A DNA stretch of 64,000 nucleotides from Salminus brasiliensis (taxonomy: Eukaryota > Chordata > Actinopteri > Characiformes > Bryconidae). Positions 1 to 64,000 of this stretch are shown in pieces (the stretch's first letter is position 1; each line of letters begins with the position of its first letter). Both the position numbers and the translations under genes were made by a program. The stretch is taken from assembly GCF_030463535.1 (NCBI RefSeq), contig NC_132880.1, positions 28,043,987 to 28,107,986 of the forward strand, in the 5' to 3' direction. The notes beneath the pieces were generated by a model. That model made no database searches. It was not told the DNA's origin and saw only the letters and a list, made by a program, of their open reading frames with translations.

Positions 1-633
1 AAAACTAGAGAGTTCTTGGTGTAACACAAGATGCATGTAAACCATGTAAATACAAAATATATGTTATATTTGTTTACATGAAACAGTTTAATACAATGTT
101 AAGAAGAATTTATATTAAATAGTACGGAAACACTTATTGACTTCATTTGGCTGGTTTTACATCACTAACAGAAGCCCTATAGCATCACAATCTTTGTCTT
201 AGCACTGTAACTATTATTACTTAACTATTTTGCTCATTTTTCTTGAGTCATATTAAACAGTGTTTCTGCCCTCTTTGTGTCCTCTCAGTATTTACTTGGC
301 ACAGTGTGCAATTATCCAGCCAAAGAGATTGTAGTCGGTTAGTTAAGGTTAGCTAAGCTTTCAGTCAGTGTATAAAAATCAGCAGTGACAATACATTGAC
401 TATATCAGTACCAAATGTCGTATGGTGCTCAGTTATTTCATATTTTATGAGAGATACAAAATAAATCCTACATCCTACAGATGTGCATCAGAACCTGAAA
501 TAATGTATATACACTATATAAATAGTATTCAAACAATGTTTGTCTAAAGGATTTTGGTAGGTAGTTTGTTTCACATTGGCTACAGTAAAAACTACTCCTC
601 AAGGACTTTGCTGTAAGGATTTGATTGCATTCA
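1..633. other. Noncoding AT-rich flank
   Basis: No reading frame with recognisable protein similarity and no splice-bounded exon is visible on either strand. It may be 3' flank of the minus-strand kinase gene further right, but no convincing minus-strand polyadenylation signal ties it to that gene. Confidence 0.5.
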
Positions 634-2246
634 GCCATGGGAGGTCAGCTACTATGTTGGATGATTAGCTCTGCATCACAAACGCCACTTCAACTCATCC
701 CAAAAGGGGGGGGGGGGGGGCTACTATTTTACTCTTAAACACAATATTATTCATAAACTCCTATTGCTATTACTCTGTGTTTCACAACATAAAACATAGC
801 TTGTGAGATATTCTATTCATCTTTCATGCACAGCTTATTTAAGGTCTATTTAAGATATTTAGACAGTTTACAGTCAGGTGCAATTTTTACAGGTGTCCAT
901 TTTATGAAATCTAGTTCTTTTTAATTCCAAATTTACCTTTACTGAGTGTGACCAAAGCTTTGTATCTTGACTCTATTCACAGTCCAGTCTGCCTTGTCTA
1001 TATGTTCTATGGTATACTTAAAACATTAAGTTTTGTGACAAGGTCACATAAAAGGTTTCCTTCCTATGACTGTTCCATCAAGATTATGTGAGTGTAAGCA
1101 ATGCTACACATTAAAAGAGTACACCACCAATCCTGACTCAGCTAAAACGTTTGTGAAAGTTTTTAGCAGTCGTCTGGGGGTTTTGATTAGTCTTAACAGT
1201 TATGGGGTTTATCGTGACTGTTGCAGTTCCCTTGAACAGTAATTCCTTTGCACTGTAAAAATCCCAAATACCTGAAAAAGATCTTCTTATGGCCTTCCTC
1301 TGCATTGTGGACATTGATTACTTTCATTTTTAGATATTTAAGTCAGAAAATGTATAAAGCCTGGGCATTTGGTGCAGCTGATAGTTCCTGATTACAGGAT
1401 CCAGCCATGGGAGGTCAGCTACTATGTTGGATGATTAGCTCTGCATCACAAACGCCACTTCAACTCATCCCAAAAGGGGGGGGGGCTACTATTTTACTCT
1501 TAAACACAATATTATTCATAAACTCCTATTGCTATTACTCTGTGTTTCACAACATAAAACATAGCTTGTGAGATATTCTATTCATCTTTCATGCACAGCT
1601 TATTTAAGGTCTATTTAAGATATTTAGACAGTTTACAGTCAGGTGCAATTTTTACAGGTGTCCATTTTATGAAATCTAGTTCTTTTTAATTCCAAATTTA
1701 CCTTTACTGAGTGTGACCAAAGCTTTGTATCTTGACTCTATTCACAGTCCAGTCTGCCTTGTCTATATGTTCTATGGTATACTTAAAACATTAAGTTTTG
1801 TGACAAGGTCACATAAAAGGTTTCCTTCCTATGACTGTTCCATCAAGATTATGTGAGTGTAAGCAATGCTACACATTAAAAGAGTACACCACCAATCCTG
1901 ACTCAGCTAAACCGTTTGTGAAAGTTTTTAGCAGTCGTCTGGGGGTTTTGAATAGTCTTAACAGTTATGGGGTTTATCGTGACTGTTGCAGTTCCCTTGA
2001 ACAGTAATTCTTTTGCACTGTAAAAATCCCAAATACCTGAAAAAGATCTTATTCTTCTTATGGCCTTCCTCTGCATTGTGGACATTGATTACTTTCATTT
2101 TTAGATATTTAAGTCAGAAAATGTATAAAGCCTGGGCATTTGGTGCAGCTGATAGTTCCTGATTACAGGATCCAGCCATGGGAGGTCAGCTACTATGTTG
2201 GATGATTAGCTCTGCATCACAAACGCCACTTCAACTCATCCCAAAA
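634..2246. repeat. Tandem repeat of a 770-bp unit, about 2.1 copies
   Basis: The block starting CCATGGGAGGTCAGCTAC recurs at 635, 1,405 and 2,176, giving units of about 770 and 771 bp plus a 72-bp third start. The two full units are almost identical by eye. They differ in the length of a poly-G run (near 707-720 versus 1,477-1,485), in a few substitutions, and in a short insertion near 2,047. High identity with a variable homopolymer suggests a recent duplication or an assembly-sensitive repeat. No coding potential is seen; open frames inside it are short and repeat with the unit. Confidence 0.9.
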
Positions 2247-2609
2247 TAATTGTTTAAGCGCCATCGCTGCAGAGAGTTGTACAGCTCCAGAGCCTAATGC
2301 TGGGAGGCTTTATACCCCTCGAGCCAATGCTTGGCATTTGGCATAGCCATGTTTTCTGTGCAGATTATACAAGCTGTATGTGCACAATATAACATTAATG
2401 TCAGCAATGAATTCACTAATAACTGAATTCACTAATACAGACAATTGTAGTGATCATTTATAGAGATGCATGCTGTTAGATACAGTAACAGATGATAATA
2501 AAGAAAAAAAGTTTAAAAGACTTAAGGTCAGATCATTTAGTCGTAATTTCACTTAGAATTGCCATTGCTTGTTGGCTTTTGTTCTACCAGGCTGTCTCAT
2601 TCTGAATCT

Positions 2610-4628
<2,019 letters not shown>

Positions 4629-7036
4629 CTGTGAGAAATGTAACCAAGGAGCCAAGGAACGTGATAAGTATTAGCAACTTCCTCTGTGATTTGATAGCAT
4701 TCGCAAGCCTCCTGCTTCTAGTGACACATCTTTTTTACACTATGTTCACACACAGTATTCCATTGTAACACTATATTTGCAGCTGGTATTCCACTGAAGT
4801 GCCAGAGCTTACGTATGCTGCACTGTTGACTGTTTTCCCTGCTCTGATTGCTTTCCCTGCTCTGACTCACCAGGAATTAATAGGTCATGTACTATGAAAG
4901 GGTCTTAATAGAATTAAAAAAAACAACTGTATTGACAGCTTCCCAGCCATGCCATGTGATACCCAAAAACAGGACTGACAATACTAAGAGCGTTCCCAGT
5001 GTCAGACAGGAGGCTATTTGGCAGGGACAGTGATCCAGTAAAGCCCATATCCCTTGGGTTCTTCTTATAGTACACACTGATGTACCCTGGCATTGACAAG
5101 CTGGGTAGGCTGGTAGTTGCGTAAGTCTTTTGGGTCTCAGTTCTGAGGATTAGACATCCAATCCATCCAATCATCACCCTTCATATGTCCCTTGACTGTC
5201 TATATTTGGGACTGTCAAAGGACATTTGGGAGTATGAGTATAGAAAGATATGTACAGCCTCATGTCAAGCCATGTGTGGGGAGAAAGTATAGAAGTGTTT
5301 AATAAATAATAATAAATAAATAACAAAAATGTCTCTCCACAGGACTGAACCATCATTACCAAACACCTTTTTTGACTCATTGTTTTTGAGTGCATAATGT
5401 GCAACATCACTAAATATTTCATAGTTCAAGTACTATCAGTGTCAGTGTTTACTTTGTAGCTTGTGGTGAACTGAACAGCTTAATTATATAAGAGGGATCT
5501 ACCACACCTGTTCAGTTCAGAGTATATTAAAGGCTCAAAGTGGTATGACTGAGCGGTATGTTACCAAAAGAAAACTGTATACATATTACAAATGGTCTCT
5601 GTTAGTACATGTTCAGTATTGTAAATCTTTTGATTGCACAACATGCTCCCAGTGCTTGTGAAAGAAAGTGAATTTATTCTTAGTCAACATCAAATCATGA
5701 CCAGATACATTGTGGTTTACCACATATGGTAGTGACTAGATGATTGTGAAACAGGACCTTTGTCCTTAACTGAACTCAAAAGATGTCTCAGAAGAACCTA
5801 GCATGAAGGTTCACCAAAATAACTACTACTATGTATTTCTTGTTAGTGTAAAAATCAACAGAACCATGTTAACAGTAAAATTAACATCAAACCATGTTTT
5901 TGACTTGTTTTGCAGGATGCTGTTATGAAAAATAAATCAAGTTGGAGGTATTGTTGAAGTTGAAGAATAATCCAGCTGGCAAAATTGATCTAAAGTTGTC
6001 ATATTCCGTTTCTGATCTGTTGAAATGCCCTTTTGTGATGCAGAAAGTGTATGCATTAGAGATTCTTACAACTGACATACACTTCAGACAGTAAATGAAC
6101 ATGAATTAGACTTACTGTCATATTGGCTGTAGGCGAAAGCTGTAGAGTTGTTCCGTTATCTTGCTAGGTCAGTCTGTCCATACACCTGCTGTGAAGTCAA
6201 GCTTTAGGTCACAGAAGCGCAGTTTATTAGCCGGTTGTAAATCAGACAATTTGGCTTAGCTTTACAGTCACCCCTGTCTGTTTATGCATTTGCAGACACT
6301 CGATCTCAGGCTCTTTACTGCATGTTTACCCTGCTGTCACATCTCTGCTCTCCATACGACTTGAGTTTTTATACCAACACATGGTGCCCCTGTCTGCTTT
6401 CCCTCACTCACTCACTTACACACACACATACACACACAAACACATGTATTACTATCTTTGGTGACACCTTATTCCATCTTTGATGCTTCGAAGATGCTCA
6501 TCTTCAACTGCCAATCATTAAAATTCACTTTCCTATATGTCTAAACCCAGCCACAACCAAACCTCACAACCTCGCTCCTAACCCCAACTGATAAATAATA
6601 ATTTATGTAGTAGTTTGTTATAGTTGTACTTTGCCAAAGAAACTATGTTAATATTAAACAACAATATTAAGCACTCTATGAAATATTCATTTTTACATTC
6701 ATTAAAAGCAAGATAAAAAAAAGCTGTGTAGAATGTCACATTATGCATTTTAGTGCATAGTTCAAATAATTTTACAGTAGCTTATGTACTGTCTTTTGTC
6801 CAATATGTAAGAAAATTAAACAACACCTATTTTAACACCTGTTTTATATATTAATGTATGTCTGGTAATCTATTTAACTTGTATCTAATTTAAGCCATAC
6901 TTAAAATATTTGCTATTTAAAGAATGTCACATGAACTACAACCTTTTAATATAACATTAACAAAATGTAAAAAAAAAAAAAAAAAAAAAAAAAAGGTTAT
7001 TTAAACAGTTATGTTTCTGGTAAGAGACTAAAACTA

Positions 7037-7080
<44 letters not shown>

Positions 7081-7244
7081 GTCATAAGTCCTCCCTCTGA
7101 GCTCTGCATGGCCCTGTTGTGGAGTCTGTTGTTGATACAACAGTTATGAAATCTAAAATGTACTCAGCTGGTTCACACTTGCCATCATTCACTTTCTCTT
7201 TTCTCTTTGATAAGGCCGTAAAACTTCCTTTTCATACCCGTACT
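4629..7244. other. Noncoding region upstream of the kinase exons
   Basis: This should contain the missing 5' exon(s) and promoter of the SBK-like gene, but I found no convincing ATG-containing exon with a matching donor. It contains a poly-A run at about 6,970-6,994 and a (CA)n run at 7,040-7,078. Confidence 0.5.
7040..7078. repeat. (CA)n microsatellite
   Basis: About 19 uninterrupted CA dinucleotides. Confidence 0.95.
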
Positions 7245-7310
7245 TACAGCATATAGACAAAAGTATTGGGACACCTGCTCATTTAATCAATCAATTCTAT
7301 ATAGTGAATA
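7245..7310. mobile_element. Tc1/mariner-type terminal fragment (MITE-like)
   Basis: The stretch TAGACAAAAGTATTGGGACA followed by CCTGCTC resembles the terminal repeat of common fish Tc1-like elements and their short nonautonomous derivatives. I see only one end; no inverted partner was found in the following kilobase, so this looks like a truncated copy. Confidence 0.5.
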
Positions 7311-8009
7311 GCAGTGTATATGGTCTAATATCCTGTATACACAACATTAAAAATAATTACTGATTAAAAACATTATATTCCACCCAACAAGATATAATTA
7401 TAGTGTGCATCATTATGCATAATATGCTGCCTTCAGCATGCCAAAATCACCAGCCCCAGTACCCTCAAACCTCTGAGGGACATATCCGTTCCGCCCACGG
7501 TAGCAGTAGAATTACTGTGCTCCATTTGTCTGAAGGTGATTACTTCTGCCATGTTTAGTGAGCACCGCTGACATTCACAAGCATCACTGCCAAACAATCT
7601 TTAGAGGAATCCACACAGCTATTAAAGGAATCATCTGTGAATTTCACTGAAGCTTGATGCTCCCATATTACTGAATATAATAAACTATCACGCTTATCTG
7701 AATAAGTTAAACAAGTTTATTTCAGGAGAATGGGGGAAATGTTATGAGGTTACTTTAAAAGTCTAATTGTGCGGTGAATTCACATTATGACACAGAGCAG
7801 GCATGTGTTTAAAGATGACACTGATGGTATGACGTAGGCAGCTGCCAACACTGCAGCAAGTGACTGCAAGTTGCTTACACAAACATGATCTGTATGAAAG
7901 AGTCATCAGGAAAAAAAAAAAATTTTGGTAAGTGGTAACTTTTGTTCCTCAATAACCAACAATTTCTATCTTCTATCAGTTCTATCTTTGATTTTGCCCT
8001 TTAATTGGT

Positions 8010-8180
8010 CCCCCTTGTGAGTCTCTGTTCCTCCTTAGGTTTCTTCCTCCAGCTCTGAGGGAGTTTTTCCTTGCCACTGTTGCCATTGGCTTGCTCACTG
8101 GCTTTCCTGTTTTTTACTAATTACTGATTATGTAAAGCTGATTTGTGACAACAACATAAATTGGACTTGACTTGATTAAT
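8010..8180 (+). repeat. Teleost LINE/SINE-type 3' tail repeat
   Basis: Contains GGGAGTTTTTCCTTGCCACTG then GTAAAGCTGATTTGTGACAA and ends in a TTGGACTTGACTTGATT-like tail. The same two blocks recur in this window: the first in reverse at 35,325-35,460 and 49,850-49,985, the second at 29,947 and 61,459. Class is inferred from dispersed copies, not proven. Confidence 0.6.
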
Positions 8181-8492
8181 TGTTCGATGAAACAGTGTCA
8201 TTGGAAAGACACTAAACAAGCTTTGCTTATCAGAAAATCTGTCAAATTTGTATTTCATTTTACCCCTTTGCCTTAAGTGAACTAAGTTCACTTTGCCTTA
8301 AGTTAACCTAGAGTATGGATGAGTCTGTAACTGATTGCCATTGCTAGTTTTCTAGAAAGGTAGTTAGCTGTACAGTTACAATGGATTCATTTGTGCTTTA
8401 TAATGGAAGTGAATAATGTGTGGCATTAGCAGGATATTCTAGGTGATTTAACCAATTTCCTCATTATAATTATATATATATATATATATATA

Positions 8493-8690
8493 CAGTGGGG
8501 AAAACAAGTATTTGATACACTGCTGATTTTTCAGGTTTTCCCACTTGCAAAGCATGTAGAAGACTGTAATTTTTATCATAGGTACTCTTCAACTGTGAGT
8601 GATGGAATCTAAAACAAAAATCCAGAAAAATACATTGTATGATTTTTAAATAATTAATTTCCATTTTATTGTGGGAAATAAGTATTTGAT
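8493..8690. repeat. Left inverted repeat of the Tc1-like element
   Basis: Matches the reverse complement of 9,901-10,098 nearly throughout. The outer transposase-binding-like site lies at the tip; the inner one is at its inner end (AAGTATTTGAT before 8,691). Confidence 0.9.
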
Positions 8691-8707
8691 ACACCAGAAA
8701 AAGAAAC

Positions 8708-9730
8708 TTAATATTTGGTACAGAAACCTTTGTTTGCAATTACAGACATGATACGTTTCCTGTAGTTCTTGACAAGGTTTGCACACACTGCAGCAGGGAT
8801 TTTGGCCCACTCCTCCATACAGATCTCCTCCAGAGCCTTCAGGTTTCGTGGCTGTCGCTGGGCCACACGGACTTTAAGCTCCCTCCAAAGATTTTCTATT
8901 GGATTCAGGTCTGGAGACTGGCTAGGCCACTCCAGGACCTTAAGATGTTTCCTACGGAGCCACTCTTTAGTTGCCCTGGCTGTGTGTTTTGGGTCGTTAT
9001 CATGCTGGAAGACCCAGCCACGACCCATCTTCAGTGCTCTTACTGAGGGAAGGAGGTTGTTGGCCAAAATCTCACAATACATGGCCCCATCCATCCTTCC
9101 CACAATACGGTGCAGTCGTCCTGTCCCCTTTGCAGAAAAGCATCCCCAAAGAATGATGTTTCCACCGCCATGCTTCACGGTTGGGATGGTGTTCTTGGGG
9201 TTGTACTCATCATTCTTCTTCCTCCAAACATGACGAGTGGAGTTTAAACCAAAATGTTCTATTTTTGTCTCATCAGACCACATGACCTTCTCCCATTCCT
9301 CCTCTGGATCATTCAGATGGTCATTTGCAAACTTCAGACGGGCTTTGACATGCGTTGGCTTGAGGAAGGGCACCTTGCGTGCACTGCAGGATTTTAATCC
9401 TTGACGGCGTAGAGTGTTACTGATTGTTTTCTTTGAGACTGTGGTCCCAGCTCTATTCAGGTCATTGACCAGGTCCTGCCGTGTAATTCTGGGCTCATTC
9501 CTCACCTTCCTCAAGATCATTGATGCTCCACGAGGTGAGATCTTGCATGGCACCCCAGACCGAGGGAGATTATCCGTTATTTTGCATTTCTTCCATTTTC
9601 TAATAATTGCACCAACAGTTGTTGCCTTCTCACCAAGCTGCTTGCCTATTGTCCTGTAGCCCATCCCAGCCTTGTGCAGGTCTACAATTTTATCCCTGAT
9701 GTCCTTACAAAGCTCTCTGGTCTTGGGCAT
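8708..9730 (-). CDS. Tc1-like transposase (DD34E), intact 340 aa
   Basis: Cut-and-paste transposase acting on the flanking inverted repeats. The N-terminal 110 residues form paired helix-turn-helix DNA-binding regions (for example [16 protein letters not shown] and [12 protein letters not shown]), with a basic [13 protein letters not shown] linker at about 56-68 in the position of the GRPR-like motif. The catalytic triad reads as D153 in WSDETK, D244 in FQHDNDPKH and E279 in NPIENLW, with 34 residues between the last two. Length matches the family's usual 340. The start at 9,730 is the only suitable ATG. No stop or frameshift is seen. The open frames on the opposite strand are shadows. The subfamily is uncertain. 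Confidence 0.95.
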
Positions 9731-9900
9731 TGTGGAGATGCTGGAGTCTGACTGATTGAGTGTGTGGACAGGTGTCTTTTATACAGGTAACGAGTTCAAA
9801 CAGGTGCAGTTAATACAGGTAATGAGTGGAGAACAGGAGGGCTTCTTAAAGAAGAAGTAACATGTCTGTGAGAGCCAAAATTCTTACTGGTTGATAGATG

Positions 9901-10095
9901 ATCAAATACTTATTTCCCACAATAAAATGGAAATTAATTATTTAAAAATCATACAATGTATTTTTCTGGATTTTTGTTTTAGATTCCATCACTCACAGTT
10001 GAAGAGTACCTATGATAAAAATTACAGTCTTCTACATGCTTTGCAAGTGGGAAAACCTGAAAAATCAGCAGTGTATCAAATACTTGTTCTCCCCA

Positions 10096-10098
<3 letters not shown>
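9901..10098. repeat. Right inverted repeat of the Tc1-like element
   Basis: Mirror copy of the left repeat, with a small difference near the outer site (GTTCTCCCC here against the GGGGAAAAC arm). Confidence 0.9.
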
Positions 10099-10168
<70 letters not shown>

Positions 10169-10200
10169 TTATAATTTAATAAAAAATATATATATATATA
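10099..10200. repeat. (TA)n tract continuing past the transposon
   Basis: TA dinucleotides to about 10,164, then an AT-rich break and a short further TA run. It is the likely pre-existing insertion target of the Tc1-like element. Confidence 0.9.
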
Positions 10201-10886
10201 TTTAATTAAATTGAATTAAAGCATTACTACAGATCAATAGATTTGAATTATGAAGTATGGGCTTATAGACTAGTGCCAACCCGAATCATGGTTGTCCTGG
10301 AATGTAAAGCCACTGCCTTACACATGGTGGATAAAGTTATAGAGGCCCTTGGGACAGAGAAAAGAGTTTTACTCACAGATGCAAATGGAAATAAGGAGAT
10401 AAAAAATAACAAAACAAAAATGCAAAAATATTTTAATGTATTATAAATAATATTAGTAGTAAACTTTCAATTAATCCATCGTATAATTAGTTAACATTTC
10501 AGATATCATGTCAACATGTTTACACAGGATCTTTATACTAGTAGCAGAATTATAGTAAGATAGTTACAGTTTTCCAGGCTGAATTTTATAGACTGCCACA
10601 GAAATGGAAAATAACAAGTCTTTCTGCAAATGTGAATAACTTCACTGAAATGTTCAGTTGCATCTCTGATCCAACACACTTGATTTGACAAACAGACATT
10701 ATCAGAAGGATCTTACTAGCCATGCATAGAATTGAATATTGATATTATCACCTGGAATAGAAAATCAAAACTGATATGGTCAAACATCAAACATACCTAA
10801 TGTCATGTCTTCTAAAAAACATTTTACAACTTACAAACATGAACCAATATCAATGCATATTATTCAGACTAAATGAGTTAAATTAA

Positions 10887-10887
<1 letters not shown>

Positions 10888-10938
<51 letters not shown>

Positions 10939-10948
10939 TATAATACTA

Positions 10949-11018
<70 letters not shown>
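10888..11018. repeat. (TA)n microsatellite, interrupted
   Basis: Two long TA runs separated by an AGTATATAATACTATACT interruption, itself nearly palindromic. Confidence 0.95.
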
Positions 11019-11021
<3 letters not shown>

Positions 11022-12736
11022 GACGACAAGGTCATTGAGCTGATGACATTGTCCGCAAGTACTTCCTTTAAAGCAGTGGTTTTAAATCATGCAGTGAGTT
11101 TAAACCATGCAGAGCTGTGGGCCATCAGGCTTATAGAGTATTTATAAACCTTGATGAGTGTTTGTATTTAATAATGATGGAATTCAAGGATTATTTCAAC
11201 TGTAATGTAAATATAAGAGTACAATTTAACAAAGTTTGAAAATAGTTTATTTACTATTTACTGGGTGCAGAAATAACGCTTTGCACTCTCGTCCTCAGAA
11301 GAGAAAGGGTCACAGCCATATAATGCCCTCTTTTCCACTGCAGGGACAGATATTTACTAAGGCCACGTCAAACCATTCTGTGCCATCTGTTACCATCTTT
11401 TTCAGTCATGACCAAGAAGTGCTTGCCATCTTGTGATAATTATTAGTATGTACGGTTATTAGTATGTACGGTGCAATGAAGAGGCTAAAATGGAACTATT
11501 CATGTACTTACACTTACAGTGTCCGCCATTTTCCGCACTGGAAATATAAGATATAAGATATAACCCGGGATCTTGCAACATTAGCATTAGCAAATGTGAC
11601 CAAATATCTTACATTTAGACAGTCAGCCTTTCCGTGGTTGTGTGTGGCATCTTCTGCAACCTCTCTATTTGGTCCCTTATTTAGTTACTGTGCAAAAACT
11701 TTATTGGTGGTATATTCTGCAAAAGCATTGTCTCCCTGTCCTCTTTTACTTTTTTGTCTTTTTTGGTTACTGTTCACACTTATTTTACTGTGTGCTTCCA
11801 TTTCTGTTAAAAAAGGTCTTTAGTCAGCAAGCATCTTTACTTAATTTATTTTAATTATCTTAGGCCCACCTTATACCCTGTTTTACTAATCATATTGCTT
11901 TCACTGTCACTTAACACAAGTTTGTTTTCCAATTGGCCACAAAACCTAAGAAGGCAAGTTTGCTTATTCAGTTAAAAGTTTTGTTGCTTGCATGGGCTCC
12001 TCAGTTGCTTTGGCCCTTGGGCCCCTTAAACCCACGGTATAATCTAGGTCTATATAGGCACCCTGTTTACTAATTAGCCCATCTGTTGCTGTACAATTTA
12101 CCAGCCTCTCTTCAACCTGTCCATGAATGCAAAAAGACCACCACAAAACAATACACAGATTAGCACTGTGTGACATTTGTACCATGTGTGAAATGTGCTA
12201 AACAATCCATATGATATAATAATATGATGCTATTATTGTCATAGTACAGTGTACAATGAAATTGATGAGCAATCCAACTGTGCTGACACATACAATAAGT
12301 AAAAAAAAATATGTACATATAAAAAAGTAGAAATATAAGCAAATGTTCTATACATATACACTCTACACAAATTATTACATGTCTGTCATGTCTATGGTGA
12401 GAAAGGTGCACACCCTAAACAAATCTGGTCAGTGGTCCCTTACAATGAATAGACACATAACTTGGGGGTAATTTATTGTGCAGCAGTAAACCGGCAACAA
12501 GGTCTTGAAATCCATTGGCACAGACATACTTAACTGGGAATCTGTAGCCGTCCCATGCATTAACTACCCACTGAGGCCAGGTAGTACTTGTCCTCCTTAT
12601 CCAGTTCCTCCTGGTCCACCAATTGCATTAGAGACGAATTTAGAGGGAAGTTCACTTGATTTCGACCCACATTCTCTCATTTACATGGTTCTGTATTTTC
12701 TTTTTAAAGAACAATGTTTCATGTTCATGGTGAAAA

Positions 12737-12781
12737 ACCATAATACAATACCATACCATACAATACAATACCATACACAAT
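12737..12781. repeat. Pentanucleotide-type simple repeat
   Basis: Irregular alternation of ACCAT and ACAAT units. Confidence 0.7.
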
Positions 12782-13039
12782 ATTTCCAGATATTTATATG
12801 CTTTAGAAATCTACTGATTCTCAATTGAGGATTGGCTAGGTTAGGTTTAAAGTTTGGTTTCAGTTAAGGTTAGGATTATGTATGGAAAAAGAAAGGGTGA
12901 CTACTGGATTCCAAAAACTAGAAGACAACGTCTCTCTTTTAGATCCTTACATTGTTACAAAGCAGTGGTCACCAAGCCAAGTCTGGTAGATCTAGATGTA
13001 CCTGCAAAATAAGCCATCTTTTGCCACCTTTAAAATAAG

Positions 13040-13650
13040 TTCTAGATGCTTGTTTAAATAAATATCAGGTTTGACCACCTACTTGTGAATTCAGACATGA
13101 AAATCCCTGCAAAAAACATGCTCTTTCTGCAGTTATTACTTCAGTGATTAAAGAAGTTAGGACAAAATAATGATAAGCAGAACCAAATCAAATACTTTTT
13201 CTTACATTTTCTAACACTGTCTTCTTTTTAAACAAAATGTACAATTCGTCTAAGCTTCTACCACAGGGCAAGTATCCAAACTAAACATCAAAATCCACCA
13301 TGACCTACTTAAAGAATCACAATCCCCTGACATCAACATTTTCGACAATCTGTGTATAGATTTTAAGCATGCTGTGCAGAAATATGCTTTGAATTATAGA
13401 TTCAAAGAATACTAATGTGGCATTTTTTTTTCTACACAGAGCCAAGTTTTCTTTAGTCAAAAACACCTAATCCTGCCCACTTCCAACACTTCAAAATGAT
13501 AATAATCTACTGAGTACAGACAACATTCTTTAAGATATAGGGTTTATGGTCTTTTGGGAAAGCCCTATCAATGCATCTCTAACTGTAGGAAGATTGTGTG
13601 TATGAATGCCTCTTTCACTTTCCCCACTTGCTGATTAAAGGCCTACTGAT
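13040..13650. repeat. Diverged duplicate, copy 1
   Basis: Blocks such as AGATGCTTGTTTAAATAAAT, CATGCTCTTTCTGCAGTTAT, CTTCTACCACAGG and GGTCTTTTGGGAAAGCCCTA recur in the same order and orientation at about 14,090-15,400. Spacing differs, so the copies are old and indel-rich. Transposon or segmental origin is not resolved. Confidence 0.7.
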
Positions 13651-14089
13651 TTAATATTCTGAGACTTGATACTGAGTGATAATGCATGCAGTTGACTTCT
13701 GAAATGACGTGTCTTTTTCTTTCATGCTAAAATATAGGTCATGACATATACATCCAGAACTGTCATGCATGGATTTTGTGTTAACAAATTTAATTGTTAT
13801 TTCATTAAAACACATTTGTTTGAGCATTCCCTTGTCTGGTCTTGTGCATGTTAACATGTGTATGTGATCATGTAGGTTTGTGTTCATGTCGGTTCACAGT
13901 ATTTCAGCTTGGCCTGTTTTGTTTTGTTCAGTTTCTGTTTCTTTCTGTTTCATTTGTTCATTTCAGTGTTTGGTTGGTTGTCTAGTTTGTATTTCTTTGT
14001 GTTCTGTTTGTTTGGTTTAGTGGTGTGTTTAATAAAAGCCAGTGTTTATGTCCGCCTCCGCCTCCAAGATCTACATATCGTGACATCTA

Positions 14090-15400
14090 GATGCTTGTTT
14101 AAATAAATACCAGCATTGACGACTTATTTTAGCACCTACAAGCCAAAACTGTGAATTCAGAAATGAAAATCTCATTGAAAAAAACATGCTCTTTCTGCAG
14201 TTATTACTTCTGGGATTAAAAATGTTAGGACAAAATAATGATAAGCAAAACAAAAAAAAAATAATTTTCTAAAATATGTTTTTCCCAAAATGTTTTCATT
14301 TTAAACAAAATTTAAAAATTGACTTATCTTCTACCACAGGACAACTTTCCAAACAAACATCAAAATCTGCCATGACCTACTAAAAAGAAATGCAAGCTAA
14401 AGCTTTTGGATCACAATCCCCTGACATCATCATTTTAAACAATCTGTGGAGGTTTGCACATGCCACAGTTACTATTTTATTCTTTCTATTTTTAGGTTCC
14501 TCAAATGTAAAACCATTTCTTTTCACTTTAAGCATTAGCTATTTTGCTAGGGTACCCAACATTTTGCATACCTCAGTATTTTTGTATTTTAAAAGAAATA
14601 GGCCAGTATTTTCAAACTAATCTGTTTGCCGCTACTGTAGCATGCAGTCAGTTAGCCATCAACTGTTTTAACACATACTATGTGTGCTTAATAAAAGGTG
14701 GTTTGTGGTAAGAGAGGAAATTTGTGACCAGGCTACACAAAACCATCTGCAGTTTGCAACCAATGTAATGTAACTGAGATACAGTGGCAATTTATTAACA
14801 TTGGAGCAGTGTTTCCTAATCATGGTCCTATAGCAGCTCTACACTGCACACTGCTCAGTTAACTCTATTCCAATATACATATTATACCTCATGGCGATCT
14901 TGGTAAAGTTGCAGATACTGCTGGTGTACTGAGAAAAAAAAAACTAGACTGCGCAGGTTAGGGATACACCAATATTAGAACTAGGAAATAAACACTGTCA
15001 GTATGTTTCCTTGTTGTTTTATAATGGACATTACAATTGTAATTATAGATTCAAAGATACAATGTGGCTTTTTTTACACATGGTTTAGTTTTCAAATATT
15101 GTACTACCACACACAGTTGTGTGTTGGTTGATCAGAAACACCTAATCCAGCCCACTTCCAACATATATATATATATTATACTACTTCCAATACAAATTAT
15201 ACTAATCTACTCAGATATCAAGATTTTGAATGGCTAAACTAAGAATACTAAAAATACTGTAATCAGAATATGGTTTATGGTCTTTTGGGAAAGCCCTATC
15301 GATGCATCTCTAACTGTAGGAAGATTGTGTGCATGAATGTTTCCTCCCACTTGCTCCACTTGTTGATTAAAGGCCTACTGATTTAATATTCTTAATGCTT
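14090..15400. repeat. Diverged duplicate, copy 2
   Basis: Same ordered blocks as the copy at 13,040-13,650, expanded by about 700 bp of unique sequence between the CATGACCTAC block and the GGTTTATGGTCTTTTGGG block. No gene is recognised inside. Confidence 0.7.
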
Positions 15401-16159
15401 GATACTAAGTGATAATCAAGAAATAATGCATGCAGTTGACTTCACATATGTCATGACCTCTACATCCAACTGTAATGTAGAAACATAGATCAGCAATAGA
15501 AAAAAACTCTGGATTTTGTGTTAACACATTTGATATTTATTTTATTAAAACACACAATATACAAAAAAAATCATATAAAAAAGTATAAATAAAATGTACA
15601 GTACATAATTGCAGTCTTATACATCAGTGGCTTCCATACAGTTTCTTGGTACTGGCACAGTCATTTTACTACATAATTACTACCTTTTTACTATGCTTCT
15701 TAATTCATTTATGGGGGATAAGATAATGGAAAATGAAGAATCTCAAATCCTTTTAAAACATTGACTGAGACATAGGTTGCATTTACATCCACATGAACCT
15801 AAAACTGACCAATAGTGTATCTAAGGCTGGCCAATGGTGTATTATGCTTTCCCCTTAACAGAAGAGTTTTGTATGATCTGAGAGATGCCATTCTTAAATC
15901 AGGAAATAGTAAACCTGGTGACTCCAAGTGAATTATACAACAAAAGAGCAATGGAAAAGTACATGATGCAACAGCAACGGCCAAATATCACTTTGACTGC
16001 TTTAATAAACACTAACTTAAACTTGACTTTAACATTAACCCATGAGTCAAGATAAATGGTGAAGAGTCATTTCTGCTTCTATCTTCATTGATTTTGCTAC
16101 CACAGATCCACAAATCCCTCATAAAAAAAATCATGGAATTTAAATAAAGTGCGTTTTAA
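15401..16159. other. Noncoding DNA beyond il11
   Basis: AT-rich, no recognisable exon; presumably 3' flank of the minus-strand il11 gene. Confidence 0.5.
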
Positions 16160-16165
16160 TTTATT
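16160..16165 (-). promoter_or_regulatory. Candidate il11 polyadenylation signal
   Basis: AATAAA on the minus strand about 310 nt past the il11 stop codon. The intervening 3' UTR is AU-rich with several ATTTA pentamers on the transcript strand, as expected of an unstable cytokine mRNA. Not proven to be used. Confidence 0.45.
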
Positions 16166-16474
16166 CACCATATGTATAAAAAATACTTCATTTTGTAAAC
16201 AGGATTTCCTTCAATAAATATTCTTAAATATTAAATAGATAACTTACAACTTTAGTAGAAAAATACCATCATAAATAGCAATTCACTCAGAAATGTTCAC
16301 ATAGAAAATGTGTCTGACAGAAAACCGACCTCTTAATGGCCATTGGAATGGCATGAAACCATAATATATGTATATAAGGCAAACAGGAATCATTTGCCAT
16401 GGTGCTTTCTTTTCTTGTTCCAGCACTAAGACATTGGAGGTTATGTTTGATAGCATCAACTATTGCCTTTGTCT

Positions 16475-17969
16475 TTACGCTTGGTGGATAAGAACTCGAA
16501 GAGCTCTGAGGTACCAATCACAGAACTGCTGTAGTCTTCTGTGCACTACTGCAGATGCCTGGAACATGTCCCAGGCAGAGCTAAGAGACGGCAGAGAAAG
16601 AGTGGTGTTCTGGGGAGCCAATTCTGGCATCTAAAACGAGAATAGTAGACATTAAGAGAATATGCACATGTCAGATACAGTGCAATTGACCTAAATACAC
16701 ATTATTTACCAGTGAATTTAGACAAATCTCATTTAACCAAATGAGAAACTGTAGCACAGTTTAAATAGTCAACAAAAAGTCTACTTTGAGAGTCTTTTAC
16801 GTAGACTGCCACATTTTAAAAACTACATTGATTGTAATTTCAATTAATCAACAAATACAGTTCATTTTTGACATGGTATCTTACATACAGAACTGACTGT
16901 ACAGAGGTCATATTTTAAAATAAAAAATATATGTTTTGCTTACTTCTATATACTATGAGCTAATTTGTCTTTCTTATAACTACCTCTTTTTAATCACAGT
17001 TTACACAAATTTTCAGCATTAGGATGGAGTGGCCACTTATTTTAATCTATTAACTTTTAACTCTTACCTGTCTCTGAAGCAGACTGATTTGATGATCAAT
17101 TTCTTTGGTTTTATGTGAAACCAAACCTGACTGATTCTGCCAGTGTAGCAGCCAGTCAAAGTGCAACTTGAAAGCGTGAAGGCCCGATGAGAGCTGTGAT
17201 AGGGTAGTATTTACCTTTGGAGGTAAGTATATATGTTTAGAAAAAGAAAATAAATGTACATGCAAAATAAAGACAACATTCTAAATACAGGCATGATATA
17301 TGTGGAACATGATTGTTAAATGTGTTGTTGGGAATGACAGACTATTCTGTCAAACACATGTCTTACCTCCACTGCTGCTAGGTCTTGTGGCCTGAAGCTT
17401 ATAATAGGGAGGGAATGTAGATTATGCTCAAATGGCAGCTGAGTATCAAGGTTGCTCTGATGACACAAAAGACAGATGCATAGTCAATGTTGGAAATGCA
17501 ATCAAAAGTCAATCTGCACTTGAATGCCTCCCTTGATTATTTACCACTTTCTAAATGTGAGAATTTCTGGATGTAAATCCATTATAGTTTATTCCAGATA
17601 TTATACACCTTTAATCCACAGCAATCACAGACAACTCTCATAAACATAGTGAATGTGTTTTTCATGATATCATGGTTTTAAACAGAACCACTGCTTTTGC
17701 TAAAAAATCCTTAAGGAACCCTCTTTTAAGGGAGTGTGCTATTATGTTGTGGAAATCCCCTATTACGTAAGGGATTGCATGTGGCCAGCAAACCCACATT
17801 AAACTTACCAGCACTCCATGCACTAGGTTCAGCAGCCGGTGCATCTGTTGAAGCAGCCTTGTCAGACCATCTTTGTGCAATCTCATGGGGGTGGGACGAG
17901 ACATCGATAAGACAGGAAGCTTCACCAATAGCAGCAAAAACAGCAGGAAGGAGGTGGACTTGGGCAGCA
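16475..17969 (-). CDS. il11: Interleukin-11, four coding exons (first short exon not found)
   Basis: Secreted four-helix cytokine of the IL-6/gp130 family. Coding exons are 17,809-17,969, 17,367-17,456, 17,068-17,214 and 16,475-16,630; all borders are GT/AG and join in phase to 183 codons. The first exon here enters with a split codon and encodes a leucine-rich signal segment (LLFLLLLVKLPVLS) and helix A (GLTRLLQQMHRLLNLVHGVL). The next gives the AB loop with FEHNLHSLPIISFR, comparable to DHNLDSLPTLAMS of mammalian IL-11. Then come helix B (LSQLSSGLHAFKLHFDWLL), helix C (EIDHQISLLQRQ), and helix D (SAWDMFQASAVVHRRLQQF onward), ending at HQA. Sequons occur at NTT, NQS and NTT. As in human IL11, exon 1 should code only a few residues and end in phase 1. 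It must lie beyond 17,970 but cannot be pinned down. Teleosts have il11a and il11b; I cannot tell which this is. Confidence 0.9.
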
Positions 17970-18246
17970 CTGTCAGCAAAACAAAAAAGGGGGATTTTTT
18001 TTTTTTTTTTTTGGAAAGTCCGAAGTTATGTTTCTGTCACCTCAGAGTAGCCTGGGAGCTACTCTGAGTCAGCACCTTTTGAACAAGTGTTCCAGTATGT
18101 CTGAGAACCAGCAGCTGCTCCACTCCCTGAAATGCTGTCTAAGAAGGTAATGTTGGTGCAGACAGTTGTGTCATCACTGAGGCATTGACCTAGACACTTT
18201 CATGTTAACAAAACATTTATGAGCAGATTTGTTGTTTAACTTGCTA

Positions 18247-18249
<3 letters not shown>

Positions 18250-18287
<38 letters not shown>
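18250..18287. repeat. (TA)n microsatellite
   Basis: Uninterrupted TA run. Confidence 0.9.
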
Positions 18288-18294
<7 letters not shown>

Positions 18295-20726
18295 TTGTGA
18301 AGGTCAGGTCCTGCTTTATTAAAATGTATATGGTAAGAAGCAAAAAAAGTTTGTGACCAGTATCTAACCCAGCACTGACCTGATTAGGAGATATACTCTT
18401 CCTTAGATAGGAAATGAGTCAGGGCTTTTCAGATCTTACACCCATTCCATGTGACATCACTGTTAAATTTACTGTAACCGTCTCATCTCTGCCACAGAGT
18501 GATGAAATCTCATCACACTGGCAAACACACATCCAAAGGAAATGGCTGCCACACGCACAGTTACAAAATCCAGTCATTGGAGGTCATTTTCTCTTTCTGG
18601 CTCTGCATCTGTGTTGGCTATCTCTCTCTTCCCCCACACTTAACTGCATAGGAAATCCCACTTTTTCAATATGGTGTAATTTGCTCCTTGAAATCATAAC
18701 TACTTTACATTCATGCAATGTCTTCTTCTCATTGTTTCCTCTTCCATTCTAACCATTTACTTAAACTTATCCTGCATTTAACAGAACACACATATACCAA
18801 TAGGGATTGCATAATGTATAAACTTGATTGCCAGCCAAACTATTAAAGACCAAAACTATTAAATACACTACAGTACAATCTGTAATAGTGCCCCCTCATT
18901 CTCAGCCCGCGCAATTAATACTCCCTAACCTCCGACCCGTTACTTTGTAGCAGCACCAAGTAAAATGTGACATGGGCAAATGACAGCACAGATAAAGTCT
19001 GGTGACAGCAGAATACTGGTGATATACTTAGATAGCTATCAGCCTGATAAGGCATGTGTGCATAAATGTGTTTGGTCTTGTTGCAGTAATACAGCCAGCT
19101 GATGGCAAGCATGTAATTGGCACTGGCTACCATGACTAAGAGATTTGATAACAGAACAACATGGTGAAACTGGTGGCATTAACAGGAAGATCTGATTATC
19201 TTGATAGATCCTAGTCTGTGTTACTTCCTGTAGCTTTTCACACAAACCCTGTCCGTCCAGTTCACTGGAAAATAGCGATTTCCAGTGATAGCGGCTTCTT
19301 GTGGCTCCCCATACACTTCTAAGAAAGTACTTTCTTCACACACAAAAGGCCACCTTCTGAGTAGTCTTCACATCAGCCACAGTAGAAGTAATGGCACAAT
19401 TGATCTCAAGACATTTAAAAATAAAAGCAACATCAGTTCAGGCCATACCACAATAAAACTGGCCATGTCTGATGGTCAAGTAGTGTAGCAGCAATTTCTC
19501 TCAATGAAAGTTCACACAAATAATTCCAATAAAGATCTTACAGTGAATTTGACATACACATATTAACATCTGCTAGACTACACTATATGATGTAAAGACA
19601 CAGCAACTAAAAAAAGAACATGGAAAAATCAAAATAAGAAAGCTTGGTTGAATTTCCTTTTTTTAAATGAATTTTAAAACATTTTTAAATGAGGCACTTC
19701 AAAAACAAATTTCCTTTCAGAATTCATGCAATCTCAGACCAGCCTACAATCCCCCTTAACTACCTATCTATCTTATACCTGTATATGGTTACATTTTAAC
19801 ACATTCCCATGTTATGATCAAATGCTCTATAGAGGATGCAAAACACTTACATTTCATGGCTATCCCAAACACTCAAGTAGTAAACAGACACAGAGAGAAG
19901 CAACGTTATCACTCAACTAATGTTTAGACTAGTGTAAGGGTTCCCATTTATAGTATGTTGATGACACACACTCTCTCCCTCTCTGACTCATTCTCCTCAT
20001 TCAGAAAAAGTACGCCCACACACCCCCAAGCCCCCAGAAACAAAATCTAAACTATTATCTTCTTCTAAAGAACTCAAGCTCATCAGTTTTCCATTTTGTG
20101 CACTTGGTTCAACATCAACTCATGTTCTATTTTTTCCCCTTTTTTTCTTCGATTGCCCTTCTGCTCTGCCTCACTTAGTCCTGTGTCTCCTCTAGACTTC
20201 CACCTCTGATGAGTATACACCATTAAAGTGGGAATGAAAGTAAACTGGTCATGCAGTGGATTACATACACAGTGGGTTAGTAAAACCACATTCTACTGTT
20301 ATAATTATGTCATGTTAGAACACAGTGGACGTGCATAGCTATTGCATTCGGCACATGGCTCACATTAGTATATATGAAAAGAGTTATACTTGGAGTATTA
20401 TTTATTGAAAAGCTTTGGAGTTAGCCATCATGTAGCGTACCACCATTAAAGTACTTTGTAAGGACAACACACATGTGGTCCTCAGTCTACTCCTTTTGGC
20501 GCTAACATGCTACTTAAAAAAAAGAGGCCCTTGTTTGTGTAAGCAGGCCTACAGGCTAATGTTCATGTTAACACACAATAAGGTAGAGATGTAATTTGGC
20601 ATCTGTTCACATACTAATACACAGTATAATGTTGCCATAGGAACATTACATCTTGTCTAAAATTTATACAATTTTCATTGTCATGATTTTTCCCAAAATA
20701 AAGGTTAGCATGAACCATACTTTCAA

Positions 20727-20758
20727 CATTTTAAATTTAAATTTAAATTTAAATTAAA
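20727..20758. repeat. (TTTAAA)n short tandem repeat
   Basis: Five perfect hexamers; each unit is its own reverse complement. Confidence 0.9.
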
Positions 20759-21149
20759 TATGCATAGTAAAATGTCTAATCAAAAAATTGGCAAATATGG
20801 AAAATAAGACTATATACCCATGATAACTAATTATCCTCTACACTAACAGCTTATATTCCTTTTTACAAACAAACAAGGTACTTGTTTAGAAATCCATATA
20901 GAATCCATATTTTCGAAAAAAATGTGTCCGATTATATAGAATGTTCAACGCTGTTAGAATTGCTGAAGAACTTCTTTTGATGAAAAATAGTATGTGTGTG
21001 TGTAATCTCTTTCACACACAGTTTAAAACATATGCCCCAGTCTACCCTTGGCTCCTCACTGTCTTCCTCACCCACGCATCACCCCCTTGACACCCTCTGA
21101 CACCCTCTGACACATCAACTTAAAATTTCTACTCAGACTCTCCATACAC

Positions 21150-21178
21150 ATGCGCACACACGCGCACACACACACACA

Positions 21179-21241
<63 letters not shown>
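21150..21241. repeat. Compound (CA)n(CT)n microsatellite
   Basis: An imperfect CA/CG-rich run followed by about 30 perfect CT dinucleotides (21,181-21,241). Confidence 0.95.
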
Positions 21242-21247
<6 letters not shown>

Positions 21248-21675
21248 ATTTCCCATTAAATTTTTTTTCTCACTGAAAGGAACAAAAAAGGAATAAGACT
21301 GATAAGAGTAGCAAGACTTTTAGCGCTGTGTGTGGTCATGTGTGGCCTACGAGCTGTTCAGGAAGTGGCTGGATGACAAGGAAATACAGCACAGTTTAGA
21401 ATAGAATCTGCCTGTTAACCGTTCTGTAGCATTTCTCATCTCAATACACTATGCTAGTTAAAACATGTTTTAGACACAATACCCAAGCGGAAGTACATAC
21501 TTTAGCCAGCTTGCAGTTAGCAAGCTTGCAGGGGTGGTTTGAAGTGGTACTGGCTGGTACTGTTTCAGCTCTGGAATAAAAAATAACCATACTAATGTGC
21601 AAATAATCAATGGCTTGTTGTGTCAGAATCAAGTATATGGTGTATTCTTAAGCAGCAAGATGTTTATGTAACACT

Positions 21676-21685
21676 TCACACACAT

Positions 21686-21716
<31 letters not shown>

Positions 21717-21717
21717 C
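21676..21717. repeat. (CA)n microsatellite
   Basis: CA dinucleotides with a few single-base interruptions. Confidence 0.9.
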
Positions 21718-21884
21718 TGTATGTACATATATATAGTATGTATGGCTACCAGATATGGCAAATTCAAGAATAGCAGACAGGAAAATAAGTTTTATTTAAC
21801 TTTAATTTATCTATCTATTGCCTCCAATAAGGCACTTAACACCCCAGATGGCACTTGCTTATGGATCAATAAAATACAGATCCT

Positions 21885-21913
21885 AGCATTTTGCGCTTTC
21901 AAAATTGATTAAA

Positions 21914-21995
<82 letters not shown>

Positions 21996-22018
21996 CCATT
22001 TTGAAAGCGCAAAATGCT
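21885..22018. repeat. Hairpin: 28-bp inverted arms around a (TA)n core
   Basis: The left arm starting AGCATTTTGCGCTTTCAAAA is the reverse complement of the right arm (21,991-22,018) with one mismatch. The centre is about 75 bp of TA repeats. The whole could extrude as a very stable cruciform. Confidence 0.9.
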
Positions 22019-25000
22019 TACTTATTACCTATGTTACTTTTAACTTTTTATGTTTATTTGTGTTTATTTTAATGCATAAAAAATGTTTAGATGCCTAATG
22101 CTATTATTAAGAGGCAACTGCTACTATTAAGTTGCAACTCAGTTATTGAAATGTGTATCAAGTGCTCACGTTCTGTCCCAATAACATGTCTTTTCCAGAG
22201 GTTCACAGAAAATGAAAGATGAATTTCTCTCACTGTAGCTTACTTGAATCCCTAGGGAGAAGAGTGTGCTGTGTTTAGCCTCATGTGGGAGGGTGCTGTG
22301 AGGCATTCAGATTGAGCAGGAATGCATGATCGAGCAGAAAAGCAAACAGCTTAATTTCCTCTATAAATAAACTGATCATAGTTGGGAATACACGACTAAC
22401 ATCGCAAGCCATCTAAAAGACGTCATCAATCCTATATGGTTTGGCATGACATAAATCCATTACAAGTGATTTCTGAACACTTCCTTTATACACTTCCTTT
22501 GTAATCAATTACGTGACATGAGCTACGACTGTCCACAAGCTACATCTGCCTATTTCCTTGGAAAGGTCTGCAAATAGAGCAGTCAGTAGCCTACAAAAGC
22601 ACAAAACCTACATTACACTCTCATTACATCACAGACCATTACACAGTATCTTTCTATGGTATGATCACATAGAAGATTAAACATTATGTTTCCATCTGGT
22701 GAGGAAAGACTGGAAACAAAGGCTCAGTGACAAAAGCAGGGAATTCCTACTTTTGCTTAGAGGTACAAGGAAGACACAATAATGTGGTAATTTTAGACTG
22801 CTTAAGATTAGGGTCCGAAGTTGGACAAACTACATTATGGGAAAGTTTTCACAATGTCAGACAGCCATAGCCCATCATATCCCTCGTGAGCAGTCCAGCT
22901 GTTTTATCTTTGTTGAAAGAGAGTTCAACCTCATTATGAAGCCAGCTGTGAAAGCACATTATAACAGTTTTCAGCTATATATCAAATAATGCTGGTTATT
23001 GTTCACACTTGGGTCATTATGAATGATTATACAGTATTCTAGTCTAGTTTGTCCAGACAGGGCAGGGTTAGTCACACAGGTCTATTACAACTGTATGCCT
23101 CCCCCACATAGCCCACACAAACACTCACACAAGCTCGCACACACATTTTTTGGGGATGACCCAAATGTCTGCCATACTCATCAGTGAGTCTCATTTTTGT
23201 TGAGGCCTGCACTGACGACAGCATGAGAGTTCACTGGATTGTTCCTGTGACGCAATAGTTTGGACAGCGGCATCTTTGTTCCGTGACAGTTATACCCCTG
23301 CTTTACAAATTCTGTAGCCTCCAGCCACTGGAATGTGAACCTGGCACAGCACACGTGTGTGAACGCGTGTGAGAAAAAGCTGTAAGATTAAAACCTTTGC
23401 AGGGTCCTTTTGAAATAAGTCATGATATAAAATGTTCAGTGCTTTCAATAATATTCTTAACTAAATGTTGTATATCTAGTCTATATAGTTTAGAAAACAA
23501 TTTCTTTTAGAGCTGTATTACAATGTTATTTAAAACAGATAAATACTTTTACTAAAAATTTAGCACTGGACTGAAACATTCTGTACAATTCACATTACAT
23601 TTGTGTAACCTAGACAGAACTAGACTTAACATTGGTCTGAGAAATTGTTGGTTGGTAATATTTTTGCTTCAGAAACACTGTACTTTCTAATTTTGCATGT
23701 TTACATTCCTGCTGCTGTTCAGCTGTAATTGATTCCACATGGGAGCCTTAACAAGCAGAGCCAAGAAAACCTGCTACTGCTTTAGGAAATGTCTCATAAA
23801 AAACGGACAGTAAAACACCGCTTTACTCCTTTCATGCTTAATTTATGTAAATGTTCACTCTTTTTTCAATGTTCTGAACTGTTTCTTCTGTGTGTTTCTT
23901 CTGTGTGATGATAAATGAACTGTCAGCCTTTGAAGTTAAATTTGACTTTAAGTTTCAAGTACTGTTGGCAGGAAAAGGTCAGTCACTGAGGGAGGCAGAC
24001 TTTGCCACCTAAGCTCTCTTTTGTGACTCATAATTGTCTTTAATGATTCAGAAGATAGCATCTTTTAGAAATGTCTTTGAAGTGATTTCTCTGTGCTTTT
24101 ACTTACCCAGCAAAGAAAGCCTGAAATCCAAATTCCACATTGGAATGCAATGACATGCACCAAGACTTTTTTTTAATGTGGTTTGTTTTTAAGCAACTTA
24201 TTTTAGCTTCTGAACAATGTCACCTAAATGTACTGAAAATGCGTTGGGTAAACATTCAAAGGGAGTTGTGTAATGGAAAACGAACCACAGATCAAAACAA
24301 AATATCTCTTCTGCAAACTTCTCCTGCTACACTGTAAAAAAAAAAAGATTCTATTTTGTTCCCCAACACACAGAGTGAAATGTAAAGGGCATACAATGGC
24401 CCTGAAGATCCAGTTGTATACCTTAACCACTTGATACAGCAAGGCTTTTTTATTCTTACACAAACGGTTAACTATATGAAACTATAGCAACTGCAATTAC
24501 TGTCCTGGGATTAATAAAGTATTTGATTGTAATTCTGATTATTACACACTAAGGCATATTATTCAGTAACTATAGGGAATTTTCTACAAACTGGTGGAGC
24601 AATTATTTTGTAATACATTTTGGACCCACCAGTGGACCATAGCCTGTTTAATGGGATAAAGGAGTATGTTTGTACCATTTCACAACCTAACAAATTTTAA
24701 ATAGAACTATATTATTAAACATCTGGAGGCAAGAGAGTGAATAGAGACAATTTTATTGCAATGCAAATTCAATGCTCAAGCTGATCATTACGATATGAAT
24801 CTAAATATCAATAGAATATCATAATACTTTTACTGTAGACATTGTGTGACATTAATCACACTTCTACAAATTGTGCTTCATTTACAAAATGGTATGGTGT
24901 GTTTAATTCCTATGAATGTGTCATAAAGCTTACTTATACATCACTGACTAGTCACCTTTCTATAGATCTTGATTTGTTCCTTACAGAGACACATACTCAT

Positions 25001-25726
25001 ACAGATGGGCACACAGACATTAAATAGGAGGGGATTTCCATTTTCATCAGCTCGTTTTTCAACGCTAATCCACTTGTCAATGACGTATGGCATGTGTGGA
25101 ATGTTAGAGAGAGGCAAAAAGTTAGAGAGAGAGGAAGGAAAGTGGGAAAGAGGGTGGGTGATAAATGACTCAACTTGCCTTTTTATTAGGGAAATATTGG
25201 CATTTCTGTTGCAGTGTAAATTTACTTCTAGTGTGACCAACATCTTTACATTAAGAAGACATTTGAACATTTATGATATTTATTTACTATTTTACTATTC
25301 TACTTCTAATTTATTGCAAGATTTACCAGGTGCGCTGAATAAAACCTGTTTCTCTGAAATTGTTGTAGTAATTTATGCTATAAAATATCACATTTATAAT
25401 GTGATATTTTGCCTATAACCACCATATCAGTTATGAGCTTATTACAATCAAAGAGCGCTCTCTAGTGTTTCTCTTTTCAAATTGAACTCTCTGTAATGCA
25501 ATTGTGAGGTACAAAATAGTCAAAGTCAAATTCCAGGACAGCAGAGAACAGTACAGTACAGTAAATAAGAAACTATATAAACAATGTACAATAAATTATA
25601 CACCCATTAAGTGCATTAAAAAATAGAGAGTAGAAAAGATCTGGTATGGTGGCCAGTGATTCTGAATGTGATTTCACATTCATGAAACATTTTAGTTAGT
25701 AATGTACATTTTAGTTAGTATGTAAT

Positions 25727-25732
<6 letters not shown>

Positions 25733-25804
<72 letters not shown>
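25733..25804. repeat. (TA)n microsatellite
   Basis: Uninterrupted TA run of about 70 bp. Confidence 0.95.
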
Positions 25805-25808
<4 letters not shown>

Positions 25809-26509
25809 TTCTTTTGTCTTACCCCAACTTCATAACTTGCTAGAAGACTTAGGTGCTGGTCAGGTGTGTAATTTGGGGCAAACAGCTTACCTTTGCCCCT
25901 GCACTGTTATTTGCATTTGTTTTTATTGTTTTTTTAATTAATTCTAAGAACATATTTGATTATTTGGTGTAATGTCTATTTATTGTAGAGAGGCAAACTC
26001 TTGAATAAATGACAAAATGTCAAGGCTGTGGACATTTGTTGTTTTTTTTCAGTTGTGGTTCTACATGTTTGTAAATTCACTAGCTTGTTAATATAATATG
26101 TTTTTCTATCCTTTATATCCATAATTTAAATCTGAAACATTGTTGCATCTGAAATCTAATGGCATATCTGGGTTTTAATCTTAATAATAAAACTGGACTG
26201 GACTTGTGCACTTTACAGGAAAGGCTAGAGCAGACACTCTACTTGCTTAGGAGACTGCAGTGGCATCAGACATATTTTTACTTATTGCAGGTTTTTCCTT
26301 ACTGCTGCTTTTTGACTGTACAACCAGCAATGCTCCACAAGCACATACAGAATGAAAACTGTAACTTTAGCACTTCTACCAGTAGACCCTCCACAAGCAG
26401 ACCACATGCAGAATGTAGACTGTAAATTTAGCATTGCTCCTATGAGTATGACTTAAATTAATGTCAACCGGGTGGAGAAGAAGGCCTAAGTGAAGTCAAT
26501 GCATTATAG

Positions 26510-26674
26510 CAGTGTTTGTCAACCCTGGTCCTGGAGGCATCCTGTATTGCACATTTTAGTGGTTTTCCTGCAACTCTGAAAATTAACTGATTAGTTCAAT
26601 TAGGTGTGTTGGAAGAAATAAAGCACTAAATGTGCAGGCCAGGATGCCTCCAGCACCAGGGTTGAGAAACACTG
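26510..26674. mobile_element. Palindromic MITE-like element, 165 bp
   Basis: Ends CAGTGTTTGTCAACCCTGGT and its near reverse complement ACCAGGGTTGAGAAACACTG, with internal GGAGGCATCCTG/CAGGATGCCTCC arms. This form is widespread as short nonautonomous DNA elements in fish. No clear 8-bp target duplication is visible, so the superfamily is not assigned. Confidence 0.75.
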
Positions 26675-28267
26675 CTTTGTAATGAGGAGAAAATTAATCT
26701 TTATGTGAAATGTGTCAAAGTTGCCAATATAGTCATATCTGTAACATAGGGGTTGTAGCAGAATAATTCATGTAGCAGAACAAAGCAGACAGTCAAAACC
26801 AGACTAAACAACATTAAACTTTAATTAAACATGAACTGGAGATAAGCCTCAGATGAAGGGTGGAGCTTAGCCCTTAGACATTGGATAACATGACTTGTGC
26901 ATGAGCTCCCCACTGAGGCCAACAGAGGGTGACATTACAATTCCTTTGTCTGTTCCTTTTATAACCCAAATAATACCTGCTCTATGGTAATCATGATCCC
27001 TGAGGAACAGGGCAAAAAGGGACTAACTAGCATTTACAATTGCAAAGAACTGAAGAGACAACCTGTAAGGTCTGCATAATGTTTATCAGTATAATTTTAA
27101 TGTTTATCTGACCAAATAAGAAAATAGAAAATTGAGTGTAAAACACCTGTGGATGATGTTTCCACAAACCATGTCTGGATATGGACATTGAGGAGCTGAA
27201 ATATGAAACAGTTGCTTGTGCATTAAAAAGAATATTTCTAAAAATGTGTCCAAATATGAATATGTATATATACTGCCTTTTTTATAAACAGCAAAATTGC
27301 ATGTACAGATGTTATATGTTACAAATGTGTAGATGGGATAATAAATAAATCGGGCATCTGCCATTAAACTTATATTTCAGTGTTCGATTTAGACAATAAA
27401 GCCTCCTGAATCTGGGCCTCCAATAACAAATTGGGTTTTTGATTAAACTTGGATAAAAGCTGTATGCCATATTAGTTTCACTGCCTTTAAACACTGTGTC
27501 CGTACCATAGATAGTTGCATTTACAGGTCATGAGACAGCAGACTGTAAAGATAAGCAGCAGAAATCGCGTGAAAACTTAAGTTAGTTTAGTTATATACCA
27601 GCATAACTGCTGCATAATTACATTTTACTCGATAATTGTAACAGTTTTTAAATAACACTATCATAAGTGACATTTAGGTAATGTACCATAAGAATCACCT
27701 TAAAGATTTCTACCATGTCATTTTATAAATCCACTGTGAGACCTTTCTTTAAACTATGTCTGAAAATGGACAATGAGGAGCTAAGATATGAAACTGCTGC
27801 TTGTGACTTTCATAATACCTCCAATGTCCAAATAAGGATATGTATATATTTCTTGTGAATATATTTATTTAGTTACAAATTGTTTCAAACATCCAAACAG
27901 GTCTGTAGTGTCCAAACAGGTTGTTAGAAACAGGCCATTTAAAAACAATCTAAATTCAGAGTAATTTTAATGTAATATTTTAAAGGACACATCAGAACTG
28001 TTATTTCTTTAAATAACAGTCTAAATTCATAGTGGCAATAAAAGTGATTTTTTTAAAGAACCTTTATTACTGAAACATCAGAATGGACTAATGTTAATGG
28101 AGTGGCACATAAATATTCACTATAATTATAAAGGGAAATGTGAATATCTAAATGTAAAGTGAAAAAAAATATTAAATACAAAAATATGATAATAGCTGAG
28201 GGGGTTAATGTCACCAAGATGTATGAAAAAAAGATGTATTAAAATTAAATTAAAAAATTTAATTCAA

Positions 28268-29008
28268 AACATGTACTAAAAGGAAAGGGTTTCTTTAGTG
28301 TAGTAGTCATCAACTTTGCCTCACATGTGAAAGGCCCTGCTTCAAGAAACCAGGAATAAGACTTTATTTGATCCAGGTTAACTGGCTTTACTTCATACAT
28401 TTTCTTTAGCTGCTAAATAAATCAGCATAGGTGTTTCTGTAGTTTAGTGCTCATCATATTTGTCTCTTATGCAAAAGTTTCCCACTTCATAACTGACCGA
28501 AACAAATTGTTTTCTAGAATACTCTGTGGAACTTTTGTTTATTTCAGCAGCACTGGCCAATATTTACAATTGCTGGTGAGAATACAGAATCAAATTTGAA
28601 AGAGGGAGTCCAAAAGTTCCTTAATTGTAGTGGTTTGTTTGTTGTGCTATAAAGTCCTGCAAAATCAACATTATTTCCAACTTCAGGCAGCCTGAATTTG
28701 GATTCACTAGCAGAGGGGCATTGTTGATTTCAGGAGGTGGTGGCATAGCTGAGAAAGGCATTAAATGTTTACCTGAAGTGGTTGTTTGATGGAGACCCGT
28801 AGATGTTGAAGATTCTCCTGCCGAAGAAAGTTTTGATAACATTTCAAGTGTGGAGACAGCTCTGCATGGCAACTTAGACTGCTATTCATTTCCAGAGGTC
28901 TGGAAAGCATCCCCTCCAAGTTACATATTGAATTCCATGAGTACATCCTTCTCATGCTTGTGTTCAAAGGTTTTCATGCATGGGAGATGCATTTCGTGCA
29001 TACTTCTT
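28268..29008. repeat. Tandem duplicate with tRNA-Val-like head, copy 1
   Basis: Nearly identical by eye to 29,216-29,957 at an offset of about 950 bp. It begins with a degraded tRNA-Val-like sequence and ends at GCATACTTC. The unit also carries a weak open stretch on each strand, not recognised. The two copies are separated by 29,009-29,215, which holds the better-preserved tRNA-like gene. Confidence 0.9.
28289..28360 (+). pseudogene. tRNA-Val-like pseudogene (CAC loop)
   Basis: Seventy-two bases align with a tRNA-Val body: GTTTCTTTAGTGTAGTAGTC, then TTTGCCTCACATGTGAAA with CAC at the anticodon position. The acceptor and T-arm are eroded (TGCTTCAAGAAACCAGGAAT in place of a paired T-stem and loop), so it should not fold as a functional tRNA. 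Confidence 0.75.
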
Positions 29009-29045
29009 TTTTAAAACAATTTCTAGAACAGTTTGCTTTCGTGAA

Positions 29046-29118
29046 GTTTCTGTAGTGTAGTGGTTATCACGTTTGCCTCAAACGCGAAAGGTCCCCGATT
29101 CAAAACCGGGCAGAAACA
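29046..29118 (+). tRNA. tRNA-Val-like gene with CAA anticodon loop; possibly a pseudogene
   Basis: The acceptor stem pairs GTTTCTG with CAGAAAC perfectly, the D-arm is intact, and the A-box TAGTGTAGTGG is intact. The anticodon arm is TTTGC-CTCAAAC-GCGAA. Compared with eukaryotic tRNA-Val(CAC), loop position 36 has changed C to A, so the loop reads CAA, a leucine anticodon on a valine body. The T-arm CCCGA-TTCAAAA-CCGGG has a mismatch at the last pair, and the B-box is weakened at a normally invariant G. A TTTT terminator-like run occurs about 25 nt downstream. It is either a chimeric-identity tRNA or a decaying copy. Confidence 0.7.
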
Positions 29119-29215
29119 CTCTTGATTTATCCAAATTAACTGCCTTTTCTCAAAATCTTTTTAGCCGCTCATTCCAAAACTTGTGCCTTTTCATTGTTTT
29201 TGACATCTGCGTGAA

Positions 29216-29957
29216 ACATTTACTAACAGGACATGGGTTTCTTTAGTGCAGTGGTTATCAAGTTTGCCTCACATGTCAAAGACCCTGCTTCAAGAAACCA
29301 GGAATAAGACTTTTTATTTGATCCAGGTTAACTGGCTTTACTTCACACATTTTCTTTAGCTGCTAAATAAAGAAGCATAGGTGTTTCTGTCATTTACTGC
29401 TCATCATATTTGTCTCTTATGCAAAAGTTTCCCACTTCATAACTGACCGAAACAAATTGTTTTCTAGAATACTCTGTGGAACTTTTGTTTATTTCAGCAG
29501 CACTGGCCAATATTTACAATTGCTGGTGAGAATACAGAATCAAATTTGAAAGAGCGATTCCTAGAGTTCCTTAAGTGTAGTGGTTTGTTTGTTGTGCTAC
29601 AAAGTCCTGCAAAATCAACATTATTTCCAACTTCAGGCAGCCTGAATTTGGATTCACTAGCAGAGGGGCATTGTTAATTTCAGGAGGTGGTGGCATAGCT
29701 GAGAAAGGCATTAAATGTTTACCTGAAGTGGTTGTTTGATGGAGACCCGTAGATGTTGAAGATTCTCCTGCCGAAGAAAGTTTTGATGACATTTCAAGTG
29801 TGGAGACAGCTCTGCATGGCAACTTAGACTGCTATTCATTTCCAGAGGTCTGGAAAGCATCCCCTCCAACTTACATATTGAATTCCACGAGTACATCCTT
29901 CTCATGCTTGTGTTCAAAGGTTTTCATGCATGGGAGATGCATTTTGTGCATACTTCA
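29216..29957. repeat. Tandem duplicate with tRNA-Val-like head, copy 2
   Basis: Second copy of the 28,268-29,008 unit with scattered substitutions. It runs directly into a LINE/SINE-type tail at about 29,947. Confidence 0.9.
29237..29308 (+). pseudogene. tRNA-Val-like pseudogene (CAC loop), second copy
   Basis: Duplicate of 28,289-28,360 with the better A-box-like TTTAGTGCAGTGGTTATCA but the same eroded T-arm and 3' acceptor side. Confidence 0.75.
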
Positions 29958-30015
29958 CTATTTATGTAAAGCTGCTTTGTGACAACAACAGTTGTAAAAA
30001 GAGCTATACAAATAA
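29947..30015 (+). repeat. LINE/SINE-type 3' tail
   Basis: TATGTAAAGCTGCTTTGTGA, then GTTGTAAAAAGAGCTATACA and AATAAATCTGACTTGACT, a block familiar as the tail of dispersed teleost retroelements. Shared with 61,459-61,525, where homology between the 30-kb and 62-kb regions also begins. Confidence 0.6.
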
Positions 30016-30289
30016 ATCTGACTTGACTAAAGCATCTGCAACTGTTTTTAAATGCTTAAATAAAAAAATAGGTTTCAATACTACCTCAAATACCTTAAAT
30101 GTTTCTCAGTTTATATCCTTAAACATTTTTATGATCCAACATCTCATTCTGGGTTTCTGTGTGGTCTCAACAGCCCTTCAGTGTGTAATGTACCTGGGGT
30201 GTCACATCCTTAGCGGTAAAGTTGCTGTTGCGCCATTTCATTTATGAGGATAAGAGCTTTACTTTAGAACAGCTAAATCAAAGGATCTC

Positions 30290-30830
30290 CAGGTTTAAGA
30301 AAGGGCAATGAAAAATAGACTAAGCATCATTCTCAGTTTAAGATCCTCTGAAAAATCTGACCTCACAAATGTGGTGCCTTTTGCAAGTTTGACCTTTTTT
30401 AGTGGGAGATTGCATTGACAGAAGATCAGCACAGTTATGCTGCATGAGATTGGAGGCAAAGCACAACCCGCTCAAGAGGCAAGAACATGTGGTATGCAAC
30501 TTTAAAAATATTGCTAAAACACTCACTTAAAACATCAGGTTCAGGAAATCTATCATTTCAAACTTGCCAATCCTTTATGTAGAAAATGGAGATTGGTAAT
30601 GCATATCCTGTCAGCACTGGATCTTTGAGAAAGTCACTGGTGGTATTGGATTCCTGTGATGAAACACTAATGTCCCCACATGTTTTAAGGAACATGGGTT
30701 GGAGTTTGTTGGTGTTTACTTGGTTCAGCACAAGTCTGATTACTTTTACATTTTGGATGTTTTGGGTATGTTGCAGTAATAGATCTATCCCAAGATTGAC
30801 ACTAAACATACATTGATTATTTTTACTCAT
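30290..30830 (+). pseudogene. Remnant of a multicopy fish gene, internally deleted
   Basis: Homologous to 61,770-62,535. It lacks about 190 bp that at 61,925-62,110 encode a recognisable LTPKHHVMIHYP-type motif. Multiple stops and frame breaks are present. It marks the left shoulder of the first large repeat unit. Confidence 0.5.
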
Positions 30831-31669
30831 TTTAGTCTCAGGAATGGTTCACTGGAATCCTGAATAATGAAGCTCATAAGTTTACAATCACTAAATCTCT
30901 ACTTTTCTGTACTGGGAGTGCACACTAGTAAAGGAGGGTCAGGCCATAGGATGGGACAGTTTAAAAAGTTTTATTGATCTCACCATAATGTTCTGCTGTC
31001 TTCTTCTATTTCCCAGGAGCCATGTCTGCAGTGTGGGTCAGTGGGTGGTGGTTTAGAAGAAGGATGGGCTTACTGAGCATGTCTTTAAAGACATGCCTGG
31101 AATTCTGGGTAATGTGGACTGTACGATCTGGAACCGTTCTAGGGGGTAAACCAGGGTTGTACAGAGAGCTAAATGGGTATTCACAACATTTATTTAGTGT
31201 TGAGATGGCCTGTGTATTGCAATGTGATGTAGAATGTGAAGTAGTGGTGTTCACTTAGTGGAAGTCTTCGCATTCACTGTTCATGGTTAATGGTAATTGG
31301 ACACTGCAATTACAAATGGTTTGATCCATCATGTTAAAGAGGACTGATTGTGCTGTTTTTGTTTTCCCACCAGCTCAGAGGTCATACTTCTGTAAAGACG
31401 GGTCTGTTTTTGTTTTCCTGGCTGGTATTCTTTTGAATAAAGTTACTGAGTCTAAGTTTGTGTAAGCCAATAAATGTCCTGATTGACTCCACAATGTGCC
31501 TCCTTGCCTTGCCTTTGGTCACACCCTGACAATTCCTTCTTGATGTTTTGCTGTGTTCTTTCAGTTGAGAACTGAGTATTTTTGCGTATGTGGTGAAGCA
31601 AACCAAAGACTATGAAATGATCAGTTTAGATGATGCTGCAGATGTCAGGTCAGTTCATTTACTGTCAAC

Positions 31670-31696
31670 TGTCATGGCGGGTTTGGCGAGACACAG
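31670..31696 (-). repeat. LTR-like repeat end, truncated and antisense
   Basis: TGTCATGGCGGGTTTGGCGA followed by GACACAG matches the reverse complement of the right end of the LTR-like repeat at 42,763-43,387. In unit A it is cut off directly by the deletion relative to unit B. Confidence 0.55.
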
Positions 31697-31853
31697 ATTC
31701 ATCGTTTAAAAGGTGAGTAATGAATTACTTTCAAATGTGTAACTTAACAGCTAGTAGGACTTTAGCTAAACACATAACTAGCTGTATATCCTGTTCTGTC
31801 TGAGAGGTGACGTTTCTAGCGTTAACAAGGGTGTTGTTAGCCAATTACAGGAA

Positions 31854-32245
31854 GTCAGTGCCGTATGCTGAAAAACAGCACCACATCATGATGTTCCCAC
31901 CTCCAAACTTCACTGTTGGTTTGGTGTTTTTGGGTGATATGCAGTGCCTTTTGTTCTCCAAACATGGTGTGTATTATGGCCTTCAAAGAGTTAAATTTTG
32001 GTCTCATCTGACCAGACTATATTCTCCCAGTATTTCACAGGCTTATCTTCATGTTGTTGAGAACTTTAAATAAACTTCAACATTCACACATTGAACCAAC
32101 TGATATTTTTTTGCACTAAGTGGCAGGATTGCTTTCCAGTTATTGATAGGTTTTAGCTGGTGTCCTGACTTTCCATGGTTTTTGCACCTCTCTTTCTTCA
32201 TGTGTTCAATACTTTTTCCCTGTGTCATCGTACTGCTTGTAGTAA
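31854..32245 (-). mobile_element. Tc1-like transposon remnant, unit A
   Basis: On the minus strand it reads a degraded transposase piece including the first catalytic region (YWENIVWSDETK equivalent) and [14 protein letters not shown]. This is followed leftwards by a typical Tc1 terminal stretch containing ATGTGTTCAATACTTTTTCC. Frames are broken and most of the element is missing. A different family from the intact element at 8,493. Confidence 0.8.
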
Positions 32246-32548
32246 TGAGACATGATTTTCTGGAGCTGACGCTGACGCTCGTCTCCTGCCACTGGAGTGA
32301 ACCTATAAGCCAGCAAGTCACTTGCTCATTGTTTGTTAGCATTATCTCAATGTTCTTACTCTCTGTTTAGACGTTTTAATATTAGTTTGGTCTTACTTAT
32401 CTTTCCAATACTTTTCTAATCTGATGTGTCGCTTAGCTTGTAAGTGATTCTGTGTTATTAACTGCATCCGCAAACCGGTTCAAGGTCCTCAGCCTGTCAT
32501 CTTTGCCTCCCTCGCCTTTCCCCAAAACCGAGGAACACTACAAAGGGC

Positions 32549-32750
32549 GGTATTCTCATTATTGGAGATTCCATTGTTAGACATTTAAAAGTGTCTAAGG
32601 GTAATGCCACGGTTTCCTGTCTTCCAGGTGCCGGCGTATTGGATGTCACCCTCTGGTTGCCTGCGGCGCTTCAGCAATGCGGGAACCCCAGCACCATCCT
32701 CCACGTGGGGACAAACGGCACCTCTGCCCAGCGCAGCGAAGGAAATGAGG
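32549..32750 (+). pseudogene. SGNH-type (ORF1 esterase-like) fragment, unit A
   Basis: Reads GGILIIGDSIVRHLKVSKGN, then a CLPGAGVLDVT block and ILHVGTNGTSAQRSE, the GDS and HVGTN blocks of SGNH hydrolase domains found in ORF1 of some vertebrate non-LTR retrotransposons. The block ends at GAAATGAG before a consensus GTAAGC donor. Only about 65 residues; no complete gene. Confidence 0.65.
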
Positions 32751-33089
32751 TAAGCCTGTGTGTGTCTTTATTCTGTGTAATTTCAGTTGGTCTGTGTATG
32801 TTGGTTGTCTTGGCCTGTGCTCACTCTGACGCTTGACATTATGTGATTAAAATCTTGGCAAAGTGTGAATTAAACAGAAACACAAGACTTGGTGTGTTTA
32901 AACACCGTCTTCCTCTTTTTATTTGTTTCATCTTCTTTTTTTTGTAGGTCTTTTGCAGTGTCTTGGCAACTTTACATCCACTATTCCCAATAACTGCCTT
33001 GTCTTAATTACTTTATGCACTTAAGAAATAACTACCTGAAACAATTAGCTATCATTTTAAAGCTTTAGTTCTCTTAATTTTCAGAGTAC

Positions 33090-34990
33090 AACTCAGGAGG
33101 ACAACGTCATCTGCAAACAACAGAGAAGCTGCCCTCACCCCACTGCCAGAAGCCCTCTTGCCCCAGGCTACACCTTGCTATCCTGTCCATGAATATCAAA
33201 CAAGAGTGGAGACAAGGTGCAGCTCTGACGGAGTCCAGTGGCTACACTGAACAAGCTTGAGAATACAGACACAGCTCTCACACAGAGAGTACAAGGAAAG
33301 CATGGCTTGCGTCAGCAAACCTGGCACCCAATACTCCCAGTGCACCTCCTCCAATATGTTTCAGGGAACATGGTTGTAAACCTTCTCCAAGTCCACAAAA
33401 TACATGTCGACTGCAGTGGGATACTCCCATGCCCCCTCAACTATCTGAGAAAAGGTGAAGAGCTGCTCCACTATTCCACAGCCAGAACAGAATCCGCACT
33501 GCTCCCCCTTCATCTGAGTATCAACTATCGGGTAGATTCTCCTTTCCAGTACCTGAGATACACTTTCCTGGAGAAGCTGAGGAGTGTGATGCCACGATAG
33601 TCCCCTTTCTTGAAAATGAGCGCCACCACGCCAGTTTTCAGAGGCACAGTTCCCGAGGCCTATGCAACATTGCAGAGGCGTGTCAGGGACCAAGACAGCC
33701 CCACAATGTCCAGAGCCTTCAGGAACCTCGGGCGAATCTCATCCACTCCCGGTGCCTTGCCACAGTCTCAGTGACGTTGGACGGAGCGATGGATTCTGAT
33801 ACCCCCGGTATTCTCCATCAGGTATGTTCCTCAGGTTTAGGAGTTCCTCAAAGTGTTCCTTCCAGCGCCCAACAATATGCTCAGCTGAGGTCAGAGCTTC
33901 ACTGCCTTTACTGAGCACTTTGGACAGTGCCCCTTCTTCCCCTTCTAAGCTGTTGAAGCATTTTCCAGAACCTCCTTGAGGCCACCCGAAAGTCATTCTT
34001 CATGATCTCTACAAACACGCTTCTGCCACTGACACAGCTGCCACCATTTTAGCCTTTCGGTGCCAATCAGCGGAATTGGGAGTACTCTGAGCTGACCAAG
34101 CTTGAAAGCCTCTCTGGCCTCCCTCACCATAGGTATTCACCAACAGGTTATTTGGTTTCCGTCAAATCAAGCACCAAGCTTTTGGCCACAGCTATGTACA
34201 GCCGCTTCCACGATTGAGGTTCTGAACAGGGTTCATTCTGACTCCATGTCCCCGACCTCCTCCAAAACATGTGGGAAGCTCATGTGGAGGTGGGAGTTGA
34301 AATCACAGTCCTTTGCCAGCCTTTCCCAGCAGACCCTCAATTAATTTGGGTCTACCAGGTCTGTCTGTCAGTTTTCCGATCCAACTCACAACCAGATGAT
34401 GATAAGGTCACAAATCTGCACTTCTCTTTACCAGAGTTTCTGAAACATACGGCCTCAGGTCAGATAACATGACAACAAAGTCCATCATTGACCTTTGGCC
34501 CAAGGAGCTCTAGTAGTAGTAAGTACACTTCTGAGCAACCGTGTTCAGACATAGTGTTTGTTATGGACATACCATGACTAGCACAGAAGTCCAATATACA
34601 TCCCACCACTCTGGTTCAGATCAGGCAGGCTGTTCAACCCAATCACTCATCTCCACATTTCCCAGTAATTGCTCACATGGCATGGATATCACCCAGCAGA
34701 ACAATGGAGTCAGCGCATGGGACCCTCTCCGAATTACCACCCACTTTCTCCAAGAGAGCAGAAAACTCTAAACTGCTGTTGGGCACAAATGCATTATTCT
34801 ATCTGCAACACAAAGTCGCATCGAAGTGACCCTCTCATCTACCGGGACAATCTGGACCTTCCGGATGGTGGGTACACATGCTTGTGCCACGTTACTTGTT
34901 TGAGCTCAGACAGGGTACGTGGACTGCGCAGCCACCTGGCGCTCAGGTGCAGATACTACCCCCAGACCTGGATCCAGGGGTAGGTCTCGG
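33090..34990 (-). mobile_element. Degenerate non-LTR retrotransposon (endonuclease and RT), unit A
   Basis: Read on the minus strand from right to left: an endonuclease region with PNSS, DSIVLLGDIHA-like and LDFC-ASHGMSITNTM blocks (about 34,850-34,400); a connecting region with EHFEELLNLRN (about 33,850); and reverse transcriptase with QMKGEQCGFCSGCGIVEQLF and VDMYFVDLEKVYNHVP (about 33,400-33,500). The FADD catalytic box LLFADDVVLLS is at 33,090-33,125, where the copy stops. Several frameshifts and stops make it inactive. The plus-strand open frames over it are shadows. Confidence 0.85.
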
Positions 34991-35324
34991 TAAACCTTTT
35001 CCTTTTCCATTTCAAATGCATTCTGTTATTGGACTGTGCCATCAGCATATGATCATGAGGAAGGAGATCATATGAGAGGCTGGAGTTTGAGTGGCTTTGG
35101 CATGTAATCTAGTAACAGATACAAGGTGTGTTTGATGGGCTTTATCTGAGTTGGACAGCAATTTTAATGGGCTTCTCAAATTAAAATCCCTGTGCTTTTA
35201 AGCAGCATTATCTGAGATTCTGTATTTTTTTTACTCCTGGCCTCTTACATTTCATGATGGTTGAGCATTTATGTTTATTTGTTAGCTTATTCTGTTGCGA
35301 ATGGAAATTGGAAAACAGGAATCC

Positions 35325-35460
35325 GGGTCTAGACCCCTAATGAGCAAGCCAAGGGCGACAATGGCAAGGAAAAACTCCCTGAGAAGTGAGGAAGAAACCT
35401 TGAGAGGAACCAAGACTCAGTAGGGAAACCCATCCTCCTCTGGTTGACCCGGGATTCTAG
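35325..35460 (-). repeat. Teleost retroelement tail repeat, antisense, unit A
   Basis: Reverse complement of the block at 8,010-8,120 (CCTAATGAGCAAGCCAAGGG and GGCAAGGAAAAACTCCCTGA). It ends about 280 bp beyond the stop codon of the channel gene. Confidence 0.65.
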
Positions 35461-35739
35461 AAATTACTTTGGGCTTGGAAACGTGTTAGTTCAGGGATTA
35501 CGGTAATAGACGCAGGTAGTTACTAACTTGGTCACAATTGGCCCAATGCAGAAATTGGCAGATTCTAGGCATCCTGACATAGGCAGTGGCAGCTTGGGTG
35601 GAGATGGATGAAACAAACCTGGTTTGATTTTGGGTGGAGTAAATAGGGCAGCCAGAACAGCCAGGAGATTTCAGGAGAGCTCATGAGGAGAGGACAGTGG
35701 AATGCTGCATATCGTCAGCAGCTGGTTGCAGGTCAGAGG

Positions 35740-38700
35740 TTATTCGCTGACAGTCTCCTCTTCCATGTCCTACAACAAAATGAACTGTGTCAGTAACCCT
35801 ATAAGGACAAAAGCAGTTGTGGTATTCTCTCACATATGCAGCACTCATTTGATGACATTTACCCAGCTCGTTCTTTAACACATCTATATTATATTATATT
35901 TGTTTATAGAGATGTTCTCCTTAGTTTAAGAAATAATAGTGAAAGTTGAATAATGTTTCTTCCTCTAAATGTTAGTGTTGTTACCACTGTATTCAGTATC
36001 AAGAAGAATGTTACTCAGTTATTTCCTGCTTCTTTGGTTGTTATAATTAAACCAGTTGAAGTTCACTGGCCTTTCAGTTATTAGTTATACTGTAATTACA
36101 ATGGCATGGATATGGAAAAGCTCCTTACCTTAAAGCTGATTTCCACAAGTTTGTTCAGCAGAAAGGCCTCTGATTCAACTGAGAACTGGCTCTGCTCCAT
36201 GCTGGCCAAAAGTCTCAGATAATTTGTCATGAGCTCCACCTTTCTATAAACATAAACAACAGTCAATTAGAAATAATGGTCTTTTGATGTGTATGGGAAT
36301 ATCATTTAGTCATATTTACTGATCCTATGATCATGCTTGAGGGACCAACATATGGGTATTTCTGAAACAGTGTCTTTTACCGTTTGCTGTGTTTCTGTCC
36401 ACTGAAACGTTGTTTGAGAGCCTCCTGGTCTGCCTCTTCACCTGACTGGGTTTCACTAATCTCTAGTTCTGTTGTGAGAGAGTGAGAGAGATCCAGATAA
36501 ACAAATCTACACCAATACAAAATATTCATAAAGAAACAAATATTAGCAAATATGAAACACAAAAACTATTAATTATTTGCCAAGGTAAAAACCCATCCAT
36601 TTACCACCACCTTTATGCACCAGGCAGCCCTTTCAAACAAGCTCTGTTATCTTACACACTTACCGATCTTCCTGATGAACTCGCCTTCATCCTCTTGGGC
36701 AGCTTCCACCTGAAATCAGAGGTTAGTTAGAATACTGAACCATTACACATCTATAAGTTATTCTGCGCTGTAAGAGTCTGAACTCTGTGTACCTTCTGAT
36801 TTGTCCTGTTGATGGTAAGTCCCAAGTTGTCCACCAACACTGCCAGGATGATACTTGAAGGACAGAGAACAAAGATGAAGTGAACATTAAGTACATAAAC
36901 ATGCACTGAGTAGTAATAAGTCAATGCTGTCTGGCTGGATGGGGAACGTTATTCCCAGTAACTTACTTGAGGAGAATTAAATTCTCCAAAACGATGTACA
37001 ACACCATAAACACCATGATGAATTTTCCCACTGCGGGACTAATAAAGGACTATCTTATCTTATCTTATCTTATGTGAGCAGCTCCTGTTGACAGCAGAAA
37101 ACAGAGAATGGATACCATTGATAAAAAATTCACAACAATACTTACCATTTTTATTAATTTTGTTTAATTATTTTAATTATTTAAATAATCAAGTGAAAGA
37201 TTGTTAGAGCACTGGTTTATCTGATCTATGTGATTAAATAGTTTCTTAAGCCACATTTCCTTCATCTGAACTGTTGTAAAATTTGAGATTTAATGATGCA
37301 ACAAATCATTTCCTGAATATAAGTACAATTAAAATATAGTAGATTTGATCTTTTGTGATTGACCCCTTACCTTTGTCATAGCTGGTATTATAGACCAGGC
37401 CCCAGTCATCCAGCGTCAGCACCTGAAACAAGGTGGTAATGGTGCTGAAAATACCTCCAAACCTCTCCGGGTCTGACTCACTATACAACACCCGGAGAAA
37501 AATGGTGAACATGCAAATGACCATTAGCATGATGAATGAGGTGGAGCCAATGGACCGCAAGGACTTTACAGCTGTTGCCAAGATTATCTGGAGTGTGTGG
37601 AAGGAGCTGGAACAAGAGACAGAGTGCCAGAGTTAATGTATGTGAGTAAACTGAACTTCCCAAAAACGGTTTTGGTACATTGATCAAAGCTGCTGATCAT
37701 CGTTTTATTTATAGCTCTTTGTTGATTGATCTATAACATCTAGAGACATTATTATATCACAACCTAATATATCACAACCTAATCAGGCTGAAATAGTTAG
37801 TATAGGATTAGTACATATCAACTACTGATTCAAAGTGATAGCCACAGATATGGACACCCGTACTTTCCTAAACGCTACAAAAATGAAAGACACTATAAGA
37901 GTTGAATCCACAAACTGCTAAGTGAAACACCATAGTATTGCTTATTGGCTTAAAGGTTCTGTGAAATGTGTTGTTCATGCTCTACAGACTCCTTCTTTAG
38001 TCTATTCCTGCTTTAAGCATCAGTGAGGTCATTTCACATCACGTCCATCAAAGTGTACTTTTTCTTACCGGATGGCTTTGAGCAAACGGAAGGCTCTGAT
38101 TGCTCGTGCTCCTTTCATAATCTTCAGAGCCCGGAAGACGCTGGAGGTCTGTTTACCGCCCGTGAGTCCTGTGGTTTGCGCCAATGGCAGTGCAAAATCC
38201 ACCACACTCATGACAATAATGATGAAATCTGAAAGAAAAAGGAGAAACAATCAGACTGAATAAGTTCTTACATCTAACATCTCAGTACTTGATATTTAAA
38301 AAAAAAAAAAAATATGCAAAGGTATTTGAGTTTTAGGACCAGGTTGACTACTCTCATAAGAGATGGATCAGCTCACCCATGTTGTTCCAGGAGTTCAGGA
38401 AGTACTTGTGTCCCCACGCCAGGAGCTTCAGAAAGAACTCCATCAGGTAGATACCCAGGAAACAGGCATCCACCGCTGAGAACACCCAACCTAGTACAGC
38501 CATATAAAAAGATCAGAGTTTATATCAGAATAATGACCAGACCTTTTATCATGACTTCTGATATGATCAGAATACTGTACTAAAATAATCAGTACAAGTC
38601 AGAGTGTCTATGATAATGTTACCGTGTGTGCTTAATATTGTGGTGTACTGAACTACTGAATACTGCACATGTCCAGAGTGTATCCATATTAACGTCTGTG

Positions 38701-41700
38701 TGAACATGTACTCTATGGTTCTCTATCTCTAGATATCTCTATATCATATCTCTATAGTTACCAATGATGAGGTTAAATTTTACCCAAAATAAGAAAAAAA
38801 TATGACAGAGTGAACATGAGCTCTACACAGTGTATGACCGCACCTCCTCTCACACTGACTCTTGGGAAGGCCTGGGTGATCAGCAGCGTGGTATCAAGTA
38901 CAACCACGAACAAGATGAAACTGGTGAATAGAGGGTTCTGGGTGAAGTTAAAGATGAGGTCGTAGATCTGCTCGACCCGTGTCCACCAACACTTCACTGA
39001 AGAACCATCAACCTGGAATTGATCTCTGGATTCATCCTCTACAGACAGAGAAAGAGAGACAATGATGAGCATGCTTGATGGGCCGAGGGTATATGTTTGT
39101 GTGTGACAGAGAGGGAGTGTAGGTGTGTGTGAGTGGGGTTGAAGTTTTAGAGCCAAAAGCTCTGGCAGAGTAACCTTCTTCCGAAAGGCTGTCGTGGTCA
39201 GTGCTGTAGAGGGTGTGTTGTCTCGGCCCACAGCAGAGGTAGAAACACAGGATGCTGAAGATGGTGATCATCGTCATCTGTAAACACATCATTTGTTATG
39301 ATGGTGTTAAATTTTATTCTGAATTTATAGCTCTTCTACAAAAAATGAATGGAATTTCTAATCCATTCTATTGTGTAAAATGTCTGTAGGTACGTCTGAA
39401 TAAATCCCTCACCCCCACGTAGAACAGAGCTCTGTCTGGCAGTAGAGGAAGACCGTGAACATGCAGCTCAAAACGAGCAGAATGCTCACAGTATGTGCCA
39501 ACTCCCCTATACACACATACACAAACACACACACACAGAAACATCAGACAGATTATTTACATGGTGCACTTACTCCTTCTCACCACATGAGGGCAAACTA
39601 CTGCCCTCTCTACTGAGTAAAGCCCACTGAGTCTCTCTAGGTCTTGAGAATGGACGTACCTGTTGGAGACCTCAACGATAAAGAAGAAGTCCGGACTCTG
39701 CAGACCCTGAGGTGTTACATCCCCACAGGGAGAGTTCCTCTGACACACCCATCTATACAAACACACACCACACACACACCACACACACACACACACAGTT
39801 GATTGTTGAACAAAAACATAAGAGGGAGCTGTTGCTCCAACTCAACTCAAAGTTATGTACATCTCTCTCTCACGCACTCACTCACTCACGCACTCACCCA
39901 CCCTCACTGTCTTTTACACACACACACACATGTTTATTTCTAATAAAAACAGCAGTGGGAGCTCTCACCTGACCCAGTTGATGCTGCCACTCATCACCAT
40001 GAAGCCCTCTTTAGTCATGTTAGCAGAGTCGTTCTGCAACGTCCACACACTCTCCTCAGAGCTCTCGCTAACACACACACAAACACACACAGGGGAGTTT
40101 AAATATGATGCTAATATTAAATATAGCGATTAGACAGACTGACACGTGTTTGTTGTTAAAATCAATCTTGTGTAAAAAGCTACAGCAGCAACACAGTGAT
40201 CTGAACTGTCACATTAAGTCTATGTGATGTAGATACCTGTAATTGAAGCTGTTGATCTTCAAGATTTCCTCCTCACTGTAGTAACGCACGTTGTTCCTGG
40301 AATAAGGTCCCCCACCAACTACCTTAAATGTGTAGCTTTGGAGAAAACACACACACACACACAGTTAGGAAAAACAATTTTTGAGATGAGGGTCGATTTA
40401 CATCAGAAATTTGATATGAGAAGTAAAATTAAATATGAAGATCATTTTTAAAAGATAATTTTCAATAAATAATATTATAGGAGATTGAAACTGATTACAA
40501 TGGTACATTATCAATACACTACAGTATCTTCTACACCCAGACAAAGCAAACATGCAGAAATAGAACAAATATGTGGAATAGTGTTTATAATCTTTACCTG
40601 CCCAGGAACCTCTCCAACTCTCCCGAGACGTTACTCTTGATGGCAAAGAATGGATAGAAGACTAGGGATGGAGGGAGAGTGAACGAGAGAGACAGAGGGT
40701 TAGGTAAACCTCCAAACAGTACCACACCTAGCACACTATATACAGAGCTATGAGTACCTATGTAGCGAAGTAAGAAAAAAAGCTTTAGGATGTTTGAGGC
40801 TCATGCTGCCTTCATGCCTCCAGAATTATCAGAAATATGAGTTTCTGACCTAAAAATGTTTAAGACTTTCTGTTACTGACCTTTACCCATTCTACACGGT
40901 GGAGGAAAGGACGGTTTTAGAGATTGATGGCAGGTCATTTTAATCCTAAACTTACTTTTAGGAATCACTGATCTTAGAAGCTTGTTTACACGTGACCCCT
41001 GCATTATGTAAGAACTGCAATGGGTTGTATTTTTACAATGGGGGGGGGGTGTTAAAAAGACCCCAAAAAGATCAGGGGAGCTGATTGGTGAAGCATGTTC
41101 CCAACTACAAAGCACTTCAATGTAAAGACTGTGTAACTCCAGCTTGGCTAAAGGGAAACAGGAGCACCTGATGAGCATGTAAAGGTAGCATCAGATTGGG
41201 GAACTTTCATACAGCAGGATTTATCAGTTAGCCAGATCATTTAATCCAAATCTGAGGACTGTCCAGTGAGAGGGAAGATGAGGGGATTTCCTTTTGCACT
41301 AAATTAAAAAGGTTTTGTTGTGCAGCTTATTGAGAAATCCTCCTGCATGAAGTTCTACCCAGAAGTCTAAAGTGTGAGAGGACACTTACGGTCTTTGAAA
41401 TAGAAGCACGGCACGCCTGGCTCAGGCTTTGGGCAGTCAAAGTACCGCCGGTTTAGCCGTGTGCTCTCCTGCAGGGTGGCGTTAACGTCAAACGCCAGCT
41501 GGCTGTCTGGTAGACACTGAGAGACGTTCTGAAAGACAGAAACAGTGAATGGTCATTTTTACTTCAGGTTAGTTCTGGGCTCCTCTATACCAAAAAACAT
41601 TGGTCAGTAACTGATGAGAGAATCAGGTGTGTTTAAGTAAAGAGACCATTAGACTGTGCTGGACTCCAACCTTCCAGCACTAGGCTTGGGCTCTCCTGCA

Positions 41701-41932
41701 CTAGCGTGTATTCTGGAGTATGTAATGTAGACATATGAATGCAAAAGCATGATTTCAAAGAAGAGAAGAAGAAGAAGATACATACAGTGTTCCCGTGAAC
41801 ATACTGGTCCCCAAAGATGTCCGCCACGCTGCGCCTGTTCGGTTTACTGGAAACTGCCCTCTGTGGGTGTTCAAGGCCACAGGAAACCACCAGGCCCACA
41901 GCAAATAGAAGGGTCAGTATTCTGACCATCAT
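35740..41932 (-). CDS. catsper1: CatSper1-type channel with ectodomain, copy A (S6 exon interrupted)
   Basis: Same 18-exon architecture as copy B. Exons: 41,786-41,932; 41,390-41,528; 40,598-40,661; 40,237-40,335; 39,969-40,067; 39,660-39,752; 39,413-39,506; 39,175-39,277; 38,844-39,038; 38,377-38,490; 38,069-38,228; 37,371-37,606; 36,967-37,084; 36,793-36,853; 36,664-36,709; 36,381-36,468; 36,129-36,243; 35,740-35,769. The exon at 36,967-37,084 encodes S6 and carries a 54-bp insertion. Reading through it meets TAA seven codons into the exon (GAAHIR then stop), which would remove S6 and the C-terminal tail. All other exons stay open and keep their splice sites, and the S6 codons after the insertion still read IMVFMVLYIVLENLILL, so the lesion is recent. 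An AG inside the insertion (CCCGCAG) could serve as a new acceptor and restores the frame. Either a fresh pseudogene or an altered channel. Confidence 0.8.
37021..37074 (+). mobile_element. 54-bp retroelement-tail-like insertion in the S6 exon
   Basis: Absent from copy B at 51,550/51,551. It reads AATTTTCCCACTGCGGGACT, then AATAAAGGAC and four TATCT-type units, the form of a 3' terminus of fish non-LTR elements ending in short tandem repeats. ATG flanks both sides. Several substitutions cluster in the 30 bp to its left, so the event may have involved local repair or conversion. Confidence 0.7.
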
Positions 41933-42495
41933 TCCTAAACTTCTGTTAAAAATGAGAGTCATATAAGTCAGTTGTAGCTTCACATGTTTTACATCATTAG
42001 TAAAGAGTTAGAACACTGTAATAAAAATTTACATATTTATGTTATTGCCAGAATGATGAATACACTTATGGAGGACTCTAAAACAATGAAGAAAAGCTGC
42101 ACTGGATAAACAATCTAATTAAACTAAATCACATAAACGTCAGGTATTAAACAAAGTGATTGAATTAAAATGATTGTAAATAAAAATGTTAATGATCTTG
42201 TTAAAGGTTTGTCCTTCGCTCAACTGAAACACTTAGGGGTGTCTAATACTGGTGTCTTACTAATAATACTTACTGGTGTCTAATTAGCAAAACTCTAATT
42301 TACATTGTTTATAGGAGTAATTTTATTACATTGTATAATGAAATGATGCTTCTCTTTCTTAGATTTATAGTGAATACATCGAGTGTGTACTATCAGCCAT
42401 GCTGTAGTGTCCTTCTCACCGTTCAGTTCAACAGTTATCACCGCTATAAGAGATGCCCCCCTAGTTCGGTACCCCCTATTACATGTAACACTCAC

Positions 42496-42640
42496 CTGAT
42501 CCCGCTGATGCGACTTTCAGCTCATCTGATGAGATCCTGAACTAAACGCCTCAGCTTATAAGGACGTTCTACCCGACTATGACGTAACAACGGTCACGTT
42601 GCCATGCTAACAATTCAATTTACGTTACTACGGCAACAAC
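42496..42640 (-). promoter_or_regulatory. Promoter and noncoding exon of channel gene copy A
   Basis: Reading along the minus strand: two 14-mers each one base off the RFX X-box GTHNYYATRRNAAC (42,624-42,637 GTTACTACGGCAAC and 42,598-42,611 GTTGCCATGCTAAC, as written on the plus strand). Then a CRE-like TGACGTAA at 42,580-42,587, a TATA-like CTTATAAG at 42,556-42,563, and about 60 nt later a perfect donor, GATCAG then GTGAGTGTT, ending a presumed noncoding exon at 42,496. The matching acceptor is just before the ATG (AG at 41,943-41,944 or 41,935-41,936). RFX and CREM-type sites are typical of ciliary and spermatid genes; use here is inference. Confidence 0.6.
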
Positions 42641-42762
42641 AATAGACCTTAATAAATTCAGTTACATTTATAATGAAAAATATGTTTATTAAAAGCGTGT
42701 GTAAGACTAATTAGACAAAAATAAACTGTCTACATTTACTTAATGTACAGAACTTCGTTATG

Positions 42763-43387
42763 TGTCACAAAAAAAACATCAGCTCCTCGGGATCGCGCCC
42801 TCTTCCGGGACGATTCCGAGACACCGCCCACAGGCCCAAATAAGGACTTCCGCCTTGTTTGGTTCATGTGTTTGGTATCGGTTCATGATTCATGTTCATT
42901 GGGATACCACCTGGGATTGTGGTATTTCCGCCATTGGGTGTCGAGAATTGTATCGTTTGGGATCTCGAGGTTTCTCGAGAGGTTCCCCGTACTGTAGTAG
43001 TGTGTTGAGGCCAGCTTCTGCTCGGTGTTCGTGTTCAGGAGCAGGTCACCCTGACAATCAGGTCATCATTGAGGGTCGCTCGCTTACGGCCAGGATGTAC
43101 TGGCGACCCCCGCTCACGGCAGCACGCTGCGGTTCCAGGTTTGGTCGGACTAACCGTGTTTACTCAGTAGCTGGTTTCCCCCCTTCAACTCCCCCAGTCC
43201 CCCACCTCACTCCCCCAGTCCCAGGTTCGTTTTTGGTTCGTCCTCTTGTTTTCCACCTTCATGTTTTGCTGCTTTTTTGCCTCACTTGTCCTCCTTTGTT
43301 TTTCCCCTTGTGTTAATAAATCTGCTTGCTTTGACTCCATCTCTGCCAGTGTTCGCCCCTCTGTGTCTGGCCTAGCACGCCATGACA
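42763..43387 (+). mobile_element. LTR-like repeat (possible solo LTR), unit A
   Basis: A 625-bp block starting TGTCA and ending TGACA, GC-richer than its surroundings, with an AATAAA-containing CTTGTGTTAATAAATCTGCT near the right end, as expected for an LTR polyadenylation region. Its right end recurs in antisense at 31,670 and 45,391. No target duplication is evident (TTATG left, AACAG right), so solo-LTR status is uncertain. The 184-codon frame inside has no recognisable domain. Confidence 0.5.
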
Positions 43388-44608
43388 AACAGGTCATTTA
43401 ATTTCTAATTATTAATGAACTAAATGTATTTTACTCATGCCATAAATAAACTGTTTACCTGTCCTTGTTATTTTATTCTTATTAAATATATTTTAAAAGA
43501 AAGAAAGTGCATTAATTTAGTAAATACATTTTAATAATATTAAAACACATTAAACTTCAGAAAACTATGATAGCTATGAACTATGATTAGATTTAATAGT
43601 AATTATATCAGAAATCATTCAGAATTAGGTTTTTTTATTGGTCAATTATCCATAAAACACCAGATAAAAGAATAATTCAGTGAAACTGACATGAATCAAG
43701 TTCGTATCTTGGATCTTCATACAGTCAGGATTTATTAATCACAAATACAATCATCAGGTGGAGAAGCTAAATTAGGCAGCTAGCTCTTTCAGAAGTGAGC
43801 TTCTCTAGAGTTAGATATCCAGCCTGTAGTTTTCAGCAGGACGTGTTTAACAGCTTCACCCACTCTCGAGAGGTTTTCTAACACGATCATTTTTTCTCCA
43901 AATAAATTCTGAATAAAACGTCTTTGTCAGGATTGTGGAGCTCCAGCTGACTACGTCCTTTCTTCTGCTGCTGCTAAGATGAGCTAACTTAGCTGTGAGT
44001 AAATGATCTTTCTAGAAAGCTTCGTTCACCTCAGGATGAAATCAGCCAGCTCTGATGATCACATCTGCACAGTTGTCCAGCTCTGGCAGCAGAGTCCCAA
44101 CGCCGGACTAATCAAGAGCAAACCGGTCGTCCGGGAGCGGCCAGTCCCCGTAAGACGCGGGGTTTCACCCTCACTGTTTGTTGGGACAGCGACCGCATGG
44201 CCTGTCAGCTGTGCTGGACCACGACCTTATAAAAAAGTCCTTTATATATATTAAAATATTTTTATAAAACTTATAATAAAAAATACTGAACGCAGCAGCA
44301 GTCCTGCTTCCTCCCAGTGTCCTACCTGTAGTTTTGGGCTCCTCTGTTTCTCCTGTTGACTCTCTCTCTGTATCCCACTCCCAAGTTCCTACATGTCCCT
44401 GGGCTCTTTTTTAGACATTACTCTGATATTTTTTGCTCATGGTCAGTTTTAGAGTGAATTACTCTCCTGCACATATTGCTAGCATTACTCCACGTGTTTT
44501 ACTCTATACTAGTCAGCTAAGCTTGCTCTCTTATATGATCTTGTGAGGAGGGAAGAAGCAGGATCTCGTAATCAACACTAAGGGCTGTGTTTGATATCAG
44601 GTGTGCAG
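43388..44608. other. Noncoding part of unit A
   Basis: AT-rich then mixed sequence shared with 57,848-59,063. No exon recognised; an open frame at 44,003-44,254 has its counterpart at 58,460-58,747 but shows no domain. Confidence 0.5.
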
Positions 44609-44673
44609 AATATCAGCTGTAAGGTTGTTACAGTCTGGGATATGAGGAATATCAGCTGTAAGGTTGTTACAGT

Positions 44674-44699
44674 TGAAATGACAATAAAACCCACTTGAC
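44674..44699. other. Junction between large repeat units A and B
   Basis: Unit A homology ends after GTTACAGT and unit B begins at TTGATCTCACC. The 26 bp between (TGAAATGACAATAAAACCCA then CTTGAC) belongs to neither and resembles a retroelement tail, so it may be filler at the duplication breakpoint. Confidence 0.75.
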
Positions 44700-45390
44700 T
44701 TGATCTCACCATAATGTTCTGCTGCCTTCTATTCCCCAGGATCCATGTCTGCAGTGTGGGTCAATGGGTGGTGGTTTAGAAGAAGTGTGGGCTTACTGAA
44801 CATGTCTTTAAAGACATGCCTGGAATTCTGGGTAATGTGGACTGTACGATCTGGAACCGTTCTAGGGGGTAAACCAGGGTTGTACAGAGAGCTAAATGGG
44901 TATTCACAACATTTATTTAGTGTTGAGATGGCCTGTGTATTGCAATGTGATGTAGAATGCGAAGTAGTGGTGTTTACTTAGTGGAAGTCTTCGCATTCAC
45001 TGTTCATGGTTAATGGTAAATGGACACTGCAATTACAAATGGTTTGATCCATCATGTTAAAGAGGACTGATTGTTTTTGTTTTCCCACCAGCTCAGAGGT
45101 CATACTTCTGTAAAGACGGGTCTGTTTTTATTTTCCTGGCCAGTATTCTTTTGTATAAAATTCAAGAGTCCAAGTTTGCGTGAGTCAATAAATGTCCTGA
45201 TTGACTCCACAATGTGCCTCCTTGCCTTTCCTTTGATCACACCCTGACAATTCCTTCTTGATGTTTTGCTGTGTTCTTTCAGTTGAGAACTGAGTATTTT
45301 TGCGTATGTGGTGAAGCAAACCAAAGACTATGAAATGATCAGTTTGGATGATGCTGCAGATGTCAGGCCAGTTCATTTACTGTCAACTGT

Positions 45391-45485
45391 CATGGCGGGT
45401 TTGGCGAGACACAGAGGGATGAACACTCGCAGAGATGGGTCCAATGCAAGTAGTTTATTAACAAAAATAAGGCAAATGAAGCAGC
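45391..45485 (-). repeat. LTR-like repeat end, antisense, unit B
   Basis: Reverse-complement match to the right end of the repeat at 42,763-43,387: TGTCATGGCGGGTTTGGCGA, then a GGGATGAACACTCGCAGAGA-type block and GTTTATTAACA. Longer than the stub in unit A. Confidence 0.6.
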
Positions 45486-46204
45486 AGCTACAGGGCATAA
45501 ACCTGAACACAACACAAACATGCCCAGTGTTTTAAACAGTATTTGGTCCAGACCGACTACAAAATCTACTGAGTCCAGCACGTTTTAAAAACTGATTTCT
45601 GGGAGAAAATAAAAATGTGCCAGTATTAGCACAGGGAAACTGTAGGGTAACTGTTGGAATTAGACACTGGAGATGGAAAGACAGTTTAGAGAAGAAAAAT
45701 CAGATGGAAAATGGGCTGTTTTGTCATTGAAAACACATGGAGATAGATGAAGGAGATCTGTGGTGGCTTCTTGTTTTAGAGATGATGCGCTTTCCATGTT
45801 TTTACAGTCATTGTAATAAACAGAGAAGCTGTGTTCTGCAAAAACAACAACAACAACAACAGTAACTGAGTGAACAGACTTTCAGGCAAAAGAAAACACG
45901 GCATGGGCAATCCTAAATTAGTCTGACCTCTTCCCTGATTGGGTTGGTTTTACAGCGTGAGCTCTCTCAATACGATCAGTGAGCTCTTAAAATTAAGAGG
46001 GTCAATGCCAGAGACTTTGTTAATACTCACATATTAGCTAACATTTACTGTTTGTATTTCCCATTTATTCACAGTATTTACTACCATCTCTGTGAAATAT
46101 TACATTTATTTTATTACAGAGATCACTGTGACTGAAATCTCAGATTTCTACATTAAACTCAAAGAAGTTTGGATGTACTGAAAGAGAATTGAGAAACTGT
46201 TCAA
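45486..46204. other. Unit B segment lost from unit A
   Basis: Noncoding. Contains a (CAA)n tract at about 45,842-45,862. About 45,520-45,900 is similar to 63,625-64,000, showing that the segment is ancestral and was deleted in unit A rather than inserted in B. Confidence 0.7.
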
Positions 46205-46360
46205 ATTCAGTGTTTAAAAGGTGAGTAATGAATTACTTTCAAATGTGTAACTTAACAGCTAGTAGGACTTTAGCTAAACACATATCTAGCTGTATATCTT
46301 GTTCTGTCTGAGAGGTGAAGTTTCTAACGTTAACAAGGGTGTTGTTAGCCAATTATAGGA

Positions 46361-46760
46361 AGTCAGTGCCGTATGCTAAAAAACAGCACCACACCATAAT
46401 GTGCCCACCTCCAAACTTCACTGTTGGTTTGGTGTTTTTGGGGTGATATGCAGTGCCTTTTGTTCTCCAAACATGGTGTGTATTATGGCCTTCAAAGAGT
46501 AAAATTTTGGTCTCATCTGACCAGACTATATTCTCCCAGTATTTCACAGGCTTATCTTTATGTTGTTGAGAACTTTAAATAAGCTTCAACATTCACACAT
46601 TGAACCAACTGATATTTATTTGCACTAAGTGGCAGGATTGCTTTCCAGTTACTGATAGGTTTTAGCTGGTGTCCTGACTTTCCATGGTTTTTGCACCTCT
46701 CTTTCTTCATGTGTTCAATACTTTTTCCCTTTGTCATCGTACTGCTTGTAGTAATGAGAC
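46361..46760 (-). mobile_element. Tc1-like transposon remnant, unit B
   Basis: Counterpart of 31,854-32,245. The transposase piece is better preserved: YWENIVWSDETKILLFEGHN, then HHVWR and [14 protein letters not shown] are readable on the minus strand in one frame. Still far short of a whole gene. Confidence 0.8.
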
Positions 46761-47056
46761 ATGATTTTCTGGAGCTGACGCTGACGCTCGTCTCCTGCCA
46801 CTGGAGTGAACCTATAAGCCAGCAGGTCACTTGCTCATTGTTTGTTAGCATTAGCTAAATGTTCTTACTCTCTGTTTAGACGTTTTAATATTAGTTTGGT
46901 CTTACTTATCTTTCCAATACTTTCCTAATCTGTTGTGTCGCTTACCTTGTAAGTGATTCTGTGTTATTAACTGCATCCGCAAACCGGTCCAAGGTCCTCA
47001 GCCTGTCATCTTTGCCTCCCTCACCTTTCCCCAGAACCAAGGAAAATTACAAAGGT

Positions 47057-47240
47057 CGGTATTCTCATTATTGGAGATTCCATTTTTAGACATTTAAAAG
47101 TGTCTAAGGGTAATTCCACAGTTTCCTGTCTTCCAGGTGCCTGTGTATTGGATGTCACCCTCTGGTTGCCTGCAAGCTTCAGCACCATCCTCCACGTGGG
47201 GACAAACGGCACCTATGCCCAGCGCAGCGAAGGAAATGAG
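47057..47240 (+). pseudogene. SGNH-type (ORF1 esterase-like) fragment, unit B
   Basis: Counterpart of 32,549-32,750 with an 18-bp deletion near the QQCGNP stretch and the same GTAAGC at its right end. Reads HVGTNGTYAQRSE. Confidence 0.6.
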
Positions 47241-47599
47241 GTAAGCCTGTGTGTGTCTTTATTCAGTGTAATTTCAGTTGGTCTGTGTATGTTGGTTGTC
47301 TTGGCCTGTGCTCACTCTGACGCTTGACATTATGTGATTAAAATCTTGGCAAAGAGTGAATTAAACAGAAACACAAGACTTGATGTGTTTAAACACCATC
47401 TTCCTCTTTTTATTCGTTTCATCTTCTTTTTTTGTAGGTCTTTTGCAGTGTCTTGGCAACTTCACATCCACCATTCCCAATAACTGCCTTGTCTTAATTA
47501 CTTTATGCACTTAAGAAATAACTACCTGAAACAATCAGCTATCATTTTAAAGCCTTCTCCTGCATTGTGGGCTTTAGTTCTCTTAATTTTCAGAATACA

Positions 47600-49510
47600 A
47601 CTCAGGAGGACAACGTCATCTGCAAACAACAGAGAAGCTGCCCTCACCCCACTGCCAGAAGCCCTCTTGCCCCAGGCTACACCTTGCTATCCTGTCCATG
47701 AATATCAAACAAGAGTGGAGACAAGGTGCAGCTCTGACGGAGTCCAGTGGCTACACTGAACAAGCTTGAGAATACAGACACAGCTCTCACACAGAGAGTA
47801 CAAGGAAAGCATGGCTTGCGTCAGCAAACCTGGCACCCAATACTCCCAGTACACCTCCTCCAAGATGTTTTAGGGAACATGGTTGTAAACCTTCTCCAAG
47901 TCCACAAAATACATGTCGACTGCAGTGGGATACTCCCATGCCCCCTCAACTATCTGAGAAAAGGTGAAGAGCTGCTCCACTATTCCACAGCCAGAACAGA
48001 ATCCACACTGCTCCCCCTTCATCTGAGTATCAACTATCGGGTAGATTCTCCTTTCCAGTACCTGAGATACACTTTCCTGGAGAAGCTGAGGAGTGTGAGG
48101 CCACGATAGTCCCCTTTCTTGAAAATGAGCGCCACCACGCCAGTTTTCAGAGGCACAGTTCCCGAGGCCTATGCAACATTGCAGAGGCGTGTCAGGGACC
48201 AAGACAGCCCCACAATGTCCAGAGCCTTTAGGAACCTCGGGCGAATCTCATCCACTCCCGGTGCCTTGCCACAGTCTCAGTGACGTTGGACGGAGAGATG
48301 GATTCTGATACCCCCGGTATTCTCCATCAGGTATGTTCCTCAGGTTTAGGAGTTCCTCAAAGTGTTCCTTCCAGCGCCCAACAATATGCTCAGCTGAGGT
48401 CAGAGCTTCACTGCCTTTACTGAGCACTTTGGACAGTGACCCTCCTTCCCCTTCTAAGCTGTTGAAGCATTTTCCAGAACCTCCTTGAGGCCACCCGAAA
48501 GTCATTCTTCATGATCTCTACAAACACGCTTCTGCCACTGACACAGCTGCCACCATTTTAGCCTTTCGGTGCCAATCAGCGGAATTGGGAGTACTCTGAG
48601 CTGACCAAGCTTGAAAGCCTCTCTATTCCGCTTGACGGCCTCCCTCACCATAGGTATTCACCAACAGGTTATTTGGTTTCCGTCAAATCAAGCACCAAGC
48701 TTTTGGCCACAGCTATGTACAGCCGCTTCCACGATTGAGGTTCTGAACAGGGTTCATTCTGACTCCATGTCCCCGACCTCCTCCAAAACATGTGGGAAGC
48801 TCATGTGGAGGTGGGAGTTGAAATCACAGTCCTTTGCCAGCCTTTCCCAGCAGACCCTCAATTAATTTGGGTCTACCAGGTCTGTCTGTCAGTTTTCCGA
48901 TCCAACTCACAACCAGATGATGATAAGGTCACAAATCTGCACTTCTCTTTACCAGAGTTTCTGAAACATACGGCCTCAGGTCAGATAACATGACAACAAA
49001 GTCCATCATTGACCTTTGGCCCAAGGAGCTCTAGTAGTAGTAAGTACACTTCTGAGCAACCGTGTTCAGACATAGTGTTTGTTATGGACATACCATGACT
49101 AGCACAGAAGTCCAATATACATCCCACCACTCTGGTTCAGATCAGGCAGGCTGTTCAACCCAATCACTCCTCTCCACATTTCCCAGTAATTGCTCACATG
49201 GCATGGATATCACCCAGCAGAACAATGGAGTCAGTGCATGGGACCCTCTCCGAATTACCACCCACTTTCTCCAAGAGAGCAGAAAACTCTAAACTGCTGT
49301 TGGGCACGAATGCATTTTTCTATCTGCAACACAAAGTCGCATCGAAGTGACCCTCTCATCTACTGGGACAATCTGGACCTTGCGGATGGTGGGTACACAT
49401 GCTTGTGCCACGTTACTTGTTTGAGCTCAAACAGGGTACGTGGACTTCGCAGCCACCAGACACTCAGGTGCAGATACTACCCCCAGACCTGGATCCAGGG
49501 GTAGGTCTCG
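47600..49510 (-). mobile_element. Degenerate non-LTR retrotransposon (endonuclease and RT), unit B
   Basis: Counterpart of 33,090-34,990 with the same truncation after the FADD box (about 47,604-47,640) and the same RT block QMKGEQCGFCSGCGIVEQLF, so the element predates the duplication. Confidence 0.85.
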
Positions 49511-49849
49511 GTAAACCTTTTCCTTTTCCATTTCAAATGCATTCTGTTATTGGACCGTGCCATCAGCATATGATCATGAGGGAGGAGATCATAAGAGAGG
49601 GGGGGGAACTCAGGGCTGGAGTTTGAGTGGCTTTGGCATGTAATCTAGTAACAGATACAAGGTGTGTTTGATGGGCTTTATCTGAGTTGGACAGCAATTT
49701 TAATGGGCCTCTTAAATTAAAATCCCTGTGCTTTTAAGTAGCATTATCTGAGATTCTGCATTTTTTACTCCTGGCCTCTTACATTTGATGATGGTTGAGC
49801 ATTTATGTTTATTTGTTAGCTTATTCTGTTGCGAATGGAAAATAGGAAT

Positions 49850-49985
49850 CCGAGTCTAGACCCCTAATGAGCAAGCCAAGGGCGACAGTGGCAAGGAAAA
49901 ACTCCCTGAGAAGTGAGGAAGAAACCTTAAGAGGAACCAAGACTCAGTAGGGAAACCCATCCTCCTCTGGTTGACCCGGGATTCT
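49850..49985 (-). repeat. Teleost retroelement tail repeat, antisense, unit B
   Basis: Counterpart of 35,325-35,460. Confidence 0.65.
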
Positions 49986-50266
49986 AGAAATTACTTTGGG
50001 CTCGGAAACGTGTTAGTTCAGGGATTACGGTAATAGACGCAGGTAGTTACTAACTTGGTCACAATTGGCCCAATGCAGAAATTGGCAGATTCTAGGCATC
50101 CTGACATAGGCAGTGGCAGCTTGGGTGGAGATGGATGAAACTAACCTGGTTTGATTTTGGGTGGAGTAAATAGGGCAGCCAGAACAGCCAGGAGATTTCA
50201 GGAGAGCTCATGAGGAGAGGAGAGTGGAATGCTGCATATCGTCAGCAGCTGGTTGCAGGTCAGAGG

Positions 50267-53200
50267 TTATTCGCTGACAGTCTCCTCTTCCATGTCCTAC
50301 AACAAAATGAACTGTGTCAGTAACCCTATAAGGACAAAAGCAGTTGTGGTATTCTCTCACATATGCAGCACTCATTTGATGACATTTACCCAGCTCGTTC
50401 TTTAACACATATATATTATATTATATTTGTTTATAAAGATGTTCTCCTTAGTTTAAGAAATAATAGTGAAAGTTGAATAATGTTTCTTCCTCTAAATGTT
50501 AGTGTTGTTACCACTGTATTCAGTATCAAGAAGAACGTTACTCACTTATTTCCTGCTTCTTTGGTCGTTATAATTAAACCAGTTGAAGTTCACTGGCCTT
50601 TCAGTTATTAGTTGTACTGTAATTGCAATGGCATGGATATGGAAAAGCTCCTTACCTTAAAGCTGATTTCCACAAGTTTGTTCAGCAGAAAGGCCTCTGA
50701 TTCAACTGAGAACTGGCTCTGCTCCATGCTGGCCAAAAGTCTCAGATAATTTGTCATGAGCTCCACCTTTCTATAAACATAAACAACAACAGTCTATTAG
50801 AGATAATGGTCTTTTGATGTGTATGGGAATATCATTTAGTAATATTTACTGATCCTATGATCATGTTTGAGGGACCAACATATGGGTATTTCTGAAACAG
50901 TGTCTTTTACCGTTTGCTGTGTTTCTGTCCACTGAAACGTTGTTTGAGAGCCTCCTGGTCTGCCTCTTCACCTGACTGGGTCTCACTAATCTCTAGTTCT
51001 GTTGTGAGAGAGTGAGAGAGATCCAGATAAACAAATCTACACCAATACAAAATATTCATAAAGAAACAAATATTAGCCAATATGAAACAAAAAAACTATT
51101 AATTATTTGCCAAGGTAAAAACCCATCCATTTACCACCACCTTTATGCACCAGGCAGCCCTTTCAAACAAGCTCTGTTATCTTACAAACTTACCGATCTT
51201 CCTGATGAACTCGCCTTCATCCTCTTGGGCAGCTTCCACCTGAAATCAGAGGTTAGTTAGAATACTGAACCATTACACATCTATAAGTTATTCTGCGCTG
51301 TAAGAGTCTGAACTCTGTGTACCTTCTGATTTGTCCTGTTGATGGTAAGTCCCAAGTTGTCCACCAACACTGCCAGGATGATACTTGAAGGACAGAGAAC
51401 AAAGATGAAGTGAACATTAAGTACATAAACATGCACTGAGTAGTAATAAGTCAATGCTGTCTGGCTGGATGGGGAACGTTATTCCCAGTAACTTACTTGA
51501 GGAGAATTAAATTCTCCACAATGATGTACAACACCAGGAAGACCATGATGTGAGCAGCTCCTGTTGACAGTAGAAAACAGAGAATGGATCCATTGATAAA
51601 AAATTCACAACAATAGTTACCATTTTTATTAATTTTGTTTAATTATTTTAATTATTTAAATAATCAAGTGAAAGATTGTTAGAGCACTGGTTTATCTGAT
51701 CTATGTGATTAAATAGTTTCTTAAGCCACATTTCCTTAATCTGAACTGTTGTAAAATTTGAGATTTAATGATGCAACAAATAATTTCCTGAATATAAGTA
51801 CAATTAAAATATAGTAGATTTGATCTTTTGTGATTGACCCCTTACCTTTGTCATAGCTGGTATTATAGACCAGGCCCCAGTCATCCAGCGTCAGCACCTG
51901 AAACAAGGTGGTAATGGTGCTGAAAATACCTCCAAACCTCTCCGGGTCTGACTCACTATACAACACCCGGAGAAAAATGGTGAACATGCAAATGACCATT
52001 AGCATGATGAATGAGGTGGAGCCAATGGACCGCAAGGACTTTACAGCTGTTGCCAAGATTATTTCGAGTGTGTTGAAGGAGCTGGAACAAGAGACAGAGT
52101 GCCAGAGTTAATGTATGTGAGTAAACTGAACTTCCCAAAAACGGTTTTGGTACATTGATCAAAGCTGCTGATCATCGTTTTATTTATAGCTCTTTGTTGA
52201 TTGATCTATAACATCTAGAGACATTATTATATCACAACCTAATATATCACAACCTAATCAGGCTGAAATAGTTAGTATAGGATTAGTATATATCAACTAC
52301 TGATTCAAAGTGATAGCCACAGATATGGACACCCGTAACTTCCTAAACGCTACAAAAATGAAAGACACTATAAGAGTTTAATCCACAAACTGCTATGTGA
52401 AACACCATAGTATTGCTTATTGGCTTAAAGGTTCTGTGAAATGTGTTGTTCATGCTCTACAGACTCCTTCTTTAGTCTATTCCTGCTTTAAGCATCAGTG
52501 AGGTCATTTCACATCACGTCCATCAAAGTGTACTTTTTCTTACCGGATGGCTTTGAGCAAACGGAAGGCTCTGATTGCTCGTGCTCCTTTCATAATCTTC
52601 AGAGCCCGGAAGACGCTGGAGGTCTGTTTACCGCCCGCAAGTTTTGTGGTTTGCGCCAATGGCAGTGCAAAATCCACCACACTCATGACAATAATGATGA
52701 AATCTGAAAGAAAAAGGAGAAACAATCAGACTGAATAAGTTCTTACATCTAACATCTAATATCTCAGTACTTGATATTTTTAAAAAAAAATATGCAAAGG
52801 TATTTCGGTTTTAGGACCAGGTTTACTACTCTTATAAGAGATGGATCAGCTCACCCATGTTGTTCCAGGAGTTCAGGAAGTACTTGTGTCCCCACGCCAG
52901 GAGCTTCAGAAAGAACTCCATCAGGTAGATACCCAGGAAACAGGCATCCACCGCTGAGAACACCCAATCTAGTACAGCCATATAAAAAGATCAGAGTTTA
53001 TATCAGAATAATGACCAGACCTTTTATCATGACTTCTGATATGATCAGAATACTGTACTAAAATAATCAGTACAAGTCAGAGTGTCTATGATAATGTTAC
53101 CGTGTGTGCTTAATATTGTGGTGTACTGAACTAGTAAATACTGCACATGTCCAGAGTGTATCCATATTAACAGCTGTGTGAACATGTACTCTATGGTTCT

Positions 53201-56200
53201 CTATCTCTAGATATCTCTATATCATATCTCTATAGTTATCAATGATGAGGTTAAATTTTACCCAAAATAAGAAAAAAATATGACAGAGTGAACATGAGCT
53301 CTACACAGTGTATGACCGCACCTCCTCTCACACTGACTCTTGGGAAGGCCTGGGCGATCAGCAGCGTGGTATCAAGTACAACCACGAACAAGATGAAACT
53401 GGTGAATAGAGGGTTCTGGGTGAAGTTAAAGATGAGGTCGTAGATCTGCTCAACCCGTGTCCACCAACACTTCACTGAAGAACCATCAACCTGGAATTGA
53501 TCTCTGGATTCATCCTCTACAGACAGAGAAAGAGAGAGAATGATGAGCATGCTTGATGGGCTGAGGGTATATGTTTGTGTGTGACAGAGAGGGAGTGTAG
53601 GTGTGTGTGAGTGGGGTTGAAGTTTTAGAGCCAAAAGCTCTGGCAGAGTAACCTTCTTCCGAAAGGCTGTCGTGGTCAGTGCTGTAGAGGGTGTGTTGTC
53701 TCGGCCCACAGCAGAGGTAGAAACACAGGACGCTGAAGATGGAGATCATCGTCATCTGTAAACACATCATTTGTTATGATGGTGTTAAATTTTATTCTGA
53801 ATTTATGGTTCTTCTACAAAAAATGAATGGAATTCTAATCCATTCTATTGTGTAAAATGTCTGTAGGTACGTTTGAATAAATCCCTCACCCCCACGTAAA
53901 ACAGAGCTCTGTCTGGCAGTAGAGGAAGACCGTGAACATGCAGCTCAAAACGAGCAGAATGCTCACAGTATGTGCCAACTCCCCTATACACACATACACA
54001 AACACACACACACAGAAACATCAGACAGATTATTTACATGGTGCACTTACTCCTTCTCACCACATGAGGGCACACTACTGCCCTCTCTACTGAGTAAAGC
54101 CCACTGAGTCTCTCTAGGTCTTGAGAATGGACGTACCTGTTGGAGACCTCAACGATAAAGAAGAAGTCCGGACTCTGCAGACCCTGAGGTGTTACATCCC
54201 CACAGGGAGAGTTCCTCTGACACACCCATCTATACAAACACACACCACACACACACACAGTTGATTGTTGAACAAAAACATAAGATGGAGCTGTTGCTCC
54301 AACTCAACTCAAAGTTATGTACATCTCTCTCTCACGCACTCACTCACTCACGCACTCACCCACCCTCACTGTCTTTTACACACACACACACATGTTTATT
54401 TCTAATAAAAACAGCAGTGGGAGCTCTCACCTGACCCAGTTGATGCTGCCACTCATCACCATGAAGCCCTCTTTAGTCATGTTAGCAGAGTCGTTCTGCA
54501 ACGTCCACACACTCTCCTCAGAGCTCTCGCTAACACACACACAAACACACACAGGGGAGTTTAAATATGATGCTAATATTAAATATAGCGATTAGACAGA
54601 CTGACACGTGTTTGTTGTTAAAATCAATCTTGTGTAAAAAGCTACAGCAGCAACACAGTGATCTGAACTGTCACATTAAGTCTATGTGATGTAGATACCT
54701 GTAATTGAAGCTGTTGATCTTCAAGATTTCCTCCTCACTGTAGTAACGCACGTTGTTCCTGGAATAAGGTCCCCCACCAACTACCTTAAATGTGTAGCTT
54801 TGGAGAAAACACACACACACACACAGTTAGGAATAAAATTTTGAGATGAGGGTCGATTTACATCAGAAATTTGATATGAGAAGTAAAATTAAATATGAAG
54901 ATCATTTTTAAAAGATCATTTTCAATAAATAATATTATAGGAGATTGAAACTGATTACAATGGTACATTATCAATATACTACAGTATCTTCTACACCCAG
55001 ACAAAGCATACAAGCAGAAATAGAACAAATATGTGGAATAGTGTTTATAATCCTTACCTGCCCAGGAACCTCTCCAACTCTCCAGAGACGTTACTCTTGA
55101 TGGCAAAGAATGGATAGAAGACTAGGGATGGAGAGAGAGTGAACGAGAGAGACAGAGGGTTAGGTAAACCTCCAAACAGTACCACACCTAGCACACTATA
55201 TACAGAGCTATGAGCACCTATGTAGCAAAGTAAGAGAAAAAGCTTTAGGATGTTTGAGGCTCATGCTGCCTTCATGCCTCCAGAATTATCAGAAATATGA
55301 GTTTCTGACCTAAAAATGTTTAAGACTTTCTGTTACTGACCTTTACCCATTCTACACGGTGGAGGAAAGGACGGTTTTAGAGATTGATGGCAGGTCATTT
55401 TAATCCTAAACTTACTTTTAGGAATCACTGATCTTAGAAGCTTGTTTACACGTGACCCCTGCATTATGTAAGAACTGCAATGGGTTGTATTTTTACAATG
55501 GGGGGGGGGTGTTAAAAAGACCCCAAAAAGATCAGGGGAGCTGATTGGTGAAGCATGTTCCCAACTACAAAGCACTTCAATGTAAAGACTGTGTAACTCC
55601 AGCTTGGCTAAAGGGAAACAGGAGCACCTGATGAGCATGTAAAGGTAGCATCAGATTGGGGAACTTTCATACAGCAGGATTTATCAGTTAGCCAGATCAT
55701 TTAATCCAAATCTGAGGACTGTCCAGTGAGAGGGAAGATGAGGGGATTTCCTTTTGCACTAAATTAAAAAGGTTTTGTTGTGCAGCTTATTGAGAAATCC
55801 TCCTGCATGAAGTTCTACCCAGAAGTCTAAAGTGTGAGAGGACACTTACGGTCTTTGAAATAGAAGCACGGCACGCCTGGCTCAGGCTTTGGGCAGTCAA
55901 AGTACCGCCGGTTTAGCCGTGTGCTCTCCTGCAGGGTGGCGTTAACGTCAAACGCCAGCTGGCTGTCTGGTAGACACTGAGAGACGTTCTGAAAGACAGA
56001 AACAGTGAATGGTCATTTTTACTTCAGGTTAGTTCTGGGCTCCTCTATACCAAAAAACATTGGTCAGTAACTGATGAGAGAATCAGGTGTGTTTAAGTAA
56101 AGAGACCATTAGACTGTGCTGGACTCCAACCTTCCAGCACTAGGCTTGGGCTCTCCTGCACTAGCGTGTATTCTGGAGTATGTAATGTAGACATATGAAT

Positions 56201-56392
56201 GCAAAAGCATGATTTCAAAGAAGAGAAGAAGAAGAAGATACATACAGTGTTCCCGTGAACATACTGGTCCCCAAAGATGTCCGCCACGCTGCGCCTGTTC
56301 GGTTTACTGGAAACTGCCCTCTGTGGGTGTTCAAGGCCACAGGAAACCACCAGGCCCACAGCAAATAGAAGGGTCAGTATTCTGACCATCAT
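50267..56392 (-). CDS. catsper1: CatSper1-type channel with N-terminal ectodomain, copy B, intact, 648 aa
   Basis: Exons: 56,246-56,392; 55,850-55,988; 55,058-55,121; 54,699-54,797; 54,431-54,529; 54,137-54,229; 53,890-53,983; 53,653-53,755; 53,322-53,516; 52,855-52,968; 52,544-52,703; 51,846-52,081; 51,497-51,560; 51,323-51,383; 51,194-51,239; 50,911-50,998; 50,656-50,770; 50,267-50,296. They sum to 1,947 nt with every phase matching. Residues 1-19 (MMVRILTLLFAVGLVVSCG) look like a signal peptide. Residues 50-238 form an ectodomain with six cysteines and six N-glycosylation sequons. Residues 239-263 are one membrane helix. Then S1 (317-336), S2 (348-367), S3 (383-398), S4 with eight basic residues every third position (415-436), S5 (455-474), the calcium-selective TLDDW filter (500-504), S6 (518-536), an acidic tail, and a NYLRLLASMEQSQF segment resembling human CATSPER1's C terminus. 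CatSper1 forms the sperm flagellar calcium channel with CatSper2-4. The usual histidine-rich cytosolic N terminus is absent. The donor joining residues 279 and 280 (GTTACT) is weak. Confidence 0.88.
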
Positions 56393-56955
56393 TCCTAAAC
56401 TTCTGTTAAAAATGAGAGTCATATAAGTCAGTTGTAGCTTCACATGTTTTACATCATTAGTAAAGAGTTAGAACACTGTAATAAAAATTTACATATTTAT
56501 GTTATTGCCAGAATGATAAATACACTTATGGAGGACTCTAAAACAATGAAGAAAAGATGCACTGGATAAACAATCTAATTAAACTAAATCACATAAACGT
56601 CAGGTATTAAACAAAGTGATTGAATTAAAATGATTGTAAATAAAAATGTTAATGATCTTGTTAAAGGTTTGTCCTTCGCTCAACTGAAACACTTAGGGGT
56701 GTCTAATACTGGTGTCTTACTAATAATACTTACTGGTGTCTAATTAGCAAAACTCTAATTTACATTGTTTATAGGAGTAATTTTATTACATTGTATAATG
56801 AAATGATGCTTCTCTTTCTTAGATTTATAGTGAATACATCGAGTGTGTACTATCAGCCATGCTGTAGTGTCCTTCTCACCGTTCAGTTCAACAGTTATCA
56901 CCGCTATAGGAGATGCCCCCCTAGTTCGGTACCCCCTATGACATGTAACACTCAC

Positions 56956-57100
56956 CTGATCCCGCTGATGCGACTTTCAGCTCATCTGATGAGATCCTGA
57001 ACTAAACGCCTCAGCTTATAAGGACGTTCTACCCGACTATGACGTAACAACGGTCACGTTGCCATGCTAACAATTCAATTTACGTTACTACGGCAACAAC
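56956..57100 (-). promoter_or_regulatory. Promoter and noncoding exon of channel gene copy B
   Basis: Same layout as in unit A: X-box-like 14-mers at 57,058-57,071 and 57,084-57,097, CRE-like TGACGTAA at 57,040-57,047, TATA-like box at 57,016-57,023 and donor at 56,955. The core elements are identical between the copies. Confidence 0.6.
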
Positions 57101-57222
57101 AATAGACCTTAATAAATTCAGTTACATTTATAATGAAAAATATGTTTATTAAAAGCGTGTGTAAGACTAATTAGACAAAAATAAACTGTCTACATTTACT
57201 TAATGTACAGAACTTCGTTATG

Positions 57223-57847
57223 TGTCACAAAAAAAACATCAGCTCCTCGGGATCGCGCCCTCTTCCGGGACGATTCCGAGACACCGCCCACAGGCCCAAA
57301 TAAGGACTTCCGCCTTGTTTGGTTCATGTGTTTGGTATCGGTTCATGATTCATGTTCATTGGGATACCACCTGGGATTGTGGTATTTCCGCCATTGGGTG
57401 TCGAGAATTGTATCGTTTGGGATCTCGAGGTTTCTCGAGAGGTTCCCCGTACTGTAGTAGTGTGTTGAGGCCAGCTTCTGCTCGGTGTTCGTGTTCAGGA
57501 GCAGGTCACCCTGACAATCAGGTCATCATTGAGGGTCGCTCGCTTACGGCCAGGATGTACTGGCGACCCCCGCTCACGGCAGCACGCTGCGGTTCCAGGT
57601 TTGGTCGGACTAACCGTGTTTACTCAGTAGCTGGTTTCCCCCCTTCAACTCCCCCAGTCCCCCACCTCACTCCCCCAGTCCCAGGTTCGTTTTTGGTTCG
57701 TCCTCTTGTTTTCCACCTTCATGTTTTGCTGCTTTTTTGCCTCACTTGTCCTCCTTTGTTTTTCCCCTTGTGTTAATAAATCTGCTTGCTTTGACTCCAT
57801 CTCTGCCAGTGTTCGCCCCTCTGTGTCTGGCCTAGCACGCCATGACA
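57223..57847 (+). mobile_element. LTR-like repeat (possible solo LTR), unit B
   Basis: Counterpart of 42,763-43,387, apparently identical over its whole length. Confidence 0.5.
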
Positions 57848-59063
57848 AACAGGTCATTTAATTTCTAATTATTAATGAACTAAATGTATTTTACTCATGC
57901 CATAAATAAACTGTTTACCTGTCCTTGTTATTTTATTCTTATTAAATATATTTTAAAAGAAAGAAAGTGCATTAATTTAGTAAATACATTTTAATAATAT
58001 TAAAACACATTAAACTTCAGAAAACTATGATAGCTATGAACTATGATTAGATTTAATAGTAATTATATCAGAAATCATTCAGAATTAGGTTTTTTTATTG
58101 GTCAATTATCCATAAAACACCTGATAAAATAATTCAGTGAAACTGACATGAATCAAGTTCGTATCTTGGATCTTCATACAGTCAGGATTTATTAATCACA
58201 AATACAATCATCAGGTGGAGAAGCTAAATTAGGCAGCTAGCTCTTTCAGAAGTGAGCTTCTCTAGAGTTAGATATCCAGCCTGTAGTTTTCAGCAGGACG
58301 TGTTTAACAGCTTCACCCACTCTCGAGAGGTTTTCTAACACGATCATTTTTTCTCCAAATAAATTCTGAATAAAACGTCTTTGTCAGGATTGTGGAGCTC
58401 CAGCTGACTACGTCCTTTCTTCTGCTGCTGCTAAGATGAGCTAACTTAGCTGTGAGTAAATGATCTTTCTAGAAAGCTTCGTTCAGCTCAGGATGAAATC
58501 AGCCAGCTCTGATGATCACATCTGCACAGTTGTCCAGCTCTGGCAGCAGAGTCCCAACGCCGGACTAATCAAGAGCAAACCGGTCGTCCGGGAGCGGCCA
58601 GTCCCCGTAAGACGCGGGGTTTCACCCTCACTGTTTGTTGGGACAGCGACCGCATGGCCTGTCAGCTGTGCTGGACCACGACCTTATAAAAAAAGTCTTT
58701 TATATATATTAAAATATTTTTATAAAACTTATAATAAAAAATACTGAACGCAGCAGCAGTCCTGCTTCCTCCCAGTGTCCTACCTGTAGTTTTGGGCTCC
58801 TCTGTTTCTCCTGTTGACTCTCTCTCGGTTTCCCACTAAGTTCCTACATGTCCCTGGGCTCTTTTTTAGACATTACTCTGATATTTTTTGCTCATGGTCA
58901 GTTTTAGAGTGAATTACTCTCCTGCACATATTGCTAGCATTACTCCACGTGTTTCACTCTATACTAGTCAGCTAAGCTTGCTCTCTTATATGATCTTGTG
59001 AGGAGGGAAGAAGCAGGATCTCGTAATCAACACTAAGGGCTGTGTTTGATATCAGGTGTGCAG
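57848..59063. other. Noncoding part of unit B
   Basis: Counterpart of 43,388-44,608; small indels near 58,125, 58,690 and 58,835. No exon recognised. Confidence 0.5.
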
Positions 59064-59141
59064 AATATCAGCTGTAAGGTTGTTACAGTCTGGGATATGA
59101 GGAATATCAGCTGTAAGGTTGTTACAGTCTGGGATATGAGG
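59064..59141. repeat. 39-bp direct repeat, two copies
   Basis: AATATCAGCTGTAAGGTTGT followed by TACAGTCTGGGATATGAGG occurs twice in a row. The unit A breakpoint falls inside the second copy, so this short repeat may have taken part in forming the duplication. Confidence 0.85.
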
Positions 59142-60500
59142 CACTTAGGTTTCGCTCGAGCAGCTCAGCACCTCAGTGACGTCATTGCCGTTTGCGTCCG
59201 TCTGTAAACTAAGTCAAGTTAATATGATCGTCAATAAGGTGTTGTCTTTTCATACATTATATTATCTACACTCTCAGATCTAATGTGTCACTTCTTCTAC
59301 ACATCTTCTCTCTAACACATTTTGTCAGTCCTGGATTCTTTTAAAACACGTGTAATATTTCTCCATAATTCTCTACACATGTGTGTTAACCTTCAAGAAA
59401 ATACATTCATATCAGAAAATCAATCAGTTGTACCTGAGTTTTAGTATTAAATGTAATCATATGTGGATAAAAATGTAGATTATTTCCCCTCAAACAGAAA
59501 AACTAACATCAATTAAAATCTGAGTCCTTGGATCAATCATGTCTCTCCAGTCCAGTTTTTAATGTTCAACCATCGCCTCGCTCTTTTTGGACGTTGGTGG
59601 CCAGGATGGAGCAGGACCCTGATTTATCTGTGTTTTAAATGATATAAAACTTTGGGATTAAACATTTAAATCTGGTTAATAAGTGATAGCAGTAGAAAAC
59701 CCGGTTAAGTGCTGCCGTCTAACCGAGTAGTTATTTAGTAGCTATAGTCATATATTAACAGTAGCTCCAGTCATTTAACATTAGCAACGCTAGCTAGGCT
59801 ATCTGTTAAGTTAGCGCTCGAGCACAGAGTTAGAGGACATTCAGACACAGGTTTGCTGTTAAATCAGGTTCACTGTTGTTATTTCGTGCTGTAAGTTAGC
59901 CTCGCTCGGTAGCTGGTGTTAAATAGTTCAGTAAGCTGGGTTAGCGTAACTAGCCGCACTGCATAGTTCAGTCATGAAATGGTGGAAAATACGTTGACCG
60001 CGGTTGATAGTGTAGTTTATTTCTGCAGCGATGGTGTGGAGATGATGTGAAGAAATGCTCTATTCACGGCGTCTTCTTGAGTATTAAAAAGGTTTATTAC
60101 AAGCAGATCCAGCCTCTTGATCAGACTCCATGGTAGCCTGAGAGAGGGTTTGGGCCAATGTGAATTTCCTCTGAATAACAACTCTGAGGTCCCTGCTTAT
60201 GTAGACTAGTGTTGACTTTTTCTGGTGTTATTGGAGACTTCTGGAGACTCTGAGGTGAAAACACATGTTCTTCAGGAGCTGCTGTGAGTCCCGTCCCACA
60301 ACACTCACAGCGCTCAGTCTCTCAGTCGGAGCAGACCCACACCGCTCCATGTCCACACTGCAAATGAACTGCGCATGCCCAAACCCGCCGCTGACCCCGC
60401 CCCCTGTTTTCAGAGCGGGGTGTAAATAGAAATGCGTCTTCAGAGAGACACGAAATAAACCACTGCATTTAACTCACACAGTCTCACTCACCTCAAATCT
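59142..60500. other. CpG-richer unique stretch, possible promoter region
   Basis: Several CpG-containing clusters and a GC-box-like CCCCGCCCCC at about 60,397. No exon could be joined to it with confidence. It may be the 5' end of the degraded gene whose later pieces appear at 61,254 onward. Confidence 0.3.
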
Positions 60501-60509
60501 AACAGACAA

Positions 60510-61090
60510 ACTGTTCCATTGGTTAAAATCACGCACATGATTAATTGCCCATCTTCACGCGACTGTAATAATTATATTCCAGATTAAAATTCATGGAAAG
60601 ATATTTACTGATCATTACTGAAGTTTTTATCTTGATAAAGAGTTGCTATTTAATCTTTATAAATTAAATGTGAATCACATATTAGCAAGTTCAACTGTAT
60701 AATATTTTTGTTGCTACGCTGGCATATGAAGCTGATACCAGCAGGTAAAGACAGCTGCTGTGCACTTGCTATCCTCTATCCAGCTAGTTCCTTTAGTGTG
60801 TGTTTGCTTACTAACAAATATTACCAACAGTTATCTACATCCTATCCCCCCACAGGTCATCTCTCCTGACTGTTCCAGTGGGTGAAATATTCCATGTGAT
60901 TAATTGCCCATTCATGATTGAAATACATGGAGATATATATTTTATTACTGTGTTCTTTTCTTCAGTGTTGCTGTTCACTTTTTATTAAATGGAAATCACA
61001 TTTTACCAAATTCAGTTGCTCTCTTTGCATAGAAAACTGATACCAAGACGTAAAGCTGCACTTACCAGCAGCTAGATGGACTAGTTTGCA
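60510..61090. repeat. Diverged tandem repeat of about 370 bp
   Basis: 60,510-60,790 and 60,878-61,090 share ordered blocks (GTTCCATTGG/GTTCCAGTGG, TGATTAATTGCCCAT, CATGGAAAGATAT/CATGGAGATATAT, GCTGATACCAGCAG/ACTGATACCAAGAC) with indels between. Confidence 0.65.
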
Positions 61091-61253
61091 CTTATCTGCA
61101 CCTATTCTCCACTTCTCTGGTGGTGAAACATGGGTTGTTAGTAAATAAGTTGTAGCTTGGTTCATTTTGCTATAATAAAAGGTGACTTACGCTGCTTCCT
61201 GTATTATAAACGTAATTCTAATTACCTATATTCTAACTGTTATTTTTATTCCT

Positions 61254-62560
61254 TAGTTATCTATCAACTACTGAAAGTGGCTCTAGCGAAGAGCATCATC
61301 GCTGACTTTCCATACCTGAAAGTCTAAGTAGATGGAAAAAGGGAAGGATTTGTAAGTATATGCTTTGATTCTCAGTTGTAAGCTGTGCAGAGCTGACTTT
61401 CATATTTTTAAATATAAGGTTAGACAAAGGATCAAATCACTTTTCAAATCTTTTATTAATCACTATTTATGTAAAGCTGCTTTGTGACGACAACAGTTGT
61501 AAAAAGCGCTATACAAATAAATCTGACTTGACTAAAGCATCTGCAACTGTTTTTAAATGCTTAAATAAAAAAATAGGTTTCAATACTACCTCAAATACCT
61601 TAAATGTTTCTCAGTTAATATCCCTGAACATTTTTATGATCCAACATCTCATTCTGGGTTTCTGTGTGGTCTCAACAGCCCTTCAGTGTGTAATGTGCCT
61701 GGGATGTCACATCCTTAGCGGTAAAGTTGCTGTTGCGCCATTTCATTTATGAGGATAAGAGCTAAATCAAAGGATCTCCAGGTTTAAGAAAGGGCAATGA
61801 AAAATAGACTAAGCATCATTCTCAGTTTAAGATCCTCTGAAAAATCTGACTTCACAAATGTGGTGCCTTTTGCAAGTTTGACCTTTTTTAGTGGGAGATT
61901 GTTGATTTTGACAGAAGATTTGTTGGATTGACAGAAGATCAGCACTGCGGTTTGTTCATTTTGCTGAGGGAAATCTGCAGCATTATCTTTGCACCTGTTA
62001 CTTTTGGGCTTGCTGTGTTTCTGAAGCAGCTTATTACAGATCACCATACACTCTTCAATGCACTGTATGGCTGTAGTCTTACTCCAAAGCACCATGTCAT
62101 GATTCATTATCCCAGAATGCTTTGGATCGCTCTCAGTTATGATGCATGAGATTGGAGACAAAGCAAAACCCGCTCAAGAGGCAAGAACATGTGGTATGCA
62201 ACTTTAAAAATATTGCTAAAACACTCACTTAAAAACATCTGGTTCAGGAAATCTATCATTTCAAACTTGCCAATCCTTTCTGTATAAATGGAGATTGGTA
62301 ATGCATATCCTGTCAGCACTGGATCTTTGAGAAAGTCACTGGTGGTATTGGATTCCTGTGATGAACCACTAAGGTCCCCACATGTTTTAAGGAACATGGG
62401 TTGGAGTTTGTTGGTGTTTACTTGGTTCAGCACAAATCTGATTACTTTTACATTTTGGATGTTTTGGGTATGTTGCAGTAATATATCTATTCCAAGATTG
62501 ACACTAAACATACATTGATTATTTTTACTCATTTCAGTCTCAGCAATGGTTCACTGGAAT
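61254..62560 (+). pseudogene. Degraded multicopy fish gene of transposon-like type
   Basis: A possible exon at 61,260-61,352 reads ALAKSIIADFPYLKV, a stop, then VDGKREGF before a GTAAGT donor. A second block at 61,925-62,149 reads LREICSIIFAPVTFGLAVFL and LTPKHHVMIHYPRMLW, followed in other frames by CNFKNIAKTLT-like text. These blocks resemble large uncharacterised proteins repeated many times in fish genomes; from memory I cannot name the family securely. Internal stops and frame changes make it non-functional. A shorter copy lies at 30,290-30,830. Confidence 0.5.
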
Positions 62561-64000
62561 CCTGAATAATGAAGCTCATAAGTGTACAATCGTTAAATCT
62601 CTACTTTTCTGTACTGGGAGTGCACACTAGTAAAGGAGGGTCACACCATAGGATGGGACAGTTTAAAAAGTTTTATTGATCTCACCATAATGTTCTGCTG
62701 TCTTCTTCTATTTCCCAGGAGCCATGTCTGCAGTGTGGGTCAGTGGGTGGTGGTTTAGAAGAAGGGCGGGCTTACTGAGCATGTCTTTAAAGACATGCCT
62801 GGAATTCTGGGTAATGTGGACTGTTCGATCTGGAACTGTTCTAGGGGGTAAACCAGGGTTATACAGAGAGCTAAATGGGTATTCACAACATTTATTTAGT
62901 GTTGAGATGGCCTGTGTATTGCAATGTGATGTAGAATGTGAAGTAGTGGTGTTCACTTAGTGGAAGTCTTCGCATTCACTGTTCATGGTTAACGGTAAAT
63001 GGACACTGCAATTACAAATGGTTTGATCCATCATGTTAAAGAGGACTGATTGTGCTGTTTTTGTTTTCCCACCAGCTCAGAGGTCATACTGCTGTAAAGA
63101 CGGGTCTGTTTTTGTTTTCCTGGCCAGTATTCTTTTGTATAAAATTCAAGAGTCTAAGTTTGCATAAGCCAATAAATGTCCTGATTGACTCCACAATGTG
63201 CCACCTTGCCTTGCCTTTGGTCACACCCTGACAATTCCTTCTTGATGTTTTGCTGTGTTCTTTCAGTTGAGAACTAAGTATTTTTTGCGTATGTGGTGAA
63301 GCAAACCAAAGACTATGAAATGATCAGTTTAGATGATGCTGCAGATGTCAGGTCAGTTGATTTACTGTCAACTGTCATGGCGGGTTAGGCCAGACACAGA
63401 GGGATGAACACTTTTCATCATTTTCTTGAGCCAGACACTGACTCTCCTCTTTTACTCTTTTACCTCTGTAAAGTAAGAAGTGGGTGTGAGATTTTGAGCG
63501 AGGTGTTATGTTATGTTACTGTCATGTGTTTTATGCTCTGTGTGCTCTGTATTTAAACAACTTCATAGTTGGAATATATGAAGCTCATTAACACAGAAAT
63601 TAAAAACCACAACACTCACCCATGCCCAGTGTTTTAACCAGTAATTGGACTCGTCCAGACCGACTACAAAATCTACCGAGTCCAGCACGTTTTAAAAACT
63701 GATTTCTGGGAGAAAATAAAAATGTGCCAGTATTAGCACAGGGAAACTGTAGGGTAACTGTTGGAATTAGACACTGGAGATGGAAGGAGAAGAAAATGTT
63801 CAGAGAAGAAAAGGCTGTTTTGTCAATGAAACACATGGAGATGGATGAAGGAGATCTGTGGTGGCTTTTTGTTTTAGAGATGATGTGCTGTCCATGTTTT
63901 TACAGTCATTGTAATAAACAGAGAAGCTGTGTTCTGCAAAAACAACAACAACAACAACAACAATAGTAACTGAGTGAACAGACTTTCGGGCAAAAGAAAA
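61459..64000. repeat. Start of a third large repeat unit, running off the window
   Basis: Homologous to 29,947-31,696 up to about 63,400, including the MSAVWVSGWWFRR reading block (62,724 versus 31,022 and 44,745). From about 63,625 it is homologous to the unit B-specific segment starting about 45,520. About 200 bp at 63,415-63,620 differ from unit B. It ends with a (CAA)n tract near 63,938-63,962. Confidence 0.9.

Follow-up and report, generated by a model that had tools for sequence, protein, structure and literature searches.

The minus strand of the window (the whole 64,000-nt stretch analysed, C3:28043987-28107986) carries an 18-exon gene that runs from 56392 to 50267. Rebuilt independently, its exons join with matching phases to 1947 nt, or 648 codons plus stop, as the sequence-only reading had it, and GT-AG borders flank 17 of 17 introns when exon 7 is taken as 53983-53890; the 18-exon, 648-codon gene first described is thus confirmed. 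The features below rest on the gene model, combined with gamma homology for exons 2 to 8, with CATSPER1 homology for exons 9 to 17, with genome-wide searches for exon 6 (CATSPERG_C) and exon 12 (CatSper1 half), and with the comparison of copies for intron 8.

56246..56392, minus strand: exon 1, start codon and putative signal peptide, residues 1-49 (147 nt, the same in 18/18 modelled copies)
55850..55988, minus strand: exon 2, start of the CatSper gamma C-terminal domain, residues 50-96
55058..55121, minus strand: exon 3, gamma domain
54699..54797, minus strand: exon 4, gamma domain
54431..54529, minus strand: exon 5, gamma domain
54137..54229, minus strand: exon 6, gamma domain
53890..53983, minus strand: exon 7, gamma domain
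53653..53755, minus strand: exon 8, gamma transmembrane helix and first half of the cytosolic linker, residues 246-280
53517..53652, minus strand: intron 8, the fusion junction, 136 nt, with weak donor GTTACT and acceptor CTGTCTGTAG
53322..53516, minus strand: exon 9, second half of the linker and S1 of CatSper1
52855..52968, minus strand: exon 10, S2
52544..52703, minus strand: exon 11, S3-S4
51846..52081, minus strand: exon 12, S5 and pore with TLDDW filter
51497..51560, minus strand: exon 13, S6
51323..51383, minus strand: exon 14, end of S6 and C-tail
51194..51239, minus strand: exon 15, C-tail
50911..50998, minus strand: exon 16, C-tail
50656..50770, minus strand: exon 17, CATSPER1-like C-tail
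50267..50296, minus strand: exon 18 with stop codon (gene model)

Intron 1 is 257 nt long, which leaves no space for propeller exons inside the gene. Elsewhere, the window contains a protein kinase reading frame (2610-3284, minus strand; Pkinase, E=7e-25), a long open frame for a Tc1/Sleeping-Beauty-type transposase (8708-9778, minus strand), and a tRNA gene (29046-29118, plus strand; Rfam).

The elements that had been described for the first half of the protein are all present at mapped residues: two hydrophobic stretches that precede the channel and are predicted from hydropathy alone, one signal-peptide-like (residues 2-20) and the other membrane-helix-like (residues 241-259); six ectodomain cysteines (54, 81, 90, 186, 192, and 220); and six N-X-S/T sequons (50, 65, 106, 148, 162, and 166). 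Histidines number 10 in 648 residues. The second half had been read as a complete 6TM channel with a TLDDW filter and a CATSPER1-like C terminus, and this holds: scanned apart from the first half, it contains the TLDDW motif and matches Ion_trans (PF00520; E=3.9e-33), and residues 304-640 match residues 609-948 of mouse CATSPER1 in the PDB, C-terminal tail included (E=5.4e-65). CATSPER1 chains in the PDB scored 222.9 and 191 bits, and the best channel other than CATSPER1 scored 135.5 bits; CATSPER2-4 chains were without a match among the best 60 of 112 PDB matches to the channel half.

The suggestion that an auxiliary-like ectodomain had been fused to the pore subunit was borne out by a profile check against the auxiliary subunits: residues 54-260 match Pfam CATSPERG_C (E=1.1e-49; profile positions 2-181 of 202), the C-terminal domain of CatSper gamma, in a layout that recurs in 18 modelled copies on three contigs. 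Against mouse CatSper gamma residues 878-1082 (PDB 7eeb and 9ubw), the ectodomain gave E values of about 2e-48 to 4e-48, with 86 of 203 aligned residues identical and six of six cysteines falling on mouse gamma cysteines. These profile and PDB matches rule out an ectodomain unrelated to CatSper, and the recurrence of the same layout in 18/18 modelled copies rules out a chance joining of two frames. In the joined protein of another copy (C2:36.38), CATSPERG_C (1.3e-51) and Ion_trans (1.2e-33) match on one chain. The signal-peptide exon had no match in the PDB, and no relatives of the gene were found in viral contigs.

We searched the genome (1.07 Gb in 103 contigs, numbered C1, C2, and so on) with each half. 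The CATSPERG_C profile gave 141 exon matches (150 of 242 candidates scored), which among the matches listed lie on C1, C2, and C3 alone; the CatSper1 half gave 114 matches at E<=1e-10 (111 of 708 candidates scored), again on C1-C3 alone among the candidates scored. A diverged stand-alone CATSPER1 or gamma gene may be present among the unscored candidates. Counting one exon 12 match per gene yields at least 81 copies on three large contigs (positions in Mb):

C3:28.08-28.29, the window's array: 14 copies
C3:29.40-30.65, a large array: 57 copies, 53 on the plus and 4 on the minus strand
C3:25.72, an isolated copy: 1 copy
C2:37.57-37.66, the C2 array: 6 copies
C2:36.39, a single C2 copy: 1 copy
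C1: 2 copies

Gamma exon 6 lies no more than 6 kb upstream on the same strand at 79 of the 81 CatSper1-half places; the other two places lack a scored exon 6, and one exon 6 lacks an exon 12. The copy at C3:25.72 Mb matches exons 6-13 and 17, and the upstream sequence retrieved for it gave no match to exons 1-5. On C1 near 28.954 Mb, pieces resembling exons 9, 10, and 14 sit between an inverted pair of intact genes and may be the remains of another copy.

Nineteen loci (two in the window and 17 fetched) were available at or close to full length, and 18 of the at least 81 copies were modelled. The same 18 exons, including the 147-nt signal-peptide exon, recur in 18/18 modelled copies on the three contigs, bar exon 17 of one; the copy at C3:29.446 has a deletion in exon 17. 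Because the modelling script accepted only exons with GT-AG borders whose lengths differed between copies by multiples of three, equal phases among copies are partly imposed. Whole-codon length differences occur in exons 5, 7, 8, 9, 16, and 18, and 17 of 18 modelled copies have a single open frame of 648-665 residues. TLDDW and all six cysteines are each present in 17/17 aligned copies.

The second copy of the gene in the window has the following features, both based on sequence comparison:

35740..41932, minus strand: the second gamma-CatSper1 gene in full, in tandem with the first and about 98% identical to it
37021..37074, minus strand: 54-nt insertion where exon 13 of this copy starts

With the old acceptor, the insertion introduces stop codons; a new in-frame acceptor (CCCGCAG) is present, and the copy keeps its open frame solely via this acceptor. 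Among the fetched loci where the check matched, the insertion is confined to this copy. Several codon changes cluster nearby. With exon 13 left aside, the two window copies differ at 15 of 1883 exon sites and at 52 of 4169 intron sites (p=0.14 by Fisher's test), a divergence too small for a test of selection.

For seven pairs chosen from nine aligned copies, dN/dS (Nei-Gojobori) was 0.24-0.43 in the gamma part, 0.16-0.24 in the channel, 0.55-1.30 in the linker, and 0.05-0.50 in the C-tail; residues 1-53 are weakly constrained (0.34-0.94 in six pairs and 0.15 in the seventh). In the gamma and channel parts, dS was roughly 0.25-0.67 in six pairs, the seventh (C2:36.38 versus C2:37.625) being recent. 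These ratios indicate that gamma and channel halves are both under purifying selection. Trees of the two halves, built from 17 copies, share their deep branching and show minor differences in how they resolve the window's array.

The donor of exon 8 in the window gene reads AAG/GTTACT, which the sequence-only reading had named as its weak point. Junction donors in 30 distinct copies are GTTACT (n = 14), GTAACT (n = 5), or GTAAAT (n = 11): GTTACT belongs to the window's array and its minus-strand relatives, GTAACT to the C1 and C2 copies, and GTAAAT to the other C3 copies. The two C1 copies have a 69-nt intron 8 through which the frame stays open from exon 8 into exon 9, so that the gamma helix and CatSper1 S1 would lie on one chain, spliced or unspliced. 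The doubt about the donor thus dissolves at the level of the family, where 16 of 30 copies carry GTAACT or GTAAAT in that position and two (those on C1) need no splice, and it stays with the GTTACT copies; the comparison indicates that the weak donor is a local variant within the gene family. Intron 8, which is 69 to 567 nt long in modelled copies, is itself fairly conserved: identity between copies is 0.79-0.93 over aligned bases (the 0.93 comes from 67 bases), as high as in the introns nearby or higher. If intron 8 is retained in GTTACT copies (the window's array and four related minus-strand copies), the exon 8 frame hits a stop before the channel; differing stops and lengths among copies rule out such read-through as a conserved product.

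We consider it highly probable that the gene encodes one seven-pass CatSper subunit, in which a gamma stem and helix, a linker, and a complete CatSper1 follow one another. The weak donor in the window, together with an ATG in the CatSper1 frame inside intron 8, before exon 9, would also suit two adjacent genes, one for a short gamma-stem membrane protein and the other with a CatSper1 transcript that starts at or just before exon 9. However, exon 9 has a polypyrimidine-rich acceptor, better donors are found in the C1, C2, and other C3 copies, and intron 8 is short; its read-through tails stop at varied places, with intron lengths that are not multiples of three; the C1 copies have one frame across the junction; and neither AATAAA nor ATTAAA occurs between the start of exon 8 and the end of exon 9 in any of the 18 modelled copies. 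Two separate genes therefore seem quite improbable.

A fusion might instead be family-wide, with GTTACT having abolished splicing in the window's array to leave a truncated gamma-stem protein. We regard this as unlikely, since the channel half is open in all 10 modelled GTTACT copies and its dN/dS between the window gene and C3:29.988 is 0.17 (an average that includes time before the change), albeit that GTTACT was found in 14 of 14 copies read from the window's array and its minus-strand relatives and GTAACT or GTAAAT in the other 16. That the copies are nonfunctional amplified repeats or an assembly artefact might be argued from their high number, from the insertion in one, and from the exon 17 deletion in another; it is highly improbable given that 17 of 18 modelled copies have one open frame of 648-665 residues and that the copies lie on three contigs, with the dS range given above and dN/dS well below 1 in both halves.

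If the locus is one fused gene, its product would consist, in order, of a cleaved signal peptide, an extracellular gamma stem, the gamma helix, an acidic cytosolic linker of about 45-60 residues, and the CatSper1 voltage sensor, pore, and C-tail. The signal peptide would provide targeting to the ER and direct the N terminus outside, where the stem would fold and become glycosylated; the gamma helix would bring the chain back to the cytosol, and the linker would then enter S1. Such an orientation (N-out, one pass, linker) would suit both gamma, which is N-out with one pass, and CatSper1, whose N terminus is cytosolic. As to origin, the 3' end of a gamma gene, minus its propeller exons and last exon, may have been placed before CatSper1 exons that were without their own 5' (histidine-rich) exon.

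PMC10055175, citing the mouse cryo-EM structure, pairs beta with CATSPER4, gamma with CATSPER1, delta with CATSPER3, and epsilon with CATSPER2; on that description, the fusion unites the cognate partners of one pair. Given this gamma-CATSPER1 pairing in mouse, the covalent link would hold the stem and helix next to the voltage sensor of CatSper1 in a fixed 1:1 ratio, and the fused subunit presumably assembles with CATSPER2-, 3-, and 4-like subunits of the same genome.

We looked for these subunits with human CATSPER2, 3, and 4 as queries; their names rest on single-exon matches, and the counts are lower bounds. CATSPER2-like sequences gave at least 23 matches (99 of 99 candidates scored; best E=1.1e-12), 21 of them in 11 places on C1 and two weak ones on C26 and C13; the places, at C1:67.77-68.85 Mb and C1:10.854 Mb, are mostly small tandem groups. 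CATSPER3-like sequences gave at least 30 matches (104 of 193 candidates scored), 22 of which are weak (E about 8e-4 to 1e-3) and arrayed on C20 and C3; this pore exon occurs at C20:28.62-28.81 Mb, C20:22.28-22.45 Mb, and C3:25.077-25.098 Mb, many matches being about 10 kb apart. Each of the eight better-scoring CATSPER3-like matches lies within one long open frame, and these probably represent exons of potassium channels. The CATSPER4-like pore exon gave at least 60 matches (90 of 337 candidates scored), 51 on C8 and nine on C18, with E values of 3e-8 to 1e-7 except for two weaker ones; its arrays lie at C8:28.74-29.42 Mb (minus strand), at C8:33.96-34.18 Mb (plus strand), and at several places on C18, mostly in tandem.

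Profiles of other auxiliary domains had no genome-wide matches: gamma propeller PF15064 (2 of 2 candidates scored), beta C-terminal PF15149 (0 candidates scored), delta propeller PF15020 (0 candidates scored), and delta/epsilon C-terminal PF22850 (4 candidates scored). For each profile, as for CATSPERG_C itself, the control matched 0 of 14 genomes, so these null results do not prove genome-wide absence of propeller, beta, delta, or epsilon; the clear matches of the similarly long CATSPERG_C profile make well-conserved relatives less likely, no more. A CATSPERB gene is described in Atlantic salmon (PMC7560756), which indicates that a bony fish can keep beta.

In mouse sperm, as presented in PMC9205950, the canopy is made of the propellers, and complexes are linked in rows through contacts of gamma with gamma and of beta with beta. 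With gamma lacking its propeller, the gamma-gamma contact between complexes would be lost or weakened and the lattice changed. Our tentative and rather doubtful extension is that CatSper has been rebuilt in this fish: gamma would persist only as a stem joined to the pore subunit with which it pairs, the propellers of gamma, beta, delta, and epsilon that form the canopy would be gone, and the four tandem-amplified pore subunits would give many combinatorial, canopy-less channels. If so, such channels may have a role in sperm competition or even in a different tissue; in tambaqui skin, transcripts of catsper1 and catsper3 are reported to be raised (PMC6388931).

A naturally occurring fusion of the gamma stem to CatSper1 would lend independent support to the gamma-CATSPER1 pairing in mouse, and studies of expression and gating could use it directly as a tethered construct. 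It also suggests that an auxiliary subunit can be pared down to the portion that touches the channel, and it predicts a different extracellular lattice. The parallel amplification of four pore genes in a bony fish raises the question of whether sperm competition, dosage, or a non-sperm role lies behind it. Bony fishes were once thought to lack CatSper (PMC2572835), and CatSper1 of 13 fishes is analysed in PMC11289002; judged by titles and the openings of abstracts, neither a CatSper1-gamma fusion nor a CatSper tandem expansion in fish was found among the papers listed. Such fusions may already lie unremarked among database fish sequences.

The fused subunit shares with mouse CATSPER1 (PDB 7eeb_A and 9ubw_A) the six-helix channel, the TLDDW filter, and a C-tail that aligns to residue 948 of the 955-residue chain. 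Unlike in mouse CATSPER1, a signal peptide, gamma stem, extra helix, and linker replace the long histidine-rich cytosolic N terminus; that terminus is presented as a gain in mammals (PMC11289002) and on this account does not define the family for fish CatSper1. With mouse CATSPERG (PDB 7eeb_F and 9ubw_F), it shares the C-terminal domain, the membrane helix, and six of six cysteines. In contrast to mouse CATSPERG, the gene has no beta-propeller, and its gamma part is continuous with CatSper1 in the genomic frame. Mouse CatSper gamma has an N-terminal signal peptide, as the fused gene is predicted to have. A seven-pass channel is also found in BK/Slo1, in which an extracellular N terminus, an extra helix (S0), and a cytosolic linker precede S1-S6; S0 of BK/Slo1 is not a captured auxiliary subunit. 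We claim no homology between the two: the resemblance of the fused subunit to BK/Slo1 is one of layout, in that an extra first helix stands before S1-S6.
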